A DNA stretch of 42,607 nucleotides from an uncultured Prevotellaceae bacterium (GTDB lineage: Bacteria; Bacteroidota; Bacteroidia; Bacteroidales; Bacteroidaceae). The first letter of the stretch is position 1. The number at the start of each line of letters is the position of its first letter. The notes beneath the pieces were generated by a model. It saw nothing but the letters and a program-made list of their open reading frames with translations, was not told the origin of the DNA and searched no databases. This document shows positions 1 through 42,607 of this stretch, in pieces. The stretch is taken from contig ONJJ01000028.1 in NCBI GenBank assembly GCA_900318115.1, positions 1 through 42,607 on the forward strand, given 5' to 3'. Made by a program: the position numbers and the translations under genes.

Positions 1-846
1 TCTGTGATCCTGAACTTTACTCATAATATAAGTTGCAATTCCGACCTGAACGCCATGCAGTTGCGGTCTTTCAAGCATCTTATCAAGTGCATGAGAAATA
101 AGATGCTCACTTCCGCTGGTCGGTGTACTGCCACCTGCTATCTCATTGGCAATACCGCTCATTGCAAGCGAATCCACAAGCTCTCTTAAAAACAAATCAT
201 CTCTTATGCTTTCAAAAGGCGTTCTGACAAAACTGTTTACTGCCTTTTTTGCTATCATAACGGAAAAGTCATTCAATACCGAATAACCTTTATTTGATTC
301 AAACAACCAGTCATAAAGAGATGTAATCTTGGCAACCATATCTCCTATTCCGGAATATAAGAATTTTTCCGGTGCACTCTTAATAATATCCGTATCAACA
401 ACAATACCGTAAGCCATACGAGCCGGTACGGAGGTTCTTCTACCGTTTACAATAAGCGATGCACTTGCCGAAGAAAAACCGTCACTGGATGCGGATGTCG
501 GTATACTTATAAACGGAAGCTTACGAAGATATGCTGCATATTTTGCCGTATCTATAACCTTTCCGCCGCCTATACCCAAAATCACCTGTGCCTTTGAATC
601 AATATCAAAAGCAAGATTGATAATATCATTTATATCAACTGTATCAAGTTCCATATAATCAAGAAGATTTATTCCGGACTTTTCAAGATTTTTAATAATA
701 TCCTTTCCGAACATATCTATAAGACCGTTTCCGAAATATATAACGGCATTATCAAAACCGTTATCCTTAAGATATGTTCCGAGATTTTCCATAGTACCTT
801 TACCAACCTTAAGTATGGTCGGTATCGCTATATGACTTCCTGCCAT
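1..846 (-). CDS. Glycerol-1-phosphate dehydrogenase family protein (EgsA/AraM-like), 3' end cut by window
   Basis: This is an iron-containing-alcohol-dehydrogenase-like enzyme of the sn-glycerol-1-phosphate dehydrogenase group, which reduces dihydroxyacetone phosphate with NAD(P)H. Reading the minus strand from the ATG at 846 gives about 282 residues without a stop, so the C-terminus lies outside the window. Visible motifs are the nucleotide-binding GIGGGKVIDTAKY (about residue 93), PTSASSDGFSSAS (about 118), and the metal-binding region PTSGSEHLISHALD near residue 250. A strong Shine-Dalgarno (AGGAGGA) sits 7 bases before the start, unlike the Bacteroidales genes further on, and codon use is AT-rich. 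I therefore assign this segment to a Firmicutes-like genome, not to the host of the rest of the window. The family is clear; the exact substrate is inferred. Confidence 0.8.
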   Translation of the reverse strand, partial: MAGSHIAIPTILKVGKGTMENLGTYLKDNGFDNAVIYFGNGLIDMFGKDIIKNLEKSGINLLDYMELDTVDINDIINLAFDIDSKAQVILGIGGGKVIDTAKYAAYLRKLPFISIPTSASSDGFSSASASLIVNGRRTSVPARMAYGIVVDTDIIKSAPEKFLYSGIGDMVAKITSLYDWLFESNKGYSVLNDFSVMIAKKAVNSFVRTPFESIRDDLFLRELVDSLAMSGIANEIAGGSTPTSGSEHLISHALDKMLERPQLHGVQVGIATYIMSKVQDHR

Positions 847-903
847 TATAATCCTCCTGACTGAATAAAAACCGTTATTCTTCGTTGAATCAATATAACT
901 TTA

Positions 904-1311
904 TTATTTCATAATTATCTTTCTGAAATTCTTCTTTCCGCGCTTTAAAACAAATTCTTCATCAAATGAATTCTTCTCATATGCTGCGGCAATATCCGTT
1001 ACCTCTTCCATGATAACGATATTGTATATTCCAAAGCATCCTTCCCTTGCATATCCCACATTCTCAAAGTTACCTGCCATGTTCTTCTGCCGGTACAGAT
1101 AATAGGGCCGCATTCCCAGCTTCTCCGCGGTTTCCGCCCCCATCCGCACCATCCGGGCCGCTGTGTCGCCCGATGGCAGCAGCTCCGCCTGCCCCGTCCA
1201 GTAGGAAGATCGCTTGATGGCCAGGGTATGGACGGTCAGGCTCTCCGGCTTCAGCCTTTCCGCCTCCGCCATGGTATGAGCAAAATCCGCCTCCGTCTCC
1301 CCCGGCAGCCC
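904..1311 (-). pseudogene. hemZ C-terminal fragments from two different genomes
   Basis: The end of an oxygen-independent coproporphyrinogen-III dehydrogenase-like HemZ protein. The half above about 1100 is GC-rich; the half below is AT-rich and matches the composition of the neighbouring dehydrogenase gene. The switch lies inside the strongly conserved [18 protein letters not shown] block, as expected if two HemZ homologues were fused by sequence identity. The radical-SAM N-terminus with its CxxxCxxC cluster is absent. Confidence 0.6.
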
Positions 1312-1686
1312 GGCCACCCGCTTGAGATAGGTGTCCGCCCGTCCGGGAAATCGGCATGCCACCACGTCGCCGAAGTCGGGCGTCCTGCCGCCCAGGTAGT
1401 CGAAGCGGGTCACCAGCGCCACGTCGCCGTCGCGCAGGGTGTCGCTCATGGGCAACCCCACGGCAGCACCGGCGGGCGATACGTGCTTGAAGCTGGCTGC
1501 GGCGGGCAGCCCCGTGGCGGCCTTGAGCTCGCTGACGAGCTGCCACGCGTTCAGGGCGTCGAGGAAATTGATGTAGCCGGGACGGCCGCTGAGAACTTGG
1601 ATTGGAAGCTCGCTGCCGTCGGCCATAAAGATGCGAGAGGGCTTCTGATTGGGGTTGCACCCGTACTTGAGTTGTAGTTCGTTCAT
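904..1686 (-). CDS. Chimeric open reading frame: PurH N-terminus, signal peptidase I piece, HemZ C-terminus
   Basis: One uninterrupted 260-codon frame made of unrelated pieces. Residues 1-85 match the start of the short, AICAR-formyltransferase type PurH ([28 protein letters not shown]). Residues 86 to about 129 match the core of type I signal peptidase ([35 protein letters not shown]). Residues about 126-260 match the C-terminal part of HemZ, a radical-SAM coproporphyrinogen dehydrogenase ([50 protein letters not shown]). Within the HemZ part, base composition switches from GC-rich to AT-rich between about 1075 and 1104. Each join falls on a word shared by both partners ([18 protein letters not shown]). 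No known protein has this architecture. I judge it an assembly or library chimera, not a functional gene. Confidence 0.75.
1300..1431 (-). pseudogene. Internal fragment of signal peptidase I (lepB)
   Basis: About 44 codons carry the conserved signal peptidase box around [11 protein letters not shown] and [10 protein letters not shown], which includes the region of the catalytic lysine. The N-terminal serine box and everything after GLPGE are missing. It is GC-rich and joined on both sides to unrelated genes. Confidence 0.6.
1432..1686 (-). pseudogene. purH: purH 5' fragment (short-form AICAR formyltransferase), truncated after 85 codons
   Basis: The first 85 codons agree with the N-terminus of the short (about 390 residue) PurH found in Bacteroidales and Clostridia. 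A Bacteroidales-type promoter box lies just upstream on the same strand (1722-1729), so this piece probably is the genuine host gene, divergent from the regulator at 1843. It breaks after SDTLR at 1432, where signal-peptidase sequence takes over. Confidence 0.65.
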
Positions 1687-1721
1687 GTGATGGAAGATGT
1701 AGAATTATTGAATTTGCGGCG

Positions 1722-1729
1722 CAAAGTTA
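1722..1729 (-). promoter_or_regulatory. Bacteroidales -7 box for the purH fragment
   Basis: TAACTTTG on the minus strand fits the Bacteroidetes sigma-ABfr -7 consensus TAnnTTTG. It lies 36 bases before the purH ATG. Confidence 0.5.
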
Positions 1730-1793
1730 ATGAAAAAGAGCGAGAAGACGAAATTTTTTCAACTCAGATACGCAGAATCTCGGAATTTCGTTG

Positions 1794-1801
1794 TAACTTT
1801 G
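1794..1801 (+). promoter_or_regulatory. Bacteroidales -7 box for the XRE/cupin regulator operon
   Basis: TAACTTTG fits TAnnTTTG and lies 41 bases before the ATG at 1843. Its position supports that start over the in-frame ATG at 1687, which would put the promoter inside the gene. I see no convincing -33 TTG at ideal spacing. Confidence 0.5.
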
Positions 1802-1842
1802 TCGCCAAATTCATCAAACACAGATACAATTTCAGATTGGTT

Positions 1843-2415
1843 ATGCCTATTGTAGGATTAAAAATCAAAGGAATCAGGGAGTCTAAGAACCTCTCTGTTG
1901 CAGAGGTCGCCGAACGCAGTGGTCTCTCGGAATCTCAAATCGTCTCCATCGAGACCGACCAAAATCTTCCCTCACTGGGTCCGCTCATCAAGATCGCCCG
2001 TGCACTGGGCGTCCGACTGGGTACTTTCCTGGATGATAATGACTCGCTGGGCCCCGTTGTCTGCCGCGCTGCCGACCGGGAGAAAGAACACAGCATCAGC
2101 TTCTCCAACGGAGCCACCGATGCACGCAAGCATATGGAGTATCACCCTCTGGCCCAGCAGAAGACGGGCCGTCACATGGAACCGTTCATCATTGATATCC
2201 ATCCCGAGGAGACTCCACAGTTCCAACTGTCGGCTCACGAGGGCGAAGAATTCATCTACGTCATGAGCGGTGAGGTGGAAATCGAATACGGCAAGGAAAC
2301 CTACCACCTCCACGAGGGCGACAGCATTTATTACGATTCGATAGTGAAGCACCATGTACATGGAGCTCCTGGCAAGTCTGCCAAGATCTTGGCGCTGGTG
2401 TATATTCCTTTTTAA
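1843..2415 (+). CDS. XRE-family transcriptional regulator with C-terminal cupin domain
   Basis: A 190-residue regulator. Residues about 8-60 form a Cro/C1-type helix-turn-helix (IRESKNLSVAEVAERSGLSE with the following recognition helix), and residues about 115-188 form a small cupin beta-barrel (HEGEEFIYVMSGEVEI, YHLHEGDSIYYDS, KHHVHG) whose histidines and glutamates could bind a metal or small ligand. This architecture is typical of ligand-sensing repressors or activators of metabolic genes. The stop is only 7 bases before the acyl-CoA synthetase, so the two are almost surely co-transcribed, and the regulator probably senses a fatty-acid or CoA-related metabolite; that last point is inference. 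The start at 1843 was chosen because the upstream frame contains a promoter box and has no family resemblance. Confidence 0.88.
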   Translation: MPIVGLKIKGIRESKNLSVAEVAERSGLSESQIVSIETDQNLPSLGPLIKIARALGVRLGTFLDDNDSLGPVVCRAADREKEHSISFSNGATDARKHMEYHPLAQQKTGRHMEPFIIDIHPEETPQFQLSAHEGEEFIYVMSGEVEIEYGKETYHLHEGDSIYYDSIVKHHVHGAPGKSAKILALVYIPF

Positions 2416-2422
2416 ATAAGGT

Positions 2423-4150
2423 ATGAGCAACGTGAAATATGACATGGCAGGGCGACCGCTGCCAGACAGAACATATCCCGCAGAAACCGGCAGTGAAGGC
2501 TATCAGTTGCACGAACGCACCCTGGGTCAGTGGCTGGAGCATTGGGCCGAGACGACGCCCGACAAAGAATACATCGTTTACAGCGACCGCGACCTGCGCT
2601 TCACATGGCGACAATTCAACGAGCGAGTGGACAACCTCGCCAAGGGCCTGCTGGCTATCGGCGTGAAACGTGGTTCCAACGTAGGTATCTGGGCCACGAA
2701 CGTACCCGACTGGCTGACGTTCCTCTATGCCACAGCCAAGATTGGAGCCGTGCTGGTGACGGTCAACACGAACTACAAGCAGAACGAACTGGAGTACCTC
2801 TGCAAGGACTCGGATATGCACACCCTCTGCATCACCGACGGCACCTGGGACTGCAATTACGTGGACATGACGTACACCATGCTTCCTGAACTGAAGAACT
2901 GCGTACGCGGTCACCTCAACAGCGAGCGCTTCCCCTACCTGAAGAACGTGGTGTTCATCGGTATGGAGAAATACCGCGGGATGTACAACACAGCGGAACT
3001 CCTTTTGCTGGGACAGAACATCGAGGATGAGGAACTCGACAAGGTGAAGAAGCAAGTCAGCTGCCACGATGTGTGCAACATGCAGTACACCAGCGGCACG
3101 ACGGGTTTCCCGAAGGGAGTGATGCTCACGCATTTCAATATAGCCAACGACGGTTACTTCACCGGCGAGAACATGGGTTTCACGCAGGCCGACAAGCTGT
3201 GTGTCTGTGTGCCCCTGTTCCACTGCTTCGGTGTTGTGTTGGCAACGATGAACTGCCTCACCCACGGTTGCACGGAGGTGATGGTGGAGAAGTTCGACCC
3301 GCTGGTGGTGCTCGCCTCGATTCACAAGGAGCGCTGCACCGCCGTCTATGGCGTGCCGACGATGTTCATCGCCGAGCTGAATCATCCGATGTTCTCGATG
3401 TTTGACCTGACTTGTCTGCGCACGGGAATCATGGCGGGCTCGCTGTGCCCTGTGGAACTGATGAAGCAGGTGAGCGAGAAGATGTTCATGACCATCACCA
3501 GCGTGTATGGACTGACGGAGTCCTCGCCCGGAATGACACAGACGTGCCTGAACGACTCCTTCGAACAGCGCTGCACCACCGTGGGACGCGACTTCCCCTT
3601 CGTGGAGGTGAAGGTGCTCGACCCCTCCACGGGCGAGGAATGTCCCGTGGGGGTACAGGGCGAGATGTGCTGCCGAGGCTTCAACGTGATGAAGGGATAC
3701 TACAAGAACCCGCAGGCCACGGCAGAAGTCATCGACGAGAATGGGTTCCTGCACTCCGGCGACCTCGGCGTGAAGGACGAGAACGGATTCTATCGTATCA
3801 CCGGACGCATCAAGGACATGATCATCCGTGGCGGTGAGAATATCTATCCGCGCGAAATCGAGGAGTTCCTCTACCACATGGAGGGAATCCGCGACGTGCA
3901 GGTGGCTGCCGTGCCATCGAAGAAATATGGCGAGGAAGTAGGTGCATTCATCATCCTCAACGAAGGCGCCAAGATGGAGCCGGAGGATGTCCGCGAGTTC
4001 TGTCGCGGCAAGATTGCGCGCTACAAGATTCCTAAATACGTCTTCTTCGTCGATCAGTTCCCGCTGACGGGGTCTGGCAAGATCCAGAAGTTCAAACTCA
4101 AGGAACTGAGTCTGAAACTCTGTGAGGAGCAGGGGATAGAGGTCATCTGA
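2423..4150 (+). CDS. AMP-dependent acyl-CoA synthetase (fatty-acid-CoA ligase family)
   Basis: A 575-residue member of the ANL adenylating superfamily, which activates a carboxylic acid as acyl-AMP and transfers it to CoA in the cytoplasm. The P-loop motif [11 protein letters not shown] is at 222-232, YGLTES at 362-367, SGDLG at 445-449, the hinge [16 protein letters not shown] at about 461-476, and the A10 motif with catalytic Lys553 in GSGKIQKF. Length and order are those of medium/long-chain acyl-CoA synthetases (FadD/ACSF2-like). It directly follows the XRE/cupin gene and probably shares its mRNA. Substrate chain length cannot be told from sequence. No beta-oxidation genes are nearby, so a role in recycling exogenous or membrane fatty acids is as likely as degradation. 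Confidence 0.9.
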
Positions 4151-4211
4151 AGCGCCTCTGTCCCCTCCTCCGCATCCATGAACAAACTGAAACCTCATAA
4201 TTCACTTACAG

Positions 4212-6791
4212 ATGAAAACAACAAATTACCTAAAGAAAATGCTGGCCGTAGCCCTGACTGCAGTGGCTATGACGGGATGCAGCCATGCTCCCGCATTTAT
4301 AGGCCAGCGCACAGCAGCCCTGAACGATGATGCCTGGGAGGTCTCGAAATGGATTTCCGTGGCCGACTGTCCCGTCGTCACTGGCGGAATCAATGATCAG
4401 GAGAATGGCCGCTCTGCCGACGGAGCCAGCTGGTTCACCTCCACCCTGAAGAACGAAGCTCGAGTGGTGCAGGCCAAATGGATGACCGCCGGATTGGGCG
4501 TCTATGAGCTTTATGTGAACGGCCAGCGCGTGGGCGAGGAAGTGCTGAAACCCGGATTCACCCATCGCGAGAAGACCAAGCGTTCCTTCACCTACGACAT
4601 CACAGAAGCAATCCGCACGAGTGCCGACGCCGAAAACTACTTCGCGGTGCAGGTCACCCCGGGCTGGTGGGCCGACAAGATTGTGACTCCCTGGGGCCAC
4701 GATGGTATGATTGGTCATAAGTGTGCCTTCCGGGGCGTGGTGGAACTGACGTTCACAGACGGCAGCACCAAGCTCTATGGCACCGACCTCGAGAACTGGA
4801 AGGCGGGCATCGCGGGTCCTGTCACCCACGCCGGTATCTTTGACGGCGAGGAGTACGACGCACGGATCCGACCGGGCTACGAGACCCCCGAATTGCTGAG
4901 CAAGCCCGAGGAGAACACTGAGTTCCAGGGCGAAATACTGCCTTCTGCGGGCGCAGAGGTCTATCTGCGTGAGGACCTCGCCCTGGCACCCGTGAAGGCT
5001 TACGTATGGAAGGACGTCGAAGGAGCCACGGACGAGGCGTTCGGCAAAGTATGCATCCTTCGCGAGTACACCGACGGGCAGGAAATGACCATCGCGCCGG
5101 GCGAGACCCTGGTGGTGGACTTCGGACAGAACGCTGCCGCCGTACCCGACTTCGTCTTTAAGGCGGCCGAGGGCACCGTGCTCACTTGCCTGCCGGGTGA
5201 ACTGCTCAACGACAGTTGTGGCGCCAAGAGCCGTGGCATGGATGGTCCCGAGGGCAGTGTGCATCGCGACAACCTGCGCTTCGACAAGTACGGCTTCCGC
5301 GCAGTCTATACTTTTGCCGGAGGCGAAGACTATGAGAGCTATCATCCTCGTTGCACCTTCTTCGGATATCGCTATGTCAGCATCACGGCGACGGCTGATG
5401 TCACCATCCGCCGGTTGCGCTCGCTGCCCGTGACCTCCATTGCCCAGCACCTCGAGACGGGCGTACTGACCACGGGCAACGAAGATGTGAACAAACTCAT
5501 CTCCAACACGATCTGGGGCCAGCGCTCGAACTACCTCAGCGTGCCCACGGACTGCCCTCAGCGCAACGAACGTTTAGGTTGGACGGCCGACACACAGGTG
5601 TTCACCGAGACGGGAACTTTCTTCGCCGACACGCGCGACTTCTTCCACAAGTGGACGCGTGACATGCGCGACTCGCAGAACGAGTGGGGCGGATTCCCCG
5701 GAGTGGCTCCTACGGCTCAGTACGGAGGAGAGTGTATGCGACTGGGATGGGCTGATGCTGGCATCATCGTGCCATGGACCATCTGGAAGCAGTTTGCCGA
5801 CAAGGAAATCATCAATGAGAACTGGGAGGCCATGGAGAAGTTCATCCAGCATATCAACGAGACGAAGTATGACCACCAGGCACTCATCGGGGAAAACGGA
5901 AACTACCAGTGGGCCGACTGGCTCAGCTACGAACCCCTAGAGAGTTGTGGAGGAGGAGCTTTCGATGAACACGGACCGAAGAAGGACGCCGTGGACTACT
6001 GGAACTACCTCAGCCTGAACTACTGGATGATGGATGCACAGATGATGAAGGACATGGCCGCTGCCACGGGGCGCAATGCTGCTCCCTACGAGGCCATGGT
6101 CGCCACAGCCCGCACGATGCTGCTCGAAAAATTCATCAAGCCCGATGGCACCTTCGTCAACGAGATCCTCAATACGATGCAGACGCCCGCCCTCTTTGCA
6201 CTCCACAACCATCTGGTGGAGGGCGAGGCCAAGGACAGCATGATTGTACGTCTCCGCCAGAACTTCAAGGACCACGGCGACTGCCTGCAGACGGGATTCC
6301 TCGGCACCAGCATTTTGATGCCCACCCTGACGGAGAACGGCATGAGCGACGTGGCCTACACCCTGTTGCTGCAGCGTAAGAACCCCAGCTGGATTTACTC
6401 CATCGACCAGGGTGCGACCACCATCTGGGAGCGCTGGAATAGTTATATGCTCGACAAGGGGATGGGACCGCGCGGCATGAACAGCTTCAACCACTATGCC
6501 TACGGCTGTGTCTGTCAGTGGCTGTGGGAGAACGCTGCAGGCATTGCTGCCGACCCCGCCCAGCCTGGGTTCAAGCATATCATCATGCGTCCGCAGCCGG
6601 ATAAGCGACTGGGTAGCCTGAAGGCTGAATACCACTCCGCAGCAGGGCTCATCAGCAGCGAATGGAGCTACGACGGCGACACTTGGAACTGGAACTTCAC
6701 CATTCCCGAAGGAGCCACTGCCACCGTGGTTCTGCCCGGCGAGACGGAATCCAAGGAGTACGAAGCCGGAACTTACAAGATTCAGAAATAG
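4212..6791 (+). CDS. Alpha-L-rhamnosidase, glycoside hydrolase family 78, lipoprotein
   Basis: An 859-residue exported enzyme that should remove terminal alpha-L-rhamnose from plant or microbial glycans. The N-terminus has a lipoprotein signal peptide with lipobox AMTGC (Cys23). Residues about 85-250 are the rhamnosidase N-domain (GVYELYVNGQRVGEEVLKPG), followed by a second beta-domain. The (alpha/alpha)6 catalytic domain spans about 415-770, with PTDCPQRNERLGWTAD at 445-460 (acidic residues D447, E453, D460) and GATTIWERW at 734-742 (E740), then a C-terminal beta-sandwich. It starts 61 bases after the acyl-CoA synthetase with no obvious promoter box, so it may be in the same transcript. No SusC/SusD pair or other glycosidase is adjacent, so it is a stand-alone enzyme here. 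Confidence 0.9.
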   Translation: MKTTNYLKKMLAVALTAVAMTGCSHAPAFIGQRTAALNDDAWEVSKWISVADCPVVTGGINDQENGRSADGASWFTSTLKNEARVVQAKWMTAGLGVYELYVNGQRVGEEVLKPGFTHREKTKRSFTYDITEAIRTSADAENYFAVQVTPGWWADKIVTPWGHDGMIGHKCAFRGVVELTFTDGSTKLYGTDLENWKAGIAGPVTHAGIFDGEEYDARIRPGYETPELLSKPEENTEFQGEILPSAGAEVYLREDLALAPVKAYVWKDVEGATDEAFGKVCILREYTDGQEMTIAPGETLVVDFGQNAAAVPDFVFKAAEGTVLTCLPGELLNDSCGAKSRGMDGPEGSVHRDNLRFDKYGFRAVYTFAGGEDYESYHPRCTFFGYRYVSITATADVTIRRLRSLPVTSIAQHLETGVLTTGNEDVNKLISNTIWGQRSNYLSVPTDCPQRNERLGWTADTQVFTETGTFFADTRDFFHKWTRDMRDSQNEWGGFPGVAPTAQYGGECMRLGWADAGIIVPWTIWKQFADKEIINENWEAMEKFIQHINETKYDHQALIGENGNYQWADWLSYEPLESCGGGAFDEHGPKKDAVDYWNYLSLNYWMMDAQMMKDMAAATGRNAAPYEAMVATARTMLLEKFIKPDGTFVNEILNTMQTPALFALHNHLVEGEAKDSMIVRLRQNFKDHGDCLQTGFLGTSILMPTLTENGMSDVAYTLLLQRKNPSWIYSIDQGATTIWERWNSYMLDKGMGPRGMNSFNHYAYGCVCQWLWENAAGIAADPAQPGFKHIIMRPQPDKRLGSLKAEYHSAAGLISSEWSYDGDTWNWNFTIPEGATATVVLPGETESKEYEAGTYKIQK

Positions 6792-6857
6792 TCCGGCAAA
6801 GCTGATTCGGAATATTGCACGAAGGAAAAGCGAATGGTCCGATGAGGCTAATTTGAT

Positions 6858-7004
6858 GTTGCATGCAAATTAGAATTTCAAAAACCTTGCTAACCTTGCT
6901 AATTATGTTAAAAAACCTTTAATGGCCGCTGCCTTATTTTTAAACATAATTTAACATAATTAGCAAGGTTAGCAAGGTTTTTGAAATTCTGTTTTGCATG
7001 CAAC
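6858..7004. repeat. Long inverted repeat (two ~55-base arms, 37-base loop) in convergent gap
   Basis: Arms 6858-6912 and 6950-7004 are complementary at 53 of 55 positions. Each arm contains a tandem AACCTTGCT doublet, begins with GTTGCATGC at its outer end and is AT-rich. It lies between the 3' ends of the rhamnosidase and the ABC transporter, so it could work as a two-way terminator, but it is much longer than a terminator needs. A non-autonomous MITE-like element is the other reading. There is no transposase inside. Confidence 0.8.
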
Positions 7005-7066
7005 CCGATTTTGGGGGCAAACTGACTGAGGATACAGCAGGCAGCAGAAACCGATACCCCACGGCG

Positions 7067-7242
7067 TATAGCCTCCTGTCCCACGACTTATAGCCTCCTG
7101 TCCCTCGGTGCATGGCCTCCTACAGCCTGCTGCATAGCCCGATCCAGCCTGCTGCATAGCCCGATGCAACAGGTTGCATGAGCCTTCACGACCGCTTGTG
7201 TTCGCTGTTATGACCGCTCGTGTCGGCTCATCCGATGGTATT
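7067..7242. repeat. Degenerate tandem array with 22-base period, about 8 units
   Basis: Units begin at 7067, 7089, 7111, 7133, 7155, 7177, 7199 and 7221. Neighbouring units are most alike: TATAGCCTCCTGTCCC occurs in the first two, and CAGCCTGCTGCATAGCCC spans the next junctions. Similarity drifts along the array, as in an old tandem duplication. It runs into the stop region of the ABC transporter gene at 7228. Together with the inverted repeat it fills the 436-base gap from 6792 to 7227. Confidence 0.65.
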
Positions 7243-9054
7243 GGCAATCTTGTCGACGTTCATGCTGCGTGCACTGGCATCGAATATTTCCTTGTACACG
7301 CCTCCCTGGTGATACACCTCTGAGGGCGAGCCGCTTTGGACCACGTGGCCCTGCTGGAGCACATAAATCTGGTCGGCATCAATGATTTGTCCGATGTTGT
7401 GGGAGATGATGATGACGGTGCGTCCAGCCTTGATGGCATCGATGCTATTCTTGATTTGCTCTGTGGCGATGGCGTCCAGGCTGGCTGTGGGTTCGTCGAG
7501 GAAGATGATGGGTGGGTTCTTGATGAACATTCGGGCAATGGCAACGCGCTGTTGCTGCCCGCCGCTGAGTTGCAGGGCAGAGGTCTCGAAGCCCTGGGGC
7601 AGTTGCATGACCTGGTCGTAGAGGTAAGCCTGCTTGGCTGCGCGGACGACATCTTCGTGTGTGGCCTGCGTGTTGCCGTAGCGGATGTTCTCCTCGATGG
7701 TGCCGTCGAAGATATGGTTCTTCTGCAGCACCAGTCCTACGTGGTCGCGCAGCCATTGCGTGTCCCACTGGCTCAGCTCCACGCCGTCCAGCTTGATGCT
7801 GCCCTTGTCGGGCGAATAGAATTTGTCTAAGAGGTTCACGATGGTGCTCTTGCCGGCTCCGCTGAGACCCACCAGCGCCGTGATCTTTCCGGCCGGGATG
7901 TGCATCGAGACGTCGAACAGGGCCTGGGTGCCATTGCTGTAGGTGAAATCCACGCCCGAGAGCTCGAAGTCGCCCTGCACTCCCGAGGGGTGGTGCGTTC
8001 CCGTGGCTTCCACTTCCTCCTGGGCATCGAGGATTCCGAAGAAACCTTCGGCATAGATGAGCGCGTCGTTCATGTCATCGTAGATGCGATGCAGCTGGCG
8101 GATGGGAGCACTGACGTTGGCGAAGAGCATCACGTGGTACATGATCTTGCCTATCGACATTCCGGGATAGTCGATGAGCACGAGGTAGGCCGTCAGGATG
8201 ATGATCAGCACGGTGCCGATCTGTTCGAGGAAACTCTTCAGTCCATTGAACATATAACTCTGCTTGCGTGTGTTCAGCTGCAGGTCCGTCATACTCGTCT
8301 GGATGGCAGCCTGCCGCTCGGCCTCGATTTGTTCGCGGTTGAACGACTTGATGACCGTGATGCTCTCCAGAATATTCAGGATGCCCTGGCTGACCGCTTG
8401 ATGGCCCCCGAAGATGCTGCGGCGACCGCCCTTCATGCGGTTGGCCTGGATGTAAGTCACCCAGAAATAGATGGGCACAATGGCCAGGGCCACCAGCCCC
8501 ACATATACGTTGGCCATGAACATCAAGACCAAGGCGAGCACGGCACTGGTGAACAACGGCAGGATCTCGATGAAGAAATTGTTTACGGTGTTCGAGAGGC
8601 TCATGATGCCGCGGTCGATGCGCGACTGGAGTTTGCCCGTCTCGTTGCCCTCTTGCGTGAAGAATGCCATGCGGAAAGAGAGGATACGTTCCACCACTCG
8701 CAACGAGAGGTCGCGGCTGACGAGAATGCGCATGCGTTCGCCGTAGTAGCGCTGGAAGAACGTCACCAGCGCACCGATGACCTCCTTGCCCAGCAGGATG
8801 ATGCTGATGACGGTGAGGATGCGCGCTGCCTGGCTCCACGAGAAGCCTTCGGGCTGCTGGATGAGCGCGTTGATGGCGTCAACGGCGCGGTCCAGCACCA
8901 CGGCGTTCACCTGTGCCATGAGTGACCCCACGAAGGTGAGCACCAGAGTCACGCCGATGAGCCAGCGGTAGGGGAGTACATAGGGCAGGATGTTCTTGAG
9001 CAAGTCCCAGATGTTCATCTTCTTGGTCGTGTTGGTAGGGATTTCTGTGTTCAT
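7228..9054 (-). CDS. ABC exporter half-transporter (fused membrane and ATPase domains)
   Basis: A 608-residue type IV ABC half-transporter, expected to work as a homodimer in the inner membrane. The membrane domain covers about 20-325 with six predicted helices. The nucleotide-binding domain covers about 360-600: Walker A GLSGAGKST (396-404), Q-loop Gln444, signature LSGGQQQ (496-502), Walker B IIFLDEP (516-522) and switch His551. All catalytic motifs are intact. Its ATG overlaps the stop of the upstream lysoplasmalogenase-like gene by four bases (ATGA), implying translational coupling. Sequence alone does not reveal the cargo; lipids, peptides or drugs are typical for this group. Confidence 0.9.
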   Translation of the reverse strand: MNTEIPTNTTKKMNIWDLLKNILPYVLPYRWLIGVTLVLTFVGSLMAQVNAVVLDRAVDAINALIQQPEGFSWSQAARILTVISIILLGKEVIGALVTFFQRYYGERMRILVSRDLSLRVVERILSFRMAFFTQEGNETGKLQSRIDRGIMSLSNTVNNFFIEILPLFTSAVLALVLMFMANVYVGLVALAIVPIYFWVTYIQANRMKGGRRSIFGGHQAVSQGILNILESITVIKSFNREQIEAERQAAIQTSMTDLQLNTRKQSYMFNGLKSFLEQIGTVLIIILTAYLVLIDYPGMSIGKIMYHVMLFANVSAPIRQLHRIYDDMNDALIYAEGFFGILDAQEEVEATGTHHPSGVQGDFELSGVDFTYSNGTQALFDVSMHIPAGKITALVGLSGAGKSTIVNLLDKFYSPDKGSIKLDGVELSQWDTQWLRDHVGLVLQKNHIFDGTIEENIRYGNTQATHEDVVRAAKQAYLYDQVMQLPQGFETSALQLSGGQQQRVAIARMFIKNPPIIFLDEPTASLDAIATEQIKNSIDAIKAGRTVIIISHNIGQIIDADQIYVLQQGHVVQSGSPSEVYHQGGVYKEIFDASARSMNVDKIANTIG

Positions 9055-9791
9055 TGTGGTCGTGTGTTAGTGAGGATGGAAGCTGTCACCAGCAATTGGG
9101 AGGTGAAGTAGGTGGGCATCATCAGCAGGTAGAGCGTGTCGTCGCCCAGGAAGCGCTTTTGCGCTATCAGTAGGTCGGAGAAGAGAAGACTGGCGATGCC
9201 TGCTGCAAAAAGGACGCGGGCAAGGCAAGGAAGGGTCGGAAAATTGTTGTCCCCGGAAATGTCGGAGCCTCCTGTTTCTCCTGATTGTTTAGAGTATTCT
9301 GAGGTCCTTGATTCCCTGGAGCTCCCCGTCAACCCTAATGCTGCCGCCATCGACAGGCAGGATACGAGGATGTAGGCCAGCACGGCACCGCTGGTGACTG
9401 CATCGCCGATTCGGGGTCGGAGCAGCAAACCATAGTAGCCCGCACCAAACACGGCGACGAGCCCGGCTAACCAGCCCCGCCTCAGACGCCCAAGGCACAG
9501 GCAATAGGCCACGTAGCCCAGATGAGCCAGCAGGAACAAGGCCACGCCGCAGACGAACCCCTCGAACGAGCCACCCCAGTGCCCCAGGACAAAGTCTCCC
9601 ATGAACGAAAGCAAGAGGGCCGTTGCCACGAACCCAGTGGCACTTCGCACTACGGCCTCGCGCGTGCGTATAATAATAAGGAGTAGGCACAACAACGTGG
9701 TGCCCGACCGCAGTAGGAAACTGCCTGTCTGCAAGTAGCCGGCCAACGTGGCCAGCGGCACGAGAAGTAGCAGAAGGGACCGGTACTTCAT
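9051..9791 (-). CDS. Lysoplasmalogenase-like membrane protein (YhhN/TMEM86 family)
   Basis: A 246-residue protein with about eight hydrophobic segments and the family's conserved acidic motifs, LLSFMGDFVLG and ASLLFSDLLIAQK. YhhN/TMEM86 proteins are integral-membrane enzymes that hydrolyse the vinyl-ether bond of lysoplasmalogens; whether this one does so is inferred from family only. A hydrophilic insert of roughly 35 residues (SSRESRTSEYSKQSGETGG and following) interrupts the middle of the protein and looks like a variable loop. The start at 9791 was chosen because the in-frame ATG at 9824 lies inside the terminator hairpin of the aldolase gene. The gene overlaps the ABC exporter by four bases. 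Confidence 0.8.
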   Translation of the reverse strand: MKYRSLLLLLVPLATLAGYLQTGSFLLRSGTTLLCLLLIIIRTREAVVRSATGFVATALLLSFMGDFVLGHWGGSFEGFVCGVALFLLAHLGYVAYCLCLGRLRRGWLAGLVAVFGAGYYGLLLRPRIGDAVTSGAVLAYILVSCLSMAAALGLTGSSRESRTSEYSKQSGETGGSDISGDNNFPTLPCLARVLFAAGIASLLFSDLLIAQKRFLGDDTLYLLMMPTYFTSQLLVTASILTNTRPQ

Positions 9792-9831
9792 AAACAGAAA
9801 AGGAGGGCACACCGCGAGGTGCACCCTCCTT
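9791..9831 (-). terminator. Rho-independent terminator of the aldolase gene
   Basis: On the minus strand AAGGAGGG pairs with CCCTCCTT (arms 9824-9831 and 9800-9807), extended by a CAC/GTG pairing with a short bulge, and is followed by a T-rich run that reaches the ATG of the next gene. It separates fba from the lysoplasmalogenase-ABC pair. Confidence 0.8.
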
Positions 9832-9844
9832 GCTATGAATGGAT

Positions 9845-10843
9845 TTAGAGCTTGTCGTTGGAGCCGAGGACGTCCACGATCTTGTGGATGTACATCTTCT
9901 TCATGTTCTCGCGAGCGGGCTTCAGATACTGGCGAGGATCGAAGTGGTCGGGGTGCTCAGCGAGATACTTGCGGATAGCGGCGGTCATAGCCAGACGGCT
10001 GTCGGAGTCGATGTTGATCTTGCAGACAGCGCTCTTGCTGGCCTCGCGCAGCTGCTCCTCGGGGATACCTACTGCATCGGGCAGCTTGCCGCCGTAGGCG
10101 TTGATTGTATCGACCTCGTCCTGAGGCACGGAGCTGGAGCCGTGGAGCACGATGGGGAAGCCGGGGAGCTTCTTCTCGATCTGGTGGAGGATGTCAAAGG
10201 CGAGGGGAGGAGGTACGAGCCTGCCGGTCTTCGGGTCGCGTGTGCACTGTTCGGGCTTGAACTTGTAAGCGCCGTGGCTGGTGCCGATGGAGATGGCGAG
10301 GCTGTCGCAACCGCTGCGGGTGGAGAAGTCGATAACCTCTTCGGGCTTCGTGTAGTGGCTGACCTCGGAGGCTACTTCGTCCTCAACGCCGGCGAGCACA
10401 CCCAGCTCTGCCTCGACGGTGACGTCGTGAGCGTGAGCGTATTCTACCACCTGCTTGGTGATGCGGATGTTCTCCTCGTAGGGGAGAGCGGAACCGTCGA
10501 ACATCACGCTGGAGAAACCATTGTCGATGCACTCCTTGCAGAGCTCGAAGCTATCGCCGTGGTCCAGGTGAAGCACGATCTGAGGATTGGGGCAGCCCAG
10601 TTCCTTGGCATATTCCACAGCACCCTGTGCCATGTAGCGGAGGATGGTGCCGTTGGCGTAGTTGCGAGCGCCCTTGCTGACCTGCATGATGACAGGAGAC
10701 TTGGTCTCCACAGCAGCCTGTACGATGGCCTGCATCTGTTCCATGGTGTTGAAGTTGAAGGCGGGGATGGCATAGCCACCGGCAACAGCCTTCTTGAACA
10801 TCTCGCGAGTGTTCACGAGACCCAGTTCTTTGTAACTTGTCAT
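9845..10843 (-). CDS. fba: Class II fructose-bisphosphate aldolase
   Basis: A 332-residue zinc-dependent aldolase that interconverts fructose-1,6-bisphosphate with glyceraldehyde-3-phosphate and dihydroxyacetone phosphate in glycolysis and gluconeogenesis. Class II motifs are present: PAFNFNTMEQM near 27, LHLDHGD at 91-97 (catalytic Asp94, zinc ligand His95), VEAELGVLAG at about 143, GTSHGAYK at 187-194 (zinc ligand His190), and VLHGSSS at 232-238 (zinc ligand His234). Length and sequence style match the Bacteroidales form. It ends 14 bases before a strong terminator and is probably monocistronic. The 79-base upstream gap is AT-rich, but I found no exact TAnnTTTG box there. Confidence 0.95.
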   Translation of the reverse strand: MTSYKELGLVNTREMFKKAVAGGYAIPAFNFNTMEQMQAIVQAAVETKSPVIMQVSKGARNYANGTILRYMAQGAVEYAKELGCPNPQIVLHLDHGDSFELCKECIDNGFSSVMFDGSALPYEENIRITKQVVEYAHAHDVTVEAELGVLAGVEDEVASEVSHYTKPEEVIDFSTRSGCDSLAISIGTSHGAYKFKPEQCTRDPKTGRLVPPPLAFDILHQIEKKLPGFPIVLHGSSSVPQDEVDTINAYGGKLPDAVGIPEEQLREASKSAVCKINIDSDSRLAMTAAIRKYLAEHPDHFDPRQYLKPARENMKKMYIHKIVDVLGSNDKL

Positions 10844-10922
10844 TTTTTTCTTGTTTAAAATTAATAGATGAATGTTTAAGTTTAATATAGAATATCAATT
10901 CCAGTTCCGGATTCTTGGTCTG

Positions 10923-11975
10923 TCATCTTCTCTTGACGAAATAGGTGACGACGGGCAGGTGGTCTGAGTATCCGTCGAGCCAAACGCCTGCGGCGTGTGT
11001 GCGCTTGGGCGTTCCTTTGTATTTACCCTCGCTCTGGAGCAGGTAGGGGAAGCGCTGGATCTTGGCTTCGAAGAAAGTGAGGCTGTCGTAGTCCTTCTTG
11101 CCCTTGACGTCGAGGCAGTTGGGGGTCATCACAATTTGGTCGAAGAGGTTCCATCCGCCCTGATAGCTCAGGGTGCCGTGGCCGTCAAGCAGGATTTGCC
11201 ACCAGGGGTTGAACATCTGTCCCTCGGTGGCATCTTCGATCTTGCGGCGTGCCTTGAGGCACTTGGCCATGGAGGCGTCGAAGGGGTCGTCGTTCATATC
11301 GCCCATCACGAGAACCTTCATGGCAGGGTTGGCCTGGAGGATGCTGTCTTTCTCGGCACAGACCATCGTGCCGGCAGCCTCGCGAGCGGGGGAGGGAGAG
11401 AAGCGGCTGGGCCAGTGGCAGACGATGACGGTGATGCTGTCGCCACCCAGGGTGCCCTGCACGGTGAGGAAGCCACGCGTGGGACGGGTGATGTGCTCGT
11501 TGAGGATGTAGGGCTGCAGCCACATCTTTGCGGGCTGGAAGAAGCGCGGGTTATAGAGCAGTCCGCAGTCCACGCCTCGCTTGTCGGGACCCTCGATGTG
11601 GACAAACTTCATACCTCGGTCCGCCAGGGGCTGCTGGGCGCAGAGGTCGCTCAGGCAGTGGGCATTCTCCACCTCGCTGACACCGATGAGGGCGCAGCCT
11701 ATGCCCTTGAGGCGGTCGGTGCCCATATCGGCAAGGGCGCGAGCCATGTTGGAGAGCTTGTGCTCGTACTTCATCTGCGTCCAATGGTTCGTACCGTCGG
11801 GGAGGTACTCATAGTCGTTCTTGTCCTCGCCCGTGTTGGGGTCAAGGTCATGTTCCGTGTCGAAGAGGTTCTCGATGTTGTAGAAGCCGATGGCATAGAG
11901 ACCAAGCTTGCGGTCCTGGGCCACGGCAGTCGTTGCCAGGAAAATCAGCCACGAGAGAAGAATAGTCTTGCGCAT
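10923..11975 (-). CDS. Secreted endonuclease/exonuclease/phosphatase (EEP) family protein
   Basis: A 350-residue protein with an N-terminal signal peptide (cleavage near AVAQ, residue 20), then a complete EEP fold. Visible active-site motifs are FYNIENLFD (31-39, Asn33), GVSEVEN (98-104, metal-binding Glu), CHWPSR (186-191, His187), GDMNDDP (225-231, Asp and Asn) and the final YSDHLP with Asp338-His339. EEP enzymes cleave phosphodiester or phosphomonoester bonds in nucleic acids, nucleotides or lipids. The gene is divergent from a TonB-dependent receptor whose downstream genes include OB-fold lipoproteins and a DNA/RNA endonuclease. A role in breaking down extracellular nucleic acid in the periplasm or at the surface is therefore a reasonable inference. 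Each side has its own promoter box in the shared gap. Confidence 0.87.
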   Translation of the reverse strand: MRKTILLSWLIFLATTAVAQDRKLGLYAIGFYNIENLFDTEHDLDPNTGEDKNDYEYLPDGTNHWTQMKYEHKLSNMARALADMGTDRLKGIGCALIGVSEVENAHCLSDLCAQQPLADRGMKFVHIEGPDKRGVDCGLLYNPRFFQPAKMWLQPYILNEHITRPTRGFLTVQGTLGGDSITVIVCHWPSRFSPSPAREAAGTMVCAEKDSILQANPAMKVLVMGDMNDDPFDASMAKCLKARRKIEDATEGQMFNPWWQILLDGHGTLSYQGGWNLFDQIVMTPNCLDVKGKKDYDSLTFFEAKIQRFPYLLQSEGKYKGTPKRTHAAGVWLDGYSDHLPVVTYFVKRR

Positions 11976-12013
11976 AAGGCAGAATTTGGTGCTTATATGT
12001 ATGATTTCGGCCG

Positions 12014-12021
12014 CAAAGATA
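12014..12021 (-). promoter_or_regulatory. -7 box of the EEP nuclease gene
   Basis: TATCTTTG on the minus strand fits TAnnTTTG, 38 bases before the ATG at 11975. Confidence 0.6.
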
Positions 12022-12116
12022 CTCCTTTTTTGTTGAAAGGAAAATATAAAAGGCGAAAAAGTTGTCTCCGAACAAAAAAAAATGCAATTAAGTTGCTACA
12101 TTAAGATAATTTTGCA

Positions 12117-12124
12117 TACCTTTG
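12117..12124 (+). promoter_or_regulatory. -7 box of the TonB-dependent receptor operon
   Basis: TACCTTTG fits TAnnTTTG, 33 bases before the ATG at 12158, with a TTG at 12093-12095 as a possible -33 element. It supports the 12158 start over the ATG at 12122, which lies inside the box. Confidence 0.6.
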
Positions 12125-12157
12125 TGGCGAAAATCATACATTTTCTATTATCTACCA

Positions 12158-14722
12158 ATGAGAAAAAATCTTCTTTTGACGATTGCCACGCTGGCTTTAG
12201 CGCTGCACGGTTGGGCGCAGAAACCAGCCACTGGCGACACCCCTAAGACCGAGAGCGACGACGAGGCCGCTTTCGTGTTCGATGAGTCGGAGCTGGATGT
12301 GAACGAGGAGTCTGATGTCTCGCAGGACGTCATTCAAATCAGTTCCAGCAGCAATATGTACACCAGCAACATCAGCTACACCTTCAGTCCGATGTGGTTC
12401 AAGTTCCGTGCACTGGACCAGCGGTACAACGATACCTACATGAATGGTGTGCTGGTCAACAGCGCAGAAAGTGGTTCGTTCGGCTTCTCGCAGAGCATCG
12501 GCGGACTGAATGATGCCTACAACCGTTCGGGCGACTATTCTTCGCCCTTCGAGACGAACACCTACGGCCTGGCAGCCTTCGGCGGAAGCAATAACTATAA
12601 CTTCCGAGCCAGCAACTATGCAGCAGGCCACAAGATCACCCTCTCCGGTGCCAACCGCAACTACCGCGTGCGTGCCATTTACTCCTTCGGCACAGGGGTG
12701 AGCGAGAAGGGATGGTCATTCTTCGGAACCGTGGGCTACCGATGGGCCAACCAGGGATATGTCAAAGGAACCTTCTACAACTCATTGAGTTATTTCCTCA
12801 CCCTGCAGAAGATGTTCAACGACCGCCACAGCCTCAGCCTCAGCACCTGGGGAACGCCCACGGAGCGCGGACAGCAGGGCATCAGCACCGATGAGGCTTA
12901 CTGGCTCGCCAACGACTACCAGTACAACCCCTACTGGGGCTATCAGGATGGCAAGAAACGCAACTCGCGCGTGGTGAACACCTTCGAGCCGTCGGCCTTG
13001 CTCACCTGGGACTTCAAGATCAACGACAACCTGAAGCTCGTGACCTCCCTCTATGGCAAGTACGGCATGGACAGCCGTTCGCGTCTGCAGTACAACAACT
13101 CCCTGAATCCCAAACCCGACTACTGGAAGGCCTTCCCCAGCTACAACTACGATGTATGGGGCCTGACCGACGGCAGCAACAACGACCTCGCAGCCTGGCA
13201 AGACAGCTATGACTTCTGGACGGCAGCCGAAGAGAACAGGCAGATTCAGTGGGACAAGCTCTACTACGCCAATCAGCAGATGAACGCCGTGGGCGGCGAT
13301 GCTGCTTACTACATGCTCAAGCGCCACAGCGACCAGTTCGCCCTGCACCTCGGTTCCACCCTCAACTGGGACATCAATCCCCAAACGAAGTTCCAGGTGG
13401 GCGTCCAGCTGGCCTCGAACACGGGTAAGCACTATCAGACCGTCTCTGACATGATGGGAGCCGACAACCTCCACAATGTCAACAACTACGCCATCGGCAC
13501 TTACGCTGGCAGCGACCCCCGTGTGCAGTATGACCTGAACAATCCCGGAGGGGCTGTGGGCAAGGGCGACCGCTTCGGCTACGACTACAACATCGTAGTC
13601 CAGAAGGCTACAGCCTGGGCTCAGTTCACCAAGGACCAGGGTATCAGCCACAGCTTCATCAGTGCCAAGATCGGTGGCACCCAGATGTGGCGCGACGGCA
13701 AGATGCGCAACGGCCTCTTTGCCGACAACAGCTACGGCAAGAGCGGCACCGCCCGTTTCCTCGACGGCGGCTTCAAAATGGGCACAAACCTGAACTTCGG
13801 TAAAGGTCACGTCGTTGGCTTCGGCGTCAGCTACATGACCAACGCCCCCTACGCCTCCGGCTGGGGGACGGGAGCCTTCCAGGCACCTGAGATGAACAAC
13901 AATTTCGTCGATGGACTGAAGGTGGAGCACATGGCAGCTGCAGAACTCGGCTATGCGCTGACGCTCAGCTGGATGCGCGCCAACCTGACGGCTTACTATA
14001 TGCACGGCACTCGCCTCAACGAGTGGCAGAACTACTACTATGATGATGTCAACAGCTTCACCTACGTGAGCATGACGGGCGCCGAGAAGGACTACTACGG
14101 TGTCGAGCTCGGTATCAAATTCAAGGTCACTTCCGCTTTCAGTATCGATGTCCTCGGCTCCATCGGCGATGCCAAGTACACCAAGAACACGGACGTCAGC
14201 TACCTCCTCTCCACGGAAGGAACGGTCACCAAGGACGTCCTATATAATAAAGGTATGCGCGAGGCCGCCACGCCGCTCACGGTGGCTGGCGTCGCTCTGA
14301 ACTACAACGTGCGTGGCTGGTGGTTCACCCTCAAGGGTAACTACTACGACCGCATTTACCTCAGCTACGCTCCCTCGCTGCGCTACCAGAGCACGCTCAT
14401 CCGTTCTGGTGCTGTGGACAACGACGGCTCGCTCATCGTTCCCGAGCAGGCCAAGGGAAATGGCGGATTCATGCTCGACGGAAGCATCGGACACCAGTTC
14501 CGCATCGCTGGCCACCCGCTCAGCGTGAACCTCATGCTGACCAATATCCTCAACAACCGCAAGTTCGTCAACCGCGGTTGGGAACAGAGCCGAAGCAGCT
14601 ACACCACCGACCAGACTACGGGTGAGAAATCGACCATCCGCACCTACAACTTCCAGAAGAACCCGATGAAGTGCTACGTGCAAGGATTCAACTTCATGCT
14701 GAACCTCAACTACCGCTTCTGA
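12158..14722 (+). CDS. TonB-dependent outer-membrane receptor of a nuclease-linked locus
   Basis: An 854-residue outer-membrane protein with a signal peptide ending near GWAQ (residue 21). A short, strongly acidic segment follows at about 32-53, in place of the carboxypeptidase-like domain common in SusC proteins. The plug-like region follows (FKFRALDQRYNDTYMNGV at about 81-98). The rest is an alternating beta-strand pattern rich in Tyr, Trp, Asn and Gly, ending in the aromatic C-terminus NLNYRF typical of beta-barrels. It should move a ligand across the outer membrane using TonB energy. The downstream OB-fold lipoproteins and nucleases suggest nucleic-acid fragments or nucleotides as cargo; that is inference from context. 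It is the first gene of an operon with the DUF5689 gene, 51 bases downstream. Confidence 0.85.
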   Translation: MRKNLLLTIATLALALHGWAQKPATGDTPKTESDDEAAFVFDESELDVNEESDVSQDVIQISSSSNMYTSNISYTFSPMWFKFRALDQRYNDTYMNGVLVNSAESGSFGFSQSIGGLNDAYNRSGDYSSPFETNTYGLAAFGGSNNYNFRASNYAAGHKITLSGANRNYRVRAIYSFGTGVSEKGWSFFGTVGYRWANQGYVKGTFYNSLSYFLTLQKMFNDRHSLSLSTWGTPTERGQQGISTDEAYWLANDYQYNPYWGYQDGKKRNSRVVNTFEPSALLTWDFKINDNLKLVTSLYGKYGMDSRSRLQYNNSLNPKPDYWKAFPSYNYDVWGLTDGSNNDLAAWQDSYDFWTAAEENRQIQWDKLYYANQQMNAVGGDAAYYMLKRHSDQFALHLGSTLNWDINPQTKFQVGVQLASNTGKHYQTVSDMMGADNLHNVNNYAIGTYAGSDPRVQYDLNNPGGAVGKGDRFGYDYNIVVQKATAWAQFTKDQGISHSFISAKIGGTQMWRDGKMRNGLFADNSYGKSGTARFLDGGFKMGTNLNFGKGHVVGFGVSYMTNAPYASGWGTGAFQAPEMNNNFVDGLKVEHMAAAELGYALTLSWMRANLTAYYMHGTRLNEWQNYYYDDVNSFTYVSMTGAEKDYYGVELGIKFKVTSAFSIDVLGSIGDAKYTKNTDVSYLLSTEGTVTKDVLYNKGMREAATPLTVAGVALNYNVRGWWFTLKGNYYDRIYLSYAPSLRYQSTLIRSGAVDNDGSLIVPEQAKGNGGFMLDGSIGHQFRIAGHPLSVNLMLTNILNNRKFVNRGWEQSRSSYTTDQTTGEKSTIRTYNFQKNPMKCYVQGFNFMLNLNYRF

Positions 14723-14773
14723 ATCTTTCTTTCAACGAATAATACGAATCACACGAATATAAGTTCTATCTTT

Positions 14774-15637
14774 ATGAAACTACAGACAATATACAAAGGG
14801 TTGGCACTCATGACTTTGTTTTTGGCCCTGGCCTCTTGCATGGATAAAGAATGGGACACGCCAGATACCACACGTCCGGCCTATGGAAACAACTCCATCG
14901 AGGAAGTGGAAGCCAAACTGGTGACCATAGACCAACTGAAGACGACCTATGCCAGCGTCATCAATGCCAGCGGCTTCCAGCGCATCACCGATGACCTGCA
15001 ACTCAAGTGCACCGTTATCGGCAACGACATCGGCGGAAATATCTACAAGCAAATTTGCGTCCAGGATGCCACAGGTGCCATGATTGTCGGCATCAATGGA
15101 ACGGGACTTTTCCCCTTCCTTAGCGTGGGACAGCAAATCCTGATCAACCTGAAGGACCTCTGCATCGGCGGCTACGGTCAGCAGACACAGTTGGGCGACG
15201 AGTACAACGGAAGCATCGGCCGTATGTCCACCTCCAAATGGGAAGACCACGTGCGTATCCTGCCCAGCCACGACATGAGCCAGATCGACACCATCGACTT
15301 CTACAACGTGGCCAAGAGCGACATGGCACGCTACTGCGGACACCTCGTCTGCCTCAAGGACGTGCAAATCGGCGATGCCGACGGCACCACCACCCTTGCC
15401 CCGGAGTACACTTCCGGCACCACGCTGACCTACAACGGCAGCACCAACGGGTATGTGCACCACACCCTCAACGGCGAGTCCATGAACACCCTGCTGCTGC
15501 GAACCAGCACCTACGCAGACTTCGCAGCTCTCGTCATTCCTCAGAAACCTGTCACACTCTATGGCATCGCCACTCGCTACCGCAATACGTGGCAGATTCT
15601 GATCCGTGCGGAAGAGGACATTAAAATTGATAAATGA
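14774..15637 (+). CDS. DUF5689-type OB-fold lipoprotein
   Basis: A 287-residue lipoprotein (signal peptide with lipobox LASC, Cys22). After a short linker, residues about 50-170 resemble the DUF5689 domain (VTIDQLKTTY, KCTVIGNDIGGNIYKQICVQ, GAMIVGINGTGLF), a beta-rich OB-like fold common in Bacteroidetes lipoproteins encoded beside nucleases and TonB receptors. The C-terminal part holds a second beta-rich region (CGHLVCLKDVQIGDADG). OB folds often bind oligonucleotides or oligosaccharides, so it may capture substrate on the cell surface for the receptor encoded just before it. Its stop codon overlaps the start of the next gene by four bases, showing tight coupling. Function is inferred. Confidence 0.8.
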   Translation: MKLQTIYKGLALMTLFLALASCMDKEWDTPDTTRPAYGNNSIEEVEAKLVTIDQLKTTYASVINASGFQRITDDLQLKCTVIGNDIGGNIYKQICVQDATGAMIVGINGTGLFPFLSVGQQILINLKDLCIGGYGQQTQLGDEYNGSIGRMSTSKWEDHVRILPSHDMSQIDTIDFYNVAKSDMARYCGHLVCLKDVQIGDADGTTTLAPEYTSGTTLTYNGSTNGYVHHTLNGESMNTLLLRTSTYADFAALVIPQKPVTLYGIATRYRNTWQILIRAEEDIKIDK

Positions 15638-17958
15638 ATAAAAACAAATATACAATGAAGAAGTATTGGAAATTGCTGCTCATGGCAGCTGGTATCGGAA
15701 TCTTCACGGCCTGCGAGGACGTGCCCGAACCCTACAACATCCCGACGGAGGGAAATACACCATCCCTGCCCACGGCTGATTACATCATCAACCAAACGTT
15801 CACTTCCAGCCTGGGGGACTTCAAGAGCCAGGCTACCAGCGGCTCGCTCGCGTGGACTTCAGACACACGCTATGGTGCCATTATTTCAGGCTATCAGGAC
15901 TTTGATGGCGACGGCAACAAGGAGAACAAACCGGGCGAGACCTATCTCATCAGCCCTGAAATCGACCTCACCGAAGCCGACAGCGCTTACGTCATCATCG
16001 AGCAGGCCATCAACTACGCCAAGTCAACCCTGGCAGAGGATCACCACCTGCTCATTCGTGTGGGTGAAGGTGACTGGACGGAGCTTCCTATGAGCCTTGA
16101 TGGCCTCGGCACCTCCTTCACCTATCTCACCCAGAATATCCAGATTCCGGATGAGTTCATGGGCAAAAAGATCCAGCTTGCCCTGAAGCACACGGCCCAC
16201 AACGATTACTCCTCTACGTGGGAAGTGAAGAGCCTCAAGGTGGCCAAGGGAACGGCACCTGAAGCCAGCGTCATCGAAACGCCTGTCATCGAAGGCGTCG
16301 GTTCCGGCACAAAGGACGATCCCTATGATGTTCCCACCACCATCAAGCTCATTGCAGCCGGTCCTCCCTCCACGAAAATCTACACGAAGGGTATTGTATC
16401 GCAGGTCGATGAAATCAGCGACCAGTACGGCAATGCCACTTACTTCATCAGCAACGACGGCACCACCAAGGATCAACTGGAAGTCTATCGTGGCTTTGGT
16501 CTCGGTGGCGAGAAGTTCAAGGCCGGCGGTATCAAAGTCGGTGACGAGGTCATCGTCTATGGTCAGGTGGTCTATTACAACAACAAGACCATGGAGTTCA
16601 CTCAGGGCAGCGAACTTTACAGCCTCAATGGTGTGACTGCTGGCGGCAGCGATAATCCTGGCGAAGCCAAGGGCAGCGGTACGCTTGAAGATCCCTACAA
16701 CGGCGCTGCGGCTAATGCTATTGCAAGTGCGCTGGCTGCCGATGCACAGAGCGATGTGGTTTATATCAAAGGCAAGATTTCCAGCATCAAGGAAGAATTC
16801 TCTGCTCAGTACGGCAACGCCACATTCTACCTCTCTGATGATGGCACTTCAACGGGTCAGTTCTACATCTTCCGCAGCCTCTATCTCGGAAATAAGAAGT
16901 GGACAAATGGCGACACCCAGATTAAGGTGGGCGACGAAGTGGTCGTCTGTGCAAAGCTGACGAACTACAAGGGCAATACACCTGAGACAGTACAGGGCGA
17001 GACCTACCTCTACAGCCTTAATGGCAAGACAGAGGGCGGCGAAACTCCTGAGCCCACTCCTGGTGAAGCCAAGGGAAGCGGTACTCTGGAAGATCCCTTT
17101 AATTCCGTGGCTGCCAACAATATCGCCAGCGCCTTGGCTGCCGATGCAAAGAGTGAGCAGAGCTACTACATCAAGGGTAAGGTCGTCAGTGTGAAGGAGA
17201 GCTTCTCTGAGCAGTATGGCAACGCAACGTTCTACATCTCTGACGATGGCACCTCAGCTGGTCAGTTCTATGTGTTCCGTGCTCTCTATCTGGGCAACCA
17301 GAAATGGGTGAGCGGCAACCATCAGATTAAGGCTGGCGACGAAGTCGTGGTTTATGCTCAGCTGACGAACTACAAGGGCAATACTCCTGAAACCGTTCAG
17401 GGCGCAGCTTATATCTACAGCCTCAATGGCAAGACTGAAGACGACGGTACTGGCGGTGGCGAGGAACCTGGTCCCACACCCGGTGCTGATGGTACGACGC
17501 TTGCTCAGTTTACCAATGGTGGCTTCGAGGCTTGGACCAATGGAGTGCCTGATCAGTGGCAGTCCACGACTACTGCAAGTACCAAGAATACTATTTTCCA
17601 GAGCACGGATGCCCATTCCGGTTCCTACTCTGTACAGGTAGCAGGAACCACCAGTGGAAACAATCGTCTGGGTTCTACGGAGCTGGCGCTGGAAGCCGGT
17701 GAATACACCATGAAGTTCTTCGTGAAACCCGAAGCTGACGGTGGTAGCGTCCGTCCTGGATACGTGCCTGTCACGGATGGCAAGGTAGGAAGTTATGTCT
17801 ATGGTGACTACACCAATGATATTCCTGCGGGGCAGTGGACCGAGATTACCCACACGTTCTCTCTCAGTTCTGCTACCACAGTCAATCTCGTCATTATGAA
17901 TCCCAAGAAGCCTGGTAAGAACTTCCTCATTGATGACTTCACCATCACCAAGAACTAA
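15634..17958 (+). CDS. Lipoprotein with choice-of-anchor-J domain, three OB-like repeats and a C-terminal beta-sandwich
   Basis: A 774-residue lipoprotein (lipobox FTAC after the hydrophobic segment; an alternative start at 15655, MKKYWKLL, is equally credible). Domains in order are: about 45-215, a jelly-roll of the choice-of-anchor-J/DUF5017 type (YLISPEIDLTEADSAYVIIE); about 221-335, 344-470 and 478-603, three OB-like repeats each with a GSGTxxDPY start, YIKGKI/V strand and QYGNATFY(L/I)SDDG signature; a Gly/Pro linker; and about 625-774, a carbohydrate-binding-like beta-sandwich (NGGFEAWTNGVPDQWQS, FLIDDFTITKN). The OB repeats recall the domain found in extracellular nucleases such as B. 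subtilis YhcR, suggesting nucleic-acid binding. Repeats 2 and 3 are near duplicates. A strong terminator follows the stop. Confidence 0.83.
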   Translation: MNKNKYTMKKYWKLLLMAAGIGIFTACEDVPEPYNIPTEGNTPSLPTADYIINQTFTSSLGDFKSQATSGSLAWTSDTRYGAIISGYQDFDGDGNKENKPGETYLISPEIDLTEADSAYVIIEQAINYAKSTLAEDHHLLIRVGEGDWTELPMSLDGLGTSFTYLTQNIQIPDEFMGKKIQLALKHTAHNDYSSTWEVKSLKVAKGTAPEASVIETPVIEGVGSGTKDDPYDVPTTIKLIAAGPPSTKIYTKGIVSQVDEISDQYGNATYFISNDGTTKDQLEVYRGFGLGGEKFKAGGIKVGDEVIVYGQVVYYNNKTMEFTQGSELYSLNGVTAGGSDNPGEAKGSGTLEDPYNGAAANAIASALAADAQSDVVYIKGKISSIKEEFSAQYGNATFYLSDDGTSTGQFYIFRSLYLGNKKWTNGDTQIKVGDEVVVCAKLTNYKGNTPETVQGETYLYSLNGKTEGGETPEPTPGEAKGSGTLEDPFNSVAANNIASALAADAKSEQSYYIKGKVVSVKESFSEQYGNATFYISDDGTSAGQFYVFRALYLGNQKWVSGNHQIKAGDEVVVYAQLTNYKGNTPETVQGAAYIYSLNGKTEDDGTGGGEEPGPTPGADGTTLAQFTNGGFEAWTNGVPDQWQSTTTASTKNTIFQSTDAHSGSYSVQVAGTTSGNNRLGSTELALEAGEYTMKFFVKPEADGGSVRPGYVPVTDGKVGSYVYGDYTNDIPAGQWTEITHTFSLSSATTVNLVIMNPKKPGKNFLIDDFTITKN

Positions 17959-17978
17959 TTACTAACTGCTGCATGCAT

Positions 17979-18035
17979 CCGTCATCGTTGCGGCTTGCGC
18001 TAAGAAACCAAGCTGCAAGGATGACGGTTGTTTTT
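17979..18035 (+). terminator. Rho-independent terminator after the OB-repeat lipoprotein
   Basis: CCGTCATC...GGCTTG (17979-17997) pairs with the complementary stretch at 18009-18027, with one internal mismatch, and is followed by TTGTTTTT. It lies 47 bases upstream of the nuclease start, so the nuclease is either read by leakage through it or has its own promoter. Confidence 0.8.
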
Positions 18036-18093
18036 GCCCCGTTCCGTGCTCTGCAATCACGTTCCACTCATGCAGTTACTAATGAATCATGAT

Positions 18094-18978
18094 ATGTACA
18101 GACAAACACTGAAATCATTTCTCCTGCTCGCGGCGATGATGCCGCTGTGTTTTTGGAGCTGTTCTTCGGACGACGATGAACAAGATAGCCTGACGGCTAA
18201 TGCCAATGCCAATCTGGTAGCCGACGGCCCTGATGCGGCGCGCCTGGAAATACCCAAACTCAAAGGTGGAGTCGTGAATATGTTTCTTGTAAAGAAGCTC
18301 AGCACAGGCGAAGTCAATTTCTGCGTCGAATGGGATATCGCCAAGAAAGCGCAGCGATGGAGTGCCTTCCGGTGGGACAACACTAACAGTGGAGGCTACA
18401 TCAAGCGGGAGGACAACTTCATCGAAGACACTGACATCCCGCTCGAATACAGAACCACCTATGATCACTATCGCGGATCGGGCTATACCCGAGGTCACAT
18501 GTGTGCCAGTGCCGACCGCTGGAACTCCCTCGAGGCCAATCGCCAGACCTTCCTCTACAGCAATATGCAACCTCAGCTATATAGCTTCAATGGTGGCATC
18601 TGGGCCAACTTGGAAATGAAAGTACGCAGTTGGAACACGGCAGATTTCCGCGACACACTCTACGTCGCCCGCGGAGGCACCATAGACCACACTTCTGACC
18701 TCATCGAGATCACCAGCACGGGACTTCGAGTGCCCAAGTACTTCTTTATGGCCATCCTCTGCAAGAACAAGAGTGCTGTCAACGGCGGCTACAAAGCCAT
18801 CGGATTCTATATGGAACATCGTTCTTTCTACGAAGACGAGAAGAACCTGGCACCCTATGTGGTCAGTATCGATAACCTGGAGCGCCTGACGGGTATCGAC
18901 TTCTTCTGCAACCTGCCAGATGGCATCGAGAATCAGGTGGAAAGCAACGTGACACCAGCCGCCTGGGGCTTCCAATAA
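18094..18978 (+). CDS. DNA/RNA non-specific endonuclease lipoprotein (NUC1/NucA family)
   Basis: About 294 residues with a lipoprotein signal (lipobox CFWSC, Cys23) and an acidic Ser/Asp linker. The beta-beta-alpha-metal nuclease domain contains SGYTRGHMCASADRW (about 129-143, catalytic His125 in RGH when numbered from this start) and the downstream SNMQPQ (Asn157) and GIWANLE residues expected to hold the metal. This family cuts DNA and RNA without sequence preference. Being lipid-anchored and encoded beside OB-fold lipoproteins and a TonB receptor, it probably acts at the cell surface or outer membrane to fragment nucleic acids. Starts at 18082 or 18094 are both possible; I chose the one giving the most typical signal peptide. 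The more upstream ATG lies in the terminator tail. Confidence 0.9.
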   Translation: MYRQTLKSFLLLAAMMPLCFWSCSSDDDEQDSLTANANANLVADGPDAARLEIPKLKGGVVNMFLVKKLSTGEVNFCVEWDIAKKAQRWSAFRWDNTNSGGYIKREDNFIEDTDIPLEYRTTYDHYRGSGYTRGHMCASADRWNSLEANRQTFLYSNMQPQLYSFNGGIWANLEMKVRSWNTADFRDTLYVARGGTIDHTSDLIEITSTGLRVPKYFFMAILCKNKSAVNGGYKAIGFYMEHRSFYEDEKNLAPYVVSIDNLERLTGIDFFCNLPDGIENQVESNVTPAAWGFQ

Positions 18979-19053
18979 CCTATAAAAGAGCATCCTGAAC
19001 CTCGCGAAGTGAAAAAAACAACGAAAATGTTTGGCTACGTCGCAGAAAAGTAC

Positions 19054-19061
19054 TACTTTTG
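19054..19061 (+). promoter_or_regulatory. -7 box of the L31 gene
   Basis: TACTTTTG fits TAnnTTTG and would start transcription near 19068, giving a leader of about 80 bases before rpmE. Confidence 0.6.
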
Positions 19062-19079
19062 CGCCGCAATTTAAATAAA

Positions 19080-19132
19080 CGCCGGTACACAAGCCCGGCA
19101 ATTACTCACCCGCCGGTACACAAGCCCGGCAA
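19080..19132 (+). promoter_or_regulatory. Duplicated hairpin in the L31 mRNA leader
   Basis: Two identical 22-base copies (19080-19101 and 19111-19132), 9 bases apart. Each can fold as GCCGG/CCGGC around a TACACAAGC loop. They lie between the predicted transcription start and the rpmE ATG. Ribosomal-protein leaders that bind their own product are known for L31 in several bacterial groups, so an autoregulatory role is plausible; the duplication itself is directly visible. Confidence 0.6.
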
Positions 19133-19149
19133 CAACTCTACTCAAACAA

Positions 19150-19401
19150 ATGAAAAAAGGTATTCATCCCGAGAACTATCGTCCTGTTGTCTTCAAGGAT
19201 ATGAGCAATGGCGACATGTTCCTCAGCCGCTCCACTGCCAAGACCACTGAGACCGTGGAATTCGAAGGCGAGACTTATCCCGTTGTGAAGCTGGAAATCT
19301 CCAGCAGCTCACACCCCTTCTACACTGGTAAGAGCAAGCTCGTTGACACCGCTGGTCGTGTTGACAAGTTCATGAGCCGCTATGCTCGCAGCCGCAAGTA
19401 A
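19150..19401 (+). CDS. rpmE: 50S ribosomal protein L31, type B
   Basis: An 83-residue protein with the type B L31 pattern: [18 protein letters not shown] at the N-terminus, then [20 protein letters not shown] and a basic end. It lacks the CxxC zinc ligands of type A L31. The protein sits at the central protuberance of the large ribosomal subunit and bridges to the small subunit. It is monocistronic, with its own promoter, a structured leader and a strong terminator. Confidence 0.95.
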
Positions 19402-19425
19402 GCGAAGACAAGGATTTCATCCATC

Positions 19426-19458
19426 GAGAGTTTCCCCGCGGGGAAGCTCTCTTTTTTT
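19426..19458 (+). terminator. Rho-independent terminator of rpmE
   Basis: GAGAG (19426-19430) pairs with CTCTC (19447-19451) and an inner TTCCCC/GGGGAA stem extends it; seven T residues follow directly. Confidence 0.9.
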
Positions 19459-19523
19459 GCACTTCCTAAAGGTGCAGATTCACAGCTAATTCGTAGGACT
19501 CACCGAAAAATGTTTTCACCTTA

Positions 19524-19555
19524 TATAATAAATGCGCGCGCGTAGCGTTATTATA
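19524..19555. repeat. Short perfect inverted repeat upstream of the WecA-type gene
   Basis: TATAATAA (19524-19531) and TTATTATA (19548-19555) flank an alternating GC core, 20 bases before the transferase ATG at 19575. It could be a leader hairpin or operator; there is no T-tract, so it is not a standard terminator. Confidence 0.45.
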
Positions 19556-19574
19556 ATAGACAATAGATGAAAGC

Positions 19575-20684
19575 ATGGCGTCGAACAGCTTTTATATCTT
19601 GATGGCGTATGTGATAGGAGCAGTCTGCACGCTCATCACGATCCCGCTGATCATAGCTTTCTGCCGGAAGTTTGGTTTCTTTGACCAACCGAACCAGCGG
19701 AAGCTACATCATGCTGCTATCCCCCGACTGGGAGGCGTGGCTTTCCTGCCGTCGTTGGCTATCAGCTTCATGTCAACCCTGTTGGCCTATGCGTCCTCCA
19801 CCGGCAACCTCGACAGCTTTCATATCTCTGCTGCTGTGATGGCACTCGGCGCTGCCATCATTTACTTCGTGGGGCTGCTGGATGACCTGCTCGACCTGCC
19901 GGCAACGACGAAGTTCATCATTATGTTTGTGGCCTCGGCTTTCATGCCCTCTTGCAACCTGGTCATCGGTAACTTGCACGGGCTCTTTGGCATCTACGAA
20001 CTGCCTATGTGGTTGGGCTATGGGTTGACGGTGCTCGTCATCATGACTATAGTCAATGCGCTCAACCTCATTGATGGTATTGATGGCCTCTCGTCGGGAA
20101 TTTCCATTATCGCCCTGTCGGTCTTCACTTACTATTTCATCGACCTTCGTAACATTGTCTTTGCCGTGGCTTCGGTGGGACTCTTGGGAGCCGTCAGCGT
20201 GTTCTTTTTCTTCAATGTCTTTGGAAAAGTAGGACGTCTGAAGATATTCATGGGTGATGCGGGCAGCCTCATCCTCGGTTATGTGCTCGCTTACCTTAGC
20301 ATTAAGTATATGCTTGTTTCCGAGAATGATATCTACACGGATGCCAATCCGTTGCTCATCCCCATTTCATTGTTCCTTGTCCCCGTATTCGATCTCGTGC
20401 GTGTGGCACTGACACGTCTGGCCGTGGGCGAACCGATGTTCAAGGCTGACAAGCGCCATATTCACCACGTGCTGATGTCGGCAGGACTGAATATGCATCA
20501 GGCCCTTGGCGTCATCCTGGCTCTGGTGCTCTGCTTCCTGCTGCTGAATATCTGGCTGGAATTGGCGATGGTTCCCATCACAGTCATCTTCTTCCTCGAC
20601 GTGGCGCTGTTCATCATCTTCTTTGTGGTGGTCTATAGTATTGTCCATCATCGCGAATCGATGGCTGAGTTGATGGCCGAGTGA
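19575..20684 (+). CDS. Undecaprenyl-phosphate N-acetylhexosamine-1-phosphate transferase (WecA/TagO/MraY superfamily)
   Basis: A 369-residue polytopic inner-membrane enzyme with about eleven helices. It transfers a sugar-1-phosphate, probably GlcNAc-1-P, from its UDP-sugar to undecaprenyl phosphate, the first step of a surface glycan. Family motifs are the QRKLHHAAIPRLGG cytoplasmic loop at about 41-54, GLLDDLLDLP at about 102 (Mg-binding Asp pair), NALNLIDGIDGL at 161-172, FMGDAGSL at about 225 and DKRHIHHVL at 292. The last motif is typical of WecA-like rather than MraY enzymes. It is not adjacent to glycosyltransferases. RfbA and a Wzc-type kinase lie a few kb downstream, so the genes for exopolysaccharide or O-antigen assembly are scattered here. 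Confidence 0.87.
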   Translation: MASNSFYILMAYVIGAVCTLITIPLIIAFCRKFGFFDQPNQRKLHHAAIPRLGGVAFLPSLAISFMSTLLAYASSTGNLDSFHISAAVMALGAAIIYFVGLLDDLLDLPATTKFIIMFVASAFMPSCNLVIGNLHGLFGIYELPMWLGYGLTVLVIMTIVNALNLIDGIDGLSSGISIIALSVFTYYFIDLRNIVFAVASVGLLGAVSVFFFFNVFGKVGRLKIFMGDAGSLILGYVLAYLSIKYMLVSENDIYTDANPLLIPISLFLVPVFDLVRVALTRLAVGEPMFKADKRHIHHVLMSAGLNMHQALGVILALVLCFLLLNIWLELAMVPITVIFFLDVALFIIFFVVVYSIVHHRESMAELMAE

Positions 20685-20810
20685 GGTTTTGGGAGGTTGA
20701 GGAGGCTAAGGTGTAGAAGTTTGATGGCTCCAGGTTTAGGAACTAAGTGAGGCCTGAAGTATTGCGTAGAGGCAAGATTCAGGAATCTATAAGCTATAGA
20801 GTATAAAATT

Positions 20811-20871
20811 TAAGGTTTAAAGTTTAATGGTGCTCAGAGATGAAGCATGTCCCATTAAACTTTAAACCTTA
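20811..20871. terminator. Inverted repeat in convergent gap, probable bidirectional terminator
   Basis: TAAGGTTTAAAGTTTAATGG (20811-20830) and its exact complement (20852-20871) flank a 21-base loop between the 3' ends of the transferase gene and rny. It is AT-rich, so it is a weaker terminator than the GC-rich ones nearby. The remaining gap from 20685 shows nothing else. Confidence 0.6.
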
Positions 20872-20896
20872 GATTTCAGATGGTATCCAGATGGTA

Positions 20897-22456
20897 TTAC
20901 TTGGCGTAGCTCACGGCACGCGTCTCACGGATAACAGTAATCTTCACCTGACCAGGATAGGTCATTTCGTTCTGGATCTTCGTTGCGATGTCAGTCGAGA
21001 GCTTCTCAATCTGGGTGTCGTCAATCTTGTCTGCACCCACGATGACTCGCAGTTCACGACCAGCCTGGATGGCGTAGGTCTTGGTAACGCCGGGATAGCT
21101 CATTGCAATATTCTCCAAATCCTTCAGGCGCTTGATGTAAGCTTCGGCAATCTCGCGACGTGCACCGGGGCGAGCACCGCTGATGGCATCGCAGACCTGC
21201 ACGATAGGAGCGATGAGCGATGTCATCTCCATCTCTTCGTGGTGAGCACCGATGGCATTGCAGATATCGGGCTTCTCCTTGTACTTCTCGGCCAGCTTGG
21301 CACCGTAGAGTGCGTGTGGCAGTTCGGGCTCTTCGTCGGGTACCTTACCGATATCATGGAGCAGTCCTGCGCGCTTGGCTTTCTTGGCGTTCAGGCCCAA
21401 TTCGCTGGCCATGACAGCGCAGAGGTTCGCTGTCTCACGAGCATGCTGCAGCAGGTTCTGTCCATAGCTGGAGCGATATTTCATCTTGCCCACGATGCGG
21501 ATGAGTTCCGGATGCAGGCCATGGATGCCCAGGTCGATGGCGGTGCGCTTGCCCACTTCCATGATTTCTTCGTCCACTTGTTTCTTCACCTTGGCTACGA
21601 CTTCCTCGATGCGGGCGGGGTGAATGCGACCGTCGGCCACCAACTGGTGCAGAGCCAGACGGGCAATCTCACGGCGCACAGGGTCAAAGCCGCTGATGAC
21701 GATGCTCTCGGGCGTGTCGTCCACGACGATTTCCACGCCGGCGGCAGCTTCGAGGGCTCGAATATTGCGCCCTTCGCGACCGATGACACGACCTTTCACG
21801 TCGTCGTTCTCGATGTGGAAGACGGTGACGCTGTTCTCCACGGCGGTCTCTGTGGCCACTCGCTGGATGGTTTGGATGACGATGCGCTTGGCCTCCTTGT
21901 TGGCGGTCATCTTGGCATCATCCATGATCTCGTTGATATAGCTTGCAGCGTTGGTCTTGGCCTCGTCCTTCAGGGTTTCGATGAGTCGTTCCTTGGCTTC
22001 TTCGGCCGTGAGACCGCTAATTTTTTCCAGTTGGGTGCGCTCCTGGTTGATGAGGTTCTCCAGTCGCTGGCTCAGTTCTTCTTCGCGCTTCTGCAGCAAT
22101 GCCTGCTGCTGCTCCATACGTTTGCGCTCGTTCTCTTGTTCGTTCTTGCGGCGGTTGAGCTCGTCCTGACGCTGGTTCAGGCTTAGTTCGCGCTGCTTGA
22201 TGCGGTTCTCGCTCTGCTGAATCTGCTGGTTGCGCTGCTGCACTTCCTTCTCGAGTTCTGCTTTCTTGTTGAGGAATTTCTCCTTGACTTCAAGCAGTTT
22301 CTTCTGCTTGATGACTTCGGCCTCTTTCTGGGCCTCTTCATGCAACTGCTTCATTTGTGCGGGCTTGATGCGGCGGTACCAGATGAGCAGGTAGATGACC
22401 GCTGCCAGGGCAATGACGGCAGATGCGATGGTGATTATCAATCCTGTTAGTGACAT
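20897..22456 (-). CDS. rny: Ribonuclease Y
   Basis: A 519-residue membrane-anchored endoribonuclease that starts decay of many mRNAs. Domains in order are: an N-terminal transmembrane helix (about 4-26), a long charged coiled coil (about 30-190), a KH RNA-binding domain with [15 protein letters not shown] near 215, and an HD domain with [17 protein letters not shown] near 355-371 (metal-binding His-Asp about 364-365). Length and order match the family exactly. It is the last gene of a minus-strand group with a coiled-coil protein and ZapA; a stable hairpin lies in the 119-base gap between zapA and rny. Confidence 0.96.
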
Positions 22457-22491
22457 GGTTGTTTTTAAATGTTGTATTTAGATAAATGATA

Positions 22492-22553
22492 ACGCACCGA
22501 CCAAAGCCCACTCGTTCCCCACGTTCATGGGGAGCAGGCCAGGGTAGGTGCGT
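22492..22553 (-). ncRNA. Structured RNA element between zapA and rny
   Basis: On the minus strand, ACGCACC-T-ACC (22553-22543) pairs with GGT-C-GGTGCGT (22502-22492), and an inner TCCCCA/TGGGGA stem-loop closes a 62-base rod with internal loops. There is no T-tract, so it is not a simple terminator. It may be an intercistronic processing or regulatory structure or a small RNA. 6S RNA sits next to zapA in some other phyla, but this gap (119 bases) is short for 6S RNA and I cannot claim that identity. Confidence 0.4.
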
Positions 22554-22575
22554 CGTAGAGAGAATTTGCAAGTTA

Positions 22576-22866
22576 TTACTTCAGGGCATCGTTGATCTCA
22601 TGGATGAGGCCATTGAGCTGTGCCATGACAGGCTCGAGGTTGCCGCTGGCTTTGTTCTTTTCGAACCTCACGGCAATGTCTATGAGCGTCATCAGTTGGT
22701 ACACCGCTGTGCTCTGTCCTGTATAGGAGTTCACATAGTGTGTGTACTGCTTGTTGATGAGCTTCTCGGCGTTGCGGTAGTAGATTTCCTCATCGCGTTT
22801 GGCGTCGATGCTGAAATTCTGACCGCATAACTTGAGTGTTATCTTTAGGGTATCGCTGACTTCCAT
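22576..22866 (-). CDS. zapA: Cell division protein ZapA
   Basis: A 96-residue protein with the ZapA pattern: ITLKLCGQNFSIDAKRDEEIYYRNAEKLIN at the N-terminus, in which an NEEVYYR-like stretch is conserved, followed by a long helix. ZapA binds FtsZ and cross-links filaments in the division ring. It lies 60 bases after the coiled-coil gene and upstream of rny, the usual Bacteroidales order. Confidence 0.85.
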   Translation of the reverse strand: MEVSDTLKITLKLCGQNFSIDAKRDEEIYYRNAEKLINKQYTHYVNSYTGQSTAVYQLMTLIDIAVRFEKNKASGNLEPVMAQLNGLIHEINDALK

Positions 22867-22926
22867 TTATCGTTTTCTTCTGTTGTTGTTCTTGTTTGCT
22901 CGGGTTCAGTCCTTCTTCTCCGTGTG

Positions 22927-23238
22927 TCAGGAGGCTTCGAGTCCCGTGCCCTTGAGCAGGGCGATACACTTATCTACGTCTCGCACCAATTTGGCAATCC
23001 GCTGTCGTGCGGCGGCGATGTCTTTGTCGCCGACTTCCAGCATCTTGGCCATTTTCAGGTTTGCATAATTGGCTTCGAGCAGTTTGTTCTGCTTCTTGAT
23101 CTCCTGAAGTTCGCTGTCTTTCCTCACGAGTTCTTCCAGCAACTCTTCGTTATCCTCTTTCAGTTGTGTGAACTTGAGGATGAGTTGCCGTGTCCGTGTT
23201 TCCAGCAGGCGTATTGTTTTCTCTTCTTCGGGGGTCAT
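22927..23238 (-). CDS. Small coiled-coil protein upstream of ZapA
   Basis: A 103-residue, highly charged protein whose first 70 residues are a heptad-like coiled coil (LKEDNEELLEELVRKDSELQ, KKQNKLLEANYANLKMAKML). I do not recognise a named family with certainty. Size, coiled coil and position directly before zapA suggest a ZapB-like or other division-associated partner. It has its own promoter box at 23280-23287 and probably leads the transcript through zapA and rny. Confidence 0.75.
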   Translation of the reverse strand: MTPEEEKTIRLLETRTRQLILKFTQLKEDNEELLEELVRKDSELQEIKKQNKLLEANYANLKMAKMLEVGDKDIAAARQRIAKLVRDVDKCIALLKGTGLEAS

Positions 23239-23279
23239 TTATGAGCCAATTTTGTGCCACGGATGTGGCTTTAACGGCA

Positions 23280-23287
23280 CAAAGGTA
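23280..23287 (-). promoter_or_regulatory. -7 box of the coiled-coil/zapA/rny transcript
   Basis: TACCTTTG on the minus strand fits TAnnTTTG, 41 bases before the ATG at 23238. Confidence 0.6.
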
Positions 23288-23326
23288 ACATTTAGTTTCC
23301 GTTTGTGCAAGTTTGTGGCTGTTTTT

Positions 23327-23959
23327 TTATTTATCTTCTTCGATATTGGGTCGCTTTTCCTTCTTTGCGAGCATCACAGTGGTGTAAACATACTCGCTCA
23401 TCCAGCTTTCTGAGAAGCCAAGCTTCTCTTGGTACAGACGAATCTGCGCCACGGTGCGGCGGACGTTCTCGTCCTTCCAATCGTTCTTCGTCAGTAAGTC
23501 ATGCACGGTTTTCTCAGTCATTGTCTTCAGGGCACTGCGCATGAATGCTGGCAGCCGGAATTTCCACTGCATGAGATTTCCCATGACCATCATCAGGTCT
23601 TGTGAGAATCCTTGGAATTGCAGCATGTAGGGTTGCACGTCCTGCAATTTCTTGCAGCGCTTCTTGACGCTGGTGTCAATCTCCGTGGGGAATGTCTCGC
23701 TGACGTGGTAGATTTCGTTGAGCATCTTGGCACAGCGTTTCTTTTCGCCCACACCCAGCTTGTTGTTGACCGTGGGGACTTTCAGGGTTTGTTTGAACAC
23801 GCGGAGGTCGGGCAGGACAGCGAGGTTGCTGATGCCCACTTGTGCGGCAATGCTTGCTTGCAGATATACTCGAATGAGCGTCATGAAATCCTCCATGCCG
23901 CCCACTTTGGTCTCTGTCTCGGCCGTCTTCCGGCCAAAGAGTTTACTAAAGAATGACAT
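23327..23959 (-). CDS. Conserved Bacteroidales protein of unknown function
   Basis: A 210-residue, basic, soluble, helix-rich protein without signal peptide or membrane segments. It starts MSFFSKLFGRK and ends in a charged tail (KKEKRPNIEEDK). I recognise no domain and no catalytic motif. Normal codon use, the full-length frame and placement between the zapA/rny group and rfbA on the same strand argue that it is a real gene. A role in cell envelope or division would be guesswork. Confidence 0.7.
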   Translation of the reverse strand: MSFFSKLFGRKTAETETKVGGMEDFMTLIRVYLQASIAAQVGISNLAVLPDLRVFKQTLKVPTVNNKLGVGEKKRCAKMLNEIYHVSETFPTEIDTSVKKRCKKLQDVQPYMLQFQGFSQDLMMVMGNLMQWKFRLPAFMRSALKTMTEKTVHDLLTKNDWKDENVRRTVAQIRLYQEKLGFSESWMSEYVYTTVMLAKKEKRPNIEEDK

Positions 23960-23984
23960 TTATTCTTTCTTGGGTTTAAGTTTT

Positions 23985-24064
23985 CGATGTTTTGATGTCT
24001 CGATATCCCGGATTCTCGAAATTCCGATGCGTCGAAGTTCCGAAATCCCGAAGTCTCGAGTCTC
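23985..24064. repeat. Degenerate tandem array, period 8, ten units
   Basis: Eight-base units from 23985 nearly all begin with CGA or CGG and end in a pyrimidine-rich TCT/TCC/TTC, for example CGATATCC, CGAAATCC and CGAAGTCT. The array fills the space between rfbA (3' end at 24068) and the unknown gene (5' end at 23959). A related array with the same period is at 27713-27800. Confidence 0.75.
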
Positions 24065-24067
24065 GGT

Positions 24068-24970
24068 TCAAAGCCTGGACGGCTCGCAGTCCTTGAGCTC
24101 GTCGATGACTTTGAGCAGGTACTGTCCGTACTGGTTCTTGATCATCGGCTGTGCCAGCTGGCGCATCTTTTCCTCGTTGATCCATCCTTTGCGGTAGGCG
24201 ATACCTTCGAGGCAGGCAATTTTCAGTCCCTGGCGCTTCTCGATGACTTCGATGAATGTGGAGGCTTCGCTGAGGCTGTCGTGGGTGCCTGTGTCCAGCC
24301 ATGCGAAGCCGCGTCCAAGGGTCTGCACCTTCAGCTCGCCATCTTCGAGGAAGCGCTGGTTCACGGTCGTGATTTCCAGTTCGCCACGGGCCGAGGGCTT
24401 GATCTCATGGGCAACGCGCACGACCTTGTTGGGATAGAAGTAGAGTCCTACGACGGCATAGTTGGATTTGGGCTTGGCAGGCTTCTCCTCGATGCTGAGG
24501 CAGTTGCCCTCGCGGTCAAACTCGGCTACGCCATAACGCTCGGGATCGTTGACCCAGTAGCCGAAGACCGTAGCCTTCTTCTCCTCTTCAGCCGTGCGCA
24601 CGGCTTCCTTCAGCATCCCGGAGAAACCGGCACCGTGGAAGATGTTGTCGCCCAGCACCAGACAGGCACTGTCGTCGCCGATGAAATCCTCGCCAATGAG
24701 GAACGCCTGAGCCAGACCGTCCGGCGAAGGCTGCTCGGCATATTCAAAGCGTACGCCGAAGTCCGAGCCATCACCCAGCAGACGTCGGAAACCCGGCAAG
24801 TCGTGGGGAGTGGAGATGATGAGTATTTCGCGGATGCCTGCTATCATCAGAACAGAGATTGGATAGTAGATCATCGGTTTGTCGAAAATCGGAAGCATTT
24901 GCTTCGAAACACCCTTCGTGATGGGGTAAAGACGGGTGCCGGAACCTCCGGCAAGAACTATTCCTTTCAT
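24068..24970 (-). CDS. rfbA: Glucose-1-phosphate thymidylyltransferase
   Basis: A 300-residue nucleotidyltransferase that makes dTDP-glucose from glucose-1-phosphate and dTTP, the first step toward dTDP-L-rhamnose and related sugars for surface glycans. The signature [20 protein letters not shown] is at residues 6-25; [10 protein letters not shown] near 104-113 carries the metal-binding Asp, and [19 protein letters not shown] is near 162. Length is normal for RfbA/RmlA. rfbB, rfbC and rfbD are not in the window. The gene is divergent from the Wzc-type kinase and each has its own promoter box in the 183-base gap. Confidence 0.95.
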
Positions 24971-24993
24971 GTGAATTTAGCTTTTCGTGGTGC

Positions 24994-25001
24994 AAAAGTA
25001 C
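24994..25001 (-). promoter_or_regulatory. -7 box of rfbA
   Basis: TACTTTTG on the minus strand fits TAnnTTTG, 23 bases before the rfbA ATG. Confidence 0.55.
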
Positions 25002-25085
25002 GCTAAAAAGGCATTAAATCCAAAAAAATTAGCTTCTTTTTTCGTTTTTCCGTCCGAATAAGCACGATTATTGAAAAAGTATGCC

Positions 25086-25093
25086 TATCTTTG
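25086..25093 (+). promoter_or_regulatory. -7 box of the Wzc-type kinase gene
   Basis: TATCTTTG fits TAnnTTTG, 60 bases before the ATG at 25154. The in-frame ATG at 25091 overlaps this box, which argues for the later start. Confidence 0.6.
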
Positions 25094-25153
25094 CACCCGC
25101 AAAGCGTGTCTTGCGTATTTCCCTATTCCGAAAACTACACCTTATTATTATAT

Positions 25154-27598
25154 ATGGCAGAATTCATCGACAATGAAAGACTTGAGACCGAGGAGTCGTC
25201 AGGTTTTGATTATCGCAAATTGTGGTCCCTGGTGGTCCTGAACTGGTACTGGATTATCCTGTCCACCGTGCTTTTCATCACCGCTGCATTCATCTACCTG
25301 CGCTATCAGGCACCGGTCTATCAGACCTCCACCAAGATCCTGATCAAGGATGAACGTGGCAAGAAATCCAGCGGCCAGGAGATGGCACTCGATCAGCTGG
25401 GTCTCATCACCAACTCCAACGGCTTCGACAACGAATTGGAAATCATCAGCTCCACAGCTGTTGCCACGCGTGCCGTCAAGGCTCTGAAATTGTATGTCAG
25501 TTACTACATTCAGGGTCGCATTTCTGAGCACGAGCTCTACAAGACTTCTCCCTACCTGGTGGATCTGGAGGAGTCTCGCCTGGATTTGCTGGAAGTGGCA
25601 ATCCCCATCGAAATGACGAAAATCGACAAGGGTATTCATGTGAAGGTGGAACTCCCGTCGAAGGGAGAGGAACCTGAGTTGCTGGAGCGTGACCTCACCA
25701 GCTTCCCCTGTTTGCTCAGCACCAAGCTCGGCAAGATTATGTTCACTCAGAACCCTGGCTTTAACATGGGCGAGAACAAGGTGACTGCCATCATCTATCC
25801 GCCCGTGGCAGTGGGACGCGGCTACTCCAAGAGCCTCGACGTCTCGCCCACCAGCAAGACTACTACCGTGGCCAACCTCTCGCTGTTAGACACTCACGTG
25901 GAACGTGCCAAGGACTACCTGCTTCAGCTCGTGGAATCCTACAACGATGATGCTAATGAGGACAAGAACGAGGTGGCCCGCAAGACAGAGGACTTCATCA
26001 ACGAGCGCATAGAGGTCATCCGCGAGGAACTGGACATGACCGAGAGCCAGATTGAAGGCTACAAGCGCGAGAACGAACTCATCAACCTGCCGACGGATGC
26101 TTCCCAGGCTCTGACCCAGACCACCGAGTTCCAGAAACGCCAGGTGGAAATCCAGACACAGATGAGCCTCGTCAAGTCCCTCATCGACTTTGTCATGATT
26201 CCTGCCAACTGCAACAGCCTCATTCCTGCTAATATCGGCATCACCAATCAGGCAATCAATACGATGATTGCAGATTATAACACCTTGGTGCTTAATCGCG
26301 AACGCCTCATCCGCAGTTCTTCCGAGAACTCGCCCCTCGTCATCCAGAAGACAGAGGAGATTGCCGTTATGTGGGATGCCGTGGGCAAACAGCTCCGCAG
26401 CCTCTACAACGACTTGCATACCCAGAAGACCAGTGTGGATCAGCAGTATGCTCTCTTCGCCGGCAAGGTCAGCAGCACGCCTACCCAGGAACGCACCATG
26501 AACAATATGGGCCGTCAGCAGGAAATCAAGGCAGGCTTGTATCTGATGCTGCTTCAGAAGCGCGAGGAGAACTCTATCTCCCTGGCTTCCACAGCGAACA
26601 AGGCCCGTATCATCGACCTGCCCCAGCGTGGAGCCAAGGTGAGCCCCAAGACCAGCATCATTCTGCTGGCAGCGTTCATCCTCGGAATGATCTTCCCGCT
26701 CGCTCTGCTCTATCTGCGTGAGATGCTGCGCTTCCGCATCGAAGGACGCGAGGATCTGGAGAAACTCACCAAGGTCAGCGTCATGGCCGACATCCCGCTC
26801 ACCCGCGAACTGGGCGAGGGCGAACGCGCCATCGTGGTCCGCGAGAACAAGAATAATATGATGGAAGAAGCCTTCCGCGGACTGCGCACGAACCTGCGCT
26901 TCCTCCTGGCACCGGGCGAGAAGGTCATATTGACGACATCTTCTATGCCTGGTGAAGGTAAGACCTTCGTGGCCACGAACCTCGCTATGTCCCTTGCTCT
27001 GCTGGGCAAGAAGGTCATCATCGTGGGTCTGGATATCCGCAAGCCGCGTCTGGTCAAGCTCTTCGGTCTGCCTTCCAACAAACAGGGTATCACCAACTAC
27101 CTCATCGGTGAGTCGGCCGACTTCGATCTGTTGGAGAAGCAGATCTTCCGCGGCGTGGCCAACGAGAACCTCGACGTGCTCCCGGCAGGTATCATCCCGC
27201 CGAACCCGGGAGAACTCATCACCCGCGACCTGCTGGACAAGGCCATCGATTACTTTAAGACCAAGTACGACTACATCATCCTCGACACCCCGCCCGTGGG
27301 ACTGGTCAGCGACACCTTCGAACTGGGCCGTCTGGCAAACGTCACCTTCTTCGTCGTGCGTTGCGAAGTCACCACCAAGGCCGACGTGGAACTCATCAAC
27401 CGAGTTCAGGCCGAGGGCAAGCTGCCGAAGATGAACATCGTCTTCAACGGCGTGGACCTGAAGAAGAAGAAGTACGGCTTCTACTACGGCTACGGTCGCT
27501 ATGGCGGCTACAGCAAGTACGGCACCTACTATGGCCGCTATGGTCACTACGGCACCTACGGTAACTACGGCGACAAGTCATCCCGCGTGGAGAAGTAA
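25154..27598 (+). CDS. Exopolysaccharide co-polymerase with tyrosine autokinase domain (Wzc-like)
   Basis: An 814-residue inner-membrane protein that controls chain length and export of a Wzy-dependent polysaccharide. Residues 27-49 are the first membrane helix, followed by a Wzz periplasmic domain with long coiled coils (ETEDFINERIEVIREELDMTE), and the second helix is at about 501-525. The cytoplasmic BY-kinase has Walker A MPGEGKT (598-604), Walker A' VIIVGLDIRKPRL (about 621) and Walker B YDYIILD (705-711). The C-terminal tail (about 770-805) is a Gly/Tyr cluster with 13 tyrosines in about 36 residues, the expected site of autophosphorylation. There is no Wza exporter next door. The start was chosen from the promoter position. 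Confidence 0.92.
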   Translation: MAEFIDNERLETEESSGFDYRKLWSLVVLNWYWIILSTVLFITAAFIYLRYQAPVYQTSTKILIKDERGKKSSGQEMALDQLGLITNSNGFDNELEIISSTAVATRAVKALKLYVSYYIQGRISEHELYKTSPYLVDLEESRLDLLEVAIPIEMTKIDKGIHVKVELPSKGEEPELLERDLTSFPCLLSTKLGKIMFTQNPGFNMGENKVTAIIYPPVAVGRGYSKSLDVSPTSKTTTVANLSLLDTHVERAKDYLLQLVESYNDDANEDKNEVARKTEDFINERIEVIREELDMTESQIEGYKRENELINLPTDASQALTQTTEFQKRQVEIQTQMSLVKSLIDFVMIPANCNSLIPANIGITNQAINTMIADYNTLVLNRERLIRSSSENSPLVIQKTEEIAVMWDAVGKQLRSLYNDLHTQKTSVDQQYALFAGKVSSTPTQERTMNNMGRQQEIKAGLYLMLLQKREENSISLASTANKARIIDLPQRGAKVSPKTSIILLAAFILGMIFPLALLYLREMLRFRIEGREDLEKLTKVSVMADIPLTRELGEGERAIVVRENKNNMMEEAFRGLRTNLRFLLAPGEKVILTTSSMPGEGKTFVATNLAMSLALLGKKVIIVGLDIRKPRLVKLFGLPSNKQGITNYLIGESADFDLLEKQIFRGVANENLDVLPAGIIPPNPGELITRDLLDKAIDYFKTKYDYIILDTPPVGLVSDTFELGRLANVTFFVVRCEVTTKADVELINRVQAEGKLPKMNIVFNGVDLKKKKYGFYYGYGRYGGYSKYGTYYGRYGHYGTYGNYGDKSSRVEK

Positions 27599-27647
27599 TC
27601 CCCTCACTTTTGTAAATAAAGGAGTAATTCTCCAACCTTTAATAAAG

Positions 27648-27700
27648 AAACATCCACCGCAGCGTTTCCCTGCGGTGGATGTTTTCTTTGTTCTCTTCTT
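27648..27700 (+). terminator. Rho-independent terminator of the Wzc-type gene
   Basis: AAACATCCACCGCAG (27648-27662) pairs perfectly with 27670-27684, followed by a T-rich run. Confidence 0.9.
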
Positions 27701-27712
27701 TTTTCGTTATTT

Positions 27713-27800
27713 CGACATCTTGACACTTCGACATCACGGCATCACGACATCTCGACAACTCGACAACTCGATACTTCGATATCTCGACATCTCGTCTTCT
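27713..27800. repeat. Degenerate tandem array, period 8, eleven units
   Basis: Eight-base units from 27713 follow the pattern CGACATCT with drift (CGACAACT twice in a row, CGATACTT, CGATATCT). The array lies between the Wzc-type gene's terminator and the 3' end of the alpha/beta hydrolase. It resembles the array at 23985-24064 in period, CGA phase and orientation. Confidence 0.8.
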
Positions 27801-27835
27801 TTAATTTTTTAATTTTCTCATTTTTTCCTTTCCCC

Positions 27836-28663
27836 TTATCTCATCTCCTTTACGAAGAAGTCGATGGTCAGGCGGACAGCCTCGGCGGGATTCGGACCGA
27901 AGCCGTGGTCGTAGCGTTCCAGCTGATGCCACTCGCTTCCCTTCCACATCTGATGGAAACGCAGGCCGTAGGTGTAGGGCACCACGCGGTCGGCAGTGCC
28001 ATGAATGACACAGGCATGACCCTTGTAGCCGGCAGCTGTCTCGTAGATGGGCAGCCGGAAGGCCGTGTTGATGTAGTCGCGTCCGAGGCGGTGGCCCCAG
28101 ACTTCCACGTACTCGGGCGGATCCAGCGGGTCACCCTTGAAGGGAGGCTGTCCGGCCACGGTGCCGCGGATGGCATCGTCGCGCAGCACGCCGGCAGGCG
28201 CCAGCAGCACCACGCCGCCCTTCAGCGCCTTCTTGCCCAGTTGGCCGGCCAGCATCGCTGTGACCACGCCGCCCTGTGAGTGTCCGGCAATGCCGATGCG
28301 GCCGAAGCGCGGGTCGGCTTTGATGTATTCGTAGATGCGACGTGCATCCTCCACCTCGTTGGGCACCGTCATCTGCTGGAAGTCGCCCTCGCTCTCGCCG
28401 TGGCCGTTGAAGTCGAAGCGGATGGAGGCAATGCCGTGTTTCTCCAGTCCGTCGGCGATGCCGTTCGAGAGTCCGTTGTTGCGGGCGCCGCCGAAGCCGT
28501 GGCAGAGGATGACGATGGGGCAGTGCTTCGGCATCACGTCGGGTGTTTGCAGTTCGGCCACCAGCTTGCCGTGGTCGCCTTGAATCGTCAGGCGCTCTGT
28601 GCGTGCGCTGGCGAAGCCTGTGCATAACAGACAGACACAGGCCAAAATCAGTTTCTTGTTCAT
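27836..28663 (-). CDS. Secreted alpha/beta hydrolase (esterase-like)
   Basis: A 275-residue protein with an N-terminal signal peptide (MNKKLILACVCLLCTGFASA). The alpha/beta hydrolase fold has oxyanion motif HGFGG, FDFNGHGESEGDF, nucleophile Ser129 in GHSQGG, acid Asp225 in HGTADRVVP and His253 in YDHGFG. The pattern resembles cinnamoyl/feruloyl esterases and related acyl esterases, so an ester of a plant or dietary compound is a likely substrate; this is inferred. The start at 28663 gives a clean signal peptide; the ATG at 28678 would add five residues. It is not obviously in an operon with fucO. Confidence 0.83.
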   Translation of the reverse strand: MNKKLILACVCLLCTGFASARTERLTIQGDHGKLVAELQTPDVMPKHCPIVILCHGFGGARNNGLSNGIADGLEKHGIASIRFDFNGHGESEGDFQQMTVPNEVEDARRIYEYIKADPRFGRIGIAGHSQGGVVTAMLAGQLGKKALKGGVVLLAPAGVLRDDAIRGTVAGQPPFKGDPLDPPEYVEVWGHRLGRDYINTAFRLPIYETAAGYKGHACVIHGTADRVVPYTYGLRFHQMWKGSEWHQLERYDHGFGPNPAEAVRLTIDFFVKEMR

Positions 28664-28750
28664 GGGATTGTTCGTCATTATGCAGTAGTCAAATGAAGCA
28701 TTGCTGCCCCATTTGACTCCTGCCTGAATCGTATTGGTGTACTCGTGCGC

Positions 28751-29905
28751 TTACAGGATCTGGTGGTACAGGTCGATGATGTCCTGCTTAGTGACCGGGC
28801 GCGGGTTGCCGGGCGTGCAGACGTCGTTGATGGCTTGTTCGGCCAGTGCCTCGATGTCCTTCTCCGTGATTCCGAGGTCGGTCAGGCGCTTGTTCGTTCC
28901 TACGCGTGCGCTCAGGTCCTCGATAGCCTTGCAGGCAGCTTCGGCAGCCTCCTCCTTGCTCATGCCGGCTTCATAGACACCGCACGCCTTGGCGATCTCG
29001 GCGTACTTGTCGATGGCGGCAGGCATATTGTAGCGCATCACCGTGGGCAGCAGCATAGCACAAGCCACGCCGTGGGGCACGTCGAACAGGGCCGACAGCG
29101 GATGAGCCATGCCGTGGTCCACGCCCAAGCCTACATTCGAGAATGCCATACCTGCCACGTACTGAGCCACAGCCATACCGTCGCGTCCTACAGGGTTCGT
29201 GGGCTCGTCCACGGCCATCGGCAGGTACTTGTAAATCATCTCGATAGCCTTCACCTCGAACATATCGCTCAGCTCCCAGGCAGCCTTCGTGATCAGTCCT
29301 TCGATGGCATGCGTCATTGCGTCCATACCCGTGGCGGCGGTGAGGCTCTTGGGCAGGGAGTACATCAGTTCGGCGTCGATGATGGCCACGCACGGGATGT
29401 CGTTGGGGTCCACGCACACCATCTTGGCCTGGCGCGTCTCGTCGATGATGACGTAGTTGATGGTCGTCTCGGCTGCCGTGCCGGCCGTGGTCGGCAGTGC
29501 GATGATGGGCAGCGACTTCTTCTTCGTGTCGGCCACGCCCTCTAATGAGACGATATCAGCGAACTCAGGGTTGTTCACCACGATACCGATACCCTTGGCA
29601 GTATCCATGGAGGAACCGCCTCCGATGGCCACGATGAAGTCTGCCTCGGCCTGCTTGCAGGCCTCGATGCCGTTCTTCACGTTCGTCACGGTGGGGTTGG
29701 GCTTCACGTCGTCGAAAATCTCATAGGCGATGCCGGCCTCGTCCATCACGTCCAGCACCATCTTGGCCACTCCGAACTTCATCAGTCCCTTGTCCGTGAC
29801 CACGAGGGCCTTCTTGAAACCAAGTCGATTCACCACGCCGGGCAGTTCCTTGCGAGCACCGGGACCGAAGTACGAAACTTCATTCAGAATAAATCTGTTT
29901 ACCAT
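28751..29905 (-). CDS. fucO: Lactaldehyde reductase / 1,2-propanediol oxidoreductase (iron-containing alcohol dehydrogenase)
   Basis: A 384-residue group III dehydrogenase that reduces L-lactaldehyde to 1,2-propanediol with NADH at the end of fucose or rhamnose fermentation. GGGSSMDTAKG at 95-105 binds the nucleotide, ALPTTAGTAAE is at 137-146, and the metal ligands are Asp195 and His199 (TGMDAMTHAIEG), His264 (GVDHGMAHPLSA) and His278. Length and motifs match the Bacteroidales FucO. It is a single gene with its own promoter box. A rhamnosidase elsewhere in the window would supply rhamnose, but no rha or fuc operon is present. Confidence 0.9.
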   Translation of the reverse strand: MVNRFILNEVSYFGPGARKELPGVVNRLGFKKALVVTDKGLMKFGVAKMVLDVMDEAGIAYEIFDDVKPNPTVTNVKNGIEACKQAEADFIVAIGGGSSMDTAKGIGIVVNNPEFADIVSLEGVADTKKKSLPIIALPTTAGTAAETTINYVIIDETRQAKMVCVDPNDIPCVAIIDAELMYSLPKSLTAATGMDAMTHAIEGLITKAAWELSDMFEVKAIEMIYKYLPMAVDEPTNPVGRDGMAVAQYVAGMAFSNVGLGVDHGMAHPLSALFDVPHGVACAMLLPTVMRYNMPAAIDKYAEIAKACGVYEAGMSKEEAAEAACKAIEDLSARVGTNKRLTDLGITEKDIEALAEQAINDVCTPGNPRPVTKQDIIDLYHQIL

Positions 29906-29957
29906 AAATGCAATTAATTAATGTGAGTTAGTAGTTCAAATGTTCATTAAGGTGCTG

Positions 29958-29965
29958 CAAAAATA
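29958..29965 (-). promoter_or_regulatory. -7 box of fucO
   Basis: TATTTTTG on the minus strand fits TAnnTTTG, 52 bases before the ATG. Confidence 0.5.
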
Positions 29966-30029
29966 GGAAAACTTCTTCTACAGGCCACACTTTTCTGGAA
30001 CTTTCTCTCGTTTTTCGGAGGAATCTTAG

Positions 30030-30037
30030 TACTTTTG
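30030..30037 (+). promoter_or_regulatory. -7 box of the YccF gene
   Basis: TACTTTTG fits TAnnTTTG, 84 bases before the ATG at 30122. Confidence 0.5.
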
Positions 30038-30121
30038 CCCCGCAGAAGCCGTGAATTTACAGCTCGGTGATGCTAAAAGCGGCTTCGTTGACTCAGGAAA
30101 TAACGAATTTAATTAGATGTT

Positions 30122-30487
30122 ATGAAGACTTTGGGAAATATTATCTGGGTGCTGTTCGGCGGTCTGGAGATTGCCCTTCAGTATGTACTTTCCAGCCTCG
30201 CGCTGATGGTTACGATCGTGGGGATTCCGTTTGGGTTGCAGACGCTGAAGTTAGGAATACTGGCGCTGTGGCCTTTCGGGGCAGATGTGAGGAAGAAACC
30301 AACGAGCGGGTGCCTGAACACCTTGATGAACGTGGTGTGGTTGCTGTTCGGTGGTTTCCTCATCTTCCTGCATCACATCTTGCTGGGGGTGGTGTTCTGC
30401 ATCACCATCATTGGCATCCCCTTCGGCAAGCAGCATTTCAAGTTGGCAGAGATAGCCCTCACGCCGTTCGGCCGGGAGATTATATGA
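30122..30487 (+). CDS. YccF domain membrane protein
   Basis: A 121-residue inner-membrane protein built from two copies of the YccF unit. Copy one covers about 5-53 (IIWVLFGGLEIALQY, IVGIPFGLQTLKLG, LWPFG), copy two about 69-117 (VVWLLFGGFLIFLHH, IIGIPFGKQHFKLAE, LTPFG). Each unit has two hydrophobic stretches. The family is widespread with no established function. It is monocistronic, upstream of ilvC, with no evident link to it. Confidence 0.88.
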   Translation: MKTLGNIIWVLFGGLEIALQYVLSSLALMVTIVGIPFGLQTLKLGILALWPFGADVRKKPTSGCLNTLMNVVWLLFGGFLIFLHHILLGVVFCITIIGIPFGKQHFKLAEIALTPFGREII

Positions 30488-30663
30488 AGTGCATGATGAC
30501 TCCTGCTGCTTCGGAATACCGGTGGCGGCAGAAGAGGAGATGAAGCAGCGGTACTGGGCCGAAAAGGCAGAGTGGGGTGGGGCGGATATGACAAAAATCA
30601 ACAAAAACCGCGCTTTCGCTTAAAAAGATTAAGCATTTGTGCGACTTTCTGCGTCAAATTGTC

Positions 30664-30671
30664 TATCTTTG
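30664..30671 (+). promoter_or_regulatory. -7 box of ilvC
   Basis: TATCTTTG fits TAnnTTTG, 65 bases before the ATG at 30737; a TTTG at 30636-30639 may serve as the -33 element although the spacing is a little long. Confidence 0.6.
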
Positions 30672-30736
30672 CGGCAGAAAACGCGAAACAAATAAACTTT
30701 AACCATTAAACTGCGGCGCAAGCCGCGTCTATCATC

Positions 30737-31780
30737 ATGGCAAAAATGAATTTTGGCGGCGTCATCGAGGAAGTGATGACCCGCGAGGAGTTCCCCTTAG
30801 AGAAGGCACGTGAGGTGCTGAAGAACGAGACCATCGCTGTCCTCGGCTACGGCGTGCAGGGTCCTGGTCAGGCTTGCAACCTGCGCGACAATGGCTTCAA
30901 CGTCATCGTCGGTCAGCGCGAGGGCAAGACCTATGAGAAGGCCGTTGCCGACGGCTGGGTACCTGGCGAGACACTGTTCTCCCTCGAGGAGGCCGCAGAG
31001 CGTGGCACCATCGTCTGCCTGTTACTCTCCGATGCAGCCCAGATGCAGCTCTGGCCTACCATCAAGCCCCACCTCACTCCCGGCAAGACGCTGTACTTCA
31101 GCCACGGCTTCGCCATCACTTGGAACGACCGCACGGGTGTGATTCCTCCTGCCGACATCGACGTCATCATGGTTGCCCCCAAGGGCAGCGGCACCAGCCT
31201 GCGCACCATGTTCCTCGAAGGCCGCGGCCTCAACAGCAGCTACGCCATCTATCAGGATGCCTCCGGCCATGCCTTGGAGAAGGTGCTCGCCTTCGGTATC
31301 GGCATTGGTTCGGGCTACCTCTTCGAGACCACTTTCCAGCGCGAGGCTACCTCTGACCTCACCGGCGAGCGTGGTTCCTTGATGGGTGCCATCCAGGGTC
31401 TGCTGCTGGCTCAGTACGAAGTGCTGCGCGAGAACGGCCACACACCCTCCGAGGCCTTCAACGAGACTGTAGAGGAGCTCACACAGAGCCTCATGCCCCT
31501 CTTCGCTGCTAAGGGTATGGACTGGATGTATGCCAACTGCAGCACCACTGCACAGCGTGGTGCACTGGACTGGTTCCCCCGTTTCCACGATGCCATCAAG
31601 CCCGTGATGGAGAAGCTCTACGCCAGCGTGAAGAGCGGCCACGAGGCACAGATCAGCATCGACAGCAACAGCAAGCCTGGCTACCGCGAAGGTCTTGAGC
31701 AGGAACTCAAGGCTCTGCGCGAGAGCGAGATGTGGCGCACCGCTGCCGTCGTCCGCCAGCTCCGTCCGGAGAACAACTGA
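30737..31780 (+). CDS. ilvC: Ketol-acid reductoisomerase
   Basis: A 347-residue enzyme of valine, leucine and isoleucine synthesis that isomerises and reduces acetolactate or acetohydroxybutyrate with NAD(P)H. The Rossmann motif GYGVQGPGQACNLRDNG is near 37-53, and the knotted C-terminal domain contains the metal-binding stretch SDLTGERGSLMGAIQGLL near 209-226 and the later ETVEELTQSLMP. Length fits the Bacteroidales form. It stands alone here, with promoter and terminator on either side; ilvB, ilvN and ilvD are outside the window. Confidence 0.95.
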   Translation: MAKMNFGGVIEEVMTREEFPLEKAREVLKNETIAVLGYGVQGPGQACNLRDNGFNVIVGQREGKTYEKAVADGWVPGETLFSLEEAAERGTIVCLLLSDAAQMQLWPTIKPHLTPGKTLYFSHGFAITWNDRTGVIPPADIDVIMVAPKGSGTSLRTMFLEGRGLNSSYAIYQDASGHALEKVLAFGIGIGSGYLFETTFQREATSDLTGERGSLMGAIQGLLLAQYEVLRENGHTPSEAFNETVEELTQSLMPLFAAKGMDWMYANCSTTAQRGALDWFPRFHDAIKPVMEKLYASVKSGHEAQISIDSNSKPGYREGLEQELKALRESEMWRTAAVVRQLRPENN

Positions 31781-31805
31781 TGGGTACCAGGCAGTGGGCA
31801 ATCCA

Positions 31806-31856
31806 CTCCACTGCAGGAAATATTATTCTCCCCTCCGCTGCAGGACATCTTATTCT
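31806..31856. repeat. Short direct repeat after ilvC
   Basis: Two 24-base copies (31806-31829 and 31833-31856) differ at three positions; both contain the CTGCAGGA core and end in TTATTCT. They lie between the ilvC stop and its terminator. Confidence 0.55.
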
Positions 31857-31858
31857 AT

Positions 31859-31900
31859 AAAATTGCGCTCGGCTCATGATAGAACCGAGCGCAATTTTTT
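31859..31900 (+). terminator. Rho-independent terminator of ilvC
   Basis: AAAATTGCGCTCGG (31859-31872) pairs with CCGAGCGCAATTTT (31885-31898), ending in a T-run. Confidence 0.92.
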
Positions 31901-31901
31901 C

Positions 31902-31934
31902 ATTTTTTAACTCAGAAAAGTCCGCACCTGTCAC
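31902..31934. repeat. Dispersed 33-base repeat, copy 1
   Basis: This stretch (with TTTTTTAACTCAGAAAAG at its left end and ACCTGTCAC at its right end) recurs as an inverted copy at 37459-37491 with one mismatch. It directly follows the ilvC terminator and precedes the REP-like array. Confidence 0.75.
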
Positions 31935-32020
31935 TGGCATCACGGGCGCAACCCGATTCCTCCAAGTTCATGGCGCGGAGGCGCTTTGGTCTGCTGCGCT
32001 GATCCAAAAGGAAATGATGA

Positions 32021-32111
32021 GAACCGCGCTGGAAAGCGCTGGCACCGCGGCAGAGGGGTCAAGCGCGGGCACCTCGGCAGACCGGAGGAACGCTGGTACC
32101 GCGGCGAGGGG
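32021..32111. repeat. REP-like GC-rich palindromic array beside the RAYT gene (3' side)
   Basis: About three units built around CGCGCTGGAAAGCGC (a small hairpin) and GGCACCGCGGC. The 348-base gap 31781-32128 is otherwise filled by the ilvC terminator, the direct repeat and the dispersed repeat. The same units occur at 33371-33475 and inside the transposase gene. Confidence 0.7.
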
Positions 32112-32128
32112 GATGTGGTGAATGTAGG

Positions 32129-33310
32129 TTATTTAATGATAATGTCGGACAGGTTGAGGAGGGAGACGTCGGTGGTGGCACAAATCTCGGCAGCTAAGTC
32201 ATTGAGATGATGAAAACGGGCATAGTCTGAGGGGGCGGTGGCTGATGTGCCCGCACATTGATGTGCGGTCTTCATGAGTTCTTCATCCAGCCCCCAAGGT
32301 GCCAAGATTAGCAGTGTTCCGCGGGCACAGGCTTCGAAGCGCCGGCGCTCCGGTTTCCAATAGCGCATGATGGGTTCCTTTTGCAGCTGAATGACAGGCA
32401 GGGCTTCGTCTATGGCGGCGTTGATTATGAGGCGCTCACCAGGTGAGATGGCTGGCGAGACGAGGACGACGCCTTCGCGAGCTTCTGAGAGCTGGCGGTC
32501 ATGTTCGTGGCGGTAGGTATCTGTTTGCTCAGTAGGGAGGCCTGTGGCGCTGTCGCGACGATGGTAGAACACTTGTTCTTTCTCCGCGCGCTTGAGAAGG
32601 AAGAGGGCGCCGAAGGCGGCGTAGTCCCGGGTGCCGATGCGCAGGTGGAGGCGACGCTCCAAGAGGTGAGGGAGACGTTTGCGCATCAGGGCGCGAAGGG
32701 GGTTGTCGGCCATGTAGCGCTTGATGGTGTCGAGCATGCCGGGGCGCTTGATGATGCGGTCGTGGTAGCCGGGCTCGAAGAGGGAGAGACGCAGGAGAGG
32801 GGGAGAGGGAGAGGGGGAAGGGGAAACCGCGCTGGAAAGTGCGGGCACAGTGGCGGAGGAAGGGGCGGGCACTGCGGTGGAGGTTTGGGAAGTTTGGTGC
32901 CACCAGGCACGGGTGCAACCTCCTTTGAAGAGGCGGAGGATGTCGCCCAGTTTTTTGTTGGGCGGAAGGGGGGCGGCAACATGGAGGAGGAGATGGAGGT
33001 GGTCGGGCATGATGGATGCCTGCCAGAGTTCTATCTGTGGGTAGAGACGATGGAGCTTGGGTAGTTCCTCTGTGAGGATGATGTTGCCGAGTTGGCTGAG
33101 GACGATGTGTGGGAAACTTGCCTGCCCCCGTGGGGCTTTTATGTCTCCTTCCAGGTGACCGAAGAGGGGAGAGCGCCCTTCGACACAAAGGGTTATCATG
33201 TAGAGACCGCTGCCTGCATAGTCCTGCCATAGTGCACGCCGGTGTTGGTTGTGCTGGATGTCATGGGGTGTCAGTCCTCTGCGCAGGAGTTCTTCTTTTG
33301 ATGTAGGCAT
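32129..33310 (-). CDS. REP-associated tyrosine transposase-like protein (RAYT, IS200-like HUH) with C-terminal extension
   Basis: A 393-residue protein. Residues about 20-200 form a Y1-type HUH domain: YMITLCVEGRSPLFG (37-51), the metal-binding IMPDHLHLLLHV (100-111, His104 and His106), the helix LGDILRLFKGGCTRAWW (121-137), and the putative catalytic Tyr182 in FEPGYHDRIIKRPGM. RAYTs nick single-stranded REP palindromes. Between Trp137 and the tyrosine motif lies a low-complexity Ser/Pro/Ala insert (about 138-172) encoded by REP-like DNA. After about residue 250 there is an extension with a Rossmann-like look (VVLVSPAISPGERLIINAAI, GTLLILAPWGLD) whose role I do not know. REP-like arrays lie on both sides, which fits a resident REP system rather than a mobile IS; no IS ends were seen. 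Confidence 0.82.
   Translation of the reverse strand: MPTSKEELLRRGLTPHDIQHNQHRRALWQDYAGSGLYMITLCVEGRSPLFGHLEGDIKAPRGQASFPHIVLSQLGNIILTEELPKLHRLYPQIELWQASIMPDHLHLLLHVAAPLPPNKKLGDILRLFKGGCTRAWWHQTSQTSTAVPAPSSATVPALSSAVSPSPSPSPPLLRLSLFEPGYHDRIIKRPGMLDTIKRYMADNPLRALMRKRLPHLLERRLHLRIGTRDYAAFGALFLLKRAEKEQVFYHRRDSATGLPTEQTDTYRHEHDRQLSEAREGVVLVSPAISPGERLIINAAIDEALPVIQLQKEPIMRYWKPERRRFEACARGTLLILAPWGLDEELMKTAHQCAGTSATAPSDYARFHHLNDLAAEICATTDVSLLNLSDIIIK
32824..32883. repeat. REP-like units inside the RAYT coding sequence
   Basis: Two units (starting AACCGCGCTGGAAAGTGCGG and, further on, GGGGCGGGCACTGCGG) match the intergenic REP-like arrays. They encode the Ser/Pro/Ala insert between the RAYT metal-binding and tyrosine motifs without breaking the frame. 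Confidence 0.65.
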
Positions 33311-33370
33311 TTATTTTATTGTCTTTTTGGGGCGTTTTTTAGAGGAGGGGGAGGAGAGAGAGGGGAAGGG

Positions 33371-33475
33371 GGAACCGCGCTGAAAAGCGCGGGCACCATG
33401 GCGGGGCGCTGTGAAGGGCGGGCAACTGCGGTGGTGAAAAGCGCGGGCAACTGCGGCGGAGGAGAGGGCGGGCAA
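33371..33475. repeat. REP-like GC-rich palindromic array beside the RAYT gene (5' side)
   Basis: About four units with the core AAAGCGCGGGCA followed by a CnnnGGCGG-like end; the first contains CCGCGCTGAAAAGCGCGG, a clear hairpin. The array occupies most of the 185-base gap between the transposase and the M61 peptidase. Confidence 0.7.
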
Positions 33476-33495
33476 AGCGGTGAGGAGCTAAGGAG

Positions 33496-35037
33496 CTATT
33501 CTGCGAGGTTCATGGCACGCAGGAACTGTTGCTGGGCGGGTGTGGGGTTCTCCACGGGGAGGATAGCCCAGGAGGTGGTGTCGATGCGCAGGCCGGCATC
33601 AGTGAGGTAGTCGTCGTAGGGGATGTCGTCCGTGGTATCCACGAGGTGTCGCACTTCCGTGAGTGGCTGCCCGGCCACTTCGGCGCAGGCGTTCCAGAAC
33701 TCCTCTTCGGTGAATCCGCGCTGGAGCTCGTGGTAGTAACGCTGATAGAGCAGGCGCATCACGTCGTCCAGCGATTTCTGTTGCTGCGTCTTGCGGCGGA
33801 TGTCGATGTCGAGGAGCAGCCCGATGACGGGACCCTTGAAGTAATAGTTGATGCGCACGTCGCGGGTGTTGTCGTCGGGGTTCATGAAGTTCAGCCAGAT
33901 GTCGTAGCTACACTGGCGGAGGCTCTGGTGGCGCTGACCCTCGTAGGGCGCGTAGAGCGAGAAGTAGGTGGAGATGAGTTGCAGCGCCTCGTCCGGTGTG
34001 GTGATTCCGGCATTGCGCAGCAGCCGGAACTCATAGTAGCAGGTCAGACCCTCGCTGACCCATAGCATAGGCGTTATCGCCTCGTGGTCATAGTCCAGCG
34101 GCCACAGCTCGGCGGGCCGGATGCACTTGACGTTGTAGAGGTGGAAGTATTCGTGGGCCACGAACGCCAGGAACTTCACCTCCTCGCGGCGTGTGGCGAA
34201 GCGGTAGGTGCCGTCGGTGTAGCAGGCTTGTGAGTTCAGGTGCTCCAGTCCGCCTCCGCCCTGTCCCATGTGGATGAGGCAGTAGTTGTCGTATGGCACG
34301 TCGCCCATCATTTTCGTGGCGGCCGAGACGATGCGCTTGAAGTTCTCTTCGAGCTCCATCTCCTCGGCGCCGTCGGGTGTCTCGAGGGCGAACTCATAGT
34401 CGTGTCCCTCGTGCGCGAACCTTTTTATATAGAAGTTGCCCAGCAGCAGTGGCGAGTCGTAGAGCACGTCGAAGTCCGGAGCGGTGAAGGCGCAACTGTC
34501 ACCTGCATCCGGCCTCATGCCCGTGGCGATGTGTTGCCATCCGTCGGGCAGCAGGAATCGGACGTTGACGGGGTGTGTCTGTTCGCCGGCGACGTACATG
34601 AAGACGCCGTTGGGTGCCACGAAGGCGATGTCCCGCTCCACGCGGCTGGAGGCCACATCCCGCTGGTTGGCATAGACGCGGTAGCTGACCTCCATGCGTC
34701 CATTTTCGGGCAGGGCCACGCGCCATCGGTTCAGGCCCTCCTTCTTCCAGGCGAGTTCTTCGCCCTGGGTGTCCCGTGCACAGAAGTCGGTCAGGTGCTT
34801 GGCGAAGTCCAACATCTCGTAGTACCCCGGTGCCCAGCGCGGCATCGTCAGCACCACGTCGGTGGGGTGGGGCAGGGTGCTGTCGGCGGTGTAGGTGAGG
34901 CAGACGTTCAGGTAATGGCTTGCTGTGTCGGGGCTGACGGTGTATTCCAGTTTGTAGTCGGCCTGCCGGTGGTGGCAGGCGGTGGTGATCGCGAGTAGGA
35001 ACATCGCGAGGAGGATGTGTAGGCTGCGTGTATGCAT
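33496..35037 (-). CDS. M61 family metallopeptidase lipoprotein without PDZ domain
   Basis: A 513-residue exported peptidase with a lipobox TTAC (Cys21). An N-terminal beta-domain (about 25-210) is followed by a gluzincin catalytic domain: GGLEHLNS (262-269), zinc motif HEYFH (295-299) and the third ligand Glu329 in WVSEGLTCYYE. M61 enzymes are glycyl aminopeptidase-like. Most family members carry a C-terminal PDZ domain, but this one ends shortly after DDYLTDAGLRID, where the PDZ would begin. The start at 35037 was preferred since the ATG at 35058 lies within the promoter box. The 3' end abuts a REP-like array. Confidence 0.87.
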   Translation of the reverse strand: MHTRSLHILLAMFLLAITTACHHRQADYKLEYTVSPDTASHYLNVCLTYTADSTLPHPTDVVLTMPRWAPGYYEMLDFAKHLTDFCARDTQGEELAWKKEGLNRWRVALPENGRMEVSYRVYANQRDVASSRVERDIAFVAPNGVFMYVAGEQTHPVNVRFLLPDGWQHIATGMRPDAGDSCAFTAPDFDVLYDSPLLLGNFYIKRFAHEGHDYEFALETPDGAEEMELEENFKRIVSAATKMMGDVPYDNYCLIHMGQGGGGLEHLNSQACYTDGTYRFATRREEVKFLAFVAHEYFHLYNVKCIRPAELWPLDYDHEAITPMLWVSEGLTCYYEFRLLRNAGITTPDEALQLISTYFSLYAPYEGQRHQSLRQCSYDIWLNFMNPDDNTRDVRINYYFKGPVIGLLLDIDIRRKTQQQKSLDDVMRLLYQRYYHELQRGFTEEEFWNACAEVAGQPLTEVRHLVDTTDDIPYDDYLTDAGLRIDTTSWAILPVENPTPAQQQFLRAMNLAE

Positions 35038-35055
35038 CGTTGTTTGTTTTTTCGG

Positions 35056-35063
35056 CAAAGGTA
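35056..35063 (-). promoter_or_regulatory. -7 box of the M61 peptidase gene
   Basis: TACCTTTG on the minus strand fits TAnnTTTG, 19 bases before the ATG at 35037. Confidence 0.55.
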
Positions 35064-35167
35064 GTGCGTTTTTCTCAGTTAGCCAAGGAAAAAGGCAGTT
35101 TTTTCTGTTTCCCGGTCTCGGACCACGTTAAACTCTGTAATTCCCGGCGTTAAATGAGAAAAATGAT

Positions 35168-35175
35168 GTATCTTT
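35168..35175 (+). promoter_or_regulatory. -7 box of the DUF3089 lipoprotein gene, long leader
   Basis: TATCTTTG fits TAnnTTTG but lies 198 bases before the ATG at 35373. That leaves an untranslated leader of about 190 bases with no clear open frame or strong hairpin. Confidence 0.55.
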
Positions 35176-35372
35176 GCAGCGCGAATGGTGCTAAGGCGCA
35201 AGTATAAACTCCAAATATCCAATAGCATCACATAGAAGCAGACGCAGCTGCCCTGAACAGGCAGAGAGCCGCTAAGATTATAGGCACACAATGTGCAGAC
35301 AAGCCGGCACAGCGCAGGCATATATATCCATATAAGGTGTTAAAAGACTGATTAAATAAGAGAAATAATACA

Positions 35373-36443
35373 ATGTACAGAATGAAAGAATTAGAAAAAT
35401 GCATGCTCGCTGCCCTGCTTATTTGTGGCACGACGATGCTACTCCCCTCTTGTAGTGACAAAGACGTCAACTCGGTTCCTTCAAATCCTGAGGAGTCCAA
35501 GGTGACAGACTATTCCCAGACGTCCAGCTGGTTTCAGATTCCGGTAATCACGAAGGGCTTCGATACGTTCTATATACCCGCCACGGAGTATATCTCTTCG
35601 AGTTACAATGAGGGTGCCCCCGAGTTCGCCACGCTCGACAATGCCGAGATGCAGGAAGGTATTGCAGGCGAATACCTGTTGCAGGCAAGCGTGTTTGAGG
35701 AGAGCACCAACGTGTTCGTGCCGTACTACCGCCAAGCCGGCCTGAAGAAAGAGGTGGATGCCTGGAAGGCTAGCGGCGATATGCGAACAGCCCTCACCGG
35801 CCTTCCTTACACCGACATCACTGCAGCCCTCGACTACTATTTCCGGCACTACAACCAGGGCCGCCCGTTCATCATCGCCGGCCACAGCCAAGGCTCGGCA
35901 ATGGCCAGCCTCGTGTTGCAGAAATATTTCAAGGAGCACGCCGACTACTACCAGCGCATGATTGCTGCCTACGTCATAGGCTTCGCTGTCACCAAGGAAG
36001 ATCTGCAGGCCAACCCGCACCTGAAGTTCGCCACCGGCGAGGGCGACACGGGCGTCATCATCAGCTGGAATACCGAGGGCCGGAAAAGCGTGGAAGAAAA
36101 TGCCCCGAACCTGGTGCTGCTGCCCAACGCCATCAGCATCAACCCGCTGAACTGGAAGCTCGACGGCACTTATGCCCCGGCCAGCGAGAACCTGGGATCG
36201 CTCGTGATTGATGCGGAAAAACGCACACTCGAGATTGGCGACCTCGGCGCAGACGCGCAGGTAGTGCCCGGCCGAGGTGTCGTCGTGTCGAATGGCGAAG
36301 CCGACCACAGCCAGATGCCCGCGTTCTTCATCGACATCTTCGGACCGGCAAGCCTCCACAACGAAGACTACACGTTCTTCTACAATAACATAAAGGACAA
36401 CGTGGCGAAGCGCATCGCAACGTATCGAGAAAGCCTATTTTAA
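35373..36443 (+). CDS. DUF3089 lipoprotein, alpha/beta hydrolase fold
   Basis: A 356-residue lipoprotein (lipobox LPSC, Cys27) with the DUF3089 pattern. DTFYIPATEYISSSYNEGAPEFA is at the start of the mature protein, VFVPYYRQA is near 114, and the nucleophile elbow GHSQGS (Ser172) lies in PFIIAGHSQGSAMASLVLQKYF. Further conserved stretches are ISWNTEG and the C-terminal MPAFFIDIFGPASLHNEDYTFFY. The fold predicts a lipase or esterase at the cell surface or in the periplasm; the substrate is unknown. It is a single gene between a long leader and a long terminator hairpin. Confidence 0.85.
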   Translation: MYRMKELEKCMLAALLICGTTMLLPSCSDKDVNSVPSNPEESKVTDYSQTSSWFQIPVITKGFDTFYIPATEYISSSYNEGAPEFATLDNAEMQEGIAGEYLLQASVFEESTNVFVPYYRQAGLKKEVDAWKASGDMRTALTGLPYTDITAALDYYFRHYNQGRPFIIAGHSQGSAMASLVLQKYFKEHADYYQRMIAAYVIGFAVTKEDLQANPHLKFATGEGDTGVIISWNTEGRKSVEENAPNLVLLPNAISINPLNWKLDGTYAPASENLGSLVIDAEKRTLEIGDLGADAQVVPGRGVVVSNGEADHSQMPAFFIDIFGPASLHNEDYTFFYNNIKDNVAKRIATYRESLF

Positions 36444-36458
36444 TCTTTAGGACGTTAG

Positions 36459-36539
36459 TTTACATTTCAGATACAGAGACGCGAGGCACGATGTTCTCCG
36501 TGCCTCTGTGTCAGAAATGTAAATAAATTGTTTTTTTTA
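36459..36539 (+). terminator. Long hairpin terminator after the DUF3089 gene
   Basis: TTTACATTTC (36459-36468) pairs with GAAATGTAAA (36514-36523), with an inner GAGGCACG/CGTGCCTC stem; a run of eight T residues follows at about 36531-36538. Confidence 0.8.
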
Positions 36540-36644
36540 TCTGCTCACGGTCGTGATTAAGTAGAGAGATAATTCTCTGCGAAGGCGGCTGCAAAACGTG
36601 CCGCGCCAGGGAAGAAAGTCCTACGGAATAGGATGCAAAGTTCA

Positions 36645-36728
36645 GACGCAAGTTGCGTCTGTAGCGGCGCAGGCTGCGTCTGTACGGACGCAAGCTGCAT
36701 CTGTAGAGACGCAAGCTGCGTCTGAAGA
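36645..36728. repeat. Tandem array of four 21-base units, each containing a palindrome
   Basis: Units start at 36645, 36666, 36687 and 36708. The core GACGCAAGCTGCGTC is an imperfect palindrome (GACGCA/TGCGTC), and a TGTA-type linker joins units. The array sits 83 bases before the HU-like gene. The rest of the 367-base gap 36444-36810 holds the terminator and nothing else I can name. Confidence 0.8.
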
Positions 36729-36810
36729 ATGTACCTGTGGACGGCAAACTTTGAAGAAGGAACATCAGATCTTTATAAAGGATTAGAACATCAGATATAG
36801 ACGAAGGATT

Positions 36811-37449
36811 ATGGCACATTATGTGATGGAAGAAATGAACATCCCTCACGGGGATGGACGCAAGCGGCTGTTCCCGAGACTGATTGACAGCCGATGCATC
36901 AGCCACGAGGCACTGGTGGAATACGTGGCCAAGCACTGCGGCTACGATGCCGGAGCCGTGGAAGGCGTGCTGGCGAGCGTGGTGGATTGCGTTGGCGAAC
37001 TGATGGGGTTCCACGGCGCCAGCGTACACATCAATGACCTAGGCACCTTCACGCCCACGCTGGCCCTCAAGCGCGAGCGAGAGGAGAGCGACCCCGAGCA
37101 GACCCACCGCAACGCCCGCAGTATAGAAGTCGGCGGAGTGCGATTCCGGCCGGACAAGGCGCTGATCCTGAATGCAGACAAGCACTGCACGCTGGAGCGT
37201 TCGCCCTATGTGCCGACCATCCGGCCGAATGCCTGCCCCTACACGCTGGAGCAGCGGCTGCAGAAACTGACGGCCTACCTGAAGGAGACGCCCTTCATCA
37301 GCGGCAAGGCCTACGAGGAGCTGGTGCAGATGCCCCACACGGCGGCCGGCAAGGAACTGCGCACGCTCACCGAGGGAGCCAACGCGCTGCTGGAGATCCA
37401 GGGACGTGGCAGCCATCGTGTGTACACGCTGCGCCAGGCGGAGCCCTGA
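36811..37449 (+). CDS. HU/IHF-like DNA-binding protein with C-terminal extension
   Basis: A 212-residue protein. Residues about 25-125 follow the HU-like fold seen in Bacteroidales (SHEALVEYVAKHCGYDAGAV, VHINDLGTFTPTL, GVRFRPDKAL). The rest (about 140-212) is a winged-helix-like region (QRLQKLTAYLKETPFISGKA, KELRTLTEGANALLEIQGRG). Such proteins are annotated as HU-family or HU-HIG DNA-binding proteins in Bacteroidetes. The role, architectural or regulatory, is not known. A palindromic array lies directly upstream, and the dispersed repeat copy 2 directly downstream. Confidence 0.78.
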   Translation: MAHYVMEEMNIPHGDGRKRLFPRLIDSRCISHEALVEYVAKHCGYDAGAVEGVLASVVDCVGELMGFHGASVHINDLGTFTPTLALKREREESDPEQTHRNARSIEVGGVRFRPDKALILNADKHCTLERSPYVPTIRPNACPYTLEQRLQKLTAYLKETPFISGKAYEELVQMPHTAAGKELRTLTEGANALLEIQGRGSHRVYTLRQAEP

Positions 37450-37458
37450 CGCGAATCC

Positions 37459-37491
37459 GTGACAGGTGCGCACTTTTCTGAGTTAAAAAAT
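37459..37491. repeat. Dispersed 33-base repeat, copy 2 (inverted)
   Basis: Reverse complement of 31902-31934 with one mismatch; starts GTGACAGGTGCGCAC. It lies between the convergent ends of the HU-like gene and the AraC regulator, again right after a 3' end. Confidence 0.75.
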
Positions 37492-37500
37492 GTTTTTCTC

Positions 37501-38343
37501 TTACCGATTTTGGCGGATGAAGTCTATTGGAGTGATGCCTGCGATGCGCTTGAAGGTTCGTGTAAAGTAAGAGGGGTTGTCGTATCCCACCTCGTGGGCT
37601 ACCTTCTTGATGGACCGGCTGCCGTTGATGAAGAGCAGTTGTGCCCTCATGATTCGGCGATGGATGATGTAATCGGTGGGTGTGGAACCCGTCTGACGGC
37701 GGAACTGCCGGATGAAACTGTCCTTGTTCATGCAGGCTTGGTCCGCCAATTCGTTGAGCGAGGGCACGTGTGCGAGGTCGTTGTTGATGGTCCAGAGAGC
37801 GTTGATGATGCGTTGGTCACTGATGGCTGTGCGCAACTCGGCCTTGGCCGCGAAGTGTGCGAAGAGCACGTGCAGCAGTCCGTTGATTTCCATCTGCGCG
37901 GCCTTGGGTCGGTTCTGGAAGGACTTGACTACTCGCAGCATTTTCGTCGTGGTCTCGTAGGTGGCGGGGTCGCTGTCCTGCAGGGCAAGGTCGGGCGCCA
38001 GCGTCAGCAGGTAGCGTATGATGCGCTGATCCACCTCTGTGGCCGGTATGCAGAAGGGCAGGCGGTACTGCTGGTAGAACTCATAGATTTGCATGGAGGT
38101 ATCCAGGAAGTGCAGGTAGTAGTGGCAGAAGCGGCTGTTGCTGTGGTCTCTGTGGCTGGCGAGTGCCGGGATGAGATAGAGATTGCCGGGCGTGAGTCGG
38201 TGTGTGTGCCCGGCGAGGGTCACCTCGCCGCATCCTTCGGTCACCCAATAGATCCGGGTGAAGGAGCTGCAGATGTGTTCGAAGTTCCAGTCGCCATTCT
38301 GTTGGGCATATCCAATGCTGAGTAGGGTGAAGTCGTAGTTCAT
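37501..38343 (-). CDS. AraC-family transcriptional regulator
   Basis: A 280-residue regulator. Residues about 20-140 form the AraC cupin sensing domain (IYWVTEGCGEVTLAGHTHRL, LYLIPALASHRD). Residues about 180-280 are the double helix-turn-helix (SLNELADQACMNKDSFIRQF, then SIKKVAHEVGYDNPSYFTRT and FKRIAGITPIDF). The start at 38343 was chosen because the upstream extension would cover the promoter box and does not resemble the family. It is divergent from the beta-galactosidase gene and probably activates it in response to a sugar; that is inferred from layout. Confidence 0.9.
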   Translation of the reverse strand: MNYDFTLLSIGYAQQNGDWNFEHICSSFTRIYWVTEGCGEVTLAGHTHRLTPGNLYLIPALASHRDHSNSRFCHYYLHFLDTSMQIYEFYQQYRLPFCIPATEVDQRIIRYLLTLAPDLALQDSDPATYETTTKMLRVVKSFQNRPKAAQMEINGLLHVLFAHFAAKAELRTAISDQRIINALWTINNDLAHVPSLNELADQACMNKDSFIRQFRRQTGSTPTDYIIHRRIMRAQLLFINGSRSIKKVAHEVGYDNPSYFTRTFKRIAGITPIDFIRQNR

Positions 38344-38366
38344 CGGCGATTTCGTTTTTGCGGGGG

Positions 38367-38374
38367 CAAAGATA
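38367..38374 (-). promoter_or_regulatory. -7 box of the AraC gene
   Basis: TATCTTTG on the minus strand fits TAnnTTTG, 23 bases before the ATG at 38343. Confidence 0.6.
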
Positions 38375-38587
38375 CGTAAATTTTGGTCCTCGTCAAAAGA
38401 AAAAGACCTTCTTTTGCAGCACGACCGCCAGAAAAGGCAAAGATGTTGCTCCCGGTATGGCATTTCTCATGCCAATTCAGAGCTTTTCGGTACACGATTG
38501 TGTCACTATATCGACTTTTTGTGTCAGATTAGCTGCTAATAAGCGAGTAAATTGCCGATGGTTGCTCGTCGATGCCGTGTTGGCGTG

Positions 38588-38595
38588 TATCTTTG
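38588..38595 (+). promoter_or_regulatory. -7 box of the beta-galactosidase gene
   Basis: TATCTTTG fits TAnnTTTG, 34 bases before the ATG at 38630, with a TTG at 38562-38564 upstream. The AraC binding site is expected between here and 38375, but I see no clear direct repeat. Confidence 0.6.
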
Positions 38596-38599
38596 CTGA

Positions 38600-41788
<3,189 letters not shown>

Positions 41789-41808
41789 TCGGAAATAGCT
41801 AATAGTAT

Positions 41809-42607
41809 ATGAAAAGAATCCTTTTGCTCCTGATCTCCGGAGCGACAATGATGGCAGCGGCACAGACCGACGTCACCGCCAGCTATCTCAAGAACTATCG
41901 TTTCGACAGCGATTTTCATCATACTGCCGGGCAGACTACGAAGGTGGAGAAGGAAATCAAGGCTATCCCCGGATGGACCGCCGGCTTCACGGTTGACTAC
42001 ACCATCACGGGCATCTACCAGTATGGCTTCGCAGGCACCTTCAACGGCGGCGAGGTGCCTGCCCAGGGCTACCAAGGCAGCGAGGGAGGGGCTCTCGCAC
42101 TCTCTACGGGATGGGGCGTCGAAATGACTTACGCCCAAAACGTCACTCTGCCCGCCGGAACCTACACCATCAGCGCCCCCACCTACAACGGCAAGAGTGC
42201 CACTCGAGGGCAGTCCCGACTGGCCTGGATCCCTCGAACCGGCGAGGCCGTCATCTCCGACCTCAGCAGCTACCCCTCGAAGACGTGGACCCTCGATCAG
42301 ATTACCTTCACGCTGACCGAAGAGACTCAAGGTAAGATACAGATTGGATATAAGGCAGCTGAGAACACCGGGTCGGGCAGCTCGGCCAACCTGCTTATCG
42401 ACTACGTACAGATCTTCGTCAAGAGCATGGACGAGAGCAAGCTCGAGCTCGGCAAGACGCTCGCAACCGCCAACACACTGTACGGCGACGGCAGCGGACG
42501 CGGGGCCAGCGACCTGAAAGCCGCTATCGACCGCGCTCAGACCGCCTACGACGGCAGCGACACACCGCTGGCCGAGGTGTTGGCGGCGGACGAAGCGCTG
42601 AAGGCGG
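41809..42607 (+). CDS. Secreted protein, N-terminal part only, probable glycan-active enzyme or binding protein
   Basis: The frame opens with a signal peptide (MKRILLLLISGATMMAAAQ) and runs off the window after 266 codons. Residues about 25-205 form a beta-rich domain (YGFAGTFNGGEVPAQGYQG, LIDYVQIFVKSMDE) resembling carbohydrate-binding modules, followed by a helical stretch (SDLKAAIDRAQTAYDG, LAEVLAADEALKA) of the FIVAR-like linker kind found in large glycosidases. The catalytic part, if any, is beyond the window. It lies 20 bases after the GH2 gene with no promoter between, so it is likely co-transcribed and works on the same glycan. I do not assign a family. Confidence 0.75.
   Translation, partial: MKRILLLLISGATMMAAAQTDVTASYLKNYRFDSDFHHTAGQTTKVEKEIKAIPGWTAGFTVDYTITGIYQYGFAGTFNGGEVPAQGYQGSEGGALALSTGWGVEMTYAQNVTLPAGTYTISAPTYNGKSATRGQSRLAWIPRTGEAVISDLSSYPSKTWTLDQITFTLTEETQGKIQIGYKAAENTGSGSSANLLIDYVQIFVKSMDESKLELGKTLATANTLYGDGSGRGASDLKAAIDRAQTAYDGSDTPLAEVLAADEALKA

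What the first reader, a model, noticed from the sequence alone, without database searches (positions are those of the whole stretch)
10923..18978. Candidate outer-membrane system for capturing and using extracellular nucleic acid
Five secreted or outer-membrane proteins are encoded together: an EEP nuclease, a TonB-dependent receptor, a DUF5689 OB-fold lipoprotein, a lipoprotein with three OB-like repeats, and a lipid-anchored DNA/RNA endonuclease. The layout mirrors a polysaccharide utilisation locus with nucleases replacing glycosidases and OB-fold proteins replacing SusD. It could supply phosphate, nucleobases or nucleosides, or act in biofilm DNA turnover. I know of no characterised example of this exact set.
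Basis: partly seen in the sequence, partly recalled or inferred. Interest (0 to 1): 0.75.

Follow-up and report, generated by a model that had tools for sequence, protein, structure and literature searches.

The report
Outer-membrane DNA-uptake gene cluster
This bacterium carries a cluster of surface genes related to two genes that a distant relative cannot do without when it takes up DNA from its surroundings, so the cluster is probably the outer-membrane part of a DNA-import machine, and it offers a way to test how this group of bacteria gets DNA through its outer membrane.

Summary
The five genes are real: an EEP nuclease (divergent), a TonB-receptor-like barrel, a DUF5689 lipoprotein, a lipoprotein with three OB repeats, and a lipid-anchored Endonuclease_NS. 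The first three form a widely conserved module. In a named Riemerella anatipestifer genome the same three genes lie in the same order and orientation near comEC; by position the receptor and DUF5689 genes are RA0C_RS04915 and RS04920, whose deletion abolishes natural transformation (PMC8459023). Best reading: the outer-membrane arm of a DNA-import machine, probably serving transformation, with nucleases processing the DNA; not a PUL (no SusD). In 296 genomes the receptor family and strong DUF5689 occur in the same 46. Within the genus the EEP orthologue occurs only with the receptor (20 of 20 against 0 of 5), and two species show the module missing from its slot. Against a purely transformational role: comEC and dprA occur in all 27 module-less genomes tested; one genome has an intact module with comEC and dprA broken; a 99%-complete one has the module but no comEC hit; two more have stops inside comEC. 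DNA feeding is therefore not excluded. Function in this organism is untested.

The parts
10923..11975 (-). EEP (DNase I-like) nuclease with an N-terminal signal peptide; divergent partner of the receptor
   Evidence: PF19580 E 3.1e-83; N33, E35, E101, H187, D226, N228, D338, H339 invariant in 50 of 50 aligned sequences, window included; co-varies with the receptor in the genus. Signal peptide read from the sequence.
11976..12154 (.). Intergenic region between nuclease and receptor, presumed divergent promoters
   Evidence: Divergent layout with gaps of 27-253 bp in 26 of 44 receptor loci of the phylum sample; the promoter scan found no sigma-70-like site here
12155..14722 (+). Divergent TonB-receptor-like outer-membrane barrel, orthologue of R. 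anatipestifer RA0C_RS04915; no CarboxypepD_reg hit (ORF opens at TTG 12122, ATG 12155 preferred)
   Evidence: phmmer 9e-69 to the Riemerella protein; family profile 1134 bits here and 1065 bits in Riemerella, next best 43 and 165 bits; tree
14774..15637 (+). DUF5689 lipoprotein, orthologue of the N-terminal part of RA0C_RS04920
   Evidence: PF18942 E 4.6e-60, NF052645 E 1.6e-25 below its cut-off, lipobox ...LASC
15634..17958 (+). Lipoprotein with choice-of-anchor-J-like domain, three OB repeats and a CBM_4_9 domain (start may be ATG 15655)
15751..16245 (+). Choice-of-anchor-J-like domain, which in Riemerella is fused to DUF5689
   Evidence: hhalign prob 98.5, E 1.6e-15 with the C-terminal part of flavobacterial-type DUF5689 proteins; NF038128 E 6.9e-5, below cut-off
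16294..16647 (+). OB repeat 1
   Evidence: 44-46% identical to the others
16663..17040 (+). OB repeat 2
   Evidence: PF01336 E 3.8e-11, best stretch residues 376-449
17065..17445 (+). OB repeat 3
   Evidence: 76% identical to repeat 2; low-confidence model (pLDDT 54.5) whose listed Foldseek matches look mostly like OB folds, none below E 1e-3
17506..17895 (+). CBM_4_9 domain
   Evidence: PF02018 E 3.3e-8, above cut-off
18028..18978 (+). Lipid-anchored Endonuclease_NS (real start probably ATG 18082 or 18094)
   Evidence: PF01223 E 3.5e-46; R155, G156, H157, N179, N188, E196 invariant in 15 of 15 aligned sequences, window included; lipobox ...CFWSC followed by SSDDDE (by eye)
9845..10843 (-). 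Flank, not part of the system: class II aldolase (left edge of the slot)
   Evidence: PF01116, NF005481; slot analysis
19150..19401 (+). Flank, not part of the system: small ribosomal protein of L31 type (name recalled; right edge of the slot)
   Evidence: adjacent to the aldolase in two module-less species

Best explanation
The locus is the outer-membrane arm of a DNA-import machine, orthologous to the receptor/DUF5689 pair essential for natural transformation in Riemerella anatipestifer. Proposed working: surface lipoproteins (DUF5689 and the OB-repeat protein) hold extracellular DNA. The TonB-receptor-like barrel passes it through the outer membrane. The signal-peptide EEP nuclease, and the lipid-anchored endonuclease where present, cut or strip it. 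In the periplasm a ComEA-like HhH protein and then ComEC and DprA take it on. Shown: the genes, orthology and synteny with the Riemerella pair, co-variation of the parts, and comEC, dprA and an HhH protein in the same genome. Inferred: DNA as the cargo in this organism, transport by the barrel, the place and role of each nuclease, and transformation as the main purpose.
For: Published genetics: markerless deletions of RA0C_RS04915 and RS04920 each give no transformants, against 5.4e-5 in wild type. Named R. anatipestifer DNA reads recA, four genes, comEC, two genes, then EEP, receptor, DUF5689; counting locus tags by fives from recA RS04870 gives comEC RS04895 as published, then EEP RS04910, receptor RS04915, DUF5689 RS04920. 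Window proteins match these three at 2e-49, 9e-69 and 6e-17. One full-strength receptor hit in each genome. Receptor family split from paralogues with support 0.97. Receptor and strong DUF5689 in the same 46 of 296 genomes, adjacent in 45 of 46. EEP orthologue in 20 of 20 receptor-positive and 0 of 5 receptor-negative genomes of the genus. Empty site in 2 of the 4 module-less congeners in which the aldolase was found. Near the module in 26 genera, EEP is the only gene besides receptor and DUF5689 seen in more than 8. comEC, dprA and an HhH protein in the own genome. R. anatipestifer tonBA and tonBB mutants transform less.
Against: comEC and dprA occur in 27 of 27 module-less genomes of the class that were tested, so they do not depend on the module. 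Worse, among 41 relatives comEC was found in 15 of 15 genomes without the receptor but in only 23 of 26 with it: not in G002 and G020 (76% and 62% complete) and not in G026 (99% complete, module intact in L061); G015 and G032 have stops inside the comEC match, and G036 only a partial match. G155 keeps an intact module while dprA is fragmented and comEC is cut short. EEP is missing beside the receptor in 15 of 44 receptor loci (13 of them in genus g23) and in G057, so it is not obligatory. Many congeners, with and without the module, have a short ComEC. No conserved linkage to comEC: 3 of 22 within 30 kb. The same Riemerella gene family (M949_1556) is reported to affect antigenicity and pathogenicity (review passage and paper title), so the effect on DNA uptake could be indirect. 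F. johnsoniae, reported to have all homologues, was not transformable as tested. The TonB authors blame iron for tonBB.
Confidence: 0.6

Rival explanations
1. DNA-feeding locus: the same outer-membrane machine captures extracellular DNA or RNA mainly as a source of phosphate, nucleosides or carbon, with surface and periplasmic nucleases breaking it down.
For: Two nucleases of unrelated families, one lipid-anchored, in the window's genus. Module-bearing genomes without an intact comEC: G155 (also dprA), G026 (no hit, 99% complete), G015 and G032 (stops). 2 of 10 relatives scanned carry a part like the N-terminus of extracellular exonuclease ExeM in the DUF5689 protein. Bacteroidota are active DNA degraders in sediments (passages of PMC8289736).
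Against: The Riemerella pair is essential for transformation. Apart from an unassigned family of about 146 aa, the neighbouring families seen in four or more of 26 genera are, by Pfam of representatives, phosphoglucose isomerase, sensor kinases, an ABC transporter family, a GTPase, a penicillin-binding protein and an unknown: no SusD, nuclease or phosphatase. A lipid-anchored endonuclease was found beside the module outside the genus only in g18 (2 loci).
Confidence: 0.25
2. General surface-integrity or antigen role: the receptor and lipoprotein handle a glycan, peptide or envelope component, and their loss blocks transformation indirectly.
For: The same gene family (M949_1556) is linked to antigenicity and pathogenicity in R. 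anatipestifer. CBM_4_9 and choice-of-anchor-J-like domains may bind glycans (general knowledge). comEC and dprA do not track the module.
Against: A conserved nuclease is the third member and is absent where the receptor is absent in the genus. OB repeats and an endonuclease are added in the window's genus. Both Riemerella deletions fall below detection, not merely lower.
Confidence: 0.1
3. Biofilm or defensive turnover of extracellular DNA at the cell surface, without import.
For: Lipid-anchored endonuclease and signal-peptide EEP nuclease.
Against: It gives no reason for a conserved receptor beside the nuclease, nor for the Riemerella phenotype.
Confidence: 0.05

Closest known systems
Riemerella anatipestifer RA0C_RS04915/RA0C_RS04920 natural-transformation pair (PMC8459023)
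   Same: Orthologous receptor; DUF5689 lipoprotein directly downstream on the same strand; divergent EEP nuclease beside it (present in the Riemerella DNA; not named among the transformation genes in the passages and sections I read); comEC, dprA and an HhH protein in the genome
   Different: Here the choice-of-anchor-J-like domain is on the next gene; the receptor has no CarboxypepD_reg hit (the two such models hit 18 and 17 of 40 family members); an OB-repeat lipoprotein and a lipid-anchored endonuclease are added; comEC is on another contig; transformation untested
Polysaccharide utilisation loci (SusC/SusD)
   Same: Outer-membrane receptor with surface lipoproteins and a degradative enzyme
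   Different: No SusD, no glycosidase; the receptor is a divergent family without a Pfam hit here; nucleases instead
Extracellular OB/EEP nucleases such as ExeM and Xds (Xds recalled)
   Same: EEP domain with OB or other binding parts in the same system; 2 of 10 relatives scanned show ExeM N-terminal similarity in the DUF5689 protein
   Different: Separate polypeptides plus a receptor and DUF5689
Porphyromonas gingivalis natural competence (PMC11532111)
   Same: Needs ComEA and ComEC; a member of the phylum whose outer-membrane step is described as unclear
   Different: Whether it carries this module was not tested here
EndA-type competence nucleases (recalled)
   Same: A surface non-specific endonuclease beside a DNA-uptake system
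   Different: Matches PF01223; not shown to act in uptake; outside the genus seen beside the module only in g18

Membership tests
Riemerella-type outer-membrane transformation module | Receptor orthologous to RA0C_RS04915 | tested here: met
Riemerella-type outer-membrane transformation module | DUF5689 lipoprotein immediately downstream, same strand | tested here: met
   true of 45 of 46 genomes
Riemerella-type outer-membrane transformation module | Choice-of-anchor-J-like domain linked to DUF5689 | tested here: met
   Met in split form, on the overlapping next gene (hhalign E 1.6e-15; NCBIfam match below cut-off)
Riemerella-type outer-membrane transformation module | Competence genes comEC and dprA and an HhH protein in the genome | tested here: met
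   not discriminating, because comEC and dprA match in 74 of 74 genomes of that set
Riemerella-type outer-membrane transformation module | Deletion abolishes natural transformation in this organism | not testable with these tools
   Needs a culture; shown only in R. anatipestifer
TonB-dependent receptors | Plug and beta-barrel domains | tested here: inconclusive
   Window protein: no Pfam hit; family: plug in 6 of 40, barrel in 1 of 40; weak PDB profile hits; no fold model of the receptor made
Polysaccharide utilisation locus | SusD-type lipoprotein next to the receptor | tested here: not met
   None of the five proteins has a SusD Pfam hit at E 0.01
Polysaccharide utilisation locus | Glycan-degrading enzymes in the operon | tested here: not met
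   Only nucleases; one CBM_4_9 binding domain is present
DNA utilisation (nutritional) locus | Growth on, or induction by, DNA depends on the locus | not testable with these tools
   Experiment needed
Single-chain OB/EEP extracellular nuclease (ExeM type) | Binding domain and EEP domain in one polypeptide | tested here: not met
   Separate genes

The most novel reading that the evidence does not exclude
Bacteroidota may move DNA through the outer membrane with a dedicated TonB-receptor-type translocon (divergent barrel plus DUF5689 DNA-holding lipoprotein) instead of a type IV pilus and secretin, and its divergently encoded EEP nuclease may be the missing enzyme that converts incoming duplex to single strand. 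The window shows an extended form with added surface OB repeats and an anchored endonuclease.
Probability: 0.37. Interest if true: 0.87.

Novelty: new variant of a known kind. Interest (0 to 1): 0.67.

Why it matters
How DNA crosses the outer membrane in naturally transformable members of this phylum is described as unclear (PMC11532111, passages). This work ties the two essential outer-membrane candidates known in a duck pathogen to a module found in 46 of 296 sampled genomes. It adds the EEP nuclease as a third conserved part, and gives natural presence/absence pairs for tests. The 2021 paper found homologues of the receptor only in Flavobacteriaceae; here they also occur in what the kinship labels show to be another order of the class (Bacteroidales by inference, no call names it). 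If true, the capacity for DNA import may be commoner in that order than assumed.

Tried and rejected
PUL-like locus: rejected as family membership (no SusD, no glycosidase, divergent receptor). Competence-gene co-occurrence as a test: comEC and dprA matched in 74 of 74 genomes of the class set, so it does not support the reading; in the 41 relatives comEC was, if anything, less complete with the module. ComEC decay in module-less congeners: rejected; the ComEC frame is open in 5 of 5 and is short in many module-positive species too. Conserved linkage to comEC: not found. DUF5689 as an OB fold: not supported by profile comparison with the OB repeats; the single-sequence model was useless. Viral contigs: no relative of the receptor found. 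PDB by sequence: no close relative of the EEP or OB repeat; the anchored endonuclease is related to EXOG, EndoG and other NS nucleases. Promoter scan: 3 sites against 6.0 in shuffles. The first phylum loci were chosen mainly by high DUF5689 score, a bias; the remaining 26 receptor loci of the 46 genomes were then added, and 27 of the 46 genomes were not used to build the receptor profile. The list of module-less genomes is cut short, so the 27 tested may not be all of that class.

Papers: PMC8459023 outline with abstract, passages and two sections; PMC8383284 and PMC7965970 passages; PMC11532111 passages and one section; PMC8289736 and PMC12566107 passages; PMC11481396 one reference passage; all others only as search listings. 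Statements that nothing further is in print rest (open-licence papers only).
Full report
OBSERVATION. The five ORFs exist at the stated place. Pfam gives Exo_endo_phos_3 for 10923-11975 (-), nothing for the receptor 12155-14722 (+), DUF5689 for 14774-15637 (+), OB-fold hits for 15634-17958 (+) and Endonuclease_NS for 18028-18978 (+). The EEP starts with a plain signal peptide; the other three non-receptor proteins have lipoboxes followed by acidic residues (read from the sequences), which in Bacteroidota often marks surface export (recalled). In 50 aligned EEP sequences (window included) N33, E35, E101, H187, D226, N228, D338 and H339 are invariant, and in 15 NS nucleases R155, G156, H157, N179, N188 and E196 (the roles of these residues are recalled).

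THE KEY LINK. The only paper in the library that holds the word DUF5689 is a transposon screen for natural transformation in Riemerella anatipestifer (PMC8459023). Markerless deletion of the adjacent genes RA0C_RS04915 (CarboxypepD_reg, predicted outer-membrane barrel) and RA0C_RS04920 (DUF5689 plus a second domain) gave no transformants, against 5.4e-5 in wild type. The authors proposed that the second binds DNA and the first carries it across the outer membrane, and they left the enzyme that makes single-stranded DNA unidentified. To find that locus in a named genome I searched for a published comEC primer. It hit R. anatipestifer strain CCUG25054. The DNA reads recA, four genes (dinB and sdh genes, by eye), comEC, a 145-aa gene, a carboxylase gene (by eye), then EEP (-), receptor (+), DUF5689 (+). 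Counting locus tags in fives from recA RS04870 lands on comEC RS04895, as published, and then on EEP RS04910, receptor RS04915, DUF5689 RS04920. The strain differs from the paper's, so the tags are inferred by order.

ORTHOLOGY. Window proteins match the Riemerella EEP, receptor and DUF5689 protein at E 2e-49, 9e-69 and 6e-17. A profile of 40 receptors finds one full-strength match in each genome, 1134 bits here and 1065 bits there; the next best are 43 and 165 bits. In a tree of 66 family members and 6 paralogues the family is separated with support 0.97. Riemerella's protein ends in a choice-of-anchor-J domain. In the window that domain begins the next gene: profile comparison gives E 1.6e-15, although the direct NCBIfam match is below cut-off. 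So the window has a split version with three OB repeats and a CBM_4_9 domain added.

DISTRIBUTION. In 296 genomes of the phylum (own included; phylum taken as Bacteroidota by inference), 46 have the receptor family (809 bits or more, or two pieces of 532 and 479 in G262; the next best is 290). DUF5689 at E below 1e-32 occurs in exactly the same 46 (the next genome is at 3e-20). In 45 of 46 it is directly downstream on the same strand; in G057 the two are on different contigs. Of 45 fetched loci of that sample 44 held the receptor: 28 have the EEP next to it (26 divergent, 2 on the same strand), 15 do not, 13 of these in one genus, and 1 ends at the contig edge. G057's receptor locus has none either. 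Over 51 loci of 26 genera outside the window's genus, families present in four or more genera are the receptor (26), DUF5689 (25), EEP (21), an unassigned protein of about 146 aa (8), and six others (4 each). By Pfam of representatives these six are phosphoglucose isomerase, PAS-type sensor kinases, an ABC transporter family, a GTPase, a penicillin-binding protein and one without a hit. The loci were picked by receptor or DUF5689, so only the EEP count and the lack of other common genes are informative there.

PRESENCE AND ABSENCE IN THE GENUS. Of 25 genomes of the genus (own included), 20 have the receptor, and exactly these 20 have the EEP orthologue; of the 5 without, 4 keep only a paralogue of about 35% identity and one has no hit. 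These genomes are 61-92% complete, and kinship is not corrected for. The module sits between a class II aldolase gene and a small L31-type gene. In two module-less species (G006, G022) those two genes are about 300-380 bp apart; in two more (G012, G024) the aldolase has no module beside it; in G010 the aldolase was not found. In G011 the block from endonuclease to receptor is inverted within the slot. In 16 of the 19 other module-positive congeners I fetched the region: the OB lipoprotein is in 16 of 16 and the anchored endonuclease in 12 of 16 (one of the four without ends near a contig edge); in five of the 12 the L31-type gene lies between the two, so the endonuclease is the looser part.

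COMPETENCE GENES. The own genome has dprA (383-aa frame), comEC (635-aa frame) and an HhH protein with an apparent membrane anchor (371 aa), weakly similar to a Riemerella one. But comEC and dprA match in 74 of 74 genomes of a class set (46 with the module, 27 without, plus Riemerella), so they do not discriminate. Several results speak against a purely transformational role. G155 has a fragmented dprA and a comEC cut to 414 aa, yet an intact module. Among 41 relatives, all 15 without the receptor have a comEC match, but 3 of 26 with it have none: G002 and G020, which are 76% and 62% complete, and G026, which is 99% complete with EEP, receptor and DUF5689 in place (L061). G015 has two TGA and G032 one TGA inside the match, and G036 a partial match on a fragmented assembly. 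Most of these are draft genomes, so assembly faults are possible. In the window's genus ComEC is often short, 344-463 aa against 580-634 aa in the window's clade, with or without the module. Module and comEC lie within 30 kb in 3 of the 22 genomes where both are on one contig.

MECHANISM. Most likely: DNA is held at the surface by DUF5689 and the OB lipoprotein, passes through the barrel, and is cut or made single-stranded by the EEP and, in this genus, the anchored endonuclease, before the HhH protein, ComEC and DprA. Reduced transformation in tonB mutants of Riemerella fits an energised receptor, though the authors explain tonBB by iron. Only the Riemerella phenotype and the comparative facts are shown; the rest is inference. 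The import step is better supported than the fate of the DNA: food use remains open, and both fates may coexist.

NOVELTY. The pair is known in one flavobacterium. New here: its orthologues in another order of the class (the 2021 survey found the receptor only in Flavobacteriaceae), the EEP nuclease as a third, co-varying member, the split and extended form, and clean presence/absence in a fixed slot. I found no paper on these points (open-licence papers only).

Noticed in passing
L112 (G155:C3:47000-51000) and L113 (G155:C1:160500-164500): A 2.0 Mb genome with fragmented dprA and a comEC cut to 414 aa, but an intact EEP-receptor-DUF5689 module (L069).
   Followed up: partly
G026 (L061); G015 (L045); G032: Module-bearing genomes with no comEC match (G026, 99% complete) or with TGA stops inside it (G015, G032).
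   Followed up: no
L149-L166: ComEC in the window's genus comes in two sizes: about 344-463 aa, covering little more than the channel domain, and about 580-634 aa in the window's clade.
   Followed up: partly
L058 (G011:C1:232000-251999): The endonuclease-OB-DUF5689-receptor block is inverted inside the same aldolase/L31 slot.
   Followed up: no
L080 (G262:C19:394500-414499): Receptor gene broken by stops while DUF5689 is intact.
   Followed up: no
L064:642-3822, L074:2245-5456, L107:2190-5381: A receptor paralogue (plug and barrel hits in the one scanned, L064) followed by a protein of about 146 aa lies near the module; the small protein recurs in 8 of 26 genera and has no Pfam assignment.
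   Followed up: partly
window 15634-17958 and alignment A3: The number of repeats in the OB lipoprotein, and its N-terminal domain, vary strongly between congeners, which suggests fast surface evolution.
   Followed up: partly
L085:15211-19413: A 1400-aa ORF downstream of the Riemerella module that looks like Cas9 (by eye).
   Followed up: no
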